A stretch of DNA of 64,000 bases from Paucibacter sp. B2R-40 (GTDB lineage: Bacteria; Pseudomonadota; Gammaproteobacteria; Burkholderiales; Burkholderiaceae_C). The notes under the pieces were generated by a model, which saw only the letters and a program-made list of their open reading frames with translations, was not told where the DNA came from and searched no databases. Shown one piece after another: positions 1-64,000 of the stretch. A program made the position numbers and the translations under genes. The DNA is taken from NCBI RefSeq assembly GCF_025717555.1, contig NZ_JAJIRP010000003.1:496001-560000 (forward strand), given 5' to 3'. Each line of letters starts with the position of its first letter. Within the stretch, counting starts at the first letter, position 1.

Positions 1-1763
1 ATGCGCCAGCCATGTTCGGCAACAACCGTGTGCAGCTGCGAATAGACATCGCGCCACTCACGCACGCGGCGCGGGCTAACGAAATTCTCACGCAGCAAGG
101 CCTCGTAGCGGCGGTGGCTGAGCTTGTGCTCACCCGCACCACCCTTGCTTTCTTCCAGCCACTTCCACAGCTTCAGATAGCCCAAGAATTCGGACTTGTC
201 GTCATCGAACTTCTTGTGCCGCTCGTCCGCCGCTTGTTGCTGCTCCATCGGCCGGTCACGCACATCCTGGCCGGACAAGGCGCTGGCGATGATCAAAATC
301 TCGGCCAAAGCCTCGCGACTGCGCGCCTCCAGAATCATCCGGCCGACGCGCGGGTCAAGTGGCAGCTTGCCCAGCTCCTTGCCCATCGCCGTCAGCTCAT
401 TGGCGTCGTCAACGGCACCTAACTCGTTGAGCAATTGGTAGCCATCGGCGATCGCCTTGCGCGGCGGCGGCTCGATGAAGGGGAAGTCGTCGACCTGGCC
501 CAGGCCCAGCGTCTTCATGCGCAGAATCACCCCGGCCAGCGAGCTGCGCAGGATCTCCGGGTCGGTAAAGCGCGGTCTTGCGAGGTAGTCTTTCTCGGCG
601 TAGAGCCGTATGCAGATGCCGTTAGCGACACGGCCGCAGCGGCCGGCGCGCTGATTCGCCGAAGACTGGCTGACCGGCTCGATTTGCAGCTGTTCGACCT
701 TGTTGCGGTAGCTGTAGCGCTTGACGCGGGAGGTGCCGGGGTCGATCACATAACGGATGCCTGGCACGGTCAGCGAGGTCTCGGCCACATTGGTGGCCAA
801 GACGATGCGGCGCTGGCCGTGCGGCTCGAAGACCTTGTCCTGCTCCTGCTGGGACAGGCGCGCGAACAGCGGCAAGACCTCGACACCGGGCGGATGGTGT
901 TTTCTCAGCGCCTCGGCCGCCTCGCGAATTTCGCGCTCGCCGGGCAGGAAGACCAGCACATCGCCGCCACCTTCGCGCCACAACTCATCGACCGCATCGC
1001 AAATCGCGTTGTTGAGGTCGTACTCGCGTGACTCCTCGAACGGCCGGTAGCGCTGTTCGACCGGGAACAGCCGCCCCGACACGGTGATCACCGGCGCCGG
1101 ACCTTTGGCTGATTCAAAGTGCTTGGCGAAGCGGTCAGCGTCGATGGTGGCCGAGGTGACGATGACCTTCAGATCGGGCCGTTTTTTCAGCACCTCGCGC
1201 AAGTAGCCGAGCAGGAAGTCGATGTTCAACGAGCGCTCATGGGCCTCGTCGATGATCAAGGTGTCATAGGCGCGCAGCAGCGGGTCGGTCTGGGTCTCGG
1301 CCAGCAAAATGCCGTCCGTCATCAGCTTGACCGAGGCCCCCGGCGAGAGCCGGTCCTGGAAGCGCACCTTGAAGCCGACCACCTCGCCCAGCGGCGTTTT
1401 CAGCTCCTCGGCGATGCGTTTAGCGACGCTGCTGGCGGCGATCCGGCGCGGCTGGGTATGGCCGATCAGCTTACCGGTGTTGGCGCGGCCACGCCCCAAT
1501 GCGAGCGCAATCTTGGGTAACTGGGTGGTCTTGCCGGAGCCGGTTTCACCGCAGACGATGATGACTTGGTGCTCGCGCAGCGCCTGCGCAATGTCATCGC
1601 GCCGGCTGGAGACCGGCAGCGACTCGGGAAAAGTTATCGGCGGCAGCGGATTGGCGGGCGGCCCTGGACGGCGCGCAGCGCCAGCCTTGCTTGCGTTGGC
1701 GTTAGCCTTGAAGCCGGGCGCGGCTGGCGCGGTGGGTTTGGTGGGGGGGCTGGAATCATTCAC
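1..1763 (-). CDS. hrpA: ATP-dependent RNA helicase HrpA (DEAH box), 5' part
   Basis: DEAH-box RNA helicase, cut by the window edge so that only about the first 587 residues are present. The minus-strand translation shows a low-complexity Pro/Ala N-terminus, a Walker A motif (GETGSGKTT), the DEAH motif within IIDEAHERSLN, the SAT motif (VTSATID) and the helicase C motif QRAGRCGRV. These together are typical of the HrpA/HrpB group; the ordinary HrpA protein is about 1300 residues, which fits a gene running off the left edge. I chose the GTG at 1763 because it is the first start in frame with the Walker motif and the N-terminus reads MNDSSPPTKP; no ATG is available in frame nearby. HrpA is known to act on stalled ribosomes and mRNA. 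HrpA is preferred over HrpB because of the start of the C-terminal region, but the truncation limits certainty. Confidence 0.88.
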   Translation of the reverse strand, partial: MNDSSPPTKPTAPAAPGFKANANASKAGAARRPGPPANPLPPITFPESLPVSSRRDDIAQALREHQVIIVCGETGSGKTTQLPKIALALGRGRANTGKLIGHTQPRRIAASSVAKRIAEELKTPLGEVVGFKVRFQDRLSPGASVKLMTDGILLAETQTDPLLRAYDTLIIDEAHERSLNIDFLLGYLREVLKKRPDLKVIVTSATIDADRFAKHFESAKGPAPVITVSGRLFPVEQRYRPFEESREYDLNNAICDAVDELWREGGGDVLVFLPGEREIREAAEALRKHHPPGVEVLPLFARLSQQEQDKVFEPHGQRRIVLATNVAETSLTVPGIRYVIDPGTSRVKRYSYRNKVEQLQIEPVSQSSANQRAGRCGRVANGICIRLYAEKDYLARPRFTDPEILRSSLAGVILRMKTLGLGQVDDFPFIEPPPRKAIADGYQLLNELGAVDDANELTAMGKELGKLPLDPRVGRMILEARSREALAEILIIASALSGQDVRDRPMEQQQAADERHKKFDDDKSEFLGYLKLWKWLEESKGGAGEHKLSHRRYEALLRENFVSPRRVREWRDVYSQLHTVVAEHGWR

Positions 1764-1765
1764 GA

Positions 1766-1784
1766 GGCGCGGATTATCCGCGCC
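1766..1784. other. 19-bp palindrome between the VOC gene and hrpA
   Basis: GGCGCGGAT-T-ATCCGCGCC, a perfect 9-bp inverted repeat with a one-base centre, lies 2 bases before the chosen hrpA start and 10 bases past the end of the upstream VOC gene. It has no T-run on either side, so it is a poor intrinsic terminator; it could be a protein-binding site or a small mRNA structure over the hrpA start region. Confidence 0.4.
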
Positions 1785-1794
1785 CGCCGAAAAC

Positions 1795-2181
1795 TCAAGT
1801 TTTTGCCACGTAAGTGATGATGTTGATGGCCGCACCTTGAGGGTCGCGGATGGTGGCCATGCGCCCTACCGTGGGTACATTCATCGCCGGCATCAGCACC
1901 GCGCCGCCTAGCTCGGTGCACTTGGCAATCGTTTCGTCCACATCGTTGACGGTGACGTAGCTGCTCCAGCTGGTCGGCATCTGCAGGGCGGGGTCGGGGC
2001 AGGCCATCATGCCGGCCATCGGCGTACCGTCGACTTTGATGACGTGGTAATCGCCCATGGGCATGGCCATGGTCTCGACCACCCAGCCAAACAGCGAGCC
2101 ATAGAACTCGGCCGCCTTGGCCGGCTCCGACGTCATCAGCTCGGCCCAGCTGAATGCGCCATGGGTTTTGTAAGCATCCAT
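1795..2181 (-). CDS. VOC (glyoxalase/bleomycin resistance) family protein
   Basis: Small 128-residue cytoplasmic protein of the vicinal oxygen chelate superfamily. It starts MDAYKTHGAFSWAELMTS and shows the repeated beta-alpha-beta-beta-beta pattern of the fold, with FYGSLFGWVVE in the first half and WSSYVTVNDVDETIAKCTELGG leading into the second. The end (IRDPQGAAINII) is the usual last strand of lyase/dioxygenase-type VOC proteins. The start is supported by AGGAG seven bases upstream. These proteins often act on small carbonyl or aromatic substrates, but nothing here identifies the substrate. It lies in the same direction as hrpA, 31 bases before it, and may share a transcript. It could equally be an antibiotic-binding or uncharacterised VOC protein. 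Confidence 0.8.
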   Translation of the reverse strand: MDAYKTHGAFSWAELMTSEPAKAAEFYGSLFGWVVETMAMPMGDYHVIKVDGTPMAGMMACPDPALQMPTSWSSYVTVNDVDETIAKCTELGGAVLMPAMNVPTVGRMATIRDPQGAAINIITYVAKT

Positions 2182-2310
2182 TTGTCATCTCCTAGTTTAG
2201 AAAACGCACCCGATCTTGAGCGAGGGTTTGAGGCAAATCAAGCCCCTAGAAGCAGGCCAGAAGCTGGCCAAAAGCAGTCATTGGCAACGGCCTGCGGCAC
2301 AATTGCGCCC

Positions 2311-3651
2311 ATGAGCCTTGTCTTTCCCCATACCTTCGTCCCCTGGTTTCGCTCCGTCGCACCCTACATCCACGCTTACCGAGGTGAAACCTTTGTCGTC
2401 GGCATGCCGGGTGAGCTGGTTGCCGCGGGCAAACTGAATGCCTTTGTGCAGGACTTATCGATCTTGCATGCGATGGGCATCAAGATCGTGCTGGTCCATG
2501 GGTTCAGACCGCAAGTCAATGAACAATTGGCCGCCAAGGGACAGTCTCCTCAATACAGCCACGGCATGCGTGTCACCGATGCCTTAGCGCTTGACTGCGC
2601 TCAAGAAGCGGCCGGCCAACTGCGCTTCGAGATCGAAGCTGCGTTCTCGCAGGGCCTGCCCAATACGCCGATGGCGAATGCCACGGTTCGGGTGGTGTCG
2701 GGCAACTTTTTGACCGCACGCCCGGTCGGCATCGTCGACGGGGTCGATTTCCAACACAGCGGCGTAGTCCGCAAAGTGGACGGGGCGGCGATTCAACGCG
2801 CCATCGATAGCGGCGCGGTTGTCTTGCTGTCGCCATTTGGCTTCTCGCCGACCGGCGAAGCCTTTAATTTGAATATGGAAGACGTGGCGACCAGCGCCGC
2901 GATCGCCCTGCAGGCGGACAAGCTGCTGTTCGTTTGCGAGGTTGACGGCGTGCACGAGCAGCCCGGCGATGTCAGCAGCCCGGTCGACACCGAGCTGACC
3001 CTGGCCGATGCCGTGCGCATGCTGGCCAACCTGCCCGCCGCGACCGAGCCGACCGATGTGGCGTTTTATTTGCGCCATTGCGTGCGGGCCTGCCAGGCCG
3101 GCGTGGAGCGCTCACACATCATCCCCTTCGCGGTGGACGGCGCGCTGCTGCAGGAGGTTTACACCCATGACGGCATCGGCACCATGGTCGTGGACGAGAA
3201 GCTGGAGAGCCTGCGCGAGGCCGGCTCCGACGATATCGGCGGCATCATCGCGCTGATCGAACCGCTGGAGCGGGACGGCACCCTGGTCAAGCGCGATCGA
3301 ACCGAAATCGAGCGCGATATTGACCTCTACACCGTCATCGAGCACGACGGTGTGATCTTCGGCTGCGCGGCCCTCTACCCCTATGTCGAGGCCCGTACCG
3401 GTGAAATGGCAGCTTTGACCGTCTCGCCGGCCGTGCAAGGCCAGGGCGACGGCGACCGCATCTTGAAACGCGTCGAGCAGCAAGCCAAATCACAGGGACT
3501 GGCCAGCATCTTTGTGCTGACCACGCGCACCATGCATTGGTTCATCAAGCGCGGCTTCCAGCCGGTTGACCCCGAGTGGCTGCCCGAAGAGCGCAAGCGC
3601 AAATACAACTGGGACCGACGCTCGCAAGTCTTGGTCAAGAAACTCAGCTGA
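2311..3651 (+). CDS. argA: Amino-acid N-acetyltransferase (N-acetylglutamate synthase)
   Basis: Catalyses acetyl-CoA plus glutamate to N-acetylglutamate, the first step of arginine synthesis. The 446-residue product matches the usual ArgA length. An N-terminal amino-acid-kinase fold (about residues 20-290; KIVLVHGFRPQVNEQL, GIVDGVDFQHSGVVRKVD) is followed by a GNAT acetyltransferase domain (about 300-446) with the acetyl-CoA loop VQGQGDGDRIL. The reading frame is open further upstream, but the ATG at 2311 (MSLVFPHTFVPWFRSVAPY) gives the family N-terminus, and longer forms would run into the divergent VOC gene. No good Shine-Dalgarno site is visible. Arginine feedback is known for the family; no operator is evident here. 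Confidence 0.95.
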   Translation: MSLVFPHTFVPWFRSVAPYIHAYRGETFVVGMPGELVAAGKLNAFVQDLSILHAMGIKIVLVHGFRPQVNEQLAAKGQSPQYSHGMRVTDALALDCAQEAAGQLRFEIEAAFSQGLPNTPMANATVRVVSGNFLTARPVGIVDGVDFQHSGVVRKVDGAAIQRAIDSGAVVLLSPFGFSPTGEAFNLNMEDVATSAAIALQADKLLFVCEVDGVHEQPGDVSSPVDTELTLADAVRMLANLPAATEPTDVAFYLRHCVRACQAGVERSHIIPFAVDGALLQEVYTHDGIGTMVVDEKLESLREAGSDDIGGIIALIEPLERDGTLVKRDRTEIERDIDLYTVIEHDGVIFGCAALYPYVEARTGEMAALTVSPAVQGQGDGDRILKRVEQQAKSQGLASIFVLTTRTMHWFIKRGFQPVDPEWLPEERKRKYNWDRRSQVLVKKLS

Positions 3652-3678
3652 TTTTTAATTTCATTCAAAGAGGTAAAT

Positions 3679-3951
3679 ATGGCCCGCACCGTGCAATGCA
3701 TTTACATGAAAAAAGAGGGCGAAGGCATGGACTTCGCGCCCTACCCTGGGGACTTGGGCAAGCGCATTTACCAGAATGTCTGCAAAGAAGGCTGGGCAGC
3801 CTGGATGAAGCACCAGACCATGCTGGTGAATGAAAACCGTCTGAACCTCGCCGACCAACGCGCCCGCCAATACCTGGCAAGGCAAATGGAGCAGTTTTTC
3901 TTCGGCGAAGGCGCCGAAGCGGTGGCGGGTTACGTCCCGCCAACGGCCTGA
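3679..3951 (+). CDS. yggX: Fe(2+)-trafficking / oxidative damage protection protein
   Basis: A 90-residue YggX-family protein: [19 protein letters not shown] at the N-terminus with the conserved Cys7, then [19 protein letters not shown] and the [17 protein letters not shown] stretch that is nearly invariant in the family. The protein is known to help keep Fe(2+) available for iron-sulfur clusters and to protect against superoxide. It begins 27 bases after argA, with AGAGG at 3669-3673, and could be co-transcribed. The next gene is an iron ABC-binding protein, which fits an iron theme, although a hairpin and a Fur-box-like palindrome separate the two. Confidence 0.93.
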
Positions 3952-3974
3952 GCGAAGCTCGGGCAAAAAACTGC

Positions 3975-4016
3975 GGTGAGCCCTCATCTGCGCGCAGCGC
4001 AGGTGATGTGCTCACC
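3975..4016. other. Imperfect hairpin after yggX
   Basis: GGTGAGC (3975-3981) pairs with GCTCACC (4010-4016), with further inner pairing of TCA and CTGCGC against GCGCAG and TGA. There is no T-run, so it is not a standard terminator. It may stabilise the 3' end of the argA-yggX transcript. Confidence 0.4.
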
Positions 4017-4067
4017 AAGAATTCTCTTTCGGCGCAGATGCCACTCGAAATCTGCAAGGCCAAAGCA

Positions 4068-4086
4068 AACAAGAATCATTCTTGTT
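4068..4086. promoter_or_regulatory. Fur-box-like 19-bp palindrome
   Basis: AACAAGAAT-C-ATTCTTGTT is a perfect 19-bp inverted repeat 42 bases before the start of the iron-binding protein gene. Length, 9-1-9 symmetry and the AAT-C-ATT core match the layout of Fur operators, though the outer bases differ from the GATAATGAT half-site. The iron-transport neighbour supports Fur control; this is inference. Confidence 0.6.
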
Positions 4087-4128
4087 AAGATGCACTCCAC
4101 ATCAATCTTCAACCGATTTGGAGCCGTC

Positions 4129-5175
4129 ATGCCGTTCTCTGTCCTCAAAAAAACCCTGTGGGCCGCCGGCCTGCTCGCCGGCAGCATCGTTTCCGCCAAT
4201 GCGCAGGAACAGGTATTGAATCTGTATTCGGCGCGCCATTATCAAACCGATGAGGCGCTCTACGCCAATTTCACCAAAGCCACCGGCATTCGTATCAACC
4301 GAGTTGATACCGATGATGCGGGGCTGTTGGCCAGGTTAAAGAGCGAAGGTTCGGCCAGCCCGGCCGACGTCATTTTGTTGGTCGATGCGGCACGCCTTTG
4401 GCAGGCAGAGGAAGACGGCTTATTCCAGCCCTTCAAATCCAGCCGCTTGGAAGAGCGCATACCCGCCCAATTGCGCGCGAAACCGAGCGACAAAGGCACG
4501 GCTTGGTTTGGCTTGTCGACGCGCGCCCGCGTGATCGTTTACAACAAACAAAACGTCAATAAAGAAGACGTTTTGAACTACCAAGATCTCGCCAACTCAA
4601 AGATCAAAGGCAAGCTGTGCACACGCTCGGGCTCGCACCCCTACAACCTGTCATTATTTGGCGCGGTTTACGAACATTTGGGTGCGGTCGAAACCGAGAA
4701 CTGGCTCAAAGGTATGGTGGCCAATATGGCGCGCCCTCCCAAAGGTGGCGACACCGACCAAATCAAGGCGGTTGCCAGTGGTGAGTGCGGCGTAGCAATT
4801 ACCAATAGTTACTATTTGGCCCGCATCATGCGCTCCGAGAAGCCGGAGGACCGCGCGGCGATGGAAAAGATTGGCGTGGTTTTTCCGAACCAGCAAAGCT
4901 GGGGTACGCACATCAATATTGCCGGTGGCGCAATCGCCAAACATGCCAAAAATCGCGAAAGTGCCGTCAAGTTTCTCGAGTATTTGAGCGGCGACGAAGC
5001 GCAGGCCTACTTTGCCAATGGCAACAATGAATGGCCAGCCGTGCCCGGACTGCGCATCAGCAACCCGGCCCTTGAAGCTATGGGGAAATTCAAGACCGAA
5101 ACCATACCCGTGGCGGTGATGGGCAGCCATTTACCCAAGGTTCAGCAAATGTTGGACCGGGTCGGCTATAAGTGA
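4129..5175 (+). CDS. Fe(3+) ABC transporter periplasmic binding protein
   Basis: A 348-residue periplasmic ferric-ion-binding protein of the FbpA/FutA/AfuA type. It has a signal peptide (MPFSVLKKTLWAAGLLAGS, cleavage near SANA-QEQ) and a mature start reading VLNLYSARHYQTDEALY, a hallmark of the family. A TNSYYLARIMRS stretch contains the paired tyrosines used to bind Fe(3+). I preferred the ATG at 4129 over one 13 codons earlier because GGAG sits five bases before it and the signal peptide then has normal length. No permease or ATPase gene is adjacent, so partners must be elsewhere. The palindrome at 4068-4086 suggests iron-responsive control. Confidence 0.9.
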   Translation: MPFSVLKKTLWAAGLLAGSIVSANAQEQVLNLYSARHYQTDEALYANFTKATGIRINRVDTDDAGLLARLKSEGSASPADVILLVDAARLWQAEEDGLFQPFKSSRLEERIPAQLRAKPSDKGTAWFGLSTRARVIVYNKQNVNKEDVLNYQDLANSKIKGKLCTRSGSHPYNLSLFGAVYEHLGAVETENWLKGMVANMARPPKGGDTDQIKAVASGECGVAITNSYYLARIMRSEKPEDRAAMEKIGVVFPNQQSWGTHINIAGGAIAKHAKNRESAVKFLEYLSGDEAQAYFANGNNEWPAVPGLRISNPALEAMGKFKTETIPVAVMGSHLPKVQQMLDRVGYK

Positions 5176-5264
5176 TTGCAAAGCTCTGCAATATCTAAAT
5201 GGCGAGGGCCGAGCGTGTAAATTTCGTGCGCCTTTGGGCTGGCGCGGGCAAGAGTAATTACTTA

Positions 5265-5295
5265 TTGGATTTTTTATTCTTGCTGCGCCTATAAT
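5265..5295 (+). promoter_or_regulatory. Sigma-70-type promoter for the H-NS-family gene
   Basis: A consensus -10 TATAAT at 5290-5295 follows TTGGAT at 5265-5270 with a 19-base spacer in an A/T-rich stretch. It is 51 bases before the start codon. The -10 is convincing; the -35 assignment is less so. Confidence 0.55.
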
Positions 5296-5345
5296 TGCTC
5301 TGTTCGCTTTGGCTGAACTCTAAAACTTCGCGAGGATTTGCACTG

Positions 5346-5642
5346 ATGGCATCGCTAAAAGAACTTCTGGCCCAACGGGCTGCACTTGATGAACAAATTT
5401 CGTCAACCAAAGATCGCGAGCGGGCTGACGCGATCGCCAAGGTTAAATCCTTGATGGATGATTACGGTTTGACGGTAGCGGATCTGAATACCCGCGCACC
5501 CAAAGCAGCCAAAACATCCAAGGTTGCAGCCAAGTATCGCAACCAAGCCACCGGGGAAACTTGGAGTGGCCGTGGCTTGCAACCTAAATGGCTGAAGGCC
5601 GCATTAGGCGCGGGCGCCACTTTGGCCGAATTCCACGTCTAA
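5346..5642 (+). CDS. H-NS family nucleoid-associated regulator
   Basis: A 98-residue H-NS-like DNA-binding protein. Residues 1-45 form the helical dimerisation part (ASLKELLAQRAALDEQIS and a charged helix), a short Ala/Lys/Pro linker follows (TRAPKAAKTSK), and the C-terminal DNA-binding domain contains YRNQATGETWSGRGLQPKWL, the family signature around the AT-hook-like loop. Such proteins silence AT-rich, often foreign, DNA and bridge the nucleoid. The ATG at 5346 has GAGGA nine bases upstream. The gene has its own promoter-like sequence and a strong terminator, so it is probably monocistronic. It is short compared with E. coli H-NS (137 residues), as is usual in Burkholderiales paralogues. 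Confidence 0.92.
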   Translation: MASLKELLAQRAALDEQISSTKDRERADAIAKVKSLMDDYGLTVADLNTRAPKAAKTSKVAAKYRNQATGETWSGRGLQPKWLKAALGAGATLAEFHV

Positions 5643-5689
5643 GGAAACACTGCGCCTCGGTTTTATTGGCCGAAGCTGTAGTTAGAAAA

Positions 5690-5715
5690 GCCACCTGCAA
5701 GGGGTGGCTTTTTTC
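5690..5715 (+). terminator. Intrinsic terminator after the H-NS-family gene
   Basis: AGCCACC (5690-5696), a seven-base loop and GGTGGCT (5704-5710) are followed by T5 and preceded by an A-run, a good rho-independent terminator 47 bases past the stop codon. Confidence 0.85.
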
Positions 5716-5951
5716 TTGCCCAAAAAGAACCCGGTCGTCAGCTATTTTGCTGGACCACCCGCCCGATTCAAGGGGGGTGTTGTTCACCTGTCTAGCTGCG
5801 TTAACTGCTAGCATCGCGCCGCGTTCAAACTATGGGCATGTTTGACGCTGATCGATCCTGTGCTTGTCTGGTTTGTTTTGCTCGGTATTGCCCTATTCAT
5901 TCAGCGATTCACTCCCCGCCGCAGCTAAAACTTTGACGTCCCAAATAAAGT
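5716..5951. other. Gap between the H-NS-family gene and the GGDEF/EAL gene
   Basis: Together with the terminator this makes 309 bases without a firm gene. A 28-codon frame from a TTG at 5842 to TAA at 5926 could encode a tiny membrane peptide (DPVLVWFVLLGIALFIQRF, then a basic tail TPRRS). It has no ribosome-binding site or conserved neighbour, so I do not call it a gene. No clear promoter was recognised. Confidence 0.3.
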
Positions 5952-8900
5952 GTGGATGAATTAACTTTCAAATTGGACTCAGGGTCGATCGACCAGCCCC
6001 GCCTAGCCAAGCGGCAGTTGGAAAGCCTACGCCTGCTGGCGACACTGCTCGCTTGCTTGGCTGGCGGCGCTTTGGGGCAGTTGTCGCTTGGCCTACTGCC
6101 TCATACTGCTCTGTTTTGGCCCCCTGCCGGCATTGCGCTGGCCGCCTTGACCTGCTGGGGCTGGGGCATGACTGCTCCGCTGCTCTTAGGCTTGTTGGCC
6201 TTGGGCTTGCTGCAAGGCGCATCTTTGAGCTTGGCCGTCTTGCTGGCCTTGAGCGGCCTGCTGGGTCCAGCCATGGCTTTGCTCCTGATGCGTCGCCTGG
6301 GCTATGGCGCGGCGCCTCGGCGCCGCACCGACTTGCCGCTGCTCTTGGTGGTCGGGGTATTGGGCGGGGCCTTGATGAGCGCCTTGGCCGGCGTGAGCGC
6401 TTTGCTACTGCAAGATCAATTGCAGGTCGGCATGTGGCGGGACGCTTTGAGCAGCGGATTCGGCGGTCAAGCCTTGGGCGCATTGACCCTTGCGCCCGCA
6501 CTGGTGCATTGGCAAGGCCAGTTGCAAAGTAGACAGCAATGCCAGTTGGCCCAGGCGGGCGGGTCCGCTTGGCGCCGCGGTAGTGCCCATTGGGCCGGCT
6601 CGGTCGCTTTGATGCTGGCTTGCGGCGGCAGTGCCGCGCTCATTTTTGTCAACGCACAGACGGCGGTCACGGGCCTGAGCCCATGGCTGCTGCTGCCTCT
6701 ATTGCTGCTGTCAGGCCTGGCGCTGCTTGGATCTTTGGCTGCGACAGCAGGTGCTGCGTTTTTGATCACACTGTCCGCAGCCGCAGCGGCAGCTCAGGCT
6801 TGCGGTCCTTTCAGGCAGTTGCCCTTGCAACAGAGTCTGGCGCTGCTTTGGGGCTTTTCGGGCAGCGCAGCGGCTTTGCCGCTGCTGATCCACAGCCTGC
6901 GCAGCGAATTACATAGTGAGCGCCAACGCTGGCGGGGCGCGCTCGAATCGGCCGGCATGAGTTTGGCCGAATGGCAGTTGGGCCCGACCGGAAGCCGCCA
7001 GACCTACGCCTCCACGGACTGGCATAACCGTATCGGCGCCTTCACCGAGCGCTCTGGGCGCCCACAAGACTGCTTGGCCGCCGCACATCCTCTCGACAAG
7101 GATCGAGTCAGCGCAGCCCTTGACGCGCTGCTGAATAGGCGCCAAACAGGGGAGTCAGTGCAAGCAGCTTGCTGCGAGCCCCTGCGACTGGCTGGCCACG
7201 CAGCCGATTGGAGTTGGTTCGAACTGAGAGCTCATGTTCAGCAACGCGATGCAAAAGGTTTGGCAACGCGCTTGCTGATGACCTTGACCGATGTCAGCTG
7301 GCGCCATACAGCACAAGAACGCCAGCGTATGAGCGTGAGCCTGTTTCAGCATCTGCATGAAGGTTTGCTGGTCACCGACACCGAACACCTCGTGCTAGAC
7401 GCCAACCCCAGCTATTGCCGCATGTTGGGGCTGAGTCGCGAAGCCTTGATTGGCCGACCTGCCGCGCCGCTGCAATCACTTAGCCTGCATCGCTCGGGGC
7501 TGACGCCTGCCCAGGTGCAATACGCGCTGCAAAGCCAAGGATTCTGGCAGGGTCAAGTACAGACCGAACGGGCAGACGGGTCGCGATGCCATTTGCAAGT
7601 CACCGTCTCCAGCATTCCCGAGCCCGACGGGCCATTGCGCTACCAAGTGGTCAGCGTCTCGGATCTGACGGAAACCCTGAGCCAACAAGACTTGCTACAA
7701 ACGCGGGCGCGTGTCGATCCCTTGACGGGCTTGGCCAATGCGGACGCATTCATGCAAATGCTTCGCCAAGGCTTGGAGATGGCCGGCCGCGAAGGATTTC
7801 GTCTGAGCATATGCCGGGTCGACCTGGATCAGTTCAAGCTCGTCAACAGCCAATATGGCAGCGCTGTCGCCGATGCTTTGCTGCAACTGGTTGGACAGCG
7901 CCTGCAAGCAGCCCTGCGCAGTTCGCCCCAATGGTCGGATTGCCTTGCCCGGCTTGGAGGCGACGAATTCGGCCTCTTGCTGCGCAGCAACAGCCCGGAG
8001 GAAGCGCAGCTCGCGATGGAGCGCCTGCTGAAGGTCTTGGCCGAGCCCTATCTGACGCGCAAGGACGCCGCGCCAACGGGCGAGACGATGACGATCAACA
8101 TCAGCGCCAGCATCGGCGCAACGCTATTCCCGCAGGACAACTCCGACGCGGAAACCCTGCTGCGCCACGCCGGCCATGCGCTCTACCGGGTCAAACATTC
8201 GGGGCGCCACGGCTACCAATTGTTTGACACCGCCAAGCGCCTGCGCGACGAAGCCAGCTTGATCGCCTTGGCCCGCGTGCAGCAGGCCTTGGACGCGGGT
8301 GAATTGCGCCTGTTCTACCAACCCAAGATTGATATGAACAGCGGCCTCGTGCTGGGCATGGAGGCACTGCTGCGCTGGCAACACCCGGACCGGGGTCTGC
8401 TCGCGCCCTTGCACTTCTTGCCCTTGATCGAGTCGACCGGTTTGGGTGTACAGGTCGGCGACTGGGTGCTCGAGCAGGCTTTGCGACAAAGCTCGCGGTG
8501 GTTGAAGGCAGGCCTGCGCCTGAACATCAGCGTGAACGTGACGGCCAGGCAATTGCAAATGCCTGACTTCACGCAACGCTTGCAAGAGCTGATCAAACGC
8601 CATCAAGAACCGGTGGCGGCGCATCTGTGTTTGGAAGTGCTGGAGTCGGCCGCCTTGGCCGACATCGCCACCACCCACTCCCTGATCCAGCAATGTCGCG
8701 CCTTCGGTGTCAGGTTCGCCCTGGATGACTTCGGCACCGGCTATTCGACCCTCACCTACCTGAAGCGCCTGCCGGTGGACGTGCTTAAGATTGATCGCTC
8801 CTTTGTGCAAAATATGCTGATCGACGCGCAAGACAGCACCTTGGTCGAAGGCGTGATCCGTTTGGCCGGCAACTTTGGCTGCAGCGTGATCGCAGAGGGC

Positions 8901-9071
8901 GTGGAGTCGGCCGCACATGCGCGCGCGCTGTTGCGGCTGGGTTGCGAGCAAGGTCAAGGCAATGGCATTGCGCCGGCCATGCCGGCCGCCGAGGTGCAAG
9001 GCTGGGTGGGCGAGTTCGCCAACTCCAAGTGGCTGACTCAAATGAGCGGCGCTGCACCGGCCTTGCCTTAG
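5952..9071 (+). CDS. Membrane diguanylate cyclase/phosphodiesterase (MASE1-PAS-GGDEF-EAL)
   Basis: A 1039-residue c-di-GMP signalling protein. The first 320 residues are strongly hydrophobic with about eight membrane segments; the FWPPAGIALAAL motif points to a MASE1 sensor. A PAS-like region (about 340-480) and a second PAS (about 485-600; LLVTDTEHLVLDANPSYCRM) follow. The GGDEF domain has an intact RLGGDEFGLLL active site. The EAL domain keeps MEALLRWQHP, the DDFGTGYSTLTYLKRLP loop and VLKIDRSF, so both synthesis and breakdown of c-di-GMP are possible. The start is GTG at 5952, as no ATG lies in frame nearby. The stop is nine bases before dnaG, so the two may be co-transcribed. The signal sensed cannot be told from the sequence. 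Confidence 0.9.
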   Translation: MDELTFKLDSGSIDQPRLAKRQLESLRLLATLLACLAGGALGQLSLGLLPHTALFWPPAGIALAALTCWGWGMTAPLLLGLLALGLLQGASLSLAVLLALSGLLGPAMALLLMRRLGYGAAPRRRTDLPLLLVVGVLGGALMSALAGVSALLLQDQLQVGMWRDALSSGFGGQALGALTLAPALVHWQGQLQSRQQCQLAQAGGSAWRRGSAHWAGSVALMLACGGSAALIFVNAQTAVTGLSPWLLLPLLLLSGLALLGSLAATAGAAFLITLSAAAAAAQACGPFRQLPLQQSLALLWGFSGSAAALPLLIHSLRSELHSERQRWRGALESAGMSLAEWQLGPTGSRQTYASTDWHNRIGAFTERSGRPQDCLAAAHPLDKDRVSAALDALLNRRQTGESVQAACCEPLRLAGHAADWSWFELRAHVQQRDAKGLATRLLMTLTDVSWRHTAQERQRMSVSLFQHLHEGLLVTDTEHLVLDANPSYCRMLGLSREALIGRPAAPLQSLSLHRSGLTPAQVQYALQSQGFWQGQVQTERADGSRCHLQVTVSSIPEPDGPLRYQVVSVSDLTETLSQQDLLQTRARVDPLTGLANADAFMQMLRQGLEMAGREGFRLSICRVDLDQFKLVNSQYGSAVADALLQLVGQRLQAALRSSPQWSDCLARLGGDEFGLLLRSNSPEEAQLAMERLLKVLAEPYLTRKDAAPTGETMTINISASIGATLFPQDNSDAETLLRHAGHALYRVKHSGRHGYQLFDTAKRLRDEASLIALARVQQALDAGELRLFYQPKIDMNSGLVLGMEALLRWQHPDRGLLAPLHFLPLIESTGLGVQVGDWVLEQALRQSSRWLKAGLRLNISVNVTARQLQMPDFTQRLQELIKRHQEPVAAHLCLEVLESAALADIATTHSLIQQCRAFGVRFALDDFGTGYSTLTYLKRLPVDVLKIDRSFVQNMLIDAQDSTLVEGVIRLAGNFGCSVIAEGVESAAHARALLRLGCEQGQGNGIAPAMPAAEVQGWVGEFANSKWLTQMSGAAPALP

Positions 9072-9080
9072 ACTCGCGCG

Positions 9081-10997
9081 GTGATTCCACCCGGCTTTAT
9101 TCAGGACCTGCTCTCACGCGTCGACATCGTCGAGGTGGTGGGTCGCCATGTCGAGCTCAAAAAAGCCGGCATCAACCACAAGGGCCTGTGTCCCTTCCAC
9201 GGCGAAAAGTCGCCCAGCTTCATCGTCAGTCCGACGCGCCAGACCTACCATTGCTTCGGCTGCGGCGTGCATGGCAATGCAGTCGGTTTCTTGATGGAGC
9301 ACAGCGGCCTGGGCTTTGTCGAAGCGGTGCAGGACCTGGCGCAGCAGACCGGCATGCAAGTACCCGAGGATGAGCGCTCCAGCGAAGAGCGCGAGCGCGC
9401 TGCCCAGCAAAAGCAACGCCAAGCCACGTTGACCGAAGTCTTGCTGCGCGCCAGCGACCATTACCGCGCGCAGTTGAAGAAAACATCGCGCGCAATTGAC
9501 TACCTGAAGAAGCGCGGCCTGACCGGTCAGATCGCCGCCCAGTTCGCACTCGGCTACGCGCCGGAAGGCTGGCGCAGCCTGGCCAGCGCCTTCCCCTCCT
9601 ATGACGACCCCTTGCTGACCGAATCGGGCATGGTCATCACGCAAGGCGAAGAAGGTGAAGAGCAAAAAAGATACGACCGGTTTCGCGACCGCATCATGTT
9701 CCCGATCCGCAATGTGCAGGGTGAAACGATTGGCTTCGGCGGTCGCGTGTTGGACAAAGGCGAGCCCAAATACCTGAACTCGCCGGAGACGCCGGTGTTC
9801 AGCAAGGGCCGCGAGCTGTATGGTCTGTATGAAGCCCGTCAGGGCCTGCGTCAGCGTGGCTACGCCTTGGTGGTTGAAGGCTATATGGACGTGGTGGCAC
9901 TGGCCCAGCATGGCTTCAACAATGCGGTGGCGACGCTGGGCACAGCTTGTACGGCCGAACATGTGCTGAAGCTGTTCCGCTTCACCGAATCGGTGATCTT
10001 CAGCTTCGACGGTGATGCGGCTGGACGCCGCGCGGCGGGCCGCGCGCTCGAGGCCGCGCTGCCTCATGCCACCGACGTCCGCTCGGTCAAGTTCTTGTTT
10101 TTGCCGACCGAGCATGACCCCGACTCCTATGTCCGGGACTTGGGCGCCGACGCCTTCGAGCGCTGCATTGCTGAAGCCATTCCACTCTCCAGGCAGTTGA
10201 TGGAGGTCGCCGGCGAGGGCTGCGACCTCAGCAGCGCGGAAGGCCGGGCACGCATGTTGGCGACTGCCCGGCCGCTCTGGCAAACCCTGCCGCAGGGCTT
10301 GCTGAAGCGCCAGTTGCTGGGCGACTTGGCGCGCCGCGCGCAATTGCCGGATCAGGAACTGATGGGCTTGTGGCAGGTGGGCGGGCCGGCGCCGCAAGAA
10401 CAGCCACATGCCGACGGTCGCGAACACCCGCCCGAAGAAGCTCCAAGCACCCACGGCGGCGAAGCCAGGCCTGCCAAGAAGAAGGAATGGAAGAAAGATT
10501 GGAAGCCCAGCGGCAATTGGAAACGCAAAGGTGAGCCGGACGATGAAACCATCGGCACGCCGCGCAGCGCGCCGAATGTACCGGCCGACCATGCGCTGCG
10601 CATGCTGCTTCTCAACAGTGCTTGGTGGGAGCGACTCAGCCCGGACGATCACCAATTGCTGCATCAGTTGCCTGGCATTCACGGTGAATTGATCAACTGG
10701 CTGGATCGCCATCTGCTGAATCACGGTCACTGTGCTTGGTCGGTGCTGGAAGCGGCGCTGGCCGAGGACGGCCTGCTCGAACGTGCGAAGCGGCTGCTGG
10801 GCGGCCTGCACAGCGAGGACGAATCGGAGTTTGAGGGCTTGCAAAACCTGCTCAAGAAGCTTTGGATCGTGCAGCTGGAAGCCGAAACCACTCGTATCGC
10901 CGCCAGCAATCCGCAAGGCGAGGCCTTCGAGCGTTACAAACGCCTACTCGCTCAAATTAGGACTCTGAAGCTTCCAAACAGCGCGCAAAATTCGTAG
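9081..10997 (+). CDS. dnaG: DNA primase
   Basis: Primase that lays down RNA primers for replication. The 638-residue protein has the family layout. An N-terminal CHC2 zinc finger is present (GLCPFHGEKSPSF, later YHCFGCGVHGNA). The catalytic core holds the TOPRIM region (ALVVEGYMDVVALAQHG with the catalytic Glu, then FSFDGDAAGRRAA with the DxD-type acidic residues). The C-terminal 120 residues form the helical helicase-interaction domain. A Lys/Pro/Glu-rich linker of about 60 residues near 450-510 is longer than in E. coli. The GTG at 9081 is the only start giving MIPPGFIQDLLSRVDIVEVV. It is followed by rpoD, the conserved part of the macromolecular synthesis operon; rpsU is not in front of it. 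Confidence 0.97.
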   Translation: MIPPGFIQDLLSRVDIVEVVGRHVELKKAGINHKGLCPFHGEKSPSFIVSPTRQTYHCFGCGVHGNAVGFLMEHSGLGFVEAVQDLAQQTGMQVPEDERSSEERERAAQQKQRQATLTEVLLRASDHYRAQLKKTSRAIDYLKKRGLTGQIAAQFALGYAPEGWRSLASAFPSYDDPLLTESGMVITQGEEGEEQKRYDRFRDRIMFPIRNVQGETIGFGGRVLDKGEPKYLNSPETPVFSKGRELYGLYEARQGLRQRGYALVVEGYMDVVALAQHGFNNAVATLGTACTAEHVLKLFRFTESVIFSFDGDAAGRRAAGRALEAALPHATDVRSVKFLFLPTEHDPDSYVRDLGADAFERCIAEAIPLSRQLMEVAGEGCDLSSAEGRARMLATARPLWQTLPQGLLKRQLLGDLARRAQLPDQELMGLWQVGGPAPQEQPHADGREHPPEEAPSTHGGEARPAKKKEWKKDWKPSGNWKRKGEPDDETIGTPRSAPNVPADHALRMLLLNSAWWERLSPDDHQLLHQLPGIHGELINWLDRHLLNHGHCAWSVLEAALAEDGLLERAKRLLGGLHSEDESEFEGLQNLLKKLWIVQLEAETTRIAASNPQGEAFERYKRLLAQIRTLKLPNSAQNS

Positions 10998-11367
10998 GGA
11001 TTTGTGCTCCGTACCGTTTTGAGCGATAATTAAGGGTTTTCCGCGCGCGTCAAGAGTGACGGCAAAGCTTGCCGGACCCGGCCACCCAGCGAAACTGGGC
11101 ACCCATCGAGGTATCAAGGTCACCTGTATCCGCACAAGTTTGCAAACTCAAACGTCCACGCTAGCTTGCACGCGCCGCGCTGAGAAAAGGATTGCGAAAA
11201 CAATTCGATTTGAAGCGTATGAATGCCACCTGAGACGAGCTTCGCCTTGAAAAGCGCAGTAAACGCCCCCAGGTGGCTGCTGCATTGCTAGCTAAAAATA
11301 TTTTCAGATTTTTTTACTGAATGACCTACTCCCCGGCCCGCCCGCCAATATCCACCCGAGGATCTGC
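10998..11367. other. 370-base dnaG-rpoD leader region with hairpin
   Basis: Non-coding between dnaG and rpoD. It holds a promoter-like site (11002-11030) and therefore a leader of more than 300 bases. An 8-bp hairpin pairs GCCACCTG (11225-11232) with CAGGTGGC (11270-11277), and an A/T-rich patch lies at 11290-11320. GAGGA about 11355-11360 serves the rpoD start. No open frame in it looks genuine. Confidence 0.6.
11002..11030 (+). promoter_or_regulatory. Sigma-70-type promoter for rpoD
   Basis: TTGTGC (11002-11007), a 17-base spacer and GATAAT (11025-11030) lie just after the dnaG stop. Spacing is optimal and both hexamers are near consensus, giving rpoD a promoter of its own. Confidence 0.6.
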
Positions 11368-13572
<2,205 letters not shown>

Positions 13573-13602
<30 letters not shown>

Positions 13603-13707
13603 TTGGCCAAATAGGCAAGCGAGTGCTTGTCACTCGCTTGTGCGCCAAGGGCGCATCGCAATTTGCGCCGCAGGCACAAGTTACGCACGTATTTGGACAA
13701 CCTCTGA
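13573..13707 (+). repeat. Duplicated rpoD 3' end enclosing three hairpins
   Basis: The rpoD tail at 13573-13602 encodes KLRTYLDNL-stop. At 13678-13707 a second copy encodes exactly KLRTYLDNL-stop again, with the codons differing only at synonymous positions (AAA/AAG, TTG/TTA, CGG/CGC, ACC/ACG, AAT/AAC). Between them are three back-to-back inverted repeats: CAAGCGAGTG/CACTCGCTTG with a 5-base loop (13616-13640), TGCGCC/GGCGCA (13641-13655) and CGCAA/TTGCG (13657-13667). The second copy is not translated as part of rpoD because of the first stop. Confidence 0.8.
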
Positions 13708-13730
13708 TCAGGACCTGACTGAGGCAAAAA

Positions 13731-13758
13731 GGGGCTGGCGCAATCCAGCCCCTTTTTT
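13731..13758 (+). terminator. Intrinsic terminator after rpoD
   Basis: GGGGCTGG (13731-13738), a CGCAAT loop, CCAGCCCC (13745-13752), then T6, preceded by A5. It lies after the second copy of the rpoD tail, as if the terminator belonged to that copy. Confidence 0.9.
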
Positions 13759-13844
13759 CGTTTAACCGCCCATAGCGACGGTGCAATCCGGCGCGGCTAC
13801 ACTGCCAACAATTTCACAGCTGAAGCTCTTTTCATTCATTGACC

Positions 13845-14810
13845 ATGACCCAAATCCGGGAACGCACTGTTTTGTTTGCCGATCTGCGTGGCAGCACGGG
13901 GCTTTTCGAGACCTTGGGCAATGCCGAGGCGACCGCCCTAGTGACGCAAACGGTGGGCCTGATCGCACAGGCCGTCGACGAATGCAAGGGCCGCTTGGTG
14001 AAGACCTTGGGTGATGGGTTGATGGCTGTCTTTGAAACTCCCAATGACGGCGTGCAGGCGGCCATACGTATGCACGAAATGTTGGAGCGTGTGGTGGCCC
14101 GGGGCAAAAGCCATGGCGCTTCGCCCAGCCTGCGCGCCTTGCGCATGCAGGTCGCCTTGGCGCGCGGTGAGGTCGTCGAAATGAATGGTGACTGCTTCGG
14201 CGACGCGGTCAACGTCGCGGCCCGCCTGCTGAATCACGCCGGCGACAACGAAACCCTGATCACGACCGAAGTCTTGCACGGCCTGCCCTCGGCCAAAAAG
14301 CTGCGTTTTCGCAGCCTGGATTTGATCGCCATTCGCGGCCGGGCCGAACCGGTACATGTGCATGTGCTTGATCAAGCGACTCATGGCGACGTGGCCGCGA
14401 CTCAATTTGGCGAGATTCAGCATGCGGTCGAACCCGACGGCATTCGGCTCGTTTGGCTGGATCTGGACCGTGTTTTTGATGTCGACAATATGCCCATCAT
14501 CTTGGGTCGTAGCGTGCAGGCAACCTATTGCATCACCGACGCCCGCGTGTCGCGCTCGCACGCCCGCATCGACTGGCATGCGGGCAGTTTTTCGATCACC
14601 GACCTCAGCTACAACGGCAGCTTTGTGCGCTTTGGCAGCAGCGGTGATGTGGTCAGCTTGAAGCGCGGCAGTTGCACGCTGCACGGCAGCGGCGTGATTG
14701 GCTTGGGCAGCCCACCGGTCGATGCCAGTTCACCGATTGTCAAATTCGAAGTCTTGCATTTCGCCGATACCGAGCCGCATAGCTTTGGCCATACGCGCAG
14801 TCGAGCTTGA
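13845..14810 (+). CDS. Class III adenylate cyclase with C-terminal FHA domain
   Basis: A 321-residue soluble protein. Residues 6-180 are a class III nucleotide cyclase catalytic domain. The first metal-binding Asp is in VLFADLRGSTGLFE, the second in KTLGDGLMAVF, and FGDAVNVAARLL carries the Asp/Asn/Arg set. The Lys of KTLGD and the Asp of FGDAVN are the pair that favours adenine, so ATP rather than GTP is the likely substrate. Residues about 225-310 form an FHA domain (RVSRSHARIDWHAGSFSITD, then SYNGSFVRF) that should bind phosphothreonine partners. A TTG two codons earlier is possible, but the ATG at 13845 is the better start. The last four bases overlap the open frame leading into hemH. Input signal and partner kinase are not visible. 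Confidence 0.88.
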   Translation: MTQIRERTVLFADLRGSTGLFETLGNAEATALVTQTVGLIAQAVDECKGRLVKTLGDGLMAVFETPNDGVQAAIRMHEMLERVVARGKSHGASPSLRALRMQVALARGEVVEMNGDCFGDAVNVAARLLNHAGDNETLITTEVLHGLPSAKKLRFRSLDLIAIRGRAEPVHVHVLDQATHGDVAATQFGEIQHAVEPDGIRLVWLDLDRVFDVDNMPIILGRSVQATYCITDARVSRSHARIDWHAGSFSITDLSYNGSFVRFGSSGDVVSLKRGSCTLHGSGVIGLGSPPVDASSPIVKFEVLHFADTEPHSFGHTRSRA

Positions 14811-14851
14811 CCCCGCATCACCAAACCCATCGAAAGAGAGCACTAGACCGA

Positions 14852-15943
14852 ATGACGACGCGCCCCGAAGCCGCTTACAGCCACGGCAGTTCGCCGAAGA
14901 CCGCCCTGCTCTATTGCAATCTAGGCACGCCCGACGCACCCACGCCTGCAGCCTTGCGCCGCTATCTGGCGCAGTTTCTGAGCGATCCGCGCGTGGTTGA
15001 AATCCCCCGGCTGATCTGGCTGGCCATCCTGCACGGCATCATCCTGCGCGTGCGCCCGGCCAAGTCGGCCGCCAAATACGCCAGTGTCTGGACCTCGCAA
15101 GGCTCACCACTGAAGGTCTGGACGGAAAAGCAGTCCAAGCTGCTGCAAGGTTATCTGGGTGAGCGCGGCCACGCCGTCACGGTGCGTTATGCGATGCGCT
15201 ACGGCTCGCCGTCGATTGCCGACACACTCAACCAACTGCGAGCCGAGGGGGCGACCCGCATTCTGGTGCTGCCGGCCTACCCGCAGTACTCGGGCGCCAC
15301 CACCGCGAGCGTGGTGGATGATGTGGCCAACTGGGCGCTGCAGACTCGTCACCTGCCTGAGTTGCGCTTCGTCAATCGCTACCACGACGAGCCGCTCTAC
15401 ATTGCTGCGCTGGCCGAGAGCGTGCGCGCGCACTGGGCCGCTAACGGCCGACCCGAGCGGCTCATCATCAGCTTTCACGGTATGCCGGCGCGCACCTTGG
15501 CATTGGGCGACCCCTACCATTGCGAATGCCTGAAGACAGGCCGCCTGCTGGCCGAAGCGCTGGGCTTGAGCAAGACCGAATACGTTGTAACGTTCCAGAG
15601 CCGCTTCGGCCGAGCCAAATGGCTAGAGCCCTACACCGAGCCGACACTGAAGAAGCTTGCCGCCGAAGGTGTCAAACGAATCGCCGTGATCTGCCCCGGC
15701 TTCAGCGCCGACTGCCTGGAAACCCTGGAAGAAATCAGCATGGAAGCGCGCGATGCCTTCGTTGCGGCGGGTGGCCAGCAATTCAGCTACATCCCCTGCC
15801 TGAACGACAGCCCGGCCGGTATGCGGGCGCTGACAGCGCTGGCTGAGCGGCATCTGCAAGGCTGGCCAACACAACTCAAAACAGATGTGTCTGCGCTTCA
15901 AGCGCAGCGGCAAATGGCACTGGCGGCGGGTGCCGCCACCTGA
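14852..15943 (+). CDS. hemH: Ferrochelatase
   Basis: Inserts Fe(2+) into protoporphyrin IX, the last step of haem synthesis. The 363-residue protein has the family N-terminus (TALLYCNLGTPDAPTPAALR), the PAYPQYSGATTASV loop, the catalytic His in ISFHGMPARTL, and the Glu-rich metal path in GFSADCLETLEEISMEA. The frame is open before the start, but the ATG at 14852 gives the standard length and has a GAGAG stretch 12 bases upstream. It follows the cyclase gene by 41 bases and precedes the Hsp15-like gene by 5 bases, so hemH and the latter are very likely on one transcript. Confidence 0.96.
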   Translation: MTTRPEAAYSHGSSPKTALLYCNLGTPDAPTPAALRRYLAQFLSDPRVVEIPRLIWLAILHGIILRVRPAKSAAKYASVWTSQGSPLKVWTEKQSKLLQGYLGERGHAVTVRYAMRYGSPSIADTLNQLRAEGATRILVLPAYPQYSGATTASVVDDVANWALQTRHLPELRFVNRYHDEPLYIAALAESVRAHWAANGRPERLIISFHGMPARTLALGDPYHCECLKTGRLLAEALGLSKTEYVVTFQSRFGRAKWLEPYTEPTLKKLAAEGVKRIAVICPGFSADCLETLEEISMEARDAFVAAGGQQFSYIPCLNDSPAGMRALTALAERHLQGWPTQLKTDVSALQAQRQMALAAGAAT

Positions 15944-15948
15944 TTGTC

Positions 15949-16383
15949 ATGTTGAAGCAAGCCGGCAGCCCAGACAAAACCATCTCCCCCGTGCGATTGG
16001 ACAAATGGCTGTGGGCGGCGCGTTTCTTTAAAACCCGCTCCCTGGCGGCGGAGGAGATTGGCCGCGGCCGGGTTCAGGTCAATGAGCAAGTGGCCAAGGC
16101 CTCGCGTGAACTCAAACTCGGCGATCTGCTGAAATTCCGCCAAGGCGTGGTGGAGCGCGAAGTACGGGTCTGCGGCCTCAGCCATGTGCGCGGCCCGGCG
16201 CCGCAGGCGCAGGCGCTGTACGAGGAAACGCCGGACAGCGTCGCCCTGCGCGAGAAGCTCAGCGAAGCACGGCGCTTAGCCCCTGAGCCCGCCCAAAGCA
16301 TCACGCAAGGGCGGCCCACCAAGCAGGATCGCCGCAAGCTAGCGGACTGGGATCGCTGGTCTGCAACTTCAGACCGGGACTGA
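15949..16383 (+). CDS. hslR: RNA-binding S4 domain protein, Hsp15 type
   Basis: A 144-residue protein with an N-terminal S4 RNA-binding domain (VRLDKWLWAARFFKTRSLAA, then RGRVQVNEQVAK), the diagnostic Hsp15 arrangement, and a basic C-terminal tail (TKQDRRKLADWDRW). Hsp15 is known to bind 50S subunits carrying a stalled nascent chain. It sits between hemH and the grpE-dnaK-dnaJ heat-shock group, and the sigma-32 promoter that follows makes a stress-response setting plausible, but that promoter lies after this gene and does not drive it. The start ATG is five bases past the hemH stop, suggesting translational coupling. Confidence 0.85.
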   Translation: MLKQAGSPDKTISPVRLDKWLWAARFFKTRSLAAEEIGRGRVQVNEQVAKASRELKLGDLLKFRQGVVEREVRVCGLSHVRGPAPQAQALYEETPDSVALREKLSEARRLAPEPAQSITQGRPTKQDRRKLADWDRWSATSDRD

Positions 16384-16420
16384 CGCGCGAATTTCCGCAT
16401 CAACAGTCCCAAATAGCCCT

Positions 16421-16448
16421 CTTGAAATTACTGGAATGGCGTCCATAT
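16421..16448 (+). promoter_or_regulatory. Heat-shock (sigma-32) promoter before grpE
   Basis: CTTGAAA (16421-16427) is an exact sigma-32 -35 element. After a 13-base spacer comes GTCCATAT (16441-16448), six of eight matches to CCCCATNT with allowed spacing. It is 26 bases from the grpE start, which is the expected place for control of the chaperone operon. Confidence 0.8.
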
Positions 16449-16473
16449 AAACACCATTGCTTATTTCCGCATC

Positions 16474-16998
16474 ATGACGACATCCAATACCCCCCCCCAA
16501 GAGCCCCTCAGCCCGGACGAACTGATTGCCGCTGTCAACAGCGCCGATGACAGCAAAGTGGCTGAACTGGAAGCGCGTTTGGCCGAAATGTCGGACGCTT
16601 ATCTGCGCGCCAAGGCCGAGGTGGAAAACATCCGCCGCCGCGCCGATGAAGACGTGAGCAAGGCGCGCAAGTTCGCAGTCGAGTCCTTTGCCGAATCGAT
16701 GCTGCCGGTGATGGACAGCATGGAAGCTGCGATCGCCCTGCCCGACGCCAAAGTTGAAACGGTGCTGGAAGGCGTGCACGCCACCAAGCGCCAGCTGGCA
16801 GCCGCCTTGGAGCGCAACAAGGTGATCGAGCTGAACCCGGCCGCCGGCACCAAGTTCGACCCCCATCAGCACCAGGCGATCTCGGTCGTGCCGGCCGAGC
16901 AAGAACCCAACACCGTGGTGATGGTGCTGCAAAAAGGCTATTCCATCGCCGATCGCACGCTGCGCCCGGCCCTGGTGACGGTCACTGCACCTAAATAA
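16474..16998 (+). CDS. grpE: Nucleotide exchange factor GrpE
   Basis: Releases ADP from DnaK. The 174-residue protein has an acidic N-terminus, a long coiled-coil helix (about residues 30-75; [19 protein letters not shown]), the helix bundle with [15 protein letters not shown], and the C-terminal beta domain ending [12 protein letters not shown]...[16 protein letters not shown], the most conserved GrpE stretch. The gene opens the grpE-dnaK-dnaJ heat-shock group and lies directly behind a sigma-32-type promoter. The start ATG at 16474 gives a normal N-terminus. It is separated from dnaK by 117 bases. Confidence 0.96.
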
Positions 16999-17115
16999 AT
17001 ATGACTTGCGGGGCTTGAAAGCCGGCAAGTTATCCACAGCTTATAAGCATCAGTTTCAGGCGGCCTGCAAAGCAAAAAAGCTTCGGCCATCAACAAATCT
17101 TCAGGAGAAAAGACA

Positions 17116-19071
17116 ATGGGAAAGATCATCGGTATTGACTTGGGCACCACGAATTCGTGCGTGGCCGTCATGGAAGGCAACACGACGCGCGTGATCGAGA
17201 ACGCTGAAGGCGCTCGCACGACACCGTCCATCATTGCCTACCAAGAAGATGGCGAAATCCTGGTCGGCGCTTCGGCCAAGCGCCAGGCTGTCACCAACCC
17301 CAAGAACACCCTGTACGCGGTGAAGCGCCTGATCGGCCGCAAGTTCACCGAAAAAGAAGTGCAAAAAGACATCGACCTGATGCCTTACACGATTGCTGCG
17401 GCCGATAACGGCGACGCCTGGGTTGAAGTGCGCGGCAAGAAGCTGGCACCTCCGCAAGTGTCGGCCGAGATCTTGCGCAAGATGAAGAAGACCGCCGAGG
17501 ACTACCTCGGTGAAGAAGTCACCGAAGCTGTCATCACGGTGCCGGCTTACTTCAATGACGCACAGCGTCAGGCAACCAAAGACGCCGGCCGTATTGCCGG
17601 TCTGGACGTCAAGCGCATCATCAACGAGCCAACCGCTGCGGCACTGGCCTTTGGTCTGGACAAGCATGGCAAGGGCGACCGCAAGATCGCCGTCTATGAC
17701 TTGGGCGGCGGCACGTTTGACGTCTCCATCATCGAGATCGCCGACGTCGACGGAGAAATGCAATTCGAAGTGCTGTCGACCAATGGCGACACCTTCCTGG
17801 GCGGCGAAGACTTCGACCAGCGCATCATTGACTACATCGTTGGCGAGTTCAAGAAGGACCAGGGCGTTGATCTGACCAAGGACGTGCTGGCCCTGCAGCG
17901 CCTGAAGGAATCGGCCGAGAAGGCCAAGATCGAGTTGTCCAACTCCGCCCAGACCGACGTCAATCTGCCTTACATCACCGCTGACGCGACCGGCCCCAAG
18001 CACTTGAACGTCAAGCTGACCCGCGCCAAGCTGGAGTCCTTGGTGGACGAGCTGATCGAGCGCACGATCGCCCCTTGCCGCATCGCCATGAAGGACGCCG
18101 GCATCGCCGTGTCCGCCATTGACGACGTGATCTTGGTCGGCGGCATGACCCGCATGCCCAAGGTGCAGGACAAGGTCAAGGAGTTCTTCGGCAAGGAGCC
18201 CCGTCGTGACGTGAACCCGGACGAGGCCGTGGCCGTCGGCGCCGCGATTCAAGGCCAGGTTTTGGGCGGCGAGCGCAAGGACGTGCTGCTCTTGGACGTC
18301 ACACCGCTGAGCCTGGGTATTGAAACCCTGGGTGGCGTGATGACCAAGATGATCACCAAGAACACCACTATCCCGACCAAGTTCGCACAGACCTTCTCGA
18401 CCGCTGACGACAACCAGCCGGCCGTGACGATCAAGGTGTATCAGGGCGAGCGCGAGCTGGCCTCGGGCAATAAGAGCCTGGGTGAATTCAATCTGGAAGG
18501 CATTCCGCCGGCACCACGCGGCACGCCGCAGATCGAGGTCTCATTCGACATCGACGCCAACGGTATCTTGCATGTCGGCGCCAAGGACAAGGGCACCGGT
18601 AAGGAAAACAAGATCACCATCAAGGCCAACTCTGGTTTGACCGAAGCCGAGATCGAGAAGATGGTCAAGGACGCTGAGGCCAATGCCGGTGAGGACAAGA
18701 AGAAGGTCGAGCTGGTACAGGCCCGCAACCAGGCTGACGGCATGGTGCACTCGGTCAAGAAGTCGCTGACCGAGCATGGCGACAAGCTCGACGCGGCCGA
18801 GAAAGAGAAGATCGAAACGGCACTCAAGGATGCCGAGGAAGCCATCAAGGGCGAGGACAAGGCCGATATCGAAGCCAAGACCGAAGCGCTGATGACTGCC
18901 AGCCAGAAGCTGGGCGAGAAGGTTTATGCCGAATCGCAAGCAGCGCAAGCAGCGGCAGCCGGTGGTGCGACCGAAGGTGCTCCCGAGCAGCCACAAGCTC
19001 AGGCTTCTGCCAAACCGGCCGATGACAATGTCGTCGACGCCGAGTTCAAGGAAGTCAAAGACTCGAAGTGA
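17116..19071 (+). CDS. dnaK: Chaperone protein DnaK (Hsp70)
   Basis: ATP-driven Hsp70 chaperone, 651 residues. The ATPase domain begins [18 protein letters not shown] and carries the phosphate-2 loop [17 protein letters not shown] and the adenosine motif [13 protein letters not shown]. The linker is [19 protein letters not shown]. The substrate domain follows, with a Gln/Ala-rich lid tail and the terminal VVDAEFKEV motif of bacterial DnaK. AGGAG ten bases before the ATG is a strong ribosome-binding site. It stands between grpE and dnaJ and should be heat-shock induced through the promoter ahead of grpE; the 117-base grpE-dnaK gap has no second sigma-32 site that I can recognise. Confidence 0.98.
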
Positions 19072-19200
19072 TGTTCCTGGCGAGCCAAGTCTTTTGCTCC
19101 GGCAAAGAATTTGGCCGTCACCGCCGCCGCGTCGCAGCCCCGGGTTCAAATCCCAAAAGCTCGTCGCGGCGCTGTTGTTTGAAATGCACGGATCTGGCTC

Positions 19201-20355
19201 ATGGCAAAGCGTGACTATTACGAAGCCCTCGGTGTCGCAAAAAATGCGACCGAGGACGAAATCAAGAAGGCCTACCGCAAGCTGGCCATGAAGTACCACC
19301 CTGACCGCAATCAGGGCGAGGGTGCGAAAAAGGCCGAAGAGCAATTCAAGGAAGGCAAAGAAGCCTACGAGATGCTCTCCAACCCGCAAAAGCGCGCTGC
19401 CTATGACCAGCATGGCCACGCGGGGGTGGACCCGAATATGGGTGGCCGAGGCGGAGCCGGCGGCGAAGGCTTTGGTGGCTTTGCCGAGGCCTTTGGCGAC
19501 ATCTTCGGCGACATATTCAATGGCGGCGCCGGTGGTGCTGGCCGGCGCGGTGGCGGCGGTGGCCAACAAGTCTACCGCGGCAGTGATCTGTCCTACGCGA
19601 TGGAAATCACGCTGGAAGAGGCGGCGCGCGGCAAGGAGTCCCAGATTCGCATCCCGAGTTGGGAAAGCTGCGAGACCTGCAGCGGCAGTGGCGCCAAACC
19701 CGGCACCAGCGCCAAGACCTGCGGCTCCTGCAATGGCGCCGGCACCGTGCACATGCGCCAAGGCTTCTTCTCGGTGCAGCAAACCTGCCCGCATTGCCAC
19801 GGGACCGGCAAGATCATTCCCGACCCTTGCACGGCCTGCAATGGCCAAGGCAAGGTCAAGAAGAGCAAGACGCTGGAAGTCAAGATCCCGGCCGGCATCA
19901 ACGAAGGCATGCGGATTCGTTCGGCCGGCAATGGTGAGCCCGGTGTCAATGGCGGCCCGGCCGGCGATCTCTATATCGAGATCCGTCTGAAACAGCACGA
20001 GATTTTCGAGCGTGACGGCGATGATCTGCACTGCACCATGCCAACGCCGCTGACCACGGCCACATTGGGTGGAACCATTGAAGTACCGACCCTGGGTGGC
20101 AAGGCCGAGATCGACCTGCCTGAGGGTACGCAACATGGCAAAACCTTCCGCCTTCGCGGCAAGGGCATCAAGGGCGTGCGCTCGAGCTACCCGGGTGACT
20201 TGTACTGCCATATCAGCGTCGAAACACCGGTCAAGCTGACCGAGCATCAGCGCAAGCTGATGAAGGAGCTGGACAAGTCCTTCCGTGACGGTGGTGAGCG
20301 CCATTCGCCCAACACCAAGAGCTGGACTGACCGGGTCAAGGATATTTTCAAGTAA
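19201..20355 (+). CDS. dnaJ: Chaperone protein DnaJ (Hsp40)
   Basis: Type I Hsp40 that delivers substrates to DnaK and stimulates its ATPase. The 384-residue protein has the J domain ([23 protein letters not shown] in MKYHPDRNQ), a Gly/Phe-rich stretch (about 75-125), four zinc-binding CxxCxGxG repeats ([32 protein letters not shown]) and the C-terminal substrate domains. It lies 129 bases after dnaK; the gap has no promoter I would trust, and a strong terminator follows, so it ends the heat-shock transcript. Confidence 0.98.
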
Positions 20356-20377
20356 TCAGCTTCACCGCCATGAAGCC

Positions 20378-20416
20378 AAAGCGCCCTTTGTCCCCACAGG
20401 CAAGGGCGCTTTTTTT
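20378..20416 (+). terminator. Intrinsic terminator after dnaJ
   Basis: AAAGCGCCCTT (20378-20388) pairs with AAGGGCGCTTT (20402-20412) around a 13-base loop and runs into seven Ts. It ends the grpE-dnaK-dnaJ unit 22 bases after the dnaJ stop. Confidence 0.9.
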
Positions 20417-20551
20417 GTGTCAACTTGCACGCCCCAAGGTCAGCTTGATTCATGTTCTCCGCAGTCCAGCCGATAAAGTCGGTGTGAGAAGCCCTGCACC
20501 CCAACCAAGCTCAAATCCACAGATGACTCAGCAAGCGCGCGGGAGCCAGGC

Positions 20552-22171
20552 ATGGCGATGATGGACAGCGATATTCAGAATGCTTGCGCACTGGTCATCG
20601 ACAGTAACGCAACATCGCGCAGCCTGATGGCCTCCCAACTGAGAGACTTGGGCGTGGCTCAGGTGCGCCAAGCCACGCGCATCAACGATGCGCGCGTGAT
20701 CCTTGAGCACAAGGCCTATGACATCGTGCTATGCGACTACCATTTTGATGGCAGCGAGATGTCGGGGCAGGACCTTCTGGATGAACTGCGACGCGAACAT
20801 TTACTGCCTTATTCGACCGTGTTCGTGATGGTCACTGGCGAAGCGTCTTACAGCAAGGTGGCGGAGGCTGCCGAAGCGGCACTTGATGCCTACCTGGTCA
20901 AGCCCTACACCATGGCGTCCTTGGCCGACCGCTTGGCCAATGCACGCCATCGCAAGCGTGTCCTGAAGGATATCTTTGAGGCGATCGAGCGACAGGACTT
21001 TGAAAGTGCGGCCGGTCATTGCCTGAAACGCTTCGAGGCGCGTGGTCAGTTTTGGCTCTACGCCGCCCGCATTGGCGCTGAGCTGCTGCTGCGGCTCAAC
21101 CGCTTCGATGACGCCCGCAAGCTTTATGACGCCATCATCGAGGCCAAAACAGTGCCATGGGCTCGCTTAGGTGTGGCCCGCACCGAGCTGGGTTCGGGCA
21201 ATATGGCTGCGGCACGCCGTACGCTGGAGACCTTGATTGGCGACATACCCGACCATGCGGATTCCCACGATGTGATGGGCCGGGTGCAAATGGATTTGGG
21301 CGAAATCGAAGGCGCCTTGGCCACCTATCGAACCGCTGCGCGCCTGACACCGGGCTGCCTGCTGCGGGCACAGCGCTGCGGCTGCCTGGCCTTCTACGCC
21401 GGCCAACGCCCCGAAGCGCTGAAACAGCTTGAGCAGACGATGGCGCAGGGTCTGCGCTCCAAGCTGTTCGACATGCTGAGCCTGGCCCTGATTGGTTTGA
21501 TGCGATTTGATAACCGGGACAGCAAAGGGCTCAAGTACGCTTGCGACGCGATGACCAGCGAGCTTGAACGCCACCCGAATTCCAAGCGCTTGCAGCGCTT
21601 TGATGTGCTGTTCCAATGCCTGCGTTTCATGATGGAGAAGCGCGTCGCCGACGCGCTTGAATTGGCGCGCAACTTGACCCGCCGAGCCAGTGAACAAGAA
21701 GACTTCGACCTAGAGGCGGCGAGTCTTTTGTTGGCCCTGTGGGTGCGCCTGGCCGCGATGATCGAGTTGGATGAAATGGATCAGTTGGTGACTCAACTGG
21801 GTCTGCGTTTTTGCACGGCCAAGGCAGCCACTGAAGTGCTCGTTGCCATGAGCGAAGGCAATCAACGTGTGGCTGAGGAGCTGCGCAACAGCCACGCCAA
21901 GATTTTCAGCATCGCCGAAACCGCGATGCGCCATTCAATGCGCGGATCGGCTCGGGTCGGCGTGGAACTGTTGATTCAGCAGGGTGAAGCCACTCGCAAC
22001 GCCAAGCTCATTGATATGGCCAGCCTGGTGCTCAAACGTCATACCGAAAAAATTGAGGACGCCGAAGATCTGGCTGAAACGATTCAGCAGCTGCACACCA
22101 AGTATGTCCTGCCGCTGGGCGGCACGGCCAACCGCAAGCGAGCGGCTGGCGGACTGGCTTTGCGCACCTGA
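20552..22171 (+). CDS. Response-regulator receiver protein with TPR-type C-terminus
   Basis: A 539-residue cytoplasmic protein. Residues 8-125 are a receiver domain: CALVIDSNATSRSLM with the first acidic position, the phospho-acceptor Asp in IVLCDYHFDGSEMSG, FVMVTGEAS with the Thr, and the Lys of DAYLVKPYTMASL. From about 150 on it is helical with tetratricopeptide-like repeats (ARLGVARTELGSGNMAAA, DVMGRVQMDLGEIEGALATY), with no DNA-binding or enzyme domain, so it probably acts by protein contact. GGGAG before the ATG at 20552 supports the start; an ATG two codons later is also possible. No kinase gene is adjacent. A GCCGATAA box at 20469-20476 resembles the -10 of flagellar sigma-28 promoters, but a matching -35 is not clear. 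Confidence 0.85.
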   Translation: MAMMDSDIQNACALVIDSNATSRSLMASQLRDLGVAQVRQATRINDARVILEHKAYDIVLCDYHFDGSEMSGQDLLDELRREHLLPYSTVFVMVTGEASYSKVAEAAEAALDAYLVKPYTMASLADRLANARHRKRVLKDIFEAIERQDFESAAGHCLKRFEARGQFWLYAARIGAELLLRLNRFDDARKLYDAIIEAKTVPWARLGVARTELGSGNMAAARRTLETLIGDIPDHADSHDVMGRVQMDLGEIEGALATYRTAARLTPGCLLRAQRCGCLAFYAGQRPEALKQLEQTMAQGLRSKLFDMLSLALIGLMRFDNRDSKGLKYACDAMTSELERHPNSKRLQRFDVLFQCLRFMMEKRVADALELARNLTRRASEQEDFDLEAASLLLALWVRLAAMIELDEMDQLVTQLGLRFCTAKAATEVLVAMSEGNQRVAEELRNSHAKIFSIAETAMRHSMRGSARVGVELLIQQGEATRNAKLIDMASLVLKRHTEKIEDAEDLAETIQQLHTKYVLPLGGTANRKRAAGGLALRT

Positions 22172-22207
22172 TGCCGTAGTGCACCCTCGCGCGCGGCGCA
22201 AGAAAAA

Positions 22208-22380
22208 TCAATACTCGTCGCCACTCACCCCCACATAGCCGGGTGCGAGATTCTCAAACTTGGTGTGCATGCGCTGGAAGAACAGCTTGACCGTACCGAC
22301 GGGACCATTTCGCTGCTTGGCGATGATGATCTCGGCAATGCCCGGCTCTTTGGACTCTTCCTTCATGTAGTAGCCCACCA
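22208..22380 (-). pseudogene. 3' fragment of replicative helicase gene dnaB
   Basis: Reading the minus strand gives [20 protein letters not shown], then [17 protein letters not shown] and [18 protein letters not shown] followed by a stop at 22208-22210. This is the C-terminal end of DnaB: the AEIII-KQRNGP-GTVKL stretch is nearly invariant and the ending matches betaproteobacterial DnaB. Only about 56 codons remain of an expected 460; the similarity stops abruptly at about 22378, where a different gene piece begins. The true 3' end and stop are kept. It may be a leftover of a deletion or one end of an element inserted in the 3' part of dnaB. Confidence 0.82.
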
Positions 22381-22626
22381 ACCATCACGCGCCTCTACAG
22401 CGGCACTTACCTGCTGGACAAAAACCACAAGGAGTGGGAATTTGCCTTGCTGTTCGTGCGCGTTTTTCACGCGCTGGACTCCGTCGTCGGTGACGCATCG
22501 ATCGCCCGCAAGTGGCTTGGCAGTGACAACCTTTGCTTGAACGCCAAGCCAATCGAGATGATTCGCAACACTGAAGGTCTGGTGCGTGTCGTTCAATACC
22601 TTGACGCCAGCCCTGGCCTCGCCTGA
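22375..22626 (+). pseudogene. C-terminal part of a DUF2384 (MbcA/ParS/Xre-type) antitoxin
   Basis: An open frame without a start codon reads [80 protein letters not shown] and stops at 22624-22626. The ARKWL-N-L-P-E-I-T-GL-V-YLDA pattern is the toxin-binding domain (DUF2384) of antitoxins that pair with RES-domain toxins. The N-terminal part is missing at the junction with the dnaB fragment, and no RES toxin gene follows. It is most likely a dead remnant. Assignment rests on motif pattern, not a search. Confidence 0.65.
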
Positions 22627-22663
22627 CGCGGTTGCTTGGGCAGGAGCCTTGTAGCGCAGCAGC

Positions 22664-22957
22664 CTCGCGCAGGACGCGAACAAAGGTCTCTACAAGGCGT
22701 GAGGCGGATACTGGCTTGTGCATCAAGGGCAAGCCCAGGCGAGCCGCTTCCGCAGCCGAGGCTGCATCGACGTCTGCTGTGACAATCAGCGCGGAGAGTT
22801 CTTCGCCGCATGCCGCCTGTACGTGGCGGATGGCACCAAAGCCGTCACCGCTTGCGACAAGGCCCAGATCCGTGACGAGCAGGTCTGAAATACGTAGGTG
22901 CTGCGCCAACTCGCTGCATGCTGCTACAGCGGAGCAGCATGCCAACCACCGAGCCAC
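22664..22957 (-). pseudogene. Broken response-regulator receiver domain
   Basis: The minus-strand frame from 22957 gives LRISDLLVTDLGLVASGDGF, GAIRHVQAACGEELSALIVT and ADVDAASAAEAARLGLPLMH-KPVSASRLV. These are beta-3 with the phospho-Asp (LLVTD), beta-4 (ALIVTAD) and beta-5 with the conserved Lys-Pro of a receiver domain, in the style found at the C-terminus of hybrid histidine kinases. The first beta strand and acidic pair are missing, and after about residue 98 the frame continues only as an antisense shadow of the antitoxin piece. It is therefore a fragment, presumably of a lost hybrid kinase. Confidence 0.6.
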
Positions 22958-23006
22958 CCCATTGAATGCAAATGGCTTCTAAGCTCTGGCGGTTGCCCTC
23001 AGCCGA

Positions 23007-23759
23007 CTAAGAAAACAGTTCTCGCTCGATCAGTGCCAAGTAGCGATTCGTATAGAACAAGTCGGGCTGATGTGGTCGCGGACGAACCAGGACCAAAAAG
23101 CCGGGAGTTTTCGGATCATCAAGATCAAAGGTGACCAGGCCGACACCAGAGATCTCGCAGAGTGCATCCAAGCGAGCGATTTCGTCGGCATTTGCTTGAC
23201 GAGGAATGACTAGATACGAGCGGTGGCTGAACAGACGGTATGCACAGGCCTGGCCGTAGGCCGTTACGAGTTGCATTGTGTCCGCCTTGATCTCTGCCGC
23301 GACGATTTCAGTGGGAACCTTGATCACGTCGCTGCGCTTTGACTCTCGCTTGCCGATCACATCAGGCGTTCCCCAACGATCCCGGAAGATGTTACCGCCA
23401 AGTGGAATGGCGTGGGTTGCTTCCTCGGCCTCGTTCTTCAGCCAGTCTGCGAACGGCGAATAGAACTGATCTTGACGGACCTTTGGTTGAGCTGGTCCCG
23501 CTCGGACGATGGGCTCGTCGGTGGCTTCAGGCTCCTTATAGTCAGCGTGGCGGTAGAGGCCTTTTGATGGCTTCCAGACCGACTCAGGCAGGACCACGTC
23601 CAAGTTCCAGATTGTCGAGTTGATTGTTCCCGTGTTGAACGACGGCGGCCCATCGCGCAGCCTGCGGAACAATTCCGAGTAATGCAGCCCTTCAGGGTGC
23701 GCCTTGATCAACTCCACCGCCTGCAGTTTGATCCGTTCTCTGATGCCTGGTGCCTTCAT
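23007..23759 (-). CDS. Winged-helix protein with PD-(D/E)XK nuclease-like domain
   Basis: A 250-residue protein of unknown role. Residues 5-73 look like a winged helix-turn-helix (AVELIKAHPEGLHYSELFRR, then TGTINSTIWNL and KGLYRH). Residues 95-190 carry a restriction-endonuclease-like core: the Asp of WGTPDVIG (Asp133), the E-x-K of IVAAEIKAD (Glu156, Lys158) and a conserved-looking Gln170 in AYGQACAYRLFSHRSYLVIP. Spacing and order fit PD-(D/E)XK nucleases. Upstream and divergent is a small XRE regulator, a layout seen for restriction and defence genes; no methyltransferase is present, so a standard restriction-modification pair is not supported. The ATG at 23759 has no clear ribosome-binding site. 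It lies in a scrambled accessory segment. Confidence 0.65.
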   Translation of the reverse strand: MKAPGIRERIKLQAVELIKAHPEGLHYSELFRRLRDGPPSFNTGTINSTIWNLDVVLPESVWKPSKGLYRHADYKEPEATDEPIVRAGPAQPKVRQDQFYSPFADWLKNEAEEATHAIPLGGNIFRDRWGTPDVIGKRESKRSDVIKVPTEIVAAEIKADTMQLVTAYGQACAYRLFSHRSYLVIPRQANADEIARLDALCEISGVGLVTFDLDDPKTPGFLVLVRPRPHQPDLFYTNRYLALIERELFS

Positions 23760-23830
23760 ATCAGGAGAGGATTCCCAGTTGGTTCGTTTCGCACACAGGC
23801 ATCAATAGTTTCTCCAGATTCGCGCAATGA

Positions 23831-23842
23831 ACGCTATAGCGT
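23831..23842. promoter_or_regulatory. Palindrome between the nuclease-like and XRE genes
   Basis: ACGCTATAGCGT is a perfect 12-bp palindrome, followed directly by a second TAGCG (GTGTAGCGCT), in the 132-base gap between the two divergent starts. It is well placed to be the operator of the XRE protein. This is inference from position and symmetry. Confidence 0.45.
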
Positions 23843-23870
23843 GTAGCGCTTTGGCATTCTAGGTGAGGAA

Positions 23871-23891
23871 ATCAAGGTTTTACGCCTTGAT
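23871..23891 (+). promoter_or_regulatory. Inverted repeat between Shine-Dalgarno and XRE start
   Basis: ATCAAGG, a 7-base loop and CCTTGAT end on the base before the ATG. GAGGAA (23865-23870) lies directly before the repeat, too far from the ATG (21 bases) to act unless the hairpin forms and brings it next to the start. It may be a translational switch or a second operator. Confidence 0.45.
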
Positions 23892-24188
23892 ATGAAGAAC
23901 TCACCTCAGAACCACCTCGCTAGCGCGCTGCGCAAGGCTCGAAATGCAGCCGGTCTGTCCCAAGAGGAGTTCGGCGCGGTCTCTGGGCGGACGTACATCA
24001 GCCAGTTGGAGCGAGGTGAACGCCAAGCCACGCTGGCGAAGATTGATGATCTCGCCTCCGTGTTGCAGATACACCCCGCAGCACTTGTTGCTCTTGCCTA
24101 CCTTCCTGATCAAGCTGGAGAGGACGCTGTGGAGAAGCTTCTGACGACGGTCCGCGAGGAACTGATGGCGATGCTGGCTGCAGGCTAG
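23892..24188 (+). CDS. Small XRE-family (HTH_3) transcriptional regulator
   Basis: A 98-residue DNA-binding protein. Residues 9-66 form a Cro/C1-type helix-turn-helix: LASALRKARNAAGLSQEEFG, then RTYISQLERGERQATLAKID and a final helix LASVLQIHPAALVALAY. The remaining 30 residues are an acidic helical tail (EDAVEKLLTTVREELMAMLA). Size and sequence style recall controller proteins of restriction systems and phage-type repressors. It is divergent from the nuclease-like gene, with palindromes in the shared gap, so it probably controls that gene and itself. No classical ribosome-binding site stands at the right distance; see the inverted repeat just before the ATG. Confidence 0.8.
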   Translation: MKNSPQNHLASALRKARNAAGLSQEEFGAVSGRTYISQLERGERQATLAKIDDLASVLQIHPAALVALAYLPDQAGEDAVEKLLTTVREELMAMLAAG

Positions 24189-24402
24189 CGGATAAGCAGC
24201 AAAGGTCCGAAAGGCAACCAGTGGCAGATAGGCAGCCCTGTGCGTCGAAGGTTTCAAGGGCTATTTGCATTCTGAGGTTGGAAACTAGGCGACAACGGCG
24301 CCTTGAAACCAGTCTGATTTGTGCAAAATCTGGTTGCCCAGCACAAAAACCTAGCGGCCCGCTGTGAGCGATGCAGGGTTGAAATACCAAATGGAAAGCG
24401 TC

Positions 24403-24892
24403 TGCACCGCAGCGACTGCGGCCATTGGCGGTGGAGAGCCGGACTCACGGTGCGGGCCGCCCAGCCGTCACTGACCGGAGCAGAGTTTGCGGCGCGGATG
24501 TCCGGTCTCGAATGTGCTGCAGTCATTCAGAGGAGCCGCTCACGAAATCGTCGGTCAACCGGAGTCGAAGGGCTACTGTTTGACTCGTCGAATAAGCGCG
24601 ATCGACTCCATAGGAGTCGATCGTTCCCTCGTCATCTGCGGCAGCAGTGTGCCCATTGCGGGCATCCAAAGTCACGCTTTCTAAGTCAACGATGCAGCTG
24701 CTGCAGCCTTTGGCGGTCAAGGGCCAGACTCACGGTGCCTGCCACTCAGCGGTCACTGACCCGCCCCAGTGTTGGCTGCACCGATGTCGGGTATCGAATG
24801 TGCTGCGGTCATTCAGGTCGGCAACTCATTCGGCCTCAATAGGCCGCGGTCAAATGTCCAACGCTTGAACCGTCGAATAGGCGGTACCGATC
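24403..24892 (+). repeat. Two diverged direct repeats, offset about 286 bases
   Basis: Copy 1 (about 24403-24604) and copy 2 (about 24689-24892) share several exact blocks in the same order. These include GGACTCACGGTGC against AGACTCACGGTGC, CGTCACTGACC against GGTCACTGACC, TCGAATGTGCTGC followed by GTCATTCAG in both, and a closing CGTCGAATA-GCG. Offsets of the blocks are 285-287 bases. Neither copy is coding. Confidence 0.7.
24599..24623. other. 11-bp perfect hairpin at the end of repeat copy 1
   Basis: CGATCGACTCC, an ATA loop and GGAGTCGATCG form a perfect stem. No T-run follows, so it is not a typical terminator. It marks the end of the first direct-repeat copy. Confidence 0.6.
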
Positions 24893-25040
24893 CTTAGAAA
24901 TCATTCGCGGTAGACAAGACCAGTCGCTCACTCCTCCAGCGATTGCCAAGAACCTTACATGCCGACGTTAACGATTGCCGCAGACGGTAGCAGAATCTTT
25001 GCACCCCGCAAGCAGAAACTAAGCACCTCAACGGCACCAA

Positions 25041-25196
25041 CTACACCGGCCAGCTGCCCTGAATCAGCTGGATCACGGCCGCCGGCGGCACCGACTGCAG
25101 CAGCGATTGGGTGAAGCGGTCGCCCATGACCGGCTGGTAGGTCACCGTCGGCGTGTTCGACCAACTGCCCTCGCCGCCCAGCCGCAGCAGACTGGT
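25041..25196 (-). pseudogene. Possible fragment of a hypothetical lipoprotein gene
   Basis: The minus-strand frame reads SLLRLGGEGSWSNTPTVTYQ, PVMGDRFTQSLLQSVPPAAV, IQLIQGSWPV and stops. This resembles, from memory, the N-terminal half of an uncharacterised proteobacterial lipoprotein family in which a TVTYxPLxGxxFxxSLLxPIP stretch is conserved. Both ends are missing, so it would be debris. The recognition is weak and needs a search. Confidence 0.3.
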
Positions 25197-25312
25197 GCCG
25201 GGGCTGTCAGTCGACCGCGCGCAAGAGCGCCGAGCAGAGCTATTCGGGTGAAAGACCATGGCCCGCAGGCGTGGACTCCGGCAATGACAGGATCACAGGC
25301 AATCGAGCGACC

Positions 25313-26113
25313 TTACCGGTCCAGCGGGAACTTGGTGCAACCCAATTTGCTGGAGATATCGCGACTGGCCGCAGTCAGCATCGCAATGACTTCCGGCGCC
25401 TTTTCCTCGTCATAGCGAAAGGTCGGAAAGGAAACGCTCATGCCGGCAATCGGCTGGTTCAGCCGGTCAAAAATCGGGATGCCCAGGCAGCGGATATGTT
25501 CATCGAACTCCTCCCTGTCCTCGCCATACCCTTGCGCCTTGACTCGCTCCAGCTCGACCAAAAAGGCTTGCCGGTCGACGATGGTTTTGTCGCGGAAGCG
25601 CTTGAACTCGGCGCCATCCAGGATGCGGTCGCGCCGCTCGGGATGCTCCCAGGCCATCAGCACCTTGCCGATGGCGGTGTTGTGCAGCGGCGCGCGCCGC
25701 CCTACTTTGGAATACATGCCCAGCGTGTGGCGTGAATCGATCTTGTGCACATAGATGATCTCGCTGTCGATCAAAGTGCCCAAGTGAACCGTCTCGCCGG
25801 TCTTGTCGGCCAGCATCTGCATATGGTGCTTGGCCAGATCCACCAGATCCGGGTACTGCAAGGCCTTGGCGCCCAGTTCGAAAGCCCGCATGGTCAGGCC
25901 ATAGCGCTCGCTGTCGGCTTGTTGATGCACATAGCCCAGCGTCATCATGGTCTGCAAGAAGCGATAGACCGTCGCCTTGGGCATGGCCAAGCGCACCGAC
26001 AGATCCGAAATGCCGGTCTCGCTGCGCTCTGACAAGGCCTGCAAGATCGCAAAAACCTTCAGTACCGCCGCAACCGATTCCGGTTGCTTGGCATCGTTTG
26101 ACTCATCGTCCAT
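25313..26113 (-). CDS. kdgR: IclR-family regulator, KdgR type
   Basis: A 266-residue IclR-family regulator. An N-terminal winged helix (LKVFAILQALSERSETGISD, SVRLAMPKATVYRFLQTMMT) is followed by the effector-binding domain (GETVHLGTLIDSEIIYVHKI, MYSKVGRRAPLHNTAIGKVL, GYGEDREEFDEHIRCLGIPI). Line by line the pattern follows enterobacterial KdgR, the 2-keto-3-deoxygluconate-responsive repressor of pectin genes. It sits at the end of the pectin operon on the same strand, and KdgR-box-like palindromes occur at 34856 and 63944. A TTG three codons upstream is possible; ATG at 26113 is preferred. Being KdgR rather than another uronate IclR protein is inferred from context. Confidence 0.85.
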   Translation of the reverse strand: MDDESNDAKQPESVAAVLKVFAILQALSERSETGISDLSVRLAMPKATVYRFLQTMMTLGYVHQQADSERYGLTMRAFELGAKALQYPDLVDLAKHHMQMLADKTGETVHLGTLIDSEIIYVHKIDSRHTLGMYSKVGRRAPLHNTAIGKVLMAWEHPERRDRILDGAEFKRFRDKTIVDRQAFLVELERVKAQGYGEDREEFDEHIRCLGIPIFDRLNQPIAGMSVSFPTFRYDEEKAPEVIAMLTAASRDISSKLGCTKFPLDR

Positions 26114-26139
26114 TTGTTCCAAATGCCTTGGTAAAGCGT

Positions 26140-26149
26140 TTCAATTGAA
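26140..26149. promoter_or_regulatory. Palindrome upstream of the KdgR-type gene
   Basis: TTCAATTGAA lies 27 bases before the start, inside a stretch that also contains GAAACG and AT-rich half-repeats. It may be an autoregulatory site or simply the promoter region. A 9-bp hairpin (GGCTTGCAC/GTGCAAGCC, 26186-26210) separates it from the pectinesterase gene. Confidence 0.3.
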
Positions 26150-26219
26150 TTGAATTATCTCTGAACGGTTGCCCGCCCCCATGAGGGCTTGCACCGAGCG
26201 AGTGCAAGCCGACTAAAAC

Positions 26220-27359
26220 TCAGGGTAGTGATTGATTGCGGTACTCCAACAGGCGATTGGCCTGCTCACCGCTGCTAGCGAACGGCCGCCGCGAGGTTGA
26301 CGGGGCCCAGGGCGCAATATGGGGCCCGAGTTGGCTGTCGCGCACCAGCGCTTGGCCATTCGGCGACTGGCCCGCTAGCCAGGCCCCCTTGGCCACGCCC
26401 TGATCCCAGGCCCGGCCGAGCGCCACCGAGCCGGCAGCCAAGCCTTGCTCGGCCACGAAGCGGCTGTGCAAAACCAAAAAGCCCAGCGCTTCAGCGGCCG
26501 CTGTGCTGGGCGCCAGCACGATGCCGCCCTCCCCTAGGCTGCGCCGACCGGCGCGGCTGAGAATCTCGCTGTCTTCGATCACTAGCCGGGCGTTGCCGAA
26601 CACAAAGTCGACATCACCGGCGATCAGGCTGGCCTGCACCCAGACCCGCGCAGGCTTGAGCGCATCCGCCGGACTGGCGGCATAAAAAGTGTCCTGGTGG
26701 CCGAGCAAGCGCACCTTGTGCAATTGCTGCCGGTCGCCGCGCGTCATCAGGGCCACCGCCTGCGCGCCGCCGCCCTCCCCGACCTGGGGCGGATAGCCGA
26801 CACCCGCGCGCACGCCATCCATCGCGTCATTGGAGATCGTCAGATGCGCCACATGCACCGCGTCGCTGAACAAGCTCAGCGTGGCGCTGCCCGCAGTGCC
26901 ATAAGTAGCGGCGGCCAGATTCGGCACGCAAGCGTTGGCCGCATCTATCCCGGCCCGCTTGGGCTTGGCGCTGTAGTTGCCGTTGACCAGGGTCACGGCG
27001 GCCGCATCCGCGGGTTCGCCATACAAGCTGACGGGCGCCTTGTCCTGCACGCAGACGGATTCGCGGTAAATGCCCGGCCGCAGGCGAATGAAGTAACGCC
27101 GCTGCCCGGCGCCGGCCAAGGGCACGGCATCGATCGCCGCCTGCAGCGTTCCGTGTGTGCCGCTGCCGTCAGCCGCGACGATGAAATCGGCCGGCCTGCG
27201 GGCCGCGTCCAGCAAGGGCTGCGGCTGCCAATCGCCGAGGTAGTCGGCGCGCTGATGGTGGCTGGCCTCGGCCTCACTGAGCTGCGGCCGGGGCTGGGCC
27301 TTGGCTTGGGTGAAAGCCGCACTGGCGCTCAGGGTCATCAGCAAGAGCCAGGCTCGCAT
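26220..27359 (-). CDS. Pectinesterase (pectin methylesterase, CE8)
   Basis: Removes methyl esters from homogalacturonan, making it accessible to lyases. The 379-residue protein has a signal peptide (MRAWLLLMTLSASAAFTQAKA) and the CE8 parallel beta-helix motifs. These are FIVAADGSGTHGTLQAAIDA at the start of the domain, GHQDTFYA, the catalytic Asp in GDVDFVFGNA, and LGRAWD with the substrate Arg. It follows the oligogalacturonate lyase gene by 12 bases on the minus strand and so is probably on the same transcript. Export is expected to the periplasm or outside; there is no lipobox. Confidence 0.93.
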   Translation of the reverse strand: MRAWLLLMTLSASAAFTQAKAQPRPQLSEAEASHHQRADYLGDWQPQPLLDAARRPADFIVAADGSGTHGTLQAAIDAVPLAGAGQRRYFIRLRPGIYRESVCVQDKAPVSLYGEPADAAAVTLVNGNYSAKPKRAGIDAANACVPNLAAATYGTAGSATLSLFSDAVHVAHLTISNDAMDGVRAGVGYPPQVGEGGGAQAVALMTRGDRQQLHKVRLLGHQDTFYAASPADALKPARVWVQASLIAGDVDFVFGNARLVIEDSEILSRAGRRSLGEGGIVLAPSTAAAEALGFLVLHSRFVAEQGLAAGSVALGRAWDQGVAKGAWLAGQSPNGQALVRDSQLGPHIAPWAPSTSRRPFASSGEQANRLLEYRNQSLP

Positions 27360-27371
27360 GGCGCTTGAGCC

Positions 27372-28547
27372 TCAGCCCAAGTCGGCCAGGTACAGCGCCG
27401 GCTCACCCTCGGCGTCCGAGCTGAACAAGACCTGCTTTTGGTCCGGCGTGAAGCTGGGGTGCGGATGGGTGACCTGGCGGTTGCCCTTGTAGACGCGCCA
27501 GCTGCTGTCATGCCGGGCAATCGTGCGGCGGGTGTCGGCCTTCAGATCGAAGAGATGCAGATAGGGGTCGTTCTTGATCTCATGGCCGCTGGCATTGGCC
27601 ACGTCGACCGGCGAGCCGCTGCCGTCACCGACCAGCAGCGTGCCGTCGAAGTTACTCATTAAATGCGAGCAGGGCGGCATCAAAGTGATGCGCCGCGACT
27701 CCAAAGTGACCGGGTCCAGTGTGCAGATCCAGCGCTCGGTCTGCCCTTCCAAATAGGACACAAACATCATCTGCGAGCCGTCCGGCACCCAGAACTCATG
27801 CGTGATGCTTTCGCCCTTCTCATGCGTCTTGCCGCAGCGCATATTGCGGCCGTCTTCATCGATGAACCACATGCGCGCGTCGATCAAGTCATGCGGGCCT
27901 TCATGGCAATAGGCGACCGTGTTGTCATCAAAGGGGCGGTACTGTGGATGGCCGAGCCAGCCGTCTTTCTCCAGGATCACTTCGCGCTCGCCCGACGCCA
28001 GATCGATACGGATCAAGCGGCAGCGCGGCTTTTTATGGAACATCTCGTGGAACTTCTTCCAGTCGCTCAAGGGAAACCAGTCATCGGCATGGATTTCGAT
28101 GCCGACCATCTGGGTGCAACTGCTGTTGGACACCCAGGTGCCATAACCGACCCAGCCGGCAGGCACGGTGTAGGCGATGTCTTCGCTCAGATCACTCAGA
28201 TGCAGGCGGATCAGCTGGCGCTCGGCGCGCACAAAGTACAGGTATTGGTCATCCGGGCTCAAGAAGCCCCCGAAGGTGTTTTCACCCGCCTGGTCGGTCA
28301 GCTGGGTGGCGACCTGCGTCTGCAGATCGAGCAGATGGTAGTTCCAGTTCGGCCTCGCGGGATCACCAATATCAGGTCCAAACTCGGCACCAAAGATCAG
28401 CTTGCTGCCGTCATTGGTAAAGCATTTTTGGTAGAAATAATTCCGATGACAAGTCACATCCAAGGGCGTCAGGCGGGTCACGCGAGCACCGGTATCGGGG
28501 TCCTGGCGGGACACGAATTGCATTTGTCGCTGCGTTGATTTGCTCAT
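27372..28547 (-). CDS. ogl: Oligogalacturonate lyase (PL22)
   Basis: Cytoplasmic lyase that splits unsaturated and saturated digalacturonate into unsaturated galacturonate monomers. From the ATG at 28547 the protein is 391 residues, matching the family, and has no signal peptide. It shows the seven-bladed propeller repeats (NYHLLDLQTQVATQLTD, GGFLSPDDQYLYFVRAER). Conserved His residues appear in ITHEFWVPDGSQMMFVSYLE, PPCSHLMSNFDGTLLVGDGS and QVTHPHPSFTPD, which coordinate the metal in known structures. The frame is open 35 codons further upstream, but that extension has no family resemblance. It follows the sugar importer genes in the same direction, after a hairpin. Confidence 0.95.
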   Translation of the reverse strand: MSKSTQRQMQFVSRQDPDTGARVTRLTPLDVTCHRNYFYQKCFTNDGSKLIFGAEFGPDIGDPARPNWNYHLLDLQTQVATQLTDQAGENTFGGFLSPDDQYLYFVRAERQLIRLHLSDLSEDIAYTVPAGWVGYGTWVSNSSCTQMVGIEIHADDWFPLSDWKKFHEMFHKKPRCRLIRIDLASGEREVILEKDGWLGHPQYRPFDDNTVAYCHEGPHDLIDARMWFIDEDGRNMRCGKTHEKGESITHEFWVPDGSQMMFVSYLEGQTERWICTLDPVTLESRRITLMPPCSHLMSNFDGTLLVGDGSGSPVDVANASGHEIKNDPYLHLFDLKADTRRTIARHDSSWRVYKGNRQVTHPHPSFTPDQKQVLFSSDAEGEPALYLADLG

Positions 28548-28601
28548 GGTGATTGCTCTTCTTTGCCTGCTCGGCACATCAATAGTTTCAAGAAAATATG
28601 G

Positions 28602-28630
28602 GCCACCCTCAGCGTCAGGCTGAAGGTGGC
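28602..28630 (-). terminator. Hairpin between the importer genes and ogl
   Basis: On the minus strand GCCACCTTCAGC, a 5-base loop and GCTGAGGGTGGC form a 12-bp stem with one mismatch. It is followed by CCATATTTTC. It may partly end the importer transcript before ogl. The T-run is weak, so read-through is likely. Confidence 0.5.
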
Positions 28631-28713
28631 AGCCATTGGCGGCTGCGGCCATCCGCTCGCCACCCAGCTCACTCTCCGGCTCTCCGGCCCTCTCTCGTCA
28701 TTCATGCCAGCAT

Positions 28714-30033
28714 CTACTTGATACGCCTAAGTAAGGCATTACCCTCTTCGACCAGACGTTTTGCGGCCTCAGCGTCGGTGGTCTTGCCATAGGCGACCGT
28801 CTCGAACACCTCACGCATGAACTTTTGCATGCGCGCATGCTCGAACAGCGGCGACGGCAGCTCGATACGCCCGGCCTGCTTTTGCGCCTGTATCTGCGCA
28901 TGGGCCTGCAGCTCCAGCGGCGGCAAGGCGTTCTCGCGCACCAACAAATCAAACTGGCTCTGCGCGCCGGGCACGCCACGGGTCTTGCCGAGGATGCGCG
29001 CGGCTTCCGGATCGGTCAGCAGGAAATTGATGAAGCGCGCCGCCAGCTCAGCCTTCTTGCTGTTGCGCCCAACCGCAAACATCAGCGAGGGACGGCCGAA
29101 CATGCCGCTATTGGCCGCTCCGGGCAGGGTCGGGAACTCGCCCAGCGCCAGCTTTTGCTGCGCATCCAGCGTGCTGGCGCGCAAAGCGATCGCGCTGTCC
29201 CAGGTGTAGTTGCCGGCCCAATTGCCGACCACCCAATCCTGCTGCTGCTCGGTCGCTTTTTCCGCGCCACCCAGGCTGGCGCGCAGCCGCAGCGGTGTGG
29301 CGGTGTGGCCGTCGACCAGGCGCTTATAGGTCTGCACCCATTCCAACGCCGCCGCCGGGCTCATCGCCACGCGCGGCTGCTTGGGGTCCAGATAGGCGGT
29401 GCCGAGCTTCTGGTGCACATAGGCCTGCGACAGCAGAATCATGTCGTAAAGCTCACCGTCCAGCGGGAAGGCCTTAGGGCCGAGCCGCTGCTTGAAGACC
29501 GCGCCGGCGGCGAACAACTCGTCCCAGGTCTTGGGCAGAGGCAAACCGGCGCGATCAAACGCGGCCTTGTTCCACAGGAATATCCGCGCGCTATAGCCCA
29601 CCGGCAAGGCATTGAGTTTGCCTGCCACCATGCCCATGCTGAGATCCTGCTCGCTGAACTGATTCAGCGCCAGCACATGGCGGTACTGATTCAGGTCGGT
29701 GAAGCCGGTGCCGCGCTTGGAGAACATCGCCATCCAGGCCCAATTGATCTGCATCACGTCGGGCTCGGAGCCGCCGGCGATTTGCGTGGTCAGGCGCTCC
29801 AGGTAACCGTTAAAACCCATGTACTCGGCCTTGATCTTGAGGCCGGGGTTTTGGCGCTCGAAAGCGGCGATTGCCTTCAGCGTGGCTTGGTGGCGGGCAC
29901 CGCCGCCCCACCAGGCGAAGCGCAAGACGGTGGGCTCGGCAGCATCGGCGGCATTTGCCGGGGCGTTGGCCAAAGCGACCAAGCTGGCGGCGGCCAGCGC
30001 AAACAGCGAACGGCGTCTTTCAAATAAGCTCAT
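28714..30033 (-). CDS. Oligogalacturonide ABC importer, periplasmic binding protein (TogB-like)
   Basis: A 439-residue extracellular solute-binding protein of family 1. It has a signal peptide (MSLFERRRSLFALAAASLVA, cleavage near ANAA-DAAEP) and the family features FAWWGGGARHQATLKAIAAF at the mature start, GGSEPDVMQINWAWMAMFSK in the first lobe, and LPVGYSARIFLWNKAAFDRA in the hinge. It is encoded downstream of two MalFG-type permeases and an ATPase, between kduI-kduD and oligogalacturonate lyase, so its ligand is most likely unsaturated or saturated oligogalacturonides as for TogB. The ligand is inferred from neighbours. Confidence 0.88.
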   Translation of the reverse strand: MSLFERRRSLFALAAASLVALANAPANAADAAEPTVLRFAWWGGGARHQATLKAIAAFERQNPGLKIKAEYMGFNGYLERLTTQIAGGSEPDVMQINWAWMAMFSKRGTGFTDLNQYRHVLALNQFSEQDLSMGMVAGKLNALPVGYSARIFLWNKAAFDRAGLPLPKTWDELFAAGAVFKQRLGPKAFPLDGELYDMILLSQAYVHQKLGTAYLDPKQPRVAMSPAAALEWVQTYKRLVDGHTATPLRLRASLGGAEKATEQQQDWVVGNWAGNYTWDSAIALRASTLDAQQKLALGEFPTLPGAANSGMFGRPSLMFAVGRNSKKAELAARFINFLLTDPEAARILGKTRGVPGAQSQFDLLVRENALPPLELQAHAQIQAQKQAGRIELPSPLFEHARMQKFMREVFETVAYGKTTDAEAAKRLVEEGNALLRRIK

Positions 30034-30041
30034 ATCAACCT

Positions 30042-31178
30042 TCAGAGCAGCAGGTTGGCGCCGCTGCCGTCTTCAGCGCCATCAAACAAGTGGCTGCACC
30101 CGAGCTGCAGATGAAATGTATGGGCCGCGCCGCGCGTCTTGCCAGCCAAGCTGCCGAGTTGGTCGGCTGGCACGCGCGCCGTCATGGGCACGTTGCCGAT
30201 GTCGAAATGCACAAACACCTCGCTGCCCATATGCTCGGAGAAACGCAGCGCCCCCGGCACCGGGAAGCTGTCGCCCTGCGGGCGCGCCTCGGCCGAGATA
30301 TGTTCCGGGCGCAGACCGAACTTGATTGGCCCTGTTTGCAAACGCATGCGCTGGGCCTTGGCCTCGGGCAAGGGCAAGACCTGACCCCCAAGCAGCACGG
30401 CCAAACCGGCGCCGTCGGCCTGCAGGGTGGCCGGGTGGATATTCATTTCCGGCGAGCCGATGAAGCTGGCGACAAAGGCGTTGGCCGGACGGTCATAGAG
30501 CGCGGTCGGGGTATCGACCTGCTGGATCACGCCGTCCTTGAGCACGCAGATGCGCTCGCCCATGGTCATCGCCTCGACCTGGTCGTGAGTGACGTAGACG
30601 ACCGTGGCCGGCTGGCCCGACTCGCGCAGCGTGCGGTGTAGCTCGGTCAAGCGCACCCGCATCGAAGCGCGCAGCTTGGCATCCAGATTGGACAGCGGCT
30701 CATCGAACAAGAACACCTCGGGCTTCTTGACGATGGCGCGGCCGACCGCGACGCGCTGCGCCTGGCCGCCCGACAGCTGCTTGGGGTAGCGGTCCAGCAG
30801 ATGCTCCATCTCCAACAGCTTGGCCGCATGGCGCACGCGTTGGTCGACCTCGTCCTTCTTGGCGCCGGCGAGCTTCAATCCGAAGGCCAAGTTGTCATAG
30901 ACCTTCATATGCGGGTAGAGCGCATAGTTCTGGAACACCATCGCAATGCCGCGCGCCTTGGGCGCCAGGGTATTGACCAGCTTGCCGCCGATATGCAGTT
31001 CACCGCCGGTGATGGTCTCCAGGCCGGCGATCATGCGCAAGAGCGTGGACTTGGCGCAGCCCGAGGGGCCGACAAAGACCATGAACTCGCCGTCGCGGAT
31101 TTCCAAGTCCACCCCATGCACGGCCTTGAAGCCATTCGGGTAGACCTTCTCTATTTTCTTCAGGCTTAGCTGCGCCAT
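30042..31178 (-). CDS. Sugar ABC importer ATPase (TogA/UgpC/MsmK-like)
   Basis: A 378-residue ATPase of the MalK group. It shows Walker A (GPSGCAKSTLLRMIAG, with Ala where many have Gly), the Q-loop (MVFQNYALYPHM), the signature LSGGQAQRVAVGRAI, Walker B (VFLFDEPLSNLDA) and the His switch (VYVTHDQVEAM). The C-terminal OB-fold regulatory domain is present (FGLRPEHISAEA). ATG at 31178 with a GAGAGA stretch upstream is a better start than a frame extension 17 codons longer. It lies between the TogN-like permease and the TogB-like binding protein. It may also serve other importers, as MalK-type ATPases can. Confidence 0.93.
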   Translation of the reverse strand: MAQLSLKKIEKVYPNGFKAVHGVDLEIRDGEFMVFVGPSGCAKSTLLRMIAGLETITGGELHIGGKLVNTLAPKARGIAMVFQNYALYPHMKVYDNLAFGLKLAGAKKDEVDQRVRHAAKLLEMEHLLDRYPKQLSGGQAQRVAVGRAIVKKPEVFLFDEPLSNLDAKLRASMRVRLTELHRTLRESGQPATVVYVTHDQVEAMTMGERICVLKDGVIQQVDTPTALYDRPANAFVASFIGSPEMNIHPATLQADGAGLAVLLGGQVLPLPEAKAQRMRLQTGPIKFGLRPEHISAEARPQGDSFPVPGALRFSEHMGSEVFVHFDIGNVPMTARVPADQLGSLAGKTRGAAHTFHLQLGCSHLFDGAEDGSGANLLL

Positions 31179-31194
31179 TTTGTTGTCTCTCTCT

Positions 31195-32070
31195 TTATCC
31201 TTTGATTCCGCTTGAAGCGGAACCTTCAATGAAATGGCGCTGGGCGGCGAAGAACACCGCCACCGATGGGATCAGGGCAACCACCGAGATCGCGATCACG
31301 CTGGCCCACTCGACCTCTTCGGTGGCGCCTATGCTCATCTTCAAGGCCAGCGAAACCGGGTATTTCTCCACCGAGGCCAGATAGATCAGCGGGCCCATGA
31401 AGTCGTTCATGGTCCAGATGAACTGGAACACGATGACCGAGATGATGGCCGGCTTGAGCATAGGCACGATGATGTGCCAGAGCAGTTGCAGGGCGTTGCA
31501 GCCGTCGATCTGGGCCGCCTCTTCCATATCGCGCGGGATGCCGCGCAGGAACTGCACCAGCATGAAGACGAAGAAGGTGTCGGTGGCAAAGGCCGAGGGC
31601 AGGATCAGCGGCAGATAGGTGTCGAGCCAACCGAACTCGCGGAACATCAGGTATTGCGGCAGGCGCAAGACGATCAGCGGCAACATCATCGTGCCGACCA
31701 TGATGCTGAACAGGAACTTCTTGCCCCAGAAGTCAAAGCGGGCGAAGGCATAGGCCACCAGCACGCAGGAGATCACCGTCACGATGATGCGCGGGATGGT
31801 GATCAAAAAGCTATTCAGGAAATAGGTCGCGAAGGTGTACTCGGTGCTGGTCTTCCAGCCCTTGACGTAGGCGCCGAAATCGAATCGGCTGGGCCAGAAG
31901 CCGATTTCGCTATAGATCTCAACATTGCTCTTGAACGATGCACCGATCAGCCAGGCCAAGGGATACAGCATCACCAGAGCGACGGCAAACAGCGCCACGT
32001 AGCGGAGCCAGGAATTGCCCTGGTCGCGCCCCAGGATCAGCGCAGGTACATCACTATTTGCGCCGCTCAT
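31195..32070 (-). CDS. Sugar ABC importer permease, MalG/TogN type
   Basis: A 291-residue inner-membrane permease with six predicted membrane segments (first WLRYVALFAVALVMLYPLAW) and the cytoplasmic EAA loop that docks the ATPase (EEAAQIDGCNALQLLWHIIV, then PMLKP). It overlaps the upstream permease gene by four bases (start within its stop), the usual coupling of such pairs, and is followed by the ATPase gene. Substrate inferred from the pectin setting: oligogalacturonides. Confidence 0.92.
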   Translation of the reverse strand: MSGANSDVPALILGRDQGNSWLRYVALFAVALVMLYPLAWLIGASFKSNVEIYSEIGFWPSRFDFGAYVKGWKTSTEYTFATYFLNSFLITIPRIIVTVISCVLVAYAFARFDFWGKKFLFSIMVGTMMLPLIVLRLPQYLMFREFGWLDTYLPLILPSAFATDTFFVFMLVQFLRGIPRDMEEAAQIDGCNALQLLWHIIVPMLKPAIISVIVFQFIWTMNDFMGPLIYLASVEKYPVSLALKMSIGATEEVEWASVIAISVVALIPSVAVFFAAQRHFIEGSASSGIKG

Positions 32071-32954
32071 TTGGACGTCTCCTTCTCACCCGAGTAGAAG
32101 ACCCAGTACTTGGAACTCCAGAACGAGATCGCACTCAGACCGCCAACCAGGGCGAACAAGACCCAGGACAGCGCCGCGCCATAGCCGAGGTTGAAGTAGC
32201 GGAAGCTCTGGTCATAGATGTACAGCGCCAGCACATAGGTTGAATGCAGCGGGCCGCCTTCGGTGATGGCATAAGGGCCGTTGAACTCCTGGAAGGCCTG
32301 CACCATCTGCATGATCATGTTGAAAAAGATAACGGGCGTGATCAGCGGCACAGTGATGCGAAAGAACTGCTGGCGCTTGTTGGCGCCGTCGATTTCGGCC
32401 GCCTCGTACAGCGATACCGGCACGTTCTGCAGCGCGGCCAAAAATATCACCATCGCCGAACCGAACTGCCAGGTGAACAGCAGCACGATGGTCCAGAGCG
32501 AGTAGTGTTCGTCGGCCAGCCAGGCGATAGGCTCCAGGCCCACTTTGATCATCAGCAGATTAACGAGACCCTCCTTGGCGAAGATGAAGCGCCACAGCAC
32601 CGCAGTGGCGATCGAGCCGCCGAGGATGGACGGCAGGTAAAAAGCGGCGCGGAAGAAGTTGATGCCGCGCAGCTTGTAGTTCAGCACATGGGCAATGAAG
32701 AGCGCGAAGCCGACGCGCAGCGGCACCGCCAGCACGGCGAACAAGAGTGTGACGCCCAGCGACTTGCGGAACAGCGGGTCGGCGCTGGCGATCTCTACAT
32801 AGTTGTCGAGGCCGACAAACACCGGCGGGTCCATCAGATCGTATTGCGTGAAGCCGAGCGCGAAGCTCATCACGAAGGGAAATAGCTTGAAGCCCAGCAC
32901 GCCCAAGACAAAGGGCAGCACGAACAGAAAGCCTAGTTTTTTGTTTTCATACAT
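32067..32954 (-). CDS. Sugar ABC importer permease, MalF/TogM type
   Basis: A 295-residue inner-membrane permease. From the ATG at 32954 it begins MYENKKLGFLFVLPFVLGVL, with about six membrane segments and the EAA loop SLYEAAEIDGANKRQQFFRI followed by TVPLI. The longer upstream frame would run into an interspersed repeat, so the shorter start is chosen. It heads the four-gene importer group, 150 bases after kduD on the same strand. The gap contains the repeat and no clear promoter, so transcription probably comes from the kduI promoter. Confidence 0.92.
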   Translation of the reverse strand: MYENKKLGFLFVLPFVLGVLGFKLFPFVMSFALGFTQYDLMDPPVFVGLDNYVEIASADPLFRKSLGVTLLFAVLAVPLRVGFALFIAHVLNYKLRGINFFRAAFYLPSILGGSIATAVLWRFIFAKEGLVNLLMIKVGLEPIAWLADEHYSLWTIVLLFTWQFGSAMVIFLAALQNVPVSLYEAAEIDGANKRQQFFRITVPLITPVIFFNMIMQMVQAFQEFNGPYAITEGGPLHSTYVLALYIYDQSFRYFNLGYGAALSWVLFALVGGLSAISFWSSKYWVFYSGEKETSK

Positions 32955-33023
32955 AGCGTCACCGTGTCTCCGACGGAACAACTTGGAGGCCCCACTGCGC
33001 AGCAGTAGGAGCCGACCTCTCAA

Positions 33024-33103
33024 GTAGAACTCGTGGAACCGGCTCCGCCGGGCCACTGAGTTCGCCCCCTTGAGGGGGTGGCGCGCAGCGCCTACGGGGG
33101 TGT
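33024..33103 (-). repeat. Interspersed repeat, copy 1 (between kduD and the importer)
   Basis: The minus strand reads CACCCCCGTAGGCGCTGCGC and continues with CTCAAGGGGGCGA, CCCGGCGGAGCCGGTTCC and TCTACTTG. The same blocks in the same order occur at 49120-49270 between araF and araG. Inner inverted repeats (CCCCCTCAAGGGGG and CCGGC/GCCGG) allow hairpins. It sits inside an operon, where it may affect mRNA stability. Confidence 0.7.
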
Positions 33104-33104
33104 T

Positions 33105-33866
33105 CTACCTAGCCAACCAGCCGCCATCGACGGCGACGGTGTAGCCGTTGACATAGTCGGACGCCTTGGAAGACAGGAACACGACCGGGCCGGCCAAGTC
33201 TTCCGGTGAGCCCCAGCGGCCAGCCGGGATACGTTCAAGGATGGAGGCGCTGCGGCCCTCATCGGCGCGCAGTGCAGCGGTGTTGTTGGTCGCCATATAA
33301 CCGGGCGCAATGCCGTTCACATTGATGCCGTGCGAAGCCCATTCGTTCGCCATCGCGCGGGTGATGCCCATCACCGCGCTCTTGGACGCGGTGTAGGACG
33401 GCACCCGCACGCCGCCCTGGTAGGACAGCATCGAGGCCACATTGATGATCTTGCCGCCATTGCCCTGCGCAATGAATTGCTTGGCCGCGGCCTGCGAGAA
33501 GAAGAACACCGTCTTCAGGTTCAGGTCGATGACATCGTCCCAATCCTTCTCGCTGAATTTGATCGCGTCTTCGCGGCGGATGATGCCGGCGTTGTTAACC
33601 AGAATGTCGATCTTGCCGGTCAAGGTCAGCGCTTCTTTGATCAGCCCATCGATGCAGCTGATGTCGGACAGATTCGCGCGCAGGTCCAGAAAGCGCCGGC
33701 CGGTGGCCTCAACTTGCTGACGCGTCTCGGTCGGTTCGGTCACATTGATGCCGACCACGTCGGCACCGGCCTGCGCCAAGGCCAGGGCCATGCCTTGCCC
33801 CAAGCCGGTATTGCAACCGGTGACGATGGCGACCTGGCCGTTGAGTTGGAAGTTTTCGAGAATCAT
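33105..33866 (-). CDS. kduD: 2-dehydro-3-deoxy-D-gluconate 5-dehydrogenase
   Basis: Short-chain dehydrogenase that reduces 2,5-diketo-3-deoxygluconate to 2-keto-3-deoxygluconate. The 253-residue length equals known KduD. The NAD-binding motif is VTGCNTGLGQGMALALAQAG, the NNAG motif is ILVNNAGIIRREDAI, and the catalytic Ser and Tyr-x-x-x-Lys are in VASMLSYQGG and YTASK. RREDAIKFSEKDWDDVIDLN is typical of KduD among SDRs. ATG at 33866 is chosen over longer starts because it gives the family N-terminus. It lies 35 bases after kduI in the same direction. Confidence 0.95.
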   Translation of the reverse strand: MILENFQLNGQVAIVTGCNTGLGQGMALALAQAGADVVGINVTEPTETRQQVEATGRRFLDLRANLSDISCIDGLIKEALTLTGKIDILVNNAGIIRREDAIKFSEKDWDDVIDLNLKTVFFFSQAAAKQFIAQGNGGKIINVASMLSYQGGVRVPSYTASKSAVMGITRAMANEWASHGINVNGIAPGYMATNNTAALRADEGRSASILERIPAGRWGSPEDLAGPVVFLSSKASDYVNGYTVAVDGGWLAR

Positions 33867-33901
33867 GATGCTTGGCTTTCGGTGTTCTTCTTGTTTGAAA
33901 T

Positions 33902-34738
33902 TTAGCGAAGCGCGGTCATGGGCACATGATCCATGTCCTTGAAGACCTGGTTCTCGCCCACCATGCCCCATATGAAGGTGTAAGCCTGGGTGCCCACACC
34001 GGAGTGGATGGACCAGCTCGGGCTGATCACCGCCTGCTCATTGCGCACCACCAGGTGGCGCGTCTGCGTCGGCTCGCCCATCATGTGGAAGACGGCGGCG
34101 TTCTCGTTCATATCGAAATAGAAATACACCTCCATGCGGCGGTCATGTTGGTGGCAAGGCATGGTGTTCCACAAGCTGCCCGGCTCCAACTGCGTCATGC
34201 CCATCAGCAATTGGCAGGTCGGTAGCACATCGGGCACCAGGAATTTATAGATGGTGCGGCGATTGCTGGTCTCGGGCGCGCCCAAGGTTTCGGGCGAAGC
34301 CTCGGCCAAGGTCACCTTTCGGTGCGGGTAAGCCGTATGCGCCGGTGCGCAATTGAAATAGAGCTTGGACGGTATGGCCGCGTCGACGCTCTCAAACGCC
34401 AAGACCTTGGCGCCTTGGCCCACATAAAGCGCTTCGCGGGCGCAGACCTCGAAGACCTGCTCATCCACCGTGACGCGCGCTGCGCCGCCGATATTGATCA
34501 GACCCAACTCGCGGCGCTGCAGAAAGAAATCGGTGCCGGTGTACTTGCCCAACTCAGCAGCGAAGGTCACTGCCTTGCTGACAGGCATGATGCCGCCAAC
34601 GATGATGCGGTCGATCTGGCTGTAAGTCAGCGTGGCCTCATCGGGCTTGAACATGTCTTCCACTAAAAAGTGGCGGCGCAGGCCTTCGGTATCGAGGCTG
34701 CGGGCGTGTTCGCTGTGAACGGGTTGACGGACTTGCAT
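33902..34738 (-). CDS. kduI: 5-dehydro-4-deoxy-D-glucuronate isomerase
   Basis: Converts 4-deoxy-L-threo-5-hexulose uronate to 3-deoxy-D-glycero-2,5-hexodiulosonate in unsaturated uronate breakdown. The 278-residue cupin-fold protein carries the zinc site: His/His/Glu in [16 protein letters not shown] and the later His in [33 protein letters not shown] is also characteristic. It is the first gene of the minus-strand pectin series; its promoter region, shared with divergent kdgF, holds a KdgR-box-like palindrome, so induction by 2-keto-3-deoxygluconate is expected. Confidence 0.96.
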
Positions 34739-34855
34739 AGGGTGCTCCTTGGTCTCGGCTGGGGTCTCGAGTGCCCTAATCTGGCACTCTGCGGTCTTGT
34801 TGGGTGCAAGCGTAACCGATGTTAGTGCTTTCCCGGAATAATGGTTTCTATTTAG

Positions 34856-34870
34856 TGAACCACTGTTTCA
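34856..34870. promoter_or_regulatory. KdgR-box-like palindrome between kduI and kdgF
   Basis: TGAACCA-C-TGTTTCA differs at one position from the perfect palindrome TGAAACACTGTTTCA, the core of the known enterobacterial KdgR operator, and has the usual T-rich right flank (TTTTTT). It lies 118 bases before kduI and 115 bases before kdgF, so one site could control both directions. The second, perfect site is at 63944. Confidence 0.7.
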
Positions 34871-34985
34871 TTTTTTCACGCAGACGGTATAGTGAGTCCA
34901 TCGCAGCCTCAGACTTGCAACTTCAAGCAGCAGCCGAGGTCGCAGGCAAGACGCCACAGCACAACGACCGCAGGAACCCAAACCT

Positions 34986-35318
34986 ATGACCGCCTACTTT
35001 GACAATGCCGCCACACCTTGGACCGAGTTGGGTGACGGCATACGCCGCAAGGTCGTCGGCCATACGCCGGAGCTGATGTCGGTGCTGGTGCAATTTGATC
35101 AGGGTGCGATTGGCTCCGTCCATGCGCATGACGACCATGACCAGATCGCTTTTGTAATCAGCGGCGAGTTTGAGGCCGACGTCGGTGGCGTCAAAAAGGT
35201 CTTGCGCGTCGGCGACGCCTTTGTGGCGCCGCGCCTGACACCGCATGGCGTGGTCGCGCTGGCAGCCGGCAGCACCTTGCTGGACCAGTTTTCACCTCGC
35301 CGCGAGGACTATCTCTAA
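34986..35318 (+). CDS. kdgF: Pectin-degradation cupin KdgF
   Basis: A 110-residue single-domain cupin. FDQGAIGSVHAHDDHDQIAF carries the metal-binding His residues, followed by VISGEFEADVGG and PHGVVALAAGSTLLDQFSPR-REDYL, which is the KdgF pattern. KdgF is known to speed the ring opening of 4,5-unsaturated galacturonate to the linear keto acid that KduI uses, so it links oligogalacturonate lyase to KduI here. It is divergent from kduI across a shared control region. A 10-bp GC-rich hairpin (35331-35357) follows the gene, without a T-run. Confidence 0.9.
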   Translation: MTAYFDNAATPWTELGDGIRRKVVGHTPELMSVLVQFDQGAIGSVHAHDDHDQIAFVISGEFEADVGGVKKVLRVGDAFVAPRLTPHGVVALAAGSTLLDQFSPRREDYL

Positions 35319-35330
35319 ACCCCCTTTCTC

Positions 35331-35357
35331 GCCCGGGGCGCACTGCAGCGCCCGGGC
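35331..35357. other. GC-rich hairpin after kdgF
   Basis: GCCCGGGGCGC (35331-35341) pairs with GCGCCCGGGC (35348-35357) with one bulged G. No T-run follows, so it is only a possible terminator between kdgF and the receptor gene. The rest of the gap to 35514 shows no recognised site. Confidence 0.45.
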
Positions 35358-35514
35358 AGACATGAAGACATCGCGGCGCCCTGCGCGCACCGCGATGCAA
35401 TTCGACACAACACCGGCCCTCAAACATGCGAAGACATGTCATCCAGGCCAAGCCAGCTATGTGTACCGCTGCCCAGCGGCGGTGCGCTCATTGAAAAACA
35501 GCAGGAGACAAACC

Positions 35515-38478
35515 ATGAACCCGCGCCCCAGCAGCAGTAACAAGTCCCATCCCCACGCCCTCGTGATGTCGATGATTTCCTTGGCCGTGCTGAGTTTGAT
35601 CGGCTCGGCCCATGCGCAAGAAGCGAGCAAGCCCGCGGCGGCCAGCGAGTCCAGGCTGGACACCATCTCGGTGACCGGCTTTCGCGCCTCCTTGGAAACG
35701 GCCTTGCGCGCCAAGCGCGACGAAAACAGCATTGTTGACGTCATCAAGGCCGAGGACATGGGCAAGTTCCCCGACACCAATCTGGCCGAGTCGCTGCAGC
35801 GCGTGCCCGGCGTGGTGATCGACCGCGATGCCGGCGAAGGACGCTCCATCACCGTGCGCGGCTTGGGCCAGGACTTCACCCGTGTGCGCATCAATGGCAT
35901 CGAGGCGCTGGCCACCACCGGCGGCACCGACAGCTCGGGCGGCGCCAACCGGTCGCGCGGTTTTGACTTCAACGTCTTTGCCGCCGACCTGTTCAGCTCC
36001 CTGACCGTGCGCAAGAGCAGCTCCGCCGATATCGACGAAGGCTCGCTGGGTGCCACCGTTGACCTGCAAACAACCCGCCCCCTGGACCTCAAAGCGGGTT
36101 TCACTGGTGCGATGTCGCTCAAGGGCATGTACAACGACCTGTCCGGCAAAACCACGCCCAAAGCCTCCTTCCTACTGTCGAACACCTTCGCCGACAATAA
36201 GATCGGTGTTTTGTTCTCCGGCGCCTATTCCAAACGTGAGGTTCTGGAAGAAGGCTTCAGCACCGTGCGCTGGGACAACGGCCCATCGTCCGGCGGCTGG
36301 TGCCCACCACAGGGCGCCACCATCGCCCCCGGCACCACCTTGCCGACCGGCTCCACCGCAACGACGTGCGGCCCGGCCGCCAACGGCGTGCCTCGCCTGG
36401 CTAATACGCCGGCCAACCAAGCTGCCTACCAAGAAGCCAGCAAGGCCGAGAACTTCCACCCGCGCCTGCCACGCTATGGCCGCCTGACTCACGACCAGGA
36501 ACGCCTGGGTCTGACCGGCTCCTTCCAGATCAAGCCGGCCGAAGGCACTTTGGTTACCGTCGACATGCTGTACTCCAAGCTCGACGCAACGCGCAAGGAA
36601 GACTTCCTCGAAGCGATCTCCTTCAGCCGCTCCTTGTCGCAGGGCGGCAAGCCGCAAACCAGCGTGCTGGCAACCGAATATGCGCCCAACGGCGCCCTGC
36701 TGTACGGCAAGTACAACGGTGTCGATATCCGTTCGGAGTCCCGCTTCGATCAGCTCTCTACCACCTTCACCCAGCCCACCCTGACGCTGGAGCAGGATCT
36801 GACCGACACCTTGAAACTCAACGCAAGGTTCGGCCGCGCCACATCCAAATTCAGGAACCCGATCCAGACCACCACCACCTTGGACGCCGCCAATGTGCAG
36901 GGCTACGAGATGGACTTCCGCAATAGCGACCGCCTGCCCATACTGAACTACGGCTCGCTCAACCCGTCCGACCCGAATGGCGGTCTGAAGATCATCGGCG
37001 TGCCGGTCGGTTCGGCCAGCATCAGCAACTTCACGCCCAGCGAAGTGCGTATCCGCCCGAACGGCACCACCAACACCAACGACCTGGCACATCTGGATCT
37101 GGCCTGGGAGCTCAATGAAAAGCTGACGCTTAAAGTAGGCGGTGACTTCAAAAAGTTCAAGTTCGAGACCTATGAGGCCCGCCGCACGGTCGAAACCATG
37201 AACACCCTGCCCGCCGGGGTCACGCAGGCCAGCTTGGTCACCAGCTTGACCGGCTTCGGCAAGGGCCAAAGCATTCCGGCCGGCACCATCACCAGCTGGG
37301 TGCTGCCCGACCTGAATGCCATCAGCAGCGCCTACGACATCTATTGCAACTGCCTGAAAACCGGCGCAGCCGGCGGCCCAGGCGACTACACGCTGACTTC
37401 GACCACGAACGCCAACGCCCGAGGCAACAACCGCACCGTCACCGAAACCGACAGCGGCGGCTTCGCGATGGCAGACTTCGCCTCCGAGCTGGGCGGCATT
37501 CCGCTGCGCGGCAACGTGGGCGTGCGTTACGTCAAGACCAAGATGACGGCGGATGGCTATCTGGCCACGGCCGGCGGCACCCCGGTCACAGCGGAAAACA
37601 GCTACGACGACTGGCTGCCCGCGATAAACGTCGCCGCCAACCTAAGCAAGAACTTGATTCTGCGCGGTGCCGCTGCCAAGGTCATGTCCAGGCCTCAATT
37701 GGCCAACCTGAGCCCCGGCGGCACGCTCAGCACTACCGGCACGCTGACCTATACCGGCGGCAACCCGCTGCTCAAGCCCTTCCGCGCCGACACCTTCGAC
37801 GCCAGCCTGGAGTGGTACCACGAGAAAAACGCCTTCGTCGGCCTGGGTCTGTTCCAGAAGAACATCAAGACCTATATCCAGACCGTCAAGACCAATTTGC
37901 CCTACAACCAGACCGGCTTGCCGATGTCCTTGTTGCCACCAGGCATGACGGGCGAAGAGGTCTTTGCGGTCACTTCGCCGGTCAACACCAATGGCGGCAA
38001 GCTCAGCGGCTTCGAGCTCAATATCCAGCAGCCGTTCAGCTTCTTGCCGGCCTGGGGCAAAAACTTTGGCGCACTGTTCAACTACACCTATGTGAAGTCA
38101 CAGATCGAATACATCGTCTCGCCCACCAGCACGGCAACGATCACCAATGACCTGATCAATCTGTCACCGCGCAGCTACAACACCACCCTGTACTACGACG
38201 ACGGCACCTTCAGCGCCCGGGTGTCGGGCTCGCAGCGCGAGGCCTATTTGACGCGCGTGCCGGGTCAGAACAACAACGATGTGGAAGGCAAGAACAAGAC
38301 CTTCAACGTTGATGCATCGATCTCCTACAAGGTCAATGACAAGCTGGACATCACGCTGGAAGGCGTCAACCTGACCAACCAGCCCAATGATCAATACATC
38401 AGCAGCCAGCGCGACAGCGTGGTGGTCAATAACGTGACCGGCCGTGAGTATTTGATTGGCTTCCGCTACAAGTTCTAA
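35515..38478 (+). CDS. TonB-dependent receptor (carbohydrate type)
   Basis: A 987-residue outer-membrane receptor. A signal peptide (residues 1-36, ending SAHA-QEAS) precedes a plug domain starting TISVTGFRASLETALRAKRD, with KAEDMGKFPDTNLAESLQRV and the GEGRSITVRGLGQDFTRVRI stretch. A 22-strand barrel follows, ending in an aromatic residue (LIGFRYKF). This long subtype with the FPDTNLAESLQRVPGV plug is common in loci for complex glycans. ATG at 35515 has AGGAGA eight bases upstream; an open frame extends earlier but overlaps kdgF. Its place between kdgF and rhamnogalacturonan esterase suggests import of pectic oligosaccharides; no SusD-like or sigma/anti-sigma partner is nearby. Confidence 0.92.
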   Translation: MNPRPSSSNKSHPHALVMSMISLAVLSLIGSAHAQEASKPAAASESRLDTISVTGFRASLETALRAKRDENSIVDVIKAEDMGKFPDTNLAESLQRVPGVVIDRDAGEGRSITVRGLGQDFTRVRINGIEALATTGGTDSSGGANRSRGFDFNVFAADLFSSLTVRKSSSADIDEGSLGATVDLQTTRPLDLKAGFTGAMSLKGMYNDLSGKTTPKASFLLSNTFADNKIGVLFSGAYSKREVLEEGFSTVRWDNGPSSGGWCPPQGATIAPGTTLPTGSTATTCGPAANGVPRLANTPANQAAYQEASKAENFHPRLPRYGRLTHDQERLGLTGSFQIKPAEGTLVTVDMLYSKLDATRKEDFLEAISFSRSLSQGGKPQTSVLATEYAPNGALLYGKYNGVDIRSESRFDQLSTTFTQPTLTLEQDLTDTLKLNARFGRATSKFRNPIQTTTTLDAANVQGYEMDFRNSDRLPILNYGSLNPSDPNGGLKIIGVPVGSASISNFTPSEVRIRPNGTTNTNDLAHLDLAWELNEKLTLKVGGDFKKFKFETYEARRTVETMNTLPAGVTQASLVTSLTGFGKGQSIPAGTITSWVLPDLNAISSAYDIYCNCLKTGAAGGPGDYTLTSTTNANARGNNRTVTETDSGGFAMADFASELGGIPLRGNVGVRYVKTKMTADGYLATAGGTPVTAENSYDDWLPAINVAANLSKNLILRGAAAKVMSRPQLANLSPGGTLSTTGTLTYTGGNPLLKPFRADTFDASLEWYHEKNAFVGLGLFQKNIKTYIQTVKTNLPYNQTGLPMSLLPPGMTGEEVFAVTSPVNTNGGKLSGFELNIQQPFSFLPAWGKNFGALFNYTYVKSQIEYIVSPTSTATITNDLINLSPRSYNTTLYYDDGTFSARVSGSQREAYLTRVPGQNNNDVEGKNKTFNVDASISYKVNDKLDITLEGVNLTNQPNDQYISSQRDSVVVNNVTGREYLIGFRYKF

Positions 38479-38508
38479 GCCCCGCGCTTGAAACTGCAGC
38501 TGTAGTCC

Positions 38509-38543
38509 AAGGGGTGCGAGTGCAAGCTCGGCACCCCTTTTTT
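38509..38543 (+). terminator. Intrinsic terminator after the first TonB receptor
   Basis: AAGGGGTGC (38509-38517) pairs with GCACCCCTT (38531-38539), with inner GAG/CTC pairing, then a run of six Ts. It lies 31 bases past the stop. Confidence 0.88.
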
Positions 38544-38575
38544 CGCCGGCTGTTTGATGTCAATTTGGAGATGCC

Positions 38576-39424
38576 ATGCCCAGGACCATGCCCTTGGAGA
38601 GGCGCGAGCTTTTGAAACAGGCTTGTGCCTTGACCTTAACCGTCGGCGCTGGCCAGCCGGTTTGGGCCGATGCCGGCTTGCCCGCCGCCGTCAACCCACC
38701 ACCGCCACCCCCTGCTCCGCCGCCGCTGGCCACCGTCCACCCTGCCCTGCATCTGGTCGGCGACTCCACCATGGCGGACAAGCCCTTGGACCCGCCCAAC
38801 CCCGAACGCGGCTGGGGCCAAATGTTTCGCGAGCGGGTCAAAGAGCCGGTGCGCATCGTCAACCACGCGGTCAATGGCCGCAGCAGCAAGAACTTTCAAG
38901 ACGAAGGCCGCTGGGCCCATCTGCTCGCTCAACTGGCGCAGGGTGACTTTGTGCTGATCCAGTTCGGCCACAACGACGCAAAAAAAGAGGACCTGGCACG
39001 CTACGCCGCCGCGCACGGCGCCTACCGCGACAACCTGCGGCTGTTCGTGCGCGATGTGCGTGAGCGCGGCGCCACACCGTTGCTGGCGACCTCCCTGATG
39101 CGGCGCGAGTTTGACGCCACAGGCCGCTTGAAAGACACCCATGCCGACTACCCCGTCGTGATGCGGGAAGTCGCCGTTGAAATGGACGTGCCCCTGCTGG
39201 ACCTGCACCGCGCCAGCGCCGTGCTGCTGCAAGCACTCGGCCCGGCTCAATCCGAGCCGCTCTTTCTCTGGGCCAAACCCGGTGAGTATGAACGTTACCC
39301 GGCCGGCAAGAAAGACAACACCCATTTCAGCGAAGCCGGCGCGCGCGCAATGGCTGGCCTGGCCGAACAAACGCTGCGGCTGCAAAACCACCCGCTCTGC
39401 AGCTGGTTGAAGGTCGCTGTTTGA
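38576..39424 (+). CDS. Rhamnogalacturonan acetylesterase (GDSL/SGNH, CE12)
   Basis: Removes acetyl groups from rhamnogalacturonan-I. The 282-residue protein has an export signal ([20 protein letters not shown]), a Pro-rich spacer of about 20 residues, and SGNH blocks in order: GDSTMADK with the catalytic Ser, [20 protein letters not shown], and [10 protein letters not shown] with the Asp-His pair. This order and the DSTMADK form are typical of CE12. GGAG five bases before the ATG fixes the start. It stands between a TonB receptor and an S9 peptidase. An arginine pair is present before the hydrophobic segment (ERRELLK), so Tat export is possible but not certain. Confidence 0.88.
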
Positions 39425-39477
39425 GTTCTGCAGCCTGGCCCCGCCCGCCAACGCCATCAACAACGAGATCAGCACGC

Positions 39478-41571
39478 ATGAAATCCCACCAGCATTTCGC
39501 CAGAGCGCTGCTGGCTCTGGGCGCTCTGATGCTCCTGAGCAGCAGCGCTGCATTTGCACAAGCCGAAGACAGCGAGCCTACCGAGCAGTCAACCGTGCAG
39601 GCCTCGCAGCCAAGCAGCAGCCCGAGCACAAAGAAACTGCCGGCCCAGACCATAGAAGATTTCGCTCGTGCGCCCTTGCTGCAGCATGTGCAGCTCTCGC
39701 CGGATGGCAAGCAAATTGCCGCCGTCCTCAACCAAGGCAAGCTCAGTGTGCTGGTGACTCGCCCGGTCAAGGGCGGCACGTTCAAGCAACTGATGGCCAG
39801 CGACAATCTGGAGCACCAGTTCAACTGGCTGCGCTGGGTCAACGCCGACCGTTTGGTGGTCAGCTTGCGCTACCCCAGCACGCGCCAAGTGAGCTGGTTC
39901 AGCAGCGCCGACAGCATGGAATCGCGTCTCTTGGCGGTCAACGCCGATGGCTCACACCTGCTCAATCTCAGCCGCATGCGGGGCCAAGAGGACATCGCCC
40001 AAGCGCTCGACCAAGCGGTGGTGATTGACTGGCTGGCTGACGATGGCCATCACATACTGATGAGTCAGCCGAATGCCAAATTCAGCGGTGCGCCGGCCGT
40101 CTTCAAAGTCGACGTCAACACCGGCGCGCGGCAATTGCTGCGCGAGGCCAAGGCCGACATCCGCAGCTGGTTCACCGATGCCCAGCACCGGGTAAGGGTC
40201 GGTGTCGGCTTCACCGAGGGCCGGTTCTCGCTCTGGGTCAGCGACCCGGCGGGTGACAACTGGCGGCTGGCACGCAGCTTCGGCTACTTTGACCCCGCCC
40301 GCGTCCTGCCACTGGGCTTCGGGCTCGACCCGCAAGTCCTTTTCGTCAGTGCCATGCATGAAGGCTTCCAAGCCATCTACACCATGGACCTGAGCGACCC
40401 GGCCTTGCCTTTGACGCTGAAGTTCCAGCCCAAGTCCGGCAGAGACCTGGAGGGCCGCTTGCTGCATTCCAGCAAAACCGGTGAGGCCGTGGGCTTCGTC
40501 TCCAACGGCCAAGACGCTGCCGCCTACTTTTGGAGCGAGGAACATAAGGCCTTGCTTGAACGCATAGACAAAGCCTTGCCCAAGCGGGCCAACCGCCTCT
40601 TGCAGTTGGTCAAGGACGACGATGTCTACCTGCTGCGCTCCTTTGGCAACGGCCAACCGGGTGAATACTTGCTCGGTCAGCGCAGCAAGAGTGCCTTGGC
40701 GGTACTGGCCGAGCTCAACGCGCAACTCGACCCAGAGCACCTGGCCCGCAAGCGAAGCATCCGATTCAAGGCCCGCGACGGCCTGCCCTTGCAGGCCTAT
40801 CTGAGCCTGCCTGAACTCAGTAAGGGAGTGCCGAGCAAGAACTTGCCGCTGGTGGTGTTGCCCCATGGCGGTCCGCAAGCGGCGACCGGCAGCCAATTCG
40901 AAACCTGGCCAGCCTTTCTGGCGGAGCGGGGCTACGCGGTCTTGCAGGTCAATTTCCGCGGCTCCACCGGCTTTGGTCAGGCCTTTATGGAGGCAGGTCT
41001 GAAGCGCTGGGGCCTGGAGATGCAGGATGACCTCAGCGACGGCGTCGCGGAACTGGTCAGGCGCGGCATCGCCGACCCCCAACGCGTAGCGATCGTGGGA
41101 GCCAGCTATGGCGGTTATGCCGCCTTGATGGGCGCGGTCAAAACACCGCAGCAATATCGCGGCGCCTTCGCCTTTGCGCCATTGACCGATCTGGTCGAGT
41201 ACGCGCGCGAGATCGCGAACAACCGACTCTTGGTCAGCACCCATGCGCTTGAGCGACAAATCGGTAGCTTGGTCTCCGACCGGGCTCGACTTGAAGCCAC
41301 GTCACCCCGGCTGCAAGTCGAAAAAATCGAAGTCCCGGTGGTGCTGGTGCATGGCACCCTGGACCGCCAAGCGCCTTACGAGCACAGCGTCTGGATGGCC
41401 GATGCACTCAAGGCCGCCGGCAAAGACTATCGCTTCATCAGCCAAGACCGCGGAGACCATCAACTGAGCCACCAGCCTTATCAGCTGCAACTGCTGCAAG
41501 AGCTCGATGCCTTCTTGCTCAAGGTCTTGGGCCCCGGGGCCCAAGCGGCGCCGGCAGCAGCGGCCCATTGA
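39478..41571 (+). CDS. S9 family serine peptidase (prolyl oligopeptidase type)
   Basis: A 697-residue exported peptidase. Signal peptide residues 1-24 (HFARALLALGALMLLSSSAA), an acidic Ser/Pro-rich spacer, a beta-propeller of about 380 residues (LQHVQLSPDGKQIAAVLNQG) and a C-terminal alpha/beta hydrolase domain. The triad is Ser in IVGASYGGYAALMG, Asp in VLVHGTLDRQAPYE and His in GDHQLSHQP. The ATG at 39478 gives a clean signal peptide, although the frame is open back into the esterase gene. A peptidase within a pectin locus is unusual; it could act on arabinogalactan-protein or extensin peptides, or be unrelated. A related reading as an uncharacterised acyl-peptidase is also possible. Confidence 0.87.
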   Translation: MKSHQHFARALLALGALMLLSSSAAFAQAEDSEPTEQSTVQASQPSSSPSTKKLPAQTIEDFARAPLLQHVQLSPDGKQIAAVLNQGKLSVLVTRPVKGGTFKQLMASDNLEHQFNWLRWVNADRLVVSLRYPSTRQVSWFSSADSMESRLLAVNADGSHLLNLSRMRGQEDIAQALDQAVVIDWLADDGHHILMSQPNAKFSGAPAVFKVDVNTGARQLLREAKADIRSWFTDAQHRVRVGVGFTEGRFSLWVSDPAGDNWRLARSFGYFDPARVLPLGFGLDPQVLFVSAMHEGFQAIYTMDLSDPALPLTLKFQPKSGRDLEGRLLHSSKTGEAVGFVSNGQDAAAYFWSEEHKALLERIDKALPKRANRLLQLVKDDDVYLLRSFGNGQPGEYLLGQRSKSALAVLAELNAQLDPEHLARKRSIRFKARDGLPLQAYLSLPELSKGVPSKNLPLVVLPHGGPQAATGSQFETWPAFLAERGYAVLQVNFRGSTGFGQAFMEAGLKRWGLEMQDDLSDGVAELVRRGIADPQRVAIVGASYGGYAALMGAVKTPQQYRGAFAFAPLTDLVEYAREIANNRLLVSTHALERQIGSLVSDRARLEATSPRLQVEKIEVPVVLVHGTLDRQAPYEHSVWMADALKAAGKDYRFISQDRGDHQLSHQPYQLQLLQELDAFLLKVLGPGAQAAPAAAAH

Positions 41572-41625
41572 CCGCTGGGCATCGCCATCGGCCACGCTCT
41601 CACCTATCCGGATCCAACATAGTTA

Positions 41626-41641
41626 ATCACTCAAAAGTGAT
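41626..41641. promoter_or_regulatory. Inverted repeat upstream of dgoD
   Basis: ATCACT, a CAAA spacer and AGTGAT form a perfect 6-4-6 inverted repeat 59 bases before the dgoD start, in the only A/T-rich part of the gap. It overlaps a possible -10 (GATACT). It is a candidate operator for the sugar operon, perhaps for the LysR protein at 53948. Confidence 0.45.
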
Positions 41642-41700
41642 ACTTTGAAGCTATCTCGCAGACTTAAGCTGACGGCTGTTTCTTGACTGCCAACGGCCCC

Positions 41701-42849
41701 ATGAAGATTACCAAGCTCACGACCTACCGCCTGCCGCCACGCTGGATGTTGCTCAAGATCGAAACCGATGAGGGCGTGGTGGGTTGGGGAGAACCTGTCA
41801 TTGAGGGCCGCGCCCGCACCGTCGAAACCGCTGTCCAGGAGTTCGCCCCGTTTTTGATCGGCCAAGACCCGGCGCGCATCAATGACCTCTGGCAGGTGAT
41901 GTACCGCGGCAGTTTCTACCGGGGTGGCGCCATCCTGATGAGTGCAATTGCCGGCATCGACCAAGCGCTATGGGACATCAAGGGCAAGCTATTGGGTGTA
42001 CCGGTCTACGAGCTGCTGGGCGGCTTGGTGCGCGACCGCATGAAGACCTATTCCTGGGTCGGCGGCGACCGCCCGGCCGATGTGATTGCCGATATCCGGC
42101 GCCTGCGCGCCGGTGGCTTCGATACCTTCAAGATGAATGGCACCGAGGAATTCGGCATCATCGACAGTGCGGCGGCGGTGGATAGCGCCGTCGCCCGTAT
42201 CGCTGAGATCCGCGCCGCCTTTGGCAACGAGATTGAGTTCGGCATTGACTTCCACGGTCGCGTCGCTGCGCCCATGGCCAAGGTTCTGCTGCGGGCGCTG
42301 GAGCCCTACAGGCCTCTATTCGTCGAAGAGCCGGTGCTGGCCGAGCAGGCCGAGCATTACCCCCGACTGGCCGAAAGCACCTCGATTCCGCTGGCCGCCG
42401 GCGAACGGATGTACTCGCGCTTCGAATTCAAGCGCGTGTTCGAGCAAGGCGGCATCGCCATCGTGCAGCCCGACCTCTCGCATGCCGGTGGCATCACCGA
42501 ATGCGTGAAGATCGCCGCCATGGCCGAGGCCTATGACGTAGCGCTGGCACCTCATTGCCCGCTCGGCCCGGTAGCCTTGGCCGCTTGCCTGGCGGTGGAC
42601 TTTGTGTCGCACAACGCGGTACTGCAAGAGCAGAGCATGGGCATCCACTACAACAAGGGTGGCGAGCTGCTGGACTATGTGTTGAACAAGGACGACTTCC
42701 ATATCGAAGGCGGCTACATCTCGCCACTGCCCAAACCGGGCCTGGGTGTCGTGATCGACGAGGCCCGCGTCATCGAAGCCAGCCGCAATGCACCCGATTG
42801 GCGCAACCCTTTGTGGCGCCATGCCGATGGCAGCGTGGCCGAATGGTGA
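41701..42849 (+). CDS. dgoD: D-galactonate dehydratase
   Basis: Enolase-superfamily enzyme that converts D-galactonate to 2-keto-3-deoxygalactonate. The 382 residues equal the E. coli enzyme in length. Family residues appear in order: [20 protein letters not shown] at the N-terminus, [14 protein letters not shown], the metal Asp and catalytic His in [10 protein letters not shown], then FVEEPVL and [12 protein letters not shown], and the second catalytic His in [12 protein letters not shown]. It opens a long operon; dgoK starts inside its stop codon region. A frame extension to 41683 exists but the standard N-terminus begins at 41701. Confidence 0.95.
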
Positions 42850-43820
42850 TCTCCAGCAGCGGCCAGCACGCCGCCCTGCTCGCCCTCGACTGGGGCAGCA
42901 GCGGGCTGCGCGCCTTTCTGATCGACGCGCAGGGCCAGACGCTCGCGTCCCGCAGCTCGGCCATGGGTGCCAGCGTGATGGACGGCAAGCCCCAAGCCTA
43001 CGCACAGGCGCTCGAACAAATCGCCGGCGACTGGCTGCAAGTCCAGCCGCAGCTGCCGGTCTTGGCCTGTGGCATGGTCGGCGCCAAACATGGCTGGCGC
43101 GAGGCGCCCTATGTGGACTGCCCCGCAAGCGGAGCCGATTTGGCCGCAAGCTCCGTCGAAGTAGCTTTCGGCGTGGGTCAACATTTGCGCATACTGCCGG
43201 GTCTGCGATACCAGCCCCAGGGCATGCCGCCCGATGTGATGCGGGGCGAAGAGACACAGCTGTTCGGCGCCCTTGCGCTGCACCCCGGTTTGGCCGAGGC
43301 GGCCTGCGTCGTGATGCCGGGCACCCATTCGAAATGGGCCGAGCTGCGCGACGCCAAGGTGCGCGGCTTTGCCACCCAGATGACCGGCGAGCTGTTTGCC
43401 CTGCTGCGTCAACATTCGGTGTTAGGGCGACTGATGCCCGAGCCTGTGGCGGCCACCGACTCCAGCACCTTTCTAGCCGGCGTGCGGGCCGCGCGGGACG
43501 CTGGCCACCTGGGCCTGGGCCATCAGCTGTTTGCCGTGCGCACCCTGGGCTTGACCGAGCAACTGCCTGCCAGCGGCCTGGCCGACTATATGTCCGGCCT
43601 GCTGATCGGCCATGAACTGCGCACCGGCCTGGCCTGGCGCACAGCGCATGGCTTGGGCTTGGCGCCACTGCTGCTGATCGGCGAACCGGCACTTTGCGCT
43701 CGCTACGAGCAAGGCTTGAACGCCTTTGATTGTGGGGTCGCGCTGCGCCTCGACAACACCGCACCGACAGGGCTTTGGCGGCTGGCGCAAAGCGCCGGTT
43801 GGCTACAGACCTCGCACTGA
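42843..43820 (+). CDS. dgoK: 2-dehydro-3-deoxygalactonokinase
   Basis: Phosphorylates 2-keto-3-deoxygalactonate. The 325-residue protein begins with the phosphate-binding [20 protein letters not shown] motif of the DgoK family, then [32 protein letters not shown] and [15 protein letters not shown] at 42843 overlaps the dgoD stop (ATGGTGA), showing translational coupling. DgoD, DgoK and DgoA are all present, in this order, which completes the galactonate branch. Open frame continues upstream inside dgoD but has no family resemblance. Confidence 0.93.
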
Positions 43821-43833
43821 ATTGGACCGACCT

Positions 43834-44463
43834 ATGACGACTTCCTTGTTCGACCGAGTTTTTGCCGAATTGCCCCTGGTCGCCATCCTGCGTGGCGTAC
43901 GCCCCGACGAAGTCGAGGCAATCGCGCTGGGCCTCTATGAAGAAGGCTTTCGCCTGATAGAGGTGCCTATGAATTCGCCACAGGCGCTGGACTCAATCGC
44001 GCGCCTGTCGCGCTGCCTGCCGGCCGACGCACTCTTGGGCGCCGGCACCGTCTTGAGCCCCGCCGCTGCGCGCCAGGTCCGCGATGCCGGTGGCCGCTTG
44101 ATCGTGATGCCCCATGCTGATACTGCCGTCGTGCGGGCCGCCAAGGCGGACGGCATGTTCTGCGTGCCCGGTGCAGTGACGCCGACCGAGGCCTTTGCTT
44201 GCGCCGATGCAGGCGCCGACGCCGTCAAGCTGTTCCCGGCCGAGCTGATCACGCCGCAGATCGTCAAAGCAATGCGAGCGGTGATTCCACTCAGCCTGCC
44301 TCTGCTGCCCGTCGGGGGCGTGACGCCACAAACCATGGCGCCCTATGTGCAGGCCGGCGCCTCCGGCTTCGGCCTCGGCTCGGCCCTGTATGCGCCGGGC
44401 TACTCTGCCGCAGCCGTCGCCGAGCGCGCGCGTGCTTTTGTACAGGCCTGGCGCGCGCTATAA
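43834..44463 (+). CDS. dgoA: 2-dehydro-3-deoxy-6-phosphogalactonate aldolase
   Basis: Class I aldolase splitting 2-keto-3-deoxy-6-phosphogalactonate to pyruvate and glyceraldehyde 3-phosphate. The 209-residue TIM barrel has LPLVAILRGVRPDEVEAIAL with the catalytic-Glu region, FRLIEVPMNSPQAL, LGAGTVLSP, the Schiff-base Lys in ADAVKLFPAEL, and PVGGVTPQTMAPYVQAGAS. PMNSP rather than the LRTP of KDPG aldolase supports the galacto form. It lies 13 bases after dgoK. Confidence 0.94.
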   Translation: MTTSLFDRVFAELPLVAILRGVRPDEVEAIALGLYEEGFRLIEVPMNSPQALDSIARLSRCLPADALLGAGTVLSPAAARQVRDAGGRLIVMPHADTAVVRAAKADGMFCVPGAVTPTEAFACADAGADAVKLFPAELITPQIVKAMRAVIPLSLPLLPVGGVTPQTMAPYVQAGASGFGLGSALYAPGYSAAAVAERARAFVQAWRAL

Positions 44464-44507
44464 ACCGCCGCGCCGAGGCGCTGATCAAGAAAAAAACCAG
44501 AGACACC

Positions 44508-47003
44508 ATGAACAAAAAAAGAATCGCGGCAGGACTGCTTGGCGCCTGCGTCGGCAGCTTCGTCAGCAGCCTCAGCCAGGCACAGACCCTGCTGCAGATC
44601 GACGCCAGTGCGCCAGCCCCGGCACCGCAAACCGGCCATTTGCAACTCGGCAGTGCAGTCTCGCCCAAAGGCGAGACGCTGGGCGCCAACAACCAGTACC
44701 TGACACGCAATGGCAAGCCCTGGCTGCCAGTGATGGGTGAATTCCACTACAGCCGCAGCCCGGCCGAGAGTTGGGAGGGCGAGCTGCGCAAGATGAAGTC
44801 GGCCGGCATCACCATCGTCGCCAGCTATGTGATCTGGAACCACCACGAAGAGCAAGAAGGTCAATTCATCTGGAGCGGCAACCGCGATCTGCGCCGCTTT
44901 GTGCAGCTGGCCAGCAAGATCGGCCTCGATGTGGTGGTGCGCATCGGCCCCTGGGCCCATGCCGAGGCACGCTTCGGCGGCATCCCGGATTGGGTCGTGG
45001 CTGCCATGCCCACGCGCGGCAATGACCCGCAGTACCTGGCCCTGGTCGAGCGCCTGTATGGCCAGATCGGTCAGCAACTGAAGGGCCTGATGTGGAAAGA
45101 CGGCGGCCATGTCATCGCGATTCAACTTGAAAACGAATACAACCTGAATGGACCCGGCCAAGGCGCCGCCCATATCAGCAAGCTGAAGCTCCTGGCCCGG
45201 CAAGCCGGCATGGACGCGCCGCTCTACACCGTCACCGGCTGGGACGGCACGATTTACCCATCCGGCGAAGTAACGCCCGTCTTCGGCGGCTACCCCGACG
45301 AGCCCTGGGGCGTTTCGACGACCGAGCTGCCGCCCAAGGAGACCTATGCCTTTCGCTTCGACAGCCGCGTCTCCGGCGACCTCGGCGCGCAGACGGCCGC
45401 GACCGCGCCCGGCACGGCCGAGACCGATATCGGCTTGACGCCCTTCCTGGGTGCCGAATATGGTGCCGGCCTGCCGGCCATGTACCGCCGCCGCACGCTC
45501 GTGTCGGCGGATGACATCGCATCGATGCTGCCGGTACAGCTGGGCTCGGGCGTCAATTTGATGGGCTATTACATGTTCCACGGCGGGCGCAATCCGCTCA
45601 GCGTGAACGGCGTCAACACATTAGAGGAAAGCACCCTCAGCGGCGGCTACAACGACACGCCCGCAATCAACTACGACTTCAATGCCCCGCTCGGGCCCGA
45701 TGGCCAGCAGCGCCCGGTCTTGAACAAGCTGCGGCCCTTTCACTACTTCTTGCAGGACTTCGGCCCGCAACTGGCGACCATGACGGTGCGCAAGCCGGCC
45801 AGCACGCCGGCGGACGCGGCCGAGCTGAGCACGCCGCGCTGGTCGGTGCGCGCCAACGGTGACAGCGGCTTCCTGTTCTTCAACAATCATGTGCGGCAGT
45901 ACGCGATGCCGGCGCAAAAGCAGATCCGCTTCTCGGTGAAACTGGCGACGGAGACCTTGCAGTTCCCGCAGCAGCCGGTCGACATCGCCGACGGCGCCTA
46001 CTTCATCTGGCCGCTCAATCTGGATCTGGGCGGCACCCGTTTGCGCTACGCAACGGTCCAGCCGGTCGCGCGGCTCGACCAGGGCAAGGACGGCCTCGTC
46101 TATGTGTTCTCGGCCCAGGCCGGCATCCCGGTCGAGCTGGGTTTTTATGCGGCTAGCAGCACGCATATCAGCGCACCACATGCGCGCAGCCAATCGCTCG
46201 GAGATAAGCTGGTGCTCGACCAGTTGCAGCCCGGCCTCGACGCGGCCCTGACGATCAAGCGCCCTGGTGCCCGCCCCGTCACCGTCCTGTTGCTGACGCC
46301 GGAGCAGACGCAACAACTGTCGATTGGCGAGCTGGCCGGCCAGCGCCGCCTGGTACTGAGCGCGCAGGACAGCCATTTCGCTGCTAGCGGCCTGGATGTG
46401 CTGTCGGCCGGCGCGCCGAGCCTGCGCGTGGCCGTCTTTCCCGCCTTACCCAAGTTGCCCAAGTCCAGCCTGCCGCTCAAGCCGGCGGCCCGCGACGGGC
46501 TGTTCCAAGTCTTGGCCGCCGAGCATGCGCCAAGCCAACTCGCCGCCAAGGTCACGCAGGTGCGCGAGGCACAAAAAGCACCGCCCGTCATGATCGGCGG
46601 GCTGGCGCGCGCCGCGCTGCAGCCCATACCGGAGAGTTTCAAGGCGGCGGCCAGCTGGAAGATCGACTTGCCGGACCAGGCCTTGAACGGTGTCGACGAT
46701 ATGCTTTTGCAGATCGATTTCGTCGGCGACATTGGGCGCCTGTTTGCCGGCACAAAAATGCTGGACGACTGGTATTACAACGGCCAGCAATGGCAAATCG
46801 GTTTGAAGGGTTTGAAGACCAAGAGCCCTCTGAACCTGAAACTAAACCTAAACCTGAGCGTGCTGCCGCTGCGCGCCGATGCGCCAATCTACCTGCCGCG
46901 CGAAGCTCGCCCGGACTTCAAGGGCGAGGCGCAAATAGCCGCCCTGCGCAAGATCGATCTGATCCCCGTTTACCGCTGGAGCCTGCGGCCCGGAGCCTTG
47001 TAG
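44508..47003 (+). CDS. Exported beta-galactosidase, GH35
   Basis: An 831-residue glycoside hydrolase. A signal peptide (KRIAAGLLGACVGSFVSSLS, cleavage near QAQT) is followed by a GH35 barrel: GKPWLPVMGEFHYSRSPAES, KMKSAGITIVASYVIWNHHE, RIGPWAHAEARFGGIP, the acid/base Glu in VIAIQLENEYN and the nucleophile region FLGAEYGAGLP. C-terminal jelly-roll regions are present. The first part reads clearly as GH35; the variant GAEYGAG in place of the usual TEFWxGWF is notable. It lies 44 bases after dgoA in the same operon, and would release galactose from galacto-oligosaccharides made by the GH53 enzyme encoded downstream. Confidence 0.88.
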   Translation: MNKKRIAAGLLGACVGSFVSSLSQAQTLLQIDASAPAPAPQTGHLQLGSAVSPKGETLGANNQYLTRNGKPWLPVMGEFHYSRSPAESWEGELRKMKSAGITIVASYVIWNHHEEQEGQFIWSGNRDLRRFVQLASKIGLDVVVRIGPWAHAEARFGGIPDWVVAAMPTRGNDPQYLALVERLYGQIGQQLKGLMWKDGGHVIAIQLENEYNLNGPGQGAAHISKLKLLARQAGMDAPLYTVTGWDGTIYPSGEVTPVFGGYPDEPWGVSTTELPPKETYAFRFDSRVSGDLGAQTAATAPGTAETDIGLTPFLGAEYGAGLPAMYRRRTLVSADDIASMLPVQLGSGVNLMGYYMFHGGRNPLSVNGVNTLEESTLSGGYNDTPAINYDFNAPLGPDGQQRPVLNKLRPFHYFLQDFGPQLATMTVRKPASTPADAAELSTPRWSVRANGDSGFLFFNNHVRQYAMPAQKQIRFSVKLATETLQFPQQPVDIADGAYFIWPLNLDLGGTRLRYATVQPVARLDQGKDGLVYVFSAQAGIPVELGFYAASSTHISAPHARSQSLGDKLVLDQLQPGLDAALTIKRPGARPVTVLLLTPEQTQQLSIGELAGQRRLVLSAQDSHFAASGLDVLSAGAPSLRVAVFPALPKLPKSSLPLKPAARDGLFQVLAAEHAPSQLAAKVTQVREAQKAPPVMIGGLARAALQPIPESFKAAASWKIDLPDQALNGVDDMLLQIDFVGDIGRLFAGTKMLDDWYYNGQQWQIGLKGLKTKSPLNLKLNLNLSVLPLRADAPIYLPREARPDFKGEAQIAALRKIDLIPVYRWSLRPGAL

Positions 47004-47129
47004 CTATACATAATCCTGATAGCTGCAGCCGAATAAACCATTTGTTAGGCATTGCAAAGGCCGTTAACTTAAGGGTTCTTGTCGCTCATTGCCGACTGCA
47101 CTCGCCACCACATTCGCCCTCAGCCAGCC

Positions 47130-48089
47130 ATGCCCACCGAAACACCGAGCCCTTTTGAACACGCTGATGAGCAGGCCTCGCTCACCCTCGCCCTCGCGCA
47201 AGGCGCGACCTTGGGCGAGGGCCTGCAATGGCATGCCGGCAGCGCGCGCTGGTGGTGGACCGATATCGAGGCATCGACGCTGCACGCCTGGACACCGGGC
47301 GACGAAAGCACGCTGAACGTCAAACTGCCTGACCGGCTCGGCAGCTTTGCCCATTGCCGCTCGGGCCGTTTGCTGTTGGGCCTGGCCAAGCGCCTATGCC
47401 TGGCCACGCTGGCGGACCTTCAGGCAACAGGTAGCAGCGTTCCCGCCATCCAATCGCTGGTGCCGGTCGACCCGGCCGAGCCGCGCACCCGCATCAACGA
47501 CGGGCGCACCGACCGGCGCGGCTTCTTCGTCTTCGGCACCATGAACCAGGCCAGCGACAAACGGCCGATCGGCAGTTTTTACCAATATTCGCTGCAGCAC
47601 GGCCTGCGCCGCCTGGCCCTGCCGGCGGTGGCGATTGCCAACAGCATCTGCTTCAGCCCGGACGGCCGCACCATGTACTTCTGCGACACCTTGAGCCAAG
47701 CCATCATGCAGTGCGACTACGACGCGGACAGTGCGCAGGTCGCCAATCTGCGCCTGTTCACTCGCGTCACACCGGACCATGCCTGGCCTGATGGCTCGGT
47801 CATCGCGGCCGACGGCAGCCTCTGGAATGCCCAATGGGGCGCGGGCCGCGTCGCGCAGTACTCGCCTGATGGGCAGCTGATGCACATCGTCGGCGTGCCG
47901 GCCACCAACACCACCTGCCCAGCCTTCGGCGGCGATGATTTTGATCAGCTGATGGTGACTTCGGCGCGCGCCGATTTGAGCCGCGAGGAGTTGGAGCGCT
48001 TGCCCGGCTCAGGCAGCCTGTTCGGAGGCCGGCAGCCGCTGGTGCGCGGCCTGCCGGATGCCTTGTTCGACGACAGTCCGATTGCTTAG
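47130..48089 (+). CDS. SMP-30/gluconolactonase-family sugar lactonase
   Basis: A 319-residue cytoplasmic six-bladed propeller lactonase. The metal-binding residues of the family are in place: Glu in ATLGEGLQWHAG, Asn/Asp in TRINDGRTDRRGFFVFGTMN, Asn in AIANSICFSPDGRTMYFCDT and Asp in WPDGSVIAADGSLWNAQW. It should open an aldonolactone, here galactono-1,4-lactone or L-arabinono-lactone. It stands between the GH35 gene and araFGH, with the SDR dehydrogenase at 53032 as the likely producer of its substrate and DgoD as consumer of galactonate. Specificity cannot be read from sequence. The 126-base gap before it is unremarkable. Confidence 0.85.
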   Translation: MPTETPSPFEHADEQASLTLALAQGATLGEGLQWHAGSARWWWTDIEASTLHAWTPGDESTLNVKLPDRLGSFAHCRSGRLLLGLAKRLCLATLADLQATGSSVPAIQSLVPVDPAEPRTRINDGRTDRRGFFVFGTMNQASDKRPIGSFYQYSLQHGLRRLALPAVAIANSICFSPDGRTMYFCDTLSQAIMQCDYDADSAQVANLRLFTRVTPDHAWPDGSVIAADGSLWNAQWGAGRVAQYSPDGQLMHIVGVPATNTTCPAFGGDDFDQLMVTSARADLSREELERLPGSGSLFGGRQPLVRGLPDALFDDSPIA

Positions 48090-48121
48090 TTTTACGCCCC
48101 AAGAACGGAGACAAAAAAGCC

Positions 48122-49117
48122 ATGAAAATCAAACTACAACAATGGGCCAAGCCCCTATTGGCCAGCGCCCTGCTGGCCCTGCTGCCATTGGCCAGCCATG
48201 CCGCCGACCCCGTCAAAATCGGCTTCCTGGTCAAGCAAGCCGAGGAGCCCTGGTTCCAGGACGAATGGAAATACGCCGAGCAAGCCGCCAAGGACAAGGG
48301 CTTCACGCTCGTCAAGATCGGCATCCCGAACGGCGAAAAAATGATGGCCGCGATTGACAATCTGGCCACGCAAAAAGCGCAAGGTTTTGTGATATGCGCC
48401 CCCGATGTGAAGCTGGGCGCGGCGGTCGCCCGCGCCGCCAAGCGCCATGACCTGAAGGTCATCTCGGTCGATGATCAATTGGTCGACGGCGCCGGCAAGC
48501 CGATTGCCGGCATCCCTCACATGGGCATCTCGGGTTATGAGATCGGCAAGCAGGTCGGCCTCGGTCTGCTGGAAGAAATCAAAAAGCGCGGTTGGAATTT
48601 GAACGAAGTCGGCGCGCTGCGCGTCGCTTTTGACCAGTTGCCGACCGGGCGCGAGCGCACCATAGGTGCCGTTGACGCCTTGAAGGCCGCCGGCCTGCCT
48701 GCTGACAATGTGATAGCCGCGCCGCAGGCCAAGACCGACACCGAGAACGCCTTCAACGCCGCCAATATCGCCTTCACCAAGAACCCGAAATTCAAGCATT
48801 GGGTGGCCATGGGCATGAATGACGAAGCGGTGCTGGGCGCCGTGCGCGCCGGTGAGGGCCGCGGCATCCGCAAGGATGAGCTGATCGCCATCGGCATCGG
48901 CGGCAGCCAGACCGCACTGAACGAGTTCACCAAGCCGGCGCCGACCGCCTTTTTCGGCACAGTCTTGATCAGCCCCAAGCGCCATGGCTACGAGACCGCC
49001 GCCAATATGTACAGCTGGATCACTACAAGCCAAGCGCCGCCGGCCGTCACACTGACCAGCGGCACCTTGATGACCCGCCAGAACCAAACCGAGCTGCGCA
49101 AGCAGATGGGGCTGTGA
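48122..49117 (+). CDS. araF: Sugar ABC importer binding protein, AraF-like
   Basis: A 331-residue periplasmic protein with a signal peptide (KPLLASALLALLPLASHA) and close pattern agreement with arabinose-binding protein: KIGFLVKQAEEPWFQDEWKY, GFVICAPDVKLGAAVARAAK, VISVDDQLVD, HWVAMGMNDEAVLGAVRAGE and IGIGGSQTAL. AraF of E. coli also binds D-galactose, and the gene lies in a galactose-oxidation operon, so galactose, arabinose or both are likely ligands. GGAGA is well placed before the ATG. An interspersed repeat separates it from araG, much as extragenic palindromes follow binding-protein genes in other importers. Confidence 0.9.
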   Translation: MKIKLQQWAKPLLASALLALLPLASHAADPVKIGFLVKQAEEPWFQDEWKYAEQAAKDKGFTLVKIGIPNGEKMMAAIDNLATQKAQGFVICAPDVKLGAAVARAAKRHDLKVISVDDQLVDGAGKPIAGIPHMGISGYEIGKQVGLGLLEEIKKRGWNLNEVGALRVAFDQLPTGRERTIGAVDALKAAGLPADNVIAAPQAKTDTENAFNAANIAFTKNPKFKHWVAMGMNDEAVLGAVRAGEGRGIRKDELIAIGIGGSQTALNEFTKPAPTAFFGTVLISPKRHGYETAANMYSWITTSQAPPAVTLTSGTLMTRQNQTELRKQMGL

Positions 49118-49119
49118 CT

Positions 49120-49270
49120 CACCCCCGAAGCGCTGCGCGCCGCCAGGCCCAGAGGGCTTGGCCCTTGCTAGGCGCAAACAGTCCACAGGACTCTTTGTGT
49201 TCGAGCAACGCCCACCTCAAGGGGGCGAGCCCAGCGACCCGGCAAGGCCGGTTCCGCGGGCTCCACTTGC
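49120..49270 (+). repeat. Interspersed repeat, copy 2 (between araF and araG)
   Basis: CACCCCCGAAGCGCTGCGCG opens the element. After an insert of about 67 bases it resumes with ACCTCAAGGGGGCGA, CCCGGCAAGGCCGGTTCC and CTCCACTTG. The blocks match the copy at 33024-33103, which is in the opposite orientation and lacks the insert. Hairpins form at GGCCCAGAGGGCTTGGCCC-type pairs and at CCGGCAAGGCCGG. Confidence 0.7.
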
Positions 49271-49313
49271 TAGACGACCGCTCTGACGCAACCTTTGTCA
49301 CCGCCCGATCCAG

Positions 49314-50813
49314 ATGAACACAGCATCCCTTCAGTTCGACCAAGTCAGCAAGGTCTTCCCCGGCGTCAAGGCGCTCAATGGCGTCAGCTTCGAGGCGCGC
49401 GCCGGTCAGGTCCATGGCCTCTTGGGTGAAAACGGCGCGGGCAAGTCCACGCTGCTGAAGATACTCGGCGGCCAGTACCGGCCGGATGGCGGCCGCCTGC
49501 TCTTGAATGACCAGGAATGCCATTTCGGCTCGGCGGCGGACGCGATCAAGGCCGGCATCGCAGTCATCCACCAAGAGCTGCAATATGTGCCCGAGCTGAC
49601 GGTGGCCGAGAACGTCTTGCTGGGCCGGCTGCCGCAGCGCTTCGGCTTCGTCGACAAACGAGCCGCCAGCGCCCAGGTGGCGGCGCGGCTGGCCGAGATC
49701 GGCGTTGACCTCGACCCGGACGCGCTGATGATCGATCTTTCGATCGCGCAGCGCCAGATGGCCGAGATCTGCAAGGCGGTGCTGCAGGACGCGCAAGTGA
49801 TCGCCTTTGACGAGCCGACCAGCAGCCTCTCGCATCGCGAGAGCGAGGTCTTGTTCAAGCTGGTGAAGGATCTGCGCGCTAGCGGTAAGACCCTCATCTA
49901 CATCTCGCACCGTCTGGAAGAGCTGTACGCGCTGTGCGACTGCTGCACCATCTTCCGCGACGGCCGCAAGGTCGCCACGCATCCGGTGATGGCCGATGTG
50001 CCGCGCGATCTGTTGATCAGCGATATGGTGGGCCGCGAGGTCAGCGATATTTATGACTACCGGCCGCGCCAGCTGGGCCAGGAGCGCCTGCAGGTGCGCG
50101 GCATGCTCGGCGAACACCTTGCAGCACCGCTGGACTTTGCGGTCCGCGCCGGCGAGGTCTTGGGCTTTTTTGGTCTGGTCGGTGCCGGCCGCAGCGAGCT
50201 GATGCGCTTGCTCTACGGCGCCGATGCGCGCAGCCAGGGTCAGGTCTTGCTGGACGGCAAGACCGTCTCGGCCAGGGGCCCGTCAGCGGCGATTGAGGCC
50301 GGCATCGTGCTGTGCCCGGAGGACCGCAAGGAGCAAGGCATCCTGGCGCAATCCTCGGTGGCCGAGAACATCAATATCAGCTGCCGCCGCCACGGTCTGC
50401 TGGGCGGGCTGTTCCTGCGCCACGCGCGCGAGGCGGCGCTGGCCGATGCTTTCATCAAGCGCCTGCGCATCAAGACCCCGAACCGCGAGCAGGAGATCCG
50501 CCTGCTGTCCGGCGGCAACCAGCAAAAGGTGATTCTGGCGCGCTGGCTGGCTGAGCCCGACCTGAAGGTGCTGATCCTGGACGAGCCGACCCGCGGCATC
50601 GACGTCGGCGCCAAGAATGAGATCTACCGGATCATTCACGAGGTGGCTGAAAGCGGCTGCTGCGTGATCGTGATCTCCAGCGAACTGCCCGAGGTACTGG
50701 GCATCGCCGACCGCGTGATCGTGATGCGCGAAGGCCGCATCAGCGGCGAGCTCGACCGCTCGGCTGCCAGCGAAACCGCTGTCTTGCGCATGGCCTTGCC
50801 CGACCTGGTCTGA
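49314..50813 (+). CDS. araG: Sugar ABC importer ATPase, AraG-like
   Basis: A 499-residue tandem ATPase. The first half has [20 protein letters not shown] (Walker A), [15 protein letters not shown] as signature and [13 protein letters not shown] as Walker B. The second half has the degenerate loop [33 protein letters not shown] and [20 protein letters not shown]. One intact and one degenerate site is normal for the AraG/MglA/RbsA group. It starts 196 bases after araF, with the repeat element in between, and is followed by the permease gene. No clear Shine-Dalgarno sequence stands before the ATG. Confidence 0.93.
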
Positions 50814-50850
50814 GACCGTAACTAGATATTTGCACGGAACATTTTTCACC

Positions 50851-51840
50851 ATGACTGCCATCAGCAAGACTCCGCTCGACCAAGCCACCATGAAGAAACC
50901 CCTGAACCGCGCTTGGCTGACCGAGCACAGCATGACACTCGGCTATGCCGTCTTGTTCCTCGTGCTGGCCGTCAGCGTCGAGAACTTTTTCTCCGCCGCC
51001 AATATCGTCGGCCTGATGCTGTCGGTGGCACAGATCGGCATGGTCGCGTGCACCATGATGCTGTGCTTGGCCTCACGTGACTTTGACCTCTCGGTCGGCT
51101 CGACGATTGCCTTTGCCGGCGTGCTCGGCGCCATCATCCTGGAACACACCCAGAGCGTGACGCTGGCGGTCGGCGGCGGCTTGCTCGCCGGCGCCCTGAT
51201 CGGCGCCGGCAACGGCGTGCTGATCGCCTATCTGAAGGTCAACGCCTTGATCGCCACGCTGGCCACCATGTTGATGGTGCGCGGCCTCGCCTTCATCGTC
51301 TCGCAGGGCCAAGCGGTGGGCATTGCCGACGAAGGCTTTATCGCCTTCGGCGACGCCCGCATCCTCGGCCTGCCGCTGCCGATCTGGGTGACGGGTGCTT
51401 GCTTCTTGGTCTTCGGCGTGCTGCTCAACCACACGGTGTTCGGGCGCAACACGCTGGCAATCGGCGGCAACCCGGAAGCCGCCCGGCTGGCGGGCGTCAA
51501 GGTCGAAAAGCTGCGCGTCTGGATCTTCTTGCTGCAGGGTCTGGTGACGGCGCTGGCCGGCCTGATCCTGGCCTCGCGCATCACCAGCGGCCAGCCCAAT
51601 TCGGCCACCGGCTTCGAGCTCGACGTGATCTCGGCCTGCGTGCTGGGCGGCGTTTCGCTGCAGGGCGGCAAAGCGCGCATCTTCGGCGTGCTGATCGGCG
51701 TGCTCATCATGGGCACGGTCGAGAACGTGATGAATCTAATGAATGTTGACGCGTTCTATCAGTACCTGATGCGCGGCTTGATTCTGCTGGCCGCTGTGCT
51801 CTTGGATCAGCTGAAGGCGCGCGGTAGCAAGCATGGTTAA
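50851..51840 (+). CDS. araH: Sugar ABC importer permease, AraH-like
   Basis: A 329-residue inner-membrane permease of the RbsC/AraH group, with eight to ten hydrophobic segments. Family motifs include CTMMLCLASRDFDLSVGSTI, AFAGVLGAIILEH, NALIATLATMLMVRGLAFIV, GNPEAARLAGVKVEKLRVWI and SACVLGGVSLQGGKARIFGV. The ATG at 50851 is preferred; an earlier TTG start adds seven residues. Its last codons overlap the start of the GH53 gene by eight bases, so the importer and the galactanase are coupled. Confidence 0.92.
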   Translation: MTAISKTPLDQATMKKPLNRAWLTEHSMTLGYAVLFLVLAVSVENFFSAANIVGLMLSVAQIGMVACTMMLCLASRDFDLSVGSTIAFAGVLGAIILEHTQSVTLAVGGGLLAGALIGAGNGVLIAYLKVNALIATLATMLMVRGLAFIVSQGQAVGIADEGFIAFGDARILGLPLPIWVTGACFLVFGVLLNHTVFGRNTLAIGGNPEAARLAGVKVEKLRVWIFLLQGLVTALAGLILASRITSGQPNSATGFELDVISACVLGGVSLQGGKARIFGVLIGVLIMGTVENVMNLMNVDAFYQYLMRGLILLAAVLLDQLKARGSKHG

Positions 51841-53035
51841 GTTGCTTGTAGCGGCGCTGCTGGCCTGCTCGGCCGCGCAGGCGGCGCCCTTTCTGGCCGG
51901 CGGCGATGTCTCGGTCTTGCCCTTGATGGAAGCACATGGCGCGATCTACTCTGACCGCCAGGGCAAGCCCGGCGACGCGCTGAAGATACTGGCCGACTAT
52001 GGCCACAATATCGCCCGCCTGCGCCTGTACGACAGCCCCGGCCCGGGCACGGGTGCGGACGGCTACTACTGGCCCGAAGGCTCGATGGATCTGCCCGATC
52101 TGCTCAAACTGGCCCGCCGCGCCAAGGCACTGCAGATGCAGATTCAGCTGACCCTGCATTACAGCGATTTCTGGACCAACTCGAAGACGCAAAACCTGCC
52201 CACCGCCTGGGCTCGTGAGCTGGCTCGCCTACCCGACGAGACGGCGCGCCGCGCCCGCTTGGCCGAGCTGGTGTTCGAACGCACCCGCGAGGTCATGCTG
52301 GCCATGCAGGCACAGGGCACCAGCCCAGAGTTCGTCTCGCTGGGCAATGAGATCGAGCACGGCATGCTCTACCCCTACGGCAGGATTTCGCCGCCCGGCG
52401 CCGAAGGTTGGGACGGCTTGGCGCCACTCTTGCGCGCCGGCCATGCTGCGGTCAGATCAGTCACTCCTAGCGCCAAGATCGTGCTGCATCTGGACGACGG
52501 CGGCAATCTGGGCAAGTACCGCGACTGGTTCGATCAGGCCAAGGCGCATGGCGTCGAATGGGACGTGATCGGTGCGTCTTATTACCCGTTCTGGACCCAG
52601 AAGACAGCCTCCCAGATGGCAGCATTCAGCCGTGCGGTGACGGCGCTGTATGACAAGGATTTGCTGGTGATGGAGGTCGGCTTCAACTGGACGCCCAAGC
52701 TGCCGAATGGCTGGCCCGGCCAGTTGAGCGACAACGGCCCCTACCCCGCCAGCATGAGCTCGGCGCAGGGCCAGCGCGACTTCATGGCCGAGCTGTTCGG
52801 CCTGCTCAAACGCGAGCCGCGTGTGCTGGGCCTGCTCTACTGGGACCCGGTGATGATTGCCAAGCCGGGCGTCGGCTGGGCCCTGCTTGAGGGCAAGGGC
52901 GGCGGCAAGGCCCAGGCGGGCCCGAATGTGGTGTCCAACACCACCTTGTTTGACTTCAAAGGCCGCGCCTTGCCAGTGCTCGACGCTTGGCGTGAGCAGT
53001 CCTTGAACCATCAATCTCCCCAGGTAAAACCATGA
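51833..53035 (+). CDS. Arabinogalactan endo-beta-1,4-galactanase (GH53)
   Basis: A 400-residue secreted endo-galactanase that cuts beta-1,4-galactan side chains of pectin. It has a signal peptide (KLLVAALLACSAAQA) and GH53 motifs: FLAGGDVSVLPLMEAHGAIY, GHNIARLRLYDSPGP, IQLTLHYSDFWTNSKTQNLP, the acid/base Glu in FVSLGNEIEHGMLYPYG, VIGASYYPFW and the nucleophile Glu in LLVMEVGFNWTPKLP. The start codon overlaps the end of araH and its stop overlaps the SDR start (ATGA). Encoding it in one operon with the importer and galactonate enzymes is strong evidence for a galactan-utilisation role. Confidence 0.93.
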   Translation: MVKLLVAALLACSAAQAAPFLAGGDVSVLPLMEAHGAIYSDRQGKPGDALKILADYGHNIARLRLYDSPGPGTGADGYYWPEGSMDLPDLLKLARRAKALQMQIQLTLHYSDFWTNSKTQNLPTAWARELARLPDETARRARLAELVFERTREVMLAMQAQGTSPEFVSLGNEIEHGMLYPYGRISPPGAEGWDGLAPLLRAGHAAVRSVTPSAKIVLHLDDGGNLGKYRDWFDQAKAHGVEWDVIGASYYPFWTQKTASQMAAFSRAVTALYDKDLLVMEVGFNWTPKLPNGWPGQLSDNGPYPASMSSAQGQRDFMAELFGLLKREPRVLGLLYWDPVMIAKPGVGWALLEGKGGGKAQAGPNVVSNTTLFDFKGRALPVLDAWREQSLNHQSPQVKP

Positions 53036-53817
53036 CCCTAAGACTGCAAAACAAAGTCGCCATCGTGACCGGCTCAACGCTGGGCATAGGCCGCGCCATC
53101 GCCAGGTTATTCCTGGCCGAAGGCGCCTGCGTCACCATCAACAGCCACCGCGATGATGCGGATGCTGCCAACTTGCGTGCCGAGTTGCATGCAGACATAG
53201 ACGGCGGGCGCTGCCTGTTCGTGCAGGCCGATGTGGCCGATGCAGCTGCCGTCAATGACATGGTGGCGCAGACGGTGCAGCGCTTCGGCCGCCTCGACAT
53301 CCTCATCAACAATGCCGGCATGAATGTGTTTGCCGACCCCTTGGCGATGAGCAGCGAGCAATGGCAGCGCTGCTTTGCCGTCGATCTGGACGGCGCCTGG
53401 CATTGCGCGCGCGCCGCCCTCCCCCACATGCTGGCGCAAGGCGCGGGCAGCATCGTCAACATCGCCTCGGTCCATGGTCACCGCATCATCCCCGGCTGCT
53501 TTCCCTACCCGGTGGCCAAACATGCTTTGCTGGGCCTGACCAAGTCGCTCGGTATCGAGTACGCGGCGCGCGGCGTGCGGGTCAATTCGATCTCACCGGG
53601 TTTCATCATGACCGAGTCGAACCAGGCCTGGCTGGCCGGCTTTGCCGACCCGGCCGCCGAAGCACAGCGGCAGGCCGAGCTGCTGCCGGTCAAGCGCTTG
53701 GGCGAGCCGATCGAGGTGGCCTATACCGCCCTCTTCCTTGCCAGCGATGAGGCTCGCTTCATCAACGCCGCAGACATCTTGATCGACGGCGGCCGCAGCC
53801 AGCTGTATCACGAGTAG
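53032..53817 (+). CDS. SDR oxidoreductase, likely sugar 1-dehydrogenase
   Basis: A 261-residue classical short-chain dehydrogenase: VAIVTGSTLGIGRAIARLFL (cofactor loop), ILINNAGMNVFADP, the catalytic Ser in IVNIASVHGHRIIPG, Tyr-x-x-x-Lys in YPVAKHALLGLTKSL, and a normal C-terminus. The start overlaps the GH53 stop by four bases. In this operon the step that is otherwise missing is oxidation of D-galactose (or L-arabinose) to its lactone, which SDR galactose/arabinose dehydrogenases perform in other bacteria; that role is inferred. It closes the operon and a long hairpin element follows. Confidence 0.82.
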   Translation: MTLRLQNKVAIVTGSTLGIGRAIARLFLAEGACVTINSHRDDADAANLRAELHADIDGGRCLFVQADVADAAAVNDMVAQTVQRFGRLDILINNAGMNVFADPLAMSSEQWQRCFAVDLDGAWHCARAALPHMLAQGAGSIVNIASVHGHRIIPGCFPYPVAKHALLGLTKSLGIEYAARGVRVNSISPGFIMTESNQAWLAGFADPAAEAQRQAELLPVKRLGEPIEVAYTALFLASDEARFINAADILIDGGRSQLYHE

Positions 53818-53915
53818 GACTTGCAAAAACCGCTCCAGCGTCCTTGCTCCGCCTTGCCGTACTCAGCGTACTGTCTGCGGCGTCGCGCCTCGCTGGAACT
53901 GTTTTGCGCAAGTTC
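53818..53915. repeat. 98-base inverted-repeat element after the sugar operon
   Basis: The arms GACTTGCAAAAACCGCTCCAGC (53818-53839, quoted in part below 20 as GCAAAAACCGCTCCAGC) and CGCTGGAACTGTTTTGCGC (53891-53909, continuing AAGTTC) pair over about 22 positions with small mismatches. The centre holds GTAC-TCAGC-GTAC. It begins at the SDR stop and may act as a terminator or be a mobile-type intergenic repeat. It is the same type of long hairpin seen between genes in many Burkholderiales genomes, as I recall, but this should be checked. Confidence 0.55.
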
Positions 53916-53947
53916 TAGCACCCGAGCCCTCGCCCTACACTGAAAGC

Positions 53948-54901
53948 ATGACCGAACATCGAACCAACAAGCCCTCCGACCGCTTTGTCCGATCCCATCT
54001 GAAGACGCGGCAATTGGTCTTGCTGGTCGAACTGGGTCGGCATGGTTCCATCCTGCATGCAGCGCAGGCCGCCAACCTGACGCAGCCGGCCGCCTCCAAA
54101 CTATTGGCCGAGCTGGAACATGCTTTAGGCGTGCAATTGTTCGAGCGGCTGCCGCGCGGCGTGGCGCCGACCTTGTACGGCGACGTGATGATCCGACGCG
54201 CCGGTGCCGCGCTGGCCGAGATGGACGCCGCCCATCAAGAGGTGATGGAGTTGCTGTCGGGCCTGAGTGGCCGGGTCGCGGTGGGCACAGTGATGACGCC
54301 GTCCACCTCGCTGCTGCCGGAGGCGGTCAAGCGGCTCAAGCAGAACTACCCGCGCGTCCATGTCGCGATCACGGTCGACACCAGCAAGCCGATGATTCAA
54401 CGCCTGCGCGCCGGCGAACTGGACTTGGTGATCGGGCGCATTCTGGACACCGAATCGGCCGCCGTCTTGAACTTTGAGCCCCTCAATGATGAGCCACACA
54501 GCCTGATCGCGCGTGCCGGCCATCCGCTGGCCACACGGGCCAATCTGCAGCTGGCCGAGTTAGTAGGCCTGGGCTGGATCTTGCCGCCCAGCGGCAGCAT
54601 CCTGCGCGATCGGCTGACCGCCTTGTTTCTGTCCCAAGGCCTGGATCAACCGGCCGAGATTGTCGAAACCCTGGCGCTGCCGGTGATTACCAATCTACTG
54701 CTTGACAGCGACATGGTGTGCGCGCTGCCTACCGAGCTGGTGCAGCCCTATTTGGACGCCAAACTCTTGTCCATTTTGCCGATAGAACTCGGCATTCGCA
54801 TGGACCTGTACGGCATCGTGACCCGCAAGAATAACCAGCTCTCCCCTGGTGCCCTGGCCATGCTGCAGACCCTGCGGGAAGTGGCCATAACTCGGCCATA
54901 A
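53948..54901 (+). CDS. LysR-family transcriptional regulator
   Basis: A 317-residue LysR regulator. The N-terminal winged helix is KTRQLVLLVELGRHGSILHA, then AANLTQPAASKLLAELEHAL and GVQLFERLPRGVAPTLYGD. The periplasmic-binding-like effector domain contains VAVGTVMTPSTSLLPEAVKR and AGELDLVIGRILDTESAAVL. Its features recall GbpR-type regulators of galactose/arabinose binding proteins, which fits its place after the araFGH-galactanase operon; this is inference. The last 11-base unit GGCCATAACTC is tandemly repeated (54883-54904) and the second copy supplies the stop codon. Target sites are unknown; the 6-4-6 repeat before dgoD is one candidate. Confidence 0.88.
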   Translation: MTEHRTNKPSDRFVRSHLKTRQLVLLVELGRHGSILHAAQAANLTQPAASKLLAELEHALGVQLFERLPRGVAPTLYGDVMIRRAGAALAEMDAAHQEVMELLSGLSGRVAVGTVMTPSTSLLPEAVKRLKQNYPRVHVAITVDTSKPMIQRLRAGELDLVIGRILDTESAAVLNFEPLNDEPHSLIARAGHPLATRANLQLAELVGLGWILPPSGSILRDRLTALFLSQGLDQPAEIVETLALPVITNLLLDSDMVCALPTELVQPYLDAKLLSILPIELGIRMDLYGIVTRKNNQLSPGALAMLQTLREVAITRP

Positions 54902-55111
54902 CTCGGCTTTAGCTCGACCTTGAGTGAGCATGCACTGCATGCAAAGGCCTGGCATCCGAAATTCATATATTTCCTGCGAGATAAGTGATAAGACGGCATA
55001 CGCCTGTGTCCTTAGCATGGCCTCCAGCAGCCAACATCAATGACAGCACTGCTGCCGGCTCGGCCTGCCCTCAGCGCTCCGCCGGTTTGTCAATATAAGA
55101 ATGGACAAGAC

Positions 55112-57751
55112 ATGAGACAGAAAAAAATGGCCTGGCTGATTCGGGCAATCTTCGTGCTGCCGGCAGTCGGCGGTCAGGCGCTGGCGCAACAAGCCGCCCC
55201 TGCAGCAAAGCCGAGCGCCGAGCTTGAAGCGGTGGTGGTGACCGGCATCCGCGCCTCGGTGCGCAGTGCTTTGGCGACCAAAGAGCTGTCCAACAGCATG
55301 GTTGAGGTGATCGCGTCTGAGGACATCGGCAAGCTGCCCGACACCACCATCGCCGAGTCTCTAGCTCGTCTGCCGGGCCTGTCGGCCGGCATCGACCGCG
55401 GCAACGCCAGCCAGATCGTGGCACGCGGCCTGGGCCCTCGTTTCGTCGGCGCGACGCTGAACGGCCGCGAGTTCGCCTCCAGCGAGCCGGACCGGGCGGT
55501 GCGCTTCGAGATGTTCCCGTCCGAATCGGTATCGGGCGCCACTGTCTACAAGACCCAATCCGCCGAGCTGATCGAAGGCGGCATCGCCACGACGATTGAC
55601 TTGCAAACGGTTCAGCCCTTGGCCTACAAAGAGCGCCAGTTGGCACTGAAGGCCGATGCGCTGTATTACCAAATGGGCAGCAAGATCGACGGCGCCAAGA
55701 CCACGGCACCTCGCCTGGGTGGCATCTATGTCGATCAGTTTGCCGACCGCACCGTCGGTGTGGCGGTAGCCTTCAGCTACTTCGACCAGCCTTCCCTGGA
55801 AGACCGGGTGGAGAGCTGGGACTTCAATAACGACCATTCCGCCGACATCACCGGCGACGGCAAGATCGACAAAACCCGCTGGGGCTTCCAGACCGGCGTC
55901 AAAAAGGGCACGAACAAGCGTTCCAGCGCCACAGGCAAGCTCGAGTACAAGCCCAATGCCGACCTCGCCATCACCGCCGACATCTACGCGGCGCGCTCCA
56001 ATATTGAAGAACCGGCGCTGACCCATGTGCAAGACGGCATCGGCAACTGGGATGGCTGGCAAAGCGCGAACTTCAGCAATGTCAAGGTCGATGGCGGATA
56101 CGTCACCGCCGCAACGGTCAAGGACGTGACCCTGCAGACGCTGAATTCGCTGTGGAAGCAGGACATGAAGAATTTCGCCACCGGCTTGAACGGCAAGTTC
56201 AAGACCAATGGCTGGCAGCTCGACGCCGACATTGCCCACTCGACCGCCAGCCGCGACACGCTGTGGTCGGCCGTCGAATTGAAAAACCTGAAGTCCGGCG
56301 CCACCACCTTTGACTTCAGCAAAGACCAGTGGATGACCTATTCCAGCAATCTGGACACCGGTAATCCGGCCAACTACGCGAACCAGGTCAGTGAGACTTG
56401 GGGGCCGACCAAGGGTGGCAAGCTGGACGACTCGCTGAACTCCCAACAACTGAGCGCCAGCCGGCTGGTGGACTGGGGCGACGTCAACAAGATCAAGTTC
56501 GGCGCCCGCGCCACCCAGCGCGAAAAGTCTTACGAGGCGATCTCCTGGAACCTTGGGCCCACGGTAACGATCCCGACCTCAGGCTTCCAACGCGCGACGG
56601 TTGACGGCCGGCCCGACTTTGTCGAACTGGTCGGCGGCTTCGCCGATGCCGTCGGCAAGTATTTCGGCCCGGCAGCACTGAGCTCGGCTGGCCGCACCTC
56701 GACCGACGCCAATCTGGTGCAAGACAACTGGCGCGCTAAAGAAAGCAATGCCGCCCTTTACGCCCAAGCCGACTTGGCCGGCCAGGCCTTCGGCGGCATG
56801 AGCTACCGCGGCAACGCTGGCCTGCGCGCCATCCACACCAGCCAGACCGGCTATGGCTACGAGCAGCGCAATGGCGGCAAGCCCACCGCCGTCTCCGATG
56901 GCACCAGCTACACCAAGTTCCTGCCCAGCATGAACTTGATCCTGAATCTGGACGAAGAGGAAGTGAATCAGGTGCGCTTCGGCTTGGCACGTGCGATGTC
57001 GCGCGCGCCGCTGGACGTGATGAACAACGCCCACACGGTCTATATTGATCCCAAGGGGATTGACCCGACCATCGTGAGCGGCGGCAACCCGCGGCTCAAG
57101 CCGATGATGGCTGATCAGTTCGATCTGACCTTTATGCGCTTCTTCGGCAAGGGCAGCCTGGTCTCTGCCGGCCTGTTCTACAAGGAGATCAGCGACTACA
57201 TCGGCATCGCTTCGGTCAAGGGCTCATTCGAAGGCAAGCCGGCCTATTTCACCCAGCAGGTCAATCGCGACGGCGGCCATGTGCGGGGCTTTGAGCTGGT
57301 CTACCAGCAGGCCTTCACTGCCTTGCCGGCGCCGTTCAACGGCTTGGGCTTGCTGAGCAACTACACCTACTCCGACAGCAATATCAAGGAGAACGGTGAC
57401 CGCAGCGGCCAGAGCTTCACCCCCATCGCCACCAACGGCCTGATGAAGCACAACGGTGGCCTAACACTCTGGTACGAGCACAATGGCTTCGAGGCTCGCC
57501 TGGCGGCCAATTACCACTCGGCCTTCAACCGCGCCCCGACCTGGGATTCGACCGCCTTCCAGCTCAACGGTGCGGAAACCTGGGTCTCATTGAATCTGTC
57601 CCAGCAGATCACGCAGCAGATGCAGGTCCGCTTCGGGGTCGAAAATCTGACCAACCAAAAGGTCATCTACACCGATCCGATGAATGCTTACCACCAGACT
57701 AACTTCCAGTTCGGTCGGCGCTTCAATGTGGGTGTTTCTTACAAGCTCTAA
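55112..57751 (+). CDS. TonB-dependent receptor, second copy type
   Basis: An 879-residue outer-membrane receptor with a signal peptide (MAWLIRAIFVLPAVGGQALA). The plug reads EAVVVTGIRASVRSALATKE, VIASEDIGKLPDTTIAESLA, RLPGLSAGIDRGNASQIVAR and ATLNGREFASSEPDRAVRFE. A barrel ends in NVGVSYKL. It shares the KLPDTTIAESLARLPG-type plug with the first receptor but is clearly a different protein (KLPDTT versus KFPDTN, shorter barrel). It follows the LysR gene of the galactan operon and precedes a strong terminator, so it probably imports galacto- or arabino-oligosaccharides. The start could also be the ATG at 55130. No clear Shine-Dalgarno site is seen. Confidence 0.9.
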   Translation: MRQKKMAWLIRAIFVLPAVGGQALAQQAAPAAKPSAELEAVVVTGIRASVRSALATKELSNSMVEVIASEDIGKLPDTTIAESLARLPGLSAGIDRGNASQIVARGLGPRFVGATLNGREFASSEPDRAVRFEMFPSESVSGATVYKTQSAELIEGGIATTIDLQTVQPLAYKERQLALKADALYYQMGSKIDGAKTTAPRLGGIYVDQFADRTVGVAVAFSYFDQPSLEDRVESWDFNNDHSADITGDGKIDKTRWGFQTGVKKGTNKRSSATGKLEYKPNADLAITADIYAARSNIEEPALTHVQDGIGNWDGWQSANFSNVKVDGGYVTAATVKDVTLQTLNSLWKQDMKNFATGLNGKFKTNGWQLDADIAHSTASRDTLWSAVELKNLKSGATTFDFSKDQWMTYSSNLDTGNPANYANQVSETWGPTKGGKLDDSLNSQQLSASRLVDWGDVNKIKFGARATQREKSYEAISWNLGPTVTIPTSGFQRATVDGRPDFVELVGGFADAVGKYFGPAALSSAGRTSTDANLVQDNWRAKESNAALYAQADLAGQAFGGMSYRGNAGLRAIHTSQTGYGYEQRNGGKPTAVSDGTSYTKFLPSMNLILNLDEEEVNQVRFGLARAMSRAPLDVMNNAHTVYIDPKGIDPTIVSGGNPRLKPMMADQFDLTFMRFFGKGSLVSAGLFYKEISDYIGIASVKGSFEGKPAYFTQQVNRDGGHVRGFELVYQQAFTALPAPFNGLGLLSNYTYSDSNIKENGDRSGQSFTPIATNGLMKHNGGLTLWYEHNGFEARLAANYHSAFNRAPTWDSTAFQLNGAETWVSLNLSQQITQQMQVRFGVENLTNQKVIYTDPMNAYHQTNFQFGRRFNVGVSYKL

Positions 57752-57774
57752 GTCAGGCCACGGCTGAACGGATG

Positions 57775-57808
57775 GGGCGGTGCGACTCTTCAGTCGCACC
57801 GCCCTTTT
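57775..57808 (+). terminator. Strong intrinsic terminator after the second TonB receptor
   Basis: GGGCGGTGCGACT (57775-57787), a CTTC loop and AGTCGCACCGCCC (57792-57804) form a perfect 13-bp stem followed by T4. The following gene is on the other strand. The gap to 58000 contains nothing else recognised. Confidence 0.92.
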
Positions 57809-57999
57809 CCGTGGATCAAGTCCTTTCGGTGCCGTCTCCATGCTCAGCTCGGTGTTCGGCAGCATGGATCTGAACGGTTCCCCGAACACGGCGTTCTGAT
57901 GGGCAAGAAGGAAACGGCCGAAATTGGTCCATTCAGGGTGCCGACGCCGCCGGCAGCGGCTTACGGCCTGGTACATCTGGAGTAGGCGGCTGATGCGAC

Positions 58000-59223
58000 T
58001 CATTTGGACGGCTCGCCGCAGGCGGGCAGCGGCATCCGATTCGACCGTTTGAACTGCAGGTCCAGCCAGTCAAAGGCAGCGTCCTGCTGCGCTGCCGTGA
58101 ACTGATGGGCACCGGGCCAGATGCAAGTCTGCAAGCGCTCGGCCGCACCATAGGCCGACCAGACCTGCGCCATCTTGGCGAACGCCTGGCTCACCGAGGC
58201 TAGCGGGAACAAGGCATCTTGTGCGCCGGCATAGAGCAGCATAGGTTTGGGCGCCGCCAGAGCGGCCACATCGGGGTAGTCCAGGTAACGCGCCAAATAG
58301 GGGTGCAGCATGGCGAAACTGGACTGGCCCTTGAGCTGGTTGTTGCCTGGCACCATCAAGCCTTGCAAGCCGGCCATCCAGTTGACGGCGATGCTGGCCG
58401 TCACAGCGTCGGACAAGGCTGCCACCTGCCAGGCCCGCTGGGCGCCCATCGAAAAACCAAGCGCTGCGACCTGGCGGACGTCAACCTCGGGCATCTCTGC
58501 CAGAAACTTCGCCGCTTGTGCATCTTCGCTCGCGATCAAAGCGGCCCAGGAACTACCCAGATTGAACAGATTGGCCGCCAGCGCTTGTTGCGAATCACGC
58601 TCGAAGCCAGCACCGGAGCGGTCGCCCCAGCCCAGCGCATCGACCGCCAAGACCACATAACCGCGCTTGGCCAATTCGTCGCCGGGGTAATGGCCAGAAA
58701 AGTAGCGGCCAGCCCATTCGGCAGCCGCACGTTCACGGGCTGGGTTGCCCCAGGGCTGGATCAACTTCTCTTTGCCGATGTCAAAACGCGCGCCGTGATC
58801 ATGCAATGCCAAAACCGCCGGAAACGGCCCTTTGCCCTTGGGCACGAGCAACAGCGCCGCGACACGGCTTTCTGCACTGACATTGAACTCAAGCTTGCGG
58901 GCGAGATAGCTGCCGCGATCCAGCTCTTCAATCACGCGGGCCGAGAACGGGGTCAGGTCTTGCCCGGGCAACAGCATCAATTCACGCGCCTTGCGCAAAC
59001 CCGCCTGGGTCCAGTCCTGGGGCTTGGCGTGATGCTCGTTCGCCCAGCCCAGGCTGAAAGTCAGTTTGTCACGCAGTTGTTGGTGGAAGACCGGCAGCTG
59101 GCTCTCGGGGGCCAGCAATCCAGGGTTCTGATAATCGGCCCGGGCCGGGCCAATTTGAAGCAGGGCTAGCAAAGGCCAGGCAACGGCCAAGGATCGACGA
59201 AGACACAAAACATGCCGCCACAT
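58000..59223 (-). CDS. Exported alpha/beta hydrolase (dienelactone hydrolase/acetylesterase-like)
   Basis: A 407-residue secreted hydrolase with signal peptide (LRRSLAVAWPLLALLQIGPA) from the ATG at 59223; a start at 59286 would add 21 residues before it. The fold motifs are FPAVLALHDHGARFDIGKEK (oxyanion strand, HDHG), VVLAVDALGWGDRSG, the nucleophile elbow ALGFSMGAQRAWQVAAL, the Asp in MLLYAGAQDALFP and the His in WPGAHQFTAAQ. The length and HDHG motif suit large carbohydrate-esterase-like or dienelactone-hydrolase-like proteins. Its position beside the pectin region makes a plant-polymer esterase possible. Substrate is unknown. Confidence 0.75.
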   Translation of the reverse strand: MWRHVLCLRRSLAVAWPLLALLQIGPARADYQNPGLLAPESQLPVFHQQLRDKLTFSLGWANEHHAKPQDWTQAGLRKARELMLLPGQDLTPFSARVIEELDRGSYLARKLEFNVSAESRVAALLLVPKGKGPFPAVLALHDHGARFDIGKEKLIQPWGNPARERAAAEWAGRYFSGHYPGDELAKRGYVVLAVDALGWGDRSGAGFERDSQQALAANLFNLGSSWAALIASEDAQAAKFLAEMPEVDVRQVAALGFSMGAQRAWQVAALSDAVTASIAVNWMAGLQGLMVPGNNQLKGQSSFAMLHPYLARYLDYPDVAALAAPKPMLLYAGAQDALFPLASVSQAFAKMAQVWSAYGAAERLQTCIWPGAHQFTAAQQDAAFDWLDLQFKRSNRMPLPACGEPSK

Positions 59224-59415
59224 GGCACTGAGGCTACAAATGTTTGGCTGCACTGATGTTTTCACCAAAATTGTCTTCTTTGCCATGCAAGCCCACTGTA
59301 TGCTGACACGAGCATACCGCCGACTCAGTCAGCAGAAAAAACCAGTGCCATGGGCGAATTGTTCGGGCACCAAAAAACAGGCGCCATCACGGCGCTGATG
59401 AGAACGGAGACAAGC

Positions 59416-60975
59416 ATGGGATCTGGCAGTAATATCAAGATCGGCACCCGCTTAGGTTTGGCGTTTGGCGTGGTGCTGTTGATCACTGCCTTGATCGCGG
59501 GCATTGGCGCCTGGCGGCTCGGCACACTAAAGGCCGCCGCCAATGATTTAGCCACCGTCGAGATGGAGCGCAGCAGCTTAGCTGCGCGCTGGTCGGCCAA
59601 TATCAATCTGAACTGGGTTCGCACCTCGGCCGCCTTGTTCGCCAGCGACGCCGCCTATGTCAAGGCCTTGCAAGCCGACATGGAAGCCACCTCCAAGCTG
59701 ATAGGCGAGACCCAAAAGCAGTTGGAGCCCCTGATTACCGACACCAAGGGCAAAGACTTGCTGGCCGACATCAGCAAGGCGCGCGAGATCTACCGTGGGC
59801 CACGCAGTGAGTTGATGAAAAAGAAGCTGGCGGGAGAAGATGTCGCAGAAGCGGTCAAGTCGAATCTGCAACCCTTGGCCATGACCTATTTGGCCGCGCT
59901 CGACAAGCTCGATCAGCATATGGATCAGATGCTGAGCAAGAGTCAGGCCGAAACCAATGCCGTGGCCCAGACCGGTCAATGGATGTTGGGTCTGGGTGCC
60001 GTTCTGTCCTTGGGCCTGGGCCTGGGATTTGCCATCGTGGCGACCCGCGCCATCACGCGCCCGATCAGCCAGGCGGTGAGTTCGGCTCAAGCGATCAGCG
60101 ACGGCGACCTGTCTGTGAGCATTGCCACACAGGGCAGTGACGAATCCGCGCAGATGCTGCAAGCCTTGTTGGCCATGCGTGACAAGCTCGCCCACATCGT
60201 CGGCGAGGTCAGGGAGAACGCCGAGGGCGTCTCCACTGCCAGCGCCGAAATTGCGCAGGGCAACCATGATTTGAGCGCGCGCACCGAGATGCAGGCCAGC
60301 GCCATCCAGCAGACGGCTGCGTCAATGGAAGAGTTGGGCGCCACCGTCAAGCAAAACGCGGCGAACGCTCACCAAGCCAATCAGATGGCCTTGACGGCAT
60401 CCAACGTGGCCATCAAAGCCGGCGATGTCGTCAACGAAGTGGTCGAGACGATGAAGGGGATCAACGACAGCTCCAAACGCATTGCCGACATCATCACCGT
60501 GATCGACGGCATCGCCTTTCAGACCAATATCCTGGCCCTCAACGCCGCCGTGGAAGCGGCGCGGGCCGGCGAGCAGGGGCGCGGCTTCGCAGTGGTGGCG
60601 TCCGAAGTGCGCAGCTTGGCGGGGCGTTCGGCCGAGGCTGCCAAGGAGATCAAGTCATTGATCAGCACCAGCGTCGAGCGGGTCGAGTTGGGCAGCAGCT
60701 TGGTCGACCGAGCAGGTGTGACGATGACCGAGGTCGTGGCCTCGATTCAGAAAGTCACCCACATCATGGGCGAGATCAGCGCCGCCAGCAGCGAGCAAAG
60801 TTCGGGCGTTTCGCAAATCGGCTCGGCGGTACAGCAGATGGACCAGGTGACGCAGCAGAACTCCGCCTTGGTCGAAGAGATGGCGGCGGCGGCCAGCAGT
60901 TTGCGCCTCCAGGCCCAGGCCTTGGTGCAGGTCATGGCGATCTTCAAGTTGGCGGATAGGCGCGCTCATCGCTAA
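59416..60975 (+). CDS. Methyl-accepting chemotaxis protein (Tar/Tsr type)
   Basis: A 519-residue chemoreceptor. First membrane helix ([20 protein letters not shown]), a four-helix-bundle periplasmic domain of about 150 residues (Tar/4HB type), second helix ([20 protein letters not shown]), HAMP ([20 protein letters not shown]) and a cytoplasmic signalling domain. The tip reads [40 protein letters not shown], the invariant CheA/CheW contact. GGAG before ATG 59416 supports this start over a longer frame. The ligand is unknown; nearness to the pectin genes and to a histidine kinase with a periplasmic domain allows sugar or uronate sensing as a guess. The kinase gene follows by nine bases. Confidence 0.93.
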
Positions 60976-60984
60976 GCGTCGCTC

Positions 60985-63864
60985 ATGCGTACACCACGGC
61001 CCATCAGCCGTACTTCCGTGGCCCGCTTCCTTGGCTTTTGGGGGTACTGGCTGAAGGCTTTGCTGCTTGCCTTCTGGCTCGTTTGCACTGCCAAGGCTGG
61101 GGCGCAAGCCACCCAACAGACGCAGCCAAACAAGCCGCCTCAGACGGCAGCTGAGAGCGAGTCAGCACCAGCCGCGAGAGTCATGCTGCTGGTGTCCTAC
61201 CACGCCGGCATGGCCTGGAGTGACGAGCAAATCGCCGGCTTGCGTCGCGAACTGGGCCGGTATGAGCGGCCCCTCAAGCTGAGCCTGGACTTTCTTGACA
61301 CCAAGAATGTGCAACCGCTGCCCGCTTATCAGCAACAGTTCGAAGACCTGCTGCTGAGCAAGTACGGCCTCACGCCGCCGCGCCTGCTACTGGCCACCGA
61401 TGATGATGCGCTGGACTTAGCCCTGCGCATGCGGGCCCGCCATTTCCCGGCTGTGCCGATTTTGTTCTCCGGCGTTTCGGGCAGTCGCCGGGCCAGCCTG
61501 CAGGATGAGGGCAACATCAGTGGTGTATTCGATGACGTCGACGACAGCCAAAACCTCGCCTTGATGTTGAAACTGCTACCGCGAACCAAACGGGCCGTGA
61601 TCGTGCACGACCAAAGCAGAACCAGCCTGGCCCAAGTGAGCAGCCTCGCGCCTGTTTTGGCCCAGCACCCCGGCCTGCAGGTCGAACATCTGACGCGGAT
61701 GTCGGTGCAGGAGGTACAGACCCGTTTGCGGGCCTTGAGCGGCACCGATCTCGTATTGGCCCTGCCCTTCAATCTCGACGCCCAGGGTCGCGTCATCAGC
61801 CACGAGGAGGCCAGCGAACTCTGGGCCGAAGCTGCAGCGGCCCCGTTGACGGTCACGCGCGACGTCAGCATGCGGCCGGGTGTATTGGGCGGCTTTCTGG
61901 TCACCGGCCGCCAGCAGGGCGAACATCTGGGCCGGCTTGCCGTGCAGGTCTTGCAGGGCAAAAACGCAGATGAACTGCCGATGTTGACCGGCCTGGGTGT
62001 GCCAACTTTCGAACACCAACAACTGCGCCGCTGGGGCATTGACGAGGCCGCCTTGCCCAAAAGTGCCGTGGTACTGCATCGCCCAATCAATTGGTGGGCC
62101 GATTTGCGGCCCTATCTGGGCTGGTTGTTCAGCCTGTTTGGCAGCTTGCTGGTCATCATCGCGCTCTTGATCAACGGAATTCGACTGCGCCACCGCTCGG
62201 AGCAGGCCATGCGGCAAAGCACTCAAAATTATCTGGCGCTGTTCAACAGCAGCAGCGACGCCATACTGGTGCGCGACGGCAAAAGCCTGGCCATCATCGA
62301 CGTCAATCCGCGTTTTTGCAGCCTCTATGGCTATAGCCCGGATGAAGCCCGTTTGCTCAGCGCATCGCAACTCAGCGACGAAGCCAACTTCTACACCGGC
62401 GCCATGGTGGCCGAGCGAATCGACAAGGCCAGAAACGAAGGGCCGCAGTTTTTTGAATGGCGTTCGCGCCGCAAAGATGGCAGCCATTTTTGGGCCGACG
62501 TATCGCTGACCTCCTTCAAACTACCGGAGGGCGAACGCATCATTTCCACGGTACGCGATATCTCCGACCGCAAACAGTTGGAGACACAAGCCCAGGCCTT
62601 CCAGCATCAAGTCAAGCAGATTTATCAAAACCTGCCGGTGGCGGTGTTTGTCATCGATGCCCTGCACCGGGTGAGCTTCTGGAATGAGCAGATGACGCGG
62701 CTGACCGGGGTCGAGGCAAAAGACATCATCGGCAGTCATGAGGCTTGGCGCGGCATCTACCCTACGGCCCGACCTTGCCTGGTTGATGCGGTGGTGGACG
62801 GCCTTGGCGTCGAAAGCCTGACTCAGCTCTACGGCGACCAACTCCGCAGCAGTGATGAGGTGCTGGGGGCAATGGAAGGCGAGTCCTGTATTCCCGCGCA
62901 GGGCGAACGCGCCGAGCTTTGGCTGCGCTTTTGCGCGGCGCCCTTGCGTGACGAGCAGGGTCAGGTGGTCGGGGCGATTGAAACCGTGATCGACGTGACG
63001 GTTCTCAAACGCACGCAAGAAAGCCTGCAGGCCCTCAATCAACAATTGGAGGCCCGCGTTGAGGCGCGCAGCCATGAGTTGGAGCTGGCCATGGAGCAAC
63101 TGCTGCAGGCCGACAAGATGGCCGCGCTGGGCAGCTTGGTCGCCGGTGTAGCGCATGAGCTGAACACGCCGCTGGGCAATGTACTGACCGTCGCCTCGAC
63201 GATAGCGGACACCAGCAAGGCCTTTGGCCAAGAATTGCTCGGTGGCCGCCTGCGCCGCGCCGAGGTTGAGGCTCGCTTGAACCAATTGCATGAAGCCAGC
63301 CTGCTGATCGAGCGCAACGCCAAGCGTGCGGCCAAGCTGGTGGCGGATTTCAAACAAATCGCGGTGGATCAAAGCAGCACGCATCGACGTGAATTTGCCT
63401 TGCAGGATCTGGTCAATGACACCCTGTCGATGCTGAGCAGCAGCCACCTGCTGGGCCAGGTGCAAATTCAAGTCGATATCGACCCCGGCATTCACCTGCA
63501 CAGCTTCCCCGGGCCGCTGGAACAAATTCTCAGTCATCTGCTGACGAATTCCGTCAAACATGGCTTTGAGGCACAGGCCGAAGGCTGCATCACCATTCAA
63601 GCGCAGGCACAGGGCACTGAGGTCTCCATCAGCTATGCCGACAATGGCTGTGGCATAGCGCCGGCCGCACTGCGCCATCTTTTCGAGCCTTTTTATACGA
63701 CCCGGTTCGGCCAGGGCGGCAGCGGCCTGGGCCTCTACATCGTCTACAACCTCGTCACCAGCGTCTTGGGCGGACGCATTGAAGTCAGCAGCAAGCCAGG
63801 GTTTGGATGCCGCTTCGACCTGCATCTGCCACTGTATTTGGACTCGCGCCCGGTCGAAATTTAG
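60985..63864 (+). CDS. Membrane sensor histidine kinase with periplasmic binding-like domain and two PAS domains
   Basis: A 959-residue sensor kinase. A signal anchor (YWLKALLLAFWLVCTAKAGA) leads to a periplasmic domain of about 310 residues resembling the ABC-type sugar/substrate-binding fold (VMLLVSYHAGMAWSDEQIAG, PPRLLLATDDDALDLALRMR, AVPILFSGVS). A membrane helix (LFSLFGSLLVIIALLINGIR) is followed by two PAS regions (YLALFNSSSDAILVRDGKSL; IYQNLPVAVFVIDALHRVSF) and the kinase: H-box in GVAHELNTPLGNVLTVAS, N-box in LTNSVKHGFE, G1 DNGCGIAP and G2 GGSGLGLYIVYN. No receiver domain or response-regulator gene is adjacent. It starts nine bases after the chemoreceptor gene, so co-expression is likely. 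Confidence 0.9.
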   Translation: MRTPRPISRTSVARFLGFWGYWLKALLLAFWLVCTAKAGAQATQQTQPNKPPQTAAESESAPAARVMLLVSYHAGMAWSDEQIAGLRRELGRYERPLKLSLDFLDTKNVQPLPAYQQQFEDLLLSKYGLTPPRLLLATDDDALDLALRMRARHFPAVPILFSGVSGSRRASLQDEGNISGVFDDVDDSQNLALMLKLLPRTKRAVIVHDQSRTSLAQVSSLAPVLAQHPGLQVEHLTRMSVQEVQTRLRALSGTDLVLALPFNLDAQGRVISHEEASELWAEAAAAPLTVTRDVSMRPGVLGGFLVTGRQQGEHLGRLAVQVLQGKNADELPMLTGLGVPTFEHQQLRRWGIDEAALPKSAVVLHRPINWWADLRPYLGWLFSLFGSLLVIIALLINGIRLRHRSEQAMRQSTQNYLALFNSSSDAILVRDGKSLAIIDVNPRFCSLYGYSPDEARLLSASQLSDEANFYTGAMVAERIDKARNEGPQFFEWRSRRKDGSHFWADVSLTSFKLPEGERIISTVRDISDRKQLETQAQAFQHQVKQIYQNLPVAVFVIDALHRVSFWNEQMTRLTGVEAKDIIGSHEAWRGIYPTARPCLVDAVVDGLGVESLTQLYGDQLRSSDEVLGAMEGESCIPAQGERAELWLRFCAAPLRDEQGQVVGAIETVIDVTVLKRTQESLQALNQQLEARVEARSHELELAMEQLLQADKMAALGSLVAGVAHELNTPLGNVLTVASTIADTSKAFGQELLGGRLRRAEVEARLNQLHEASLLIERNAKRAAKLVADFKQIAVDQSSTHRREFALQDLVNDTLSMLSSSHLLGQVQIQVDIDPGIHLHSFPGPLEQILSHLLTNSVKHGFEAQAEGCITIQAQAQGTEVSISYADNGCGIAPAALRHLFEPFYTTRFGQGGSGLGLYIVYNLVTSVLGGRIEVSSKPGFGCRFDLHLPLYLDSRPVEI

Positions 63865-63871
63865 CCGGGGT

Positions 63872-63896
63872 GCCCCCCCTGAAGCGAGGGGCTTAA
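63872..63896 (+). terminator. Weak hairpin after the kinase gene
   Basis: GCCCC (63872-63876) can pair with GGGGC (63887-63891), followed by TTAAAAAT. The stem is short and the T-run poor; termination here is only possible. Confidence 0.3.
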
Positions 63897-63943
63897 AAAT
63901 GCGCCTATCAGGGTTTTCTTGCATGGACGCAGGCTGACAGAAG

Positions 63944-63958
63944 TGAAACACTGTTTCA
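63944..63958. promoter_or_regulatory. Perfect KdgR-box-like palindrome at the right end
   Basis: TGAAACA-C-TGTTTCA is a perfect palindrome matching the core of the known KdgR operator and the site at 34856 (one mismatch). It ends 11 bases before the next ATG, a position suited to repression. It implies that the next gene belongs to the KdgR-controlled pectin regulon. Confidence 0.75.
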
Positions 63959-63969
63959 AAGAAGGCGCC

Positions 63970-64000
63970 ATGCAGTACCAACGCTGCGAGAAGCTACCTT
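63970..64000 (+). CDS. Start of an unidentified gene behind the KdgR-like site (partial)
   Basis: ATG at 63970 with GAAGG five bases upstream begins a frame reading MQYQRCEKLP before the window ends. Ten codons are too few to name a product. The KdgR-box-like palindrome directly before it suggests a role in uronate or pectin catabolism. Confidence 0.45.
   Translation, partial: MQYQRCEKLP

Follow-up and report, generated by a model that had tools for sequence, protein, structure and literature searches.

A winged-helix PD-(D/E)XK protein and a divergent XRE regulator in Paucibacter: a candidate restriction-type module without a methyltransferase

Results

A nuclease-like gene and a regulator gene diverge from a common control region

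The window, by which we mean the whole stretch of 64,000 nucleotides of Paucibacter sp. B2R-40 DNA that was analyzed, carries two divergent genes, one for a nuclease-like protein and one for a small XRE-type regulator, on either side of a 132-bp gap (Table 1). Both the divergent reading frames and the gap had been described in an earlier prediction made from the sequence alone (the original prediction), and both are present. A 12-bp palindrome and a second inverted repeat had likewise been noticed within the gap, and each proved to be real (23831-23842 and 23871-23891). Among 5,000 dinucleotide shuffles of the gap, a palindrome of this kind arose in 2.2%, an inverted repeat of this kind in 4.0%, and both together in 0.2%. 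No sigma-70-like promoter was found in the 132-bp gap. Comparison of the window nuclease gene with its counterpart in Roseateles puraquae (locus L001) gave a dN of 0.13 with synonymous sites saturated (NG86), implying that the gene is under selection.

Table 1. Features of the gene pair, its intergenic region, and the surrounding block (positions are those of the window)
Feature	Position	Strand	Basis or remark
Truncated dnaB 3' end, last 54 codons; left edge of the unshared block	22211-22373	-	Sister-genome comparison
Block with no colinear counterpart in sister genomes G003/G005; carries the pair	22374..25043	.	Genome comparison
Nuclease-like gene, 250 aa, ATG start	23007..23759	-	ORF call
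Winged helix (about 1-73) and PD-(D/E)XK domain (about 92-250), predicted	within 23007..23759	-	AF2 model, fold matches
Intergenic control region common to both genes, 132 bp	23760..23891	.	Between divergent ORFs
Conserved operator-like block, 36 bp, both dyads	23827..23862	.	34/36 identical to L001
Perfect 12-bp palindrome ACGCTATAGCGT	23831-23842	.	Sequence
Imperfect dyad	23847-23856	.	Centre 15 bp from palindrome's centre
Second inverted repeat ATCAAGG-7 nt-CCTTGAT	23871-23877 / 23885-23891	.	Abuts XRE start codon
XRE-type regulator gene, 98 aa, ATG start, C-protein-like	23892..24188	+	HTH_3, Control_protein matches

The nuclease-like protein is predicted to join a winged helix to a PD-(D/E)XK core

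The window protein was modeled with AlphaFold2 from a 16-row alignment, and this model superseded one built from 7 rows, which had a pLDDT of 61 and no usable nuclease core. The later model has a mean pLDDT of 86.0 and a pTM of 0.61, with a single stretch below 50 at residues 77 to 92. Structure prediction had been proposed as a check on the original prediction and, together with the fold matches given below, it returned a PD-(D/E)XK nuclease fold. A helix (96-109), three strands (116-119, 134-138, and 151-157), a second helix (161-174), and a fourth strand (180-186) are laid out across residues 96 to 211 in the order of the PD-(D/E)XK core. The predicted alpha-beta-beta-beta-alpha-beta core thus carries the D...(D/E)xK motif at its strands, D133 immediately preceding strand 134-138 and E156 lying within strand 151-157. 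The complete Asp...Glu-x-Lys core that had been read from the sequence (D133, E156, and K158) lies at these positions and is invariant in 18 of 18 aligned relatives; I157 and a GQA motif (G169-Q170-A171) are also invariant across these full-length members.

Candidates returned by Foldseek were re-scored with VIA-align 2. For residues 92 to 250, the two best chains were SPO1766 (3dnx; Z 12.6, rmsd 3.1, 130 aligned) and PaqCI, a restriction enzyme of type IIS (8epx; Z 12.5, rmsd 2.8, 135 aligned). These two and MmcB-like domains are the best fold matches, yet identity to SPO1766 and PaqCI is 12 to 15%. Neither chain appears in the best 50 Foldseek rows, and the best Foldseek match among those listed is 2ph7 (E = 3.1e-4). 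The N-terminal domain is a common winged helix, scoring a Z of about 9 against cullin rows and 7.5 against Rok in VIA-align 2. In a sequence-profile search, the best solved relative was the Rok winged helix (E = 0.001 over positions 7 to 81); apart from a short zinc-finger chain (0.046), no further name came up at E up to 10. A winged helix ahead of the nuclease core, as originally proposed, is therefore supported by the Rok profile match, by Foldseek, and by VIA-align 2.

The nuclease had not been recognized as part of a named system, and profile searches agree, in that no Pfam or NCBIfam match exceeded its curated cut-off and the PADLOC and PHROG matches were weak. The window nuclease itself gave zero matches at E up to 1 in Pfam, NCBIfam, PADLOC, and PHROGs, including none to the defense models of PADLOC-DB 2.0.0 and none to the HARE-HTH profile (PF05066); phmmer against solved structures reached a best E of 0.15, with unrelated names. 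Among the 18 relatives, PADLOC returned two AbiEi models and 'cll' alone, at E 4.5e-4 or worse. The Pfam Rok domain was matched in 5 of the 18 (best E 0.011) and HARE-HTH in 2 (best E 0.0038), while NCBIfam sce7726 matched the nuclease domain of L031 at E 4.6e-5, yet with 23 bits against a cut-off of 70.

The nuclease family is rare and patchily distributed

We collected 21 distinct nuclease loci, the window included. Eight of them lie on genome contigs, one is a second copy in the window's own genome, and the others come from one congener, one conjugative megaplasmid, four more genomes, and five contigs of a virus collection. The family is rare and patchy. With the window's own genome included in each count, it was found in 2 of 59 relatives, 3 of 399 genomes of the taxonomic family, 3 of 369 of the class (two of these being partial matches), and 5 of 398 of the phylum (one being partial). 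No relatives were found by tblastn against phages or among viral contigs searched with the single window sequence. The partial matches (L016, L017, and L022) stand outside the 21 loci; L007 and L008 belong to the 21 but not to the 18-row alignment or the 19-row tree, and L058 was used for the tree but left out of the alignment. At L007 the nuclease gene is interrupted by a stop codon (around 10496) and at L008 by a change of frame (around 10400). Because both are metagenome assemblies, these breaks may be errors, and decay is indistinguishable here from assembly error.

These data bear on the idea that the protein is a DNA-repair nuclease of the MmcB or EndoMS kind, with the XRE protein merely setting its level. 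EndoMS and a related repair endonuclease were the next rows in VIA-align 2 (Z 8.2 to 8.6), four viral rows in BFVD carry the name MmcB or MmcB-like DNA repair (E from 7.2e-7 to 8.1e-5, with an uncharacterized protein ranking first at 5.5e-8), and a PHROG family called 'DNA repair protein' was matched in 2 of the 18 members at E 0.17. SPO1766, the top fold match, is a protein of unknown function that we take to be MmcB-like, and on these models its rank and the MmcB-named viral matches would fit a repair role too. A PD-(D/E)XK core shared by predicted models does not, by itself, establish MmcB membership, and no MmcB-like family appeared among the Pfam and NCBIfam matches of the 18 relatives at E up to 1, although both libraries presumably contain an MmcB model. 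Given the rare, patchy spread (3/399), the occurrence of two divergent members in one genome (the window copy and L025), the restriction neighbors in several branches, and the broken copies at L007 and L008, we consider a repair function unlikely.

Restriction and other defense genes adjoin several relatives

Known defense genes were recognized at 7 of the 21 loci, a figure that is not unbiased, since the 30 neighbors scanned came from 12 loci and were picked by eye, leaving nine loci (L005, L007, L008, L028 to L031, L034, and L058) with no profile-scanned neighbor. At the other 14, the window and these nine among them, no defense gene was recognized. Dnd and BREX genes were not recognized among the 30 scanned neighbors. 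The proposed association with defense islands is thus seen for some relatives, whereas no defense gene was recognized at the window copy.

By profile scan, type I HsdM, HsdS, and HsdR lie beside the second pair of the window's own genome (L025), and at L036 HsdR follows the nuclease gene after 333 nt and is itself followed by a frame with HsdM and HsdS domains. An N6_N4 methylase (Mod) and Res precede the nuclease at L006, the gap after Res being 14 nt; at L004, Mod, Res, a 581-aa gene, and the nuclease stand in one run, in which the 581-aa gene intervenes. At L012 an Eco57I-type methylase ends 18 nt before the nuclease and an ABC-3C middle component comes after it. AbiH begins 50 nt after the nuclease at L033, and a reverse transcriptase gene lies before it at L002.

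Some of these arrangements deserve a fuller description. The paralogous XRE/nuclease pair and the adjoining hsdM-hsdS-hsdR set span 1976-9469 of L025. On the Novosphingobium megaplasmid (L012, 11005-13460), an AAA ATPase accompanies the ABC-3C middle component after the nuclease, on the opposite strand. The AbiH gene occupies 6798-7823 of L033, a locus with a G+C content of 0.33 on a contig from a virus collection, and some 3.6 kb further on lies a DNA methylase. Upstream of the L002 pair (2429-3801), an XRE-like ORF overlaps the gene for the 350-aa reverse transcriptase, possibly forming an RT defense unit.

A systematic search for methylases was made with PF02384 and PF01555 in all 20 genomes or records. 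Such a gene was found within 8 kb at 3 of 16 cellular or plasmid loci (L025, L004, and L006), where 0.36 were expected (P = 0.004), an enrichment carried by three positives. The expectation was derived from the number of such genes per genome, with neighboring matches merged by hand; the 16 loci leave out the five virus records, sub-cut-off matches were not counted, and several of the loci have less than 8 kb of DNA on one side. L012 enters this test as a miss despite its Eco57I-type methylase, which both profiles overlooked, and a motif check of the 16 flanks added L012 alone as an extra candidate, with chance-like motifs in L003, L026, and L031. The window's contig (C23) contains no PF02384 or PF01555 match, and long frames within 8 kb of the pair contain no DPPY/NPPY-type motif, in keeping with the original claim that the pair has no methyltransferase.

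The restriction neighbors raise the question of whether the protein might serve type I and III restriction systems as an accessory nuclease or a cleavage subunit, with the window copy as a displaced survivor. The positions after Res at L006, within the Mod-Res run at L004, beside XRE-HsdM at L025, and before HsdR at L036 would suit such a subunit. However, these neighbors are of differing types and are scattered on the tree, where the five restriction-neighbor rows need 4 changes (gains or losses) against a mean of 4.6 for shuffled labels, so that they do not represent one inherited cluster. In addition, most of the loci read show no such system, and the L004 Res has a RE_endonuc domain of its own. 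We therefore regard an accessory role as quite unlikely. We also considered, and rejected, a nuclease that supplies a domain missing from Res: the L006 Res has no Pfam RE_endonuc match, yet its C terminus resembles one by eye.

The regulator is lineage specific and is accompanied by conserved two-dyad blocks

The small controller-type partner of the original prediction is upheld by profile matches: the window XRE protein matches HTH_3 (E = 1.7e-12), and its best PADLOC model is the restriction 'Control_protein' (E = 3.7e-10). A profile of five XREs was run on all ORFs within 1.5 kb upstream of the nuclease gene at the 19 loci with upstream DNA, L030 and L035 having none. A divergent XRE is present at 5 of the 19, and no XRE of this kind lies within 1.5 kb upstream at the other 14; because the profile was built from those five XREs, no similar XRE was overlooked, while other regulators are not thereby excluded. 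The five XRE-bearing loci form one clade (support 96/96; present in 98% of 200 bootstrap trees). Conservation of the pair across genomes, which the original prediction implied, thus holds within one clade and not family-wide, and the module is best described as the nuclease plus a lineage-specific regulator. The XRE of L001, also divergent, is 59% identical to that of the window, and the XRE of the own-genome paralogue (L025) is 40% identical. At L002, where the nuclease is 74% identical to the window nuclease, the gap contains a different palindrome, and a tblastn search with the window XRE (E 0.01) did not detect the divergent HTH_3 regulator. The regulator's place has therefore been kept, while the regulator itself has diverged or been exchanged.

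Conservation within the gap is concentrated in the operator-like block. Between the window and L001, identity is 34/36 in this block compared to 64/113 in the remaining aligned stretch, and such clustering is rare under column permutation (p = 0.00015). In L001 the two dyads, TGCTAAAGCA and ACGCTATAGCGT, are both perfect, whereas in the window the first of these is imperfect; the ATCAAGG/CCTTGAT repeat is kept in L001 in part only. With up to 3 mismatches allowed, the 29-bp core of this block has a single occurrence in the window's own genome, a single one in that of L001, and none in two other genomes, suggesting a dedicated site. L025 and L026 have a 32-bp block that is identical at 32/32 positions, compared to 83/180 elsewhere (0/20,000 permutations), and that reads ACTTTGAGT-CTACAG-ACTTTGAGT, with centers 15 bp apart. 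Two branches of the XRE clade therefore each keep a different two-dyad block with the same 15-bp spacing of centers, an organization that, judged from sequence, resembles the boxes bound by C proteins.

The arrangement could also be a toxin-antitoxin-like addiction pair in which the nuclease is the toxin and the XRE protein a direct antitoxin. The divergent XRE does have a HipB-like score (TIGR03070, E 1e-7), at 31.8 bits against a cut-off of 71.65, and the two AbiEi models match nuclease members weakly, in 3/18 and 1/18 cases (best E 4.5e-4). But no such XRE adjoins 14 of the 19 relatives for which upstream DNA was available, and tblastn at E 0.01 did not find the XRE of L002 beside a nuclease that is 74% identical, a pattern more in keeping with a controller of promoters than with an antitoxin that binds its toxin. 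An addiction pair is, in our judgment, distinctly improbable.

The window pair lies at a synteny breakpoint

In the sister genomes G003 and G005, the DNA that the window shares with them up to 22373 continues through dnaB. The window has instead the truncated end of this gene (Table 1), followed by unshared DNA whose right edge falls between 25044 (G005) and 25320 (G003), beyond which the window aligns colinearly with a different region of the sister genomes. An intact dnaB is found at the start of another contig (G000:C47:1505-2941, minus strand), followed by 1.5 kb of other DNA, and the 146-bp ends of the two dnaB copies are 96% identical, as site-specific integration or duplication would leave them. 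The pair thus sits at a break in synteny, inside some 2.7 kb of unshared DNA, and to this extent the hot spot of gene turnover seen by the original prediction is supported. The unshared DNA has a G+C content of 0.57, lower than on its left (0.60) or right (0.62), and the third-position G+C is 0.65, compared to 0.78 to 0.79 for iclR and dnaK.

We considered whether the block is a site-specific element in dnaB, which the duplicated 146-bp end would fit. Because the DNA beyond 25044 has its native place elsewhere in the sister genomes and the sole PF00589 integrase match on C23 lies 280 kb away, a rearrangement with the pair at its junction is just as likely. A mobile-element gene for excision or transposition, of the XisH type, is very improbable: although Foldseek lists XisH-family chains (2inb, E 0.026; 2okf, E 0.072), the pair stands at a breakpoint with a duplicated dnaB end, and one relative (in G012) adjoins a possible recombinase gene, the XisH matches are weak and no PF00589 integrase is near the pair on C23.

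Two further observations concern the surroundings of the pairs. The G012 relative (L026, 3654-9394) adjoins four same-strand genes of 475, 643, 648, and 125 aa, the first with a weak integrase SAM-like match (E 0.0046, below the cut-off), which may together be a multi-gene recombinase module. Within the window, 24409-24816 contains two diverged copies of a roughly 120-bp repeat that has more copies elsewhere in the genome (e.g., C47:283-429) and in the sister genomes. Scans of the window with Rfam (gathering threshold) and for tRNAs were empty.

Discussion

The nuclease fold, the intact motif, its conservation, the dedicated operator-like block, the patchy spread, and the methylase enrichment are results of computation. 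From them we infer cleavage, target choice, repression, and defense, and we lean, with confidence slightly better than even, toward the pair being a methyltransferase-free, restriction-type nuclease under C-protein-like control that is exchanged horizontally. The sequence observations of the original prediction are thereby borne out as a whole, and its interpretation is partly supported. On our proposal, the winged helix would pick out DNA by a modified base, or by a sequence or shape that the host seldom has, and the C-terminal domain would cut the DNA so selected. The XRE protein would bind the 23827-23862 block, hold the nuclease low, and regulate itself; with the nuclease kept low in this way, the gene could enter new hosts without killing them. 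The outcome would be protection against phage or plasmid DNA, as from a type IV or solitary restriction gene, which in some cases has a type I or III system as its neighbor.

If this is correct, the pair is a compact restriction gene that draws its self-protection from something other than a methyltransferase and for which a dedicated C-type controller has been re-used. The ways in which a lone nuclease distinguishes self from foreign DNA and is transferred safely would become testable, and a nuclease family that neighbors several different restriction systems would gain a name.

Type II restriction-modification systems with C proteins are described as having a small XRE regulator and a locus-dedicated operator of two near-palindromes, GACT-tat-AGTC (PMC4824078). 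Going by sequence alone, the window locus has the C-type XRE and the two-dyad operator of such systems and shares their dedication to one locus. It differs in having no methyltransferase, in a regulator that is divergent from the nuclease gene, and in dyads that read ACTTTGAGT or ACGCTATAGCGT in place of the GACT-tat-AGTC described there.

For the nuclease, one comparison is with the 6mA-dependent type IV enzymes of the PD-(D/E)XK-wH kind (DpnI, FcyTI, and Psp4BI), 87% of which are reported to have no methylase among the three genes on either side (PMC11037411). A winged helix and a PD-(D/E)XK domain are joined in one protein in both cases, usually without a methylase in the published set. By the measure of a type IV enzyme, the lack of a cognate methyltransferase, there is none on the window's contig and one within 8 kb at 3 of 16 loci. 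The domain order is reversed, however, since the published enzymes have the nuclease first and the window protein has its winged helix at 1-73 and nuclease at 92-250. Several relatives of the window protein also adjoin adenine-methylase-type genes of type I or III systems, where a reader of any 6mA would probably attack its own host, and on this ground we rejected a general 6mA-dependent nuclease.

A second comparison is with fusions of HARE-HTH to a restriction endonuclease (REase) domain, which have been proposed to tell modified DNA beside Dnd genes (PMC10853773) and are named among BREX effectors (PMC12839542). They resemble the window protein in combining a winged-type HTH with a REase, in lying beside defense systems, and in their proposed reading of modification; the window protein differs in giving no HARE-HTH match, and a divergent C-type XRE does not figure in the portions of these two papers that treat the fusions. 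Our literature searches on the nuclease/XRE pairing and its neighbors found no paper. Since a HARE-HTH or winged helix joined to a REase is in print as a predicted or demonstrated modification-reading nuclease, the word 'undescribed' in the original prediction fits this family and its pairing with an XRE, and not the idea, which is known in outline.

Rok is a xenogeneic silencer that tells foreign from self DNA with its winged-helix domain, and it is not known to carry a nuclease itself. The resemblance of this domain (5zuz/5zux) to that of the window protein extends beyond the profile match to single residues: K171, R174, and G175 of Rok align with K63 (invariant), K/R66 (18/18), and G67 (invariant), whereas N154 and T156 of Rok align with T45 and N47. 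Residues with which Rok binds DNA include K171, R174, N154, and T156 (PMC6212790). There is a small chance, in our estimate, that the winged helix works as a minor-groove reader of the Rok type, marking DNA as foreign by its shape or motif density and not by methylation. Such a reader would carry a nuclease, providing restriction without a methyltransferase or a modified target, and would be tamed by a C-protein-like repressor. Candidates for its contacts with DNA would be K63, which is invariant, the wing residues K/R66 and G67, and T45 and N47, where the third helix begins.
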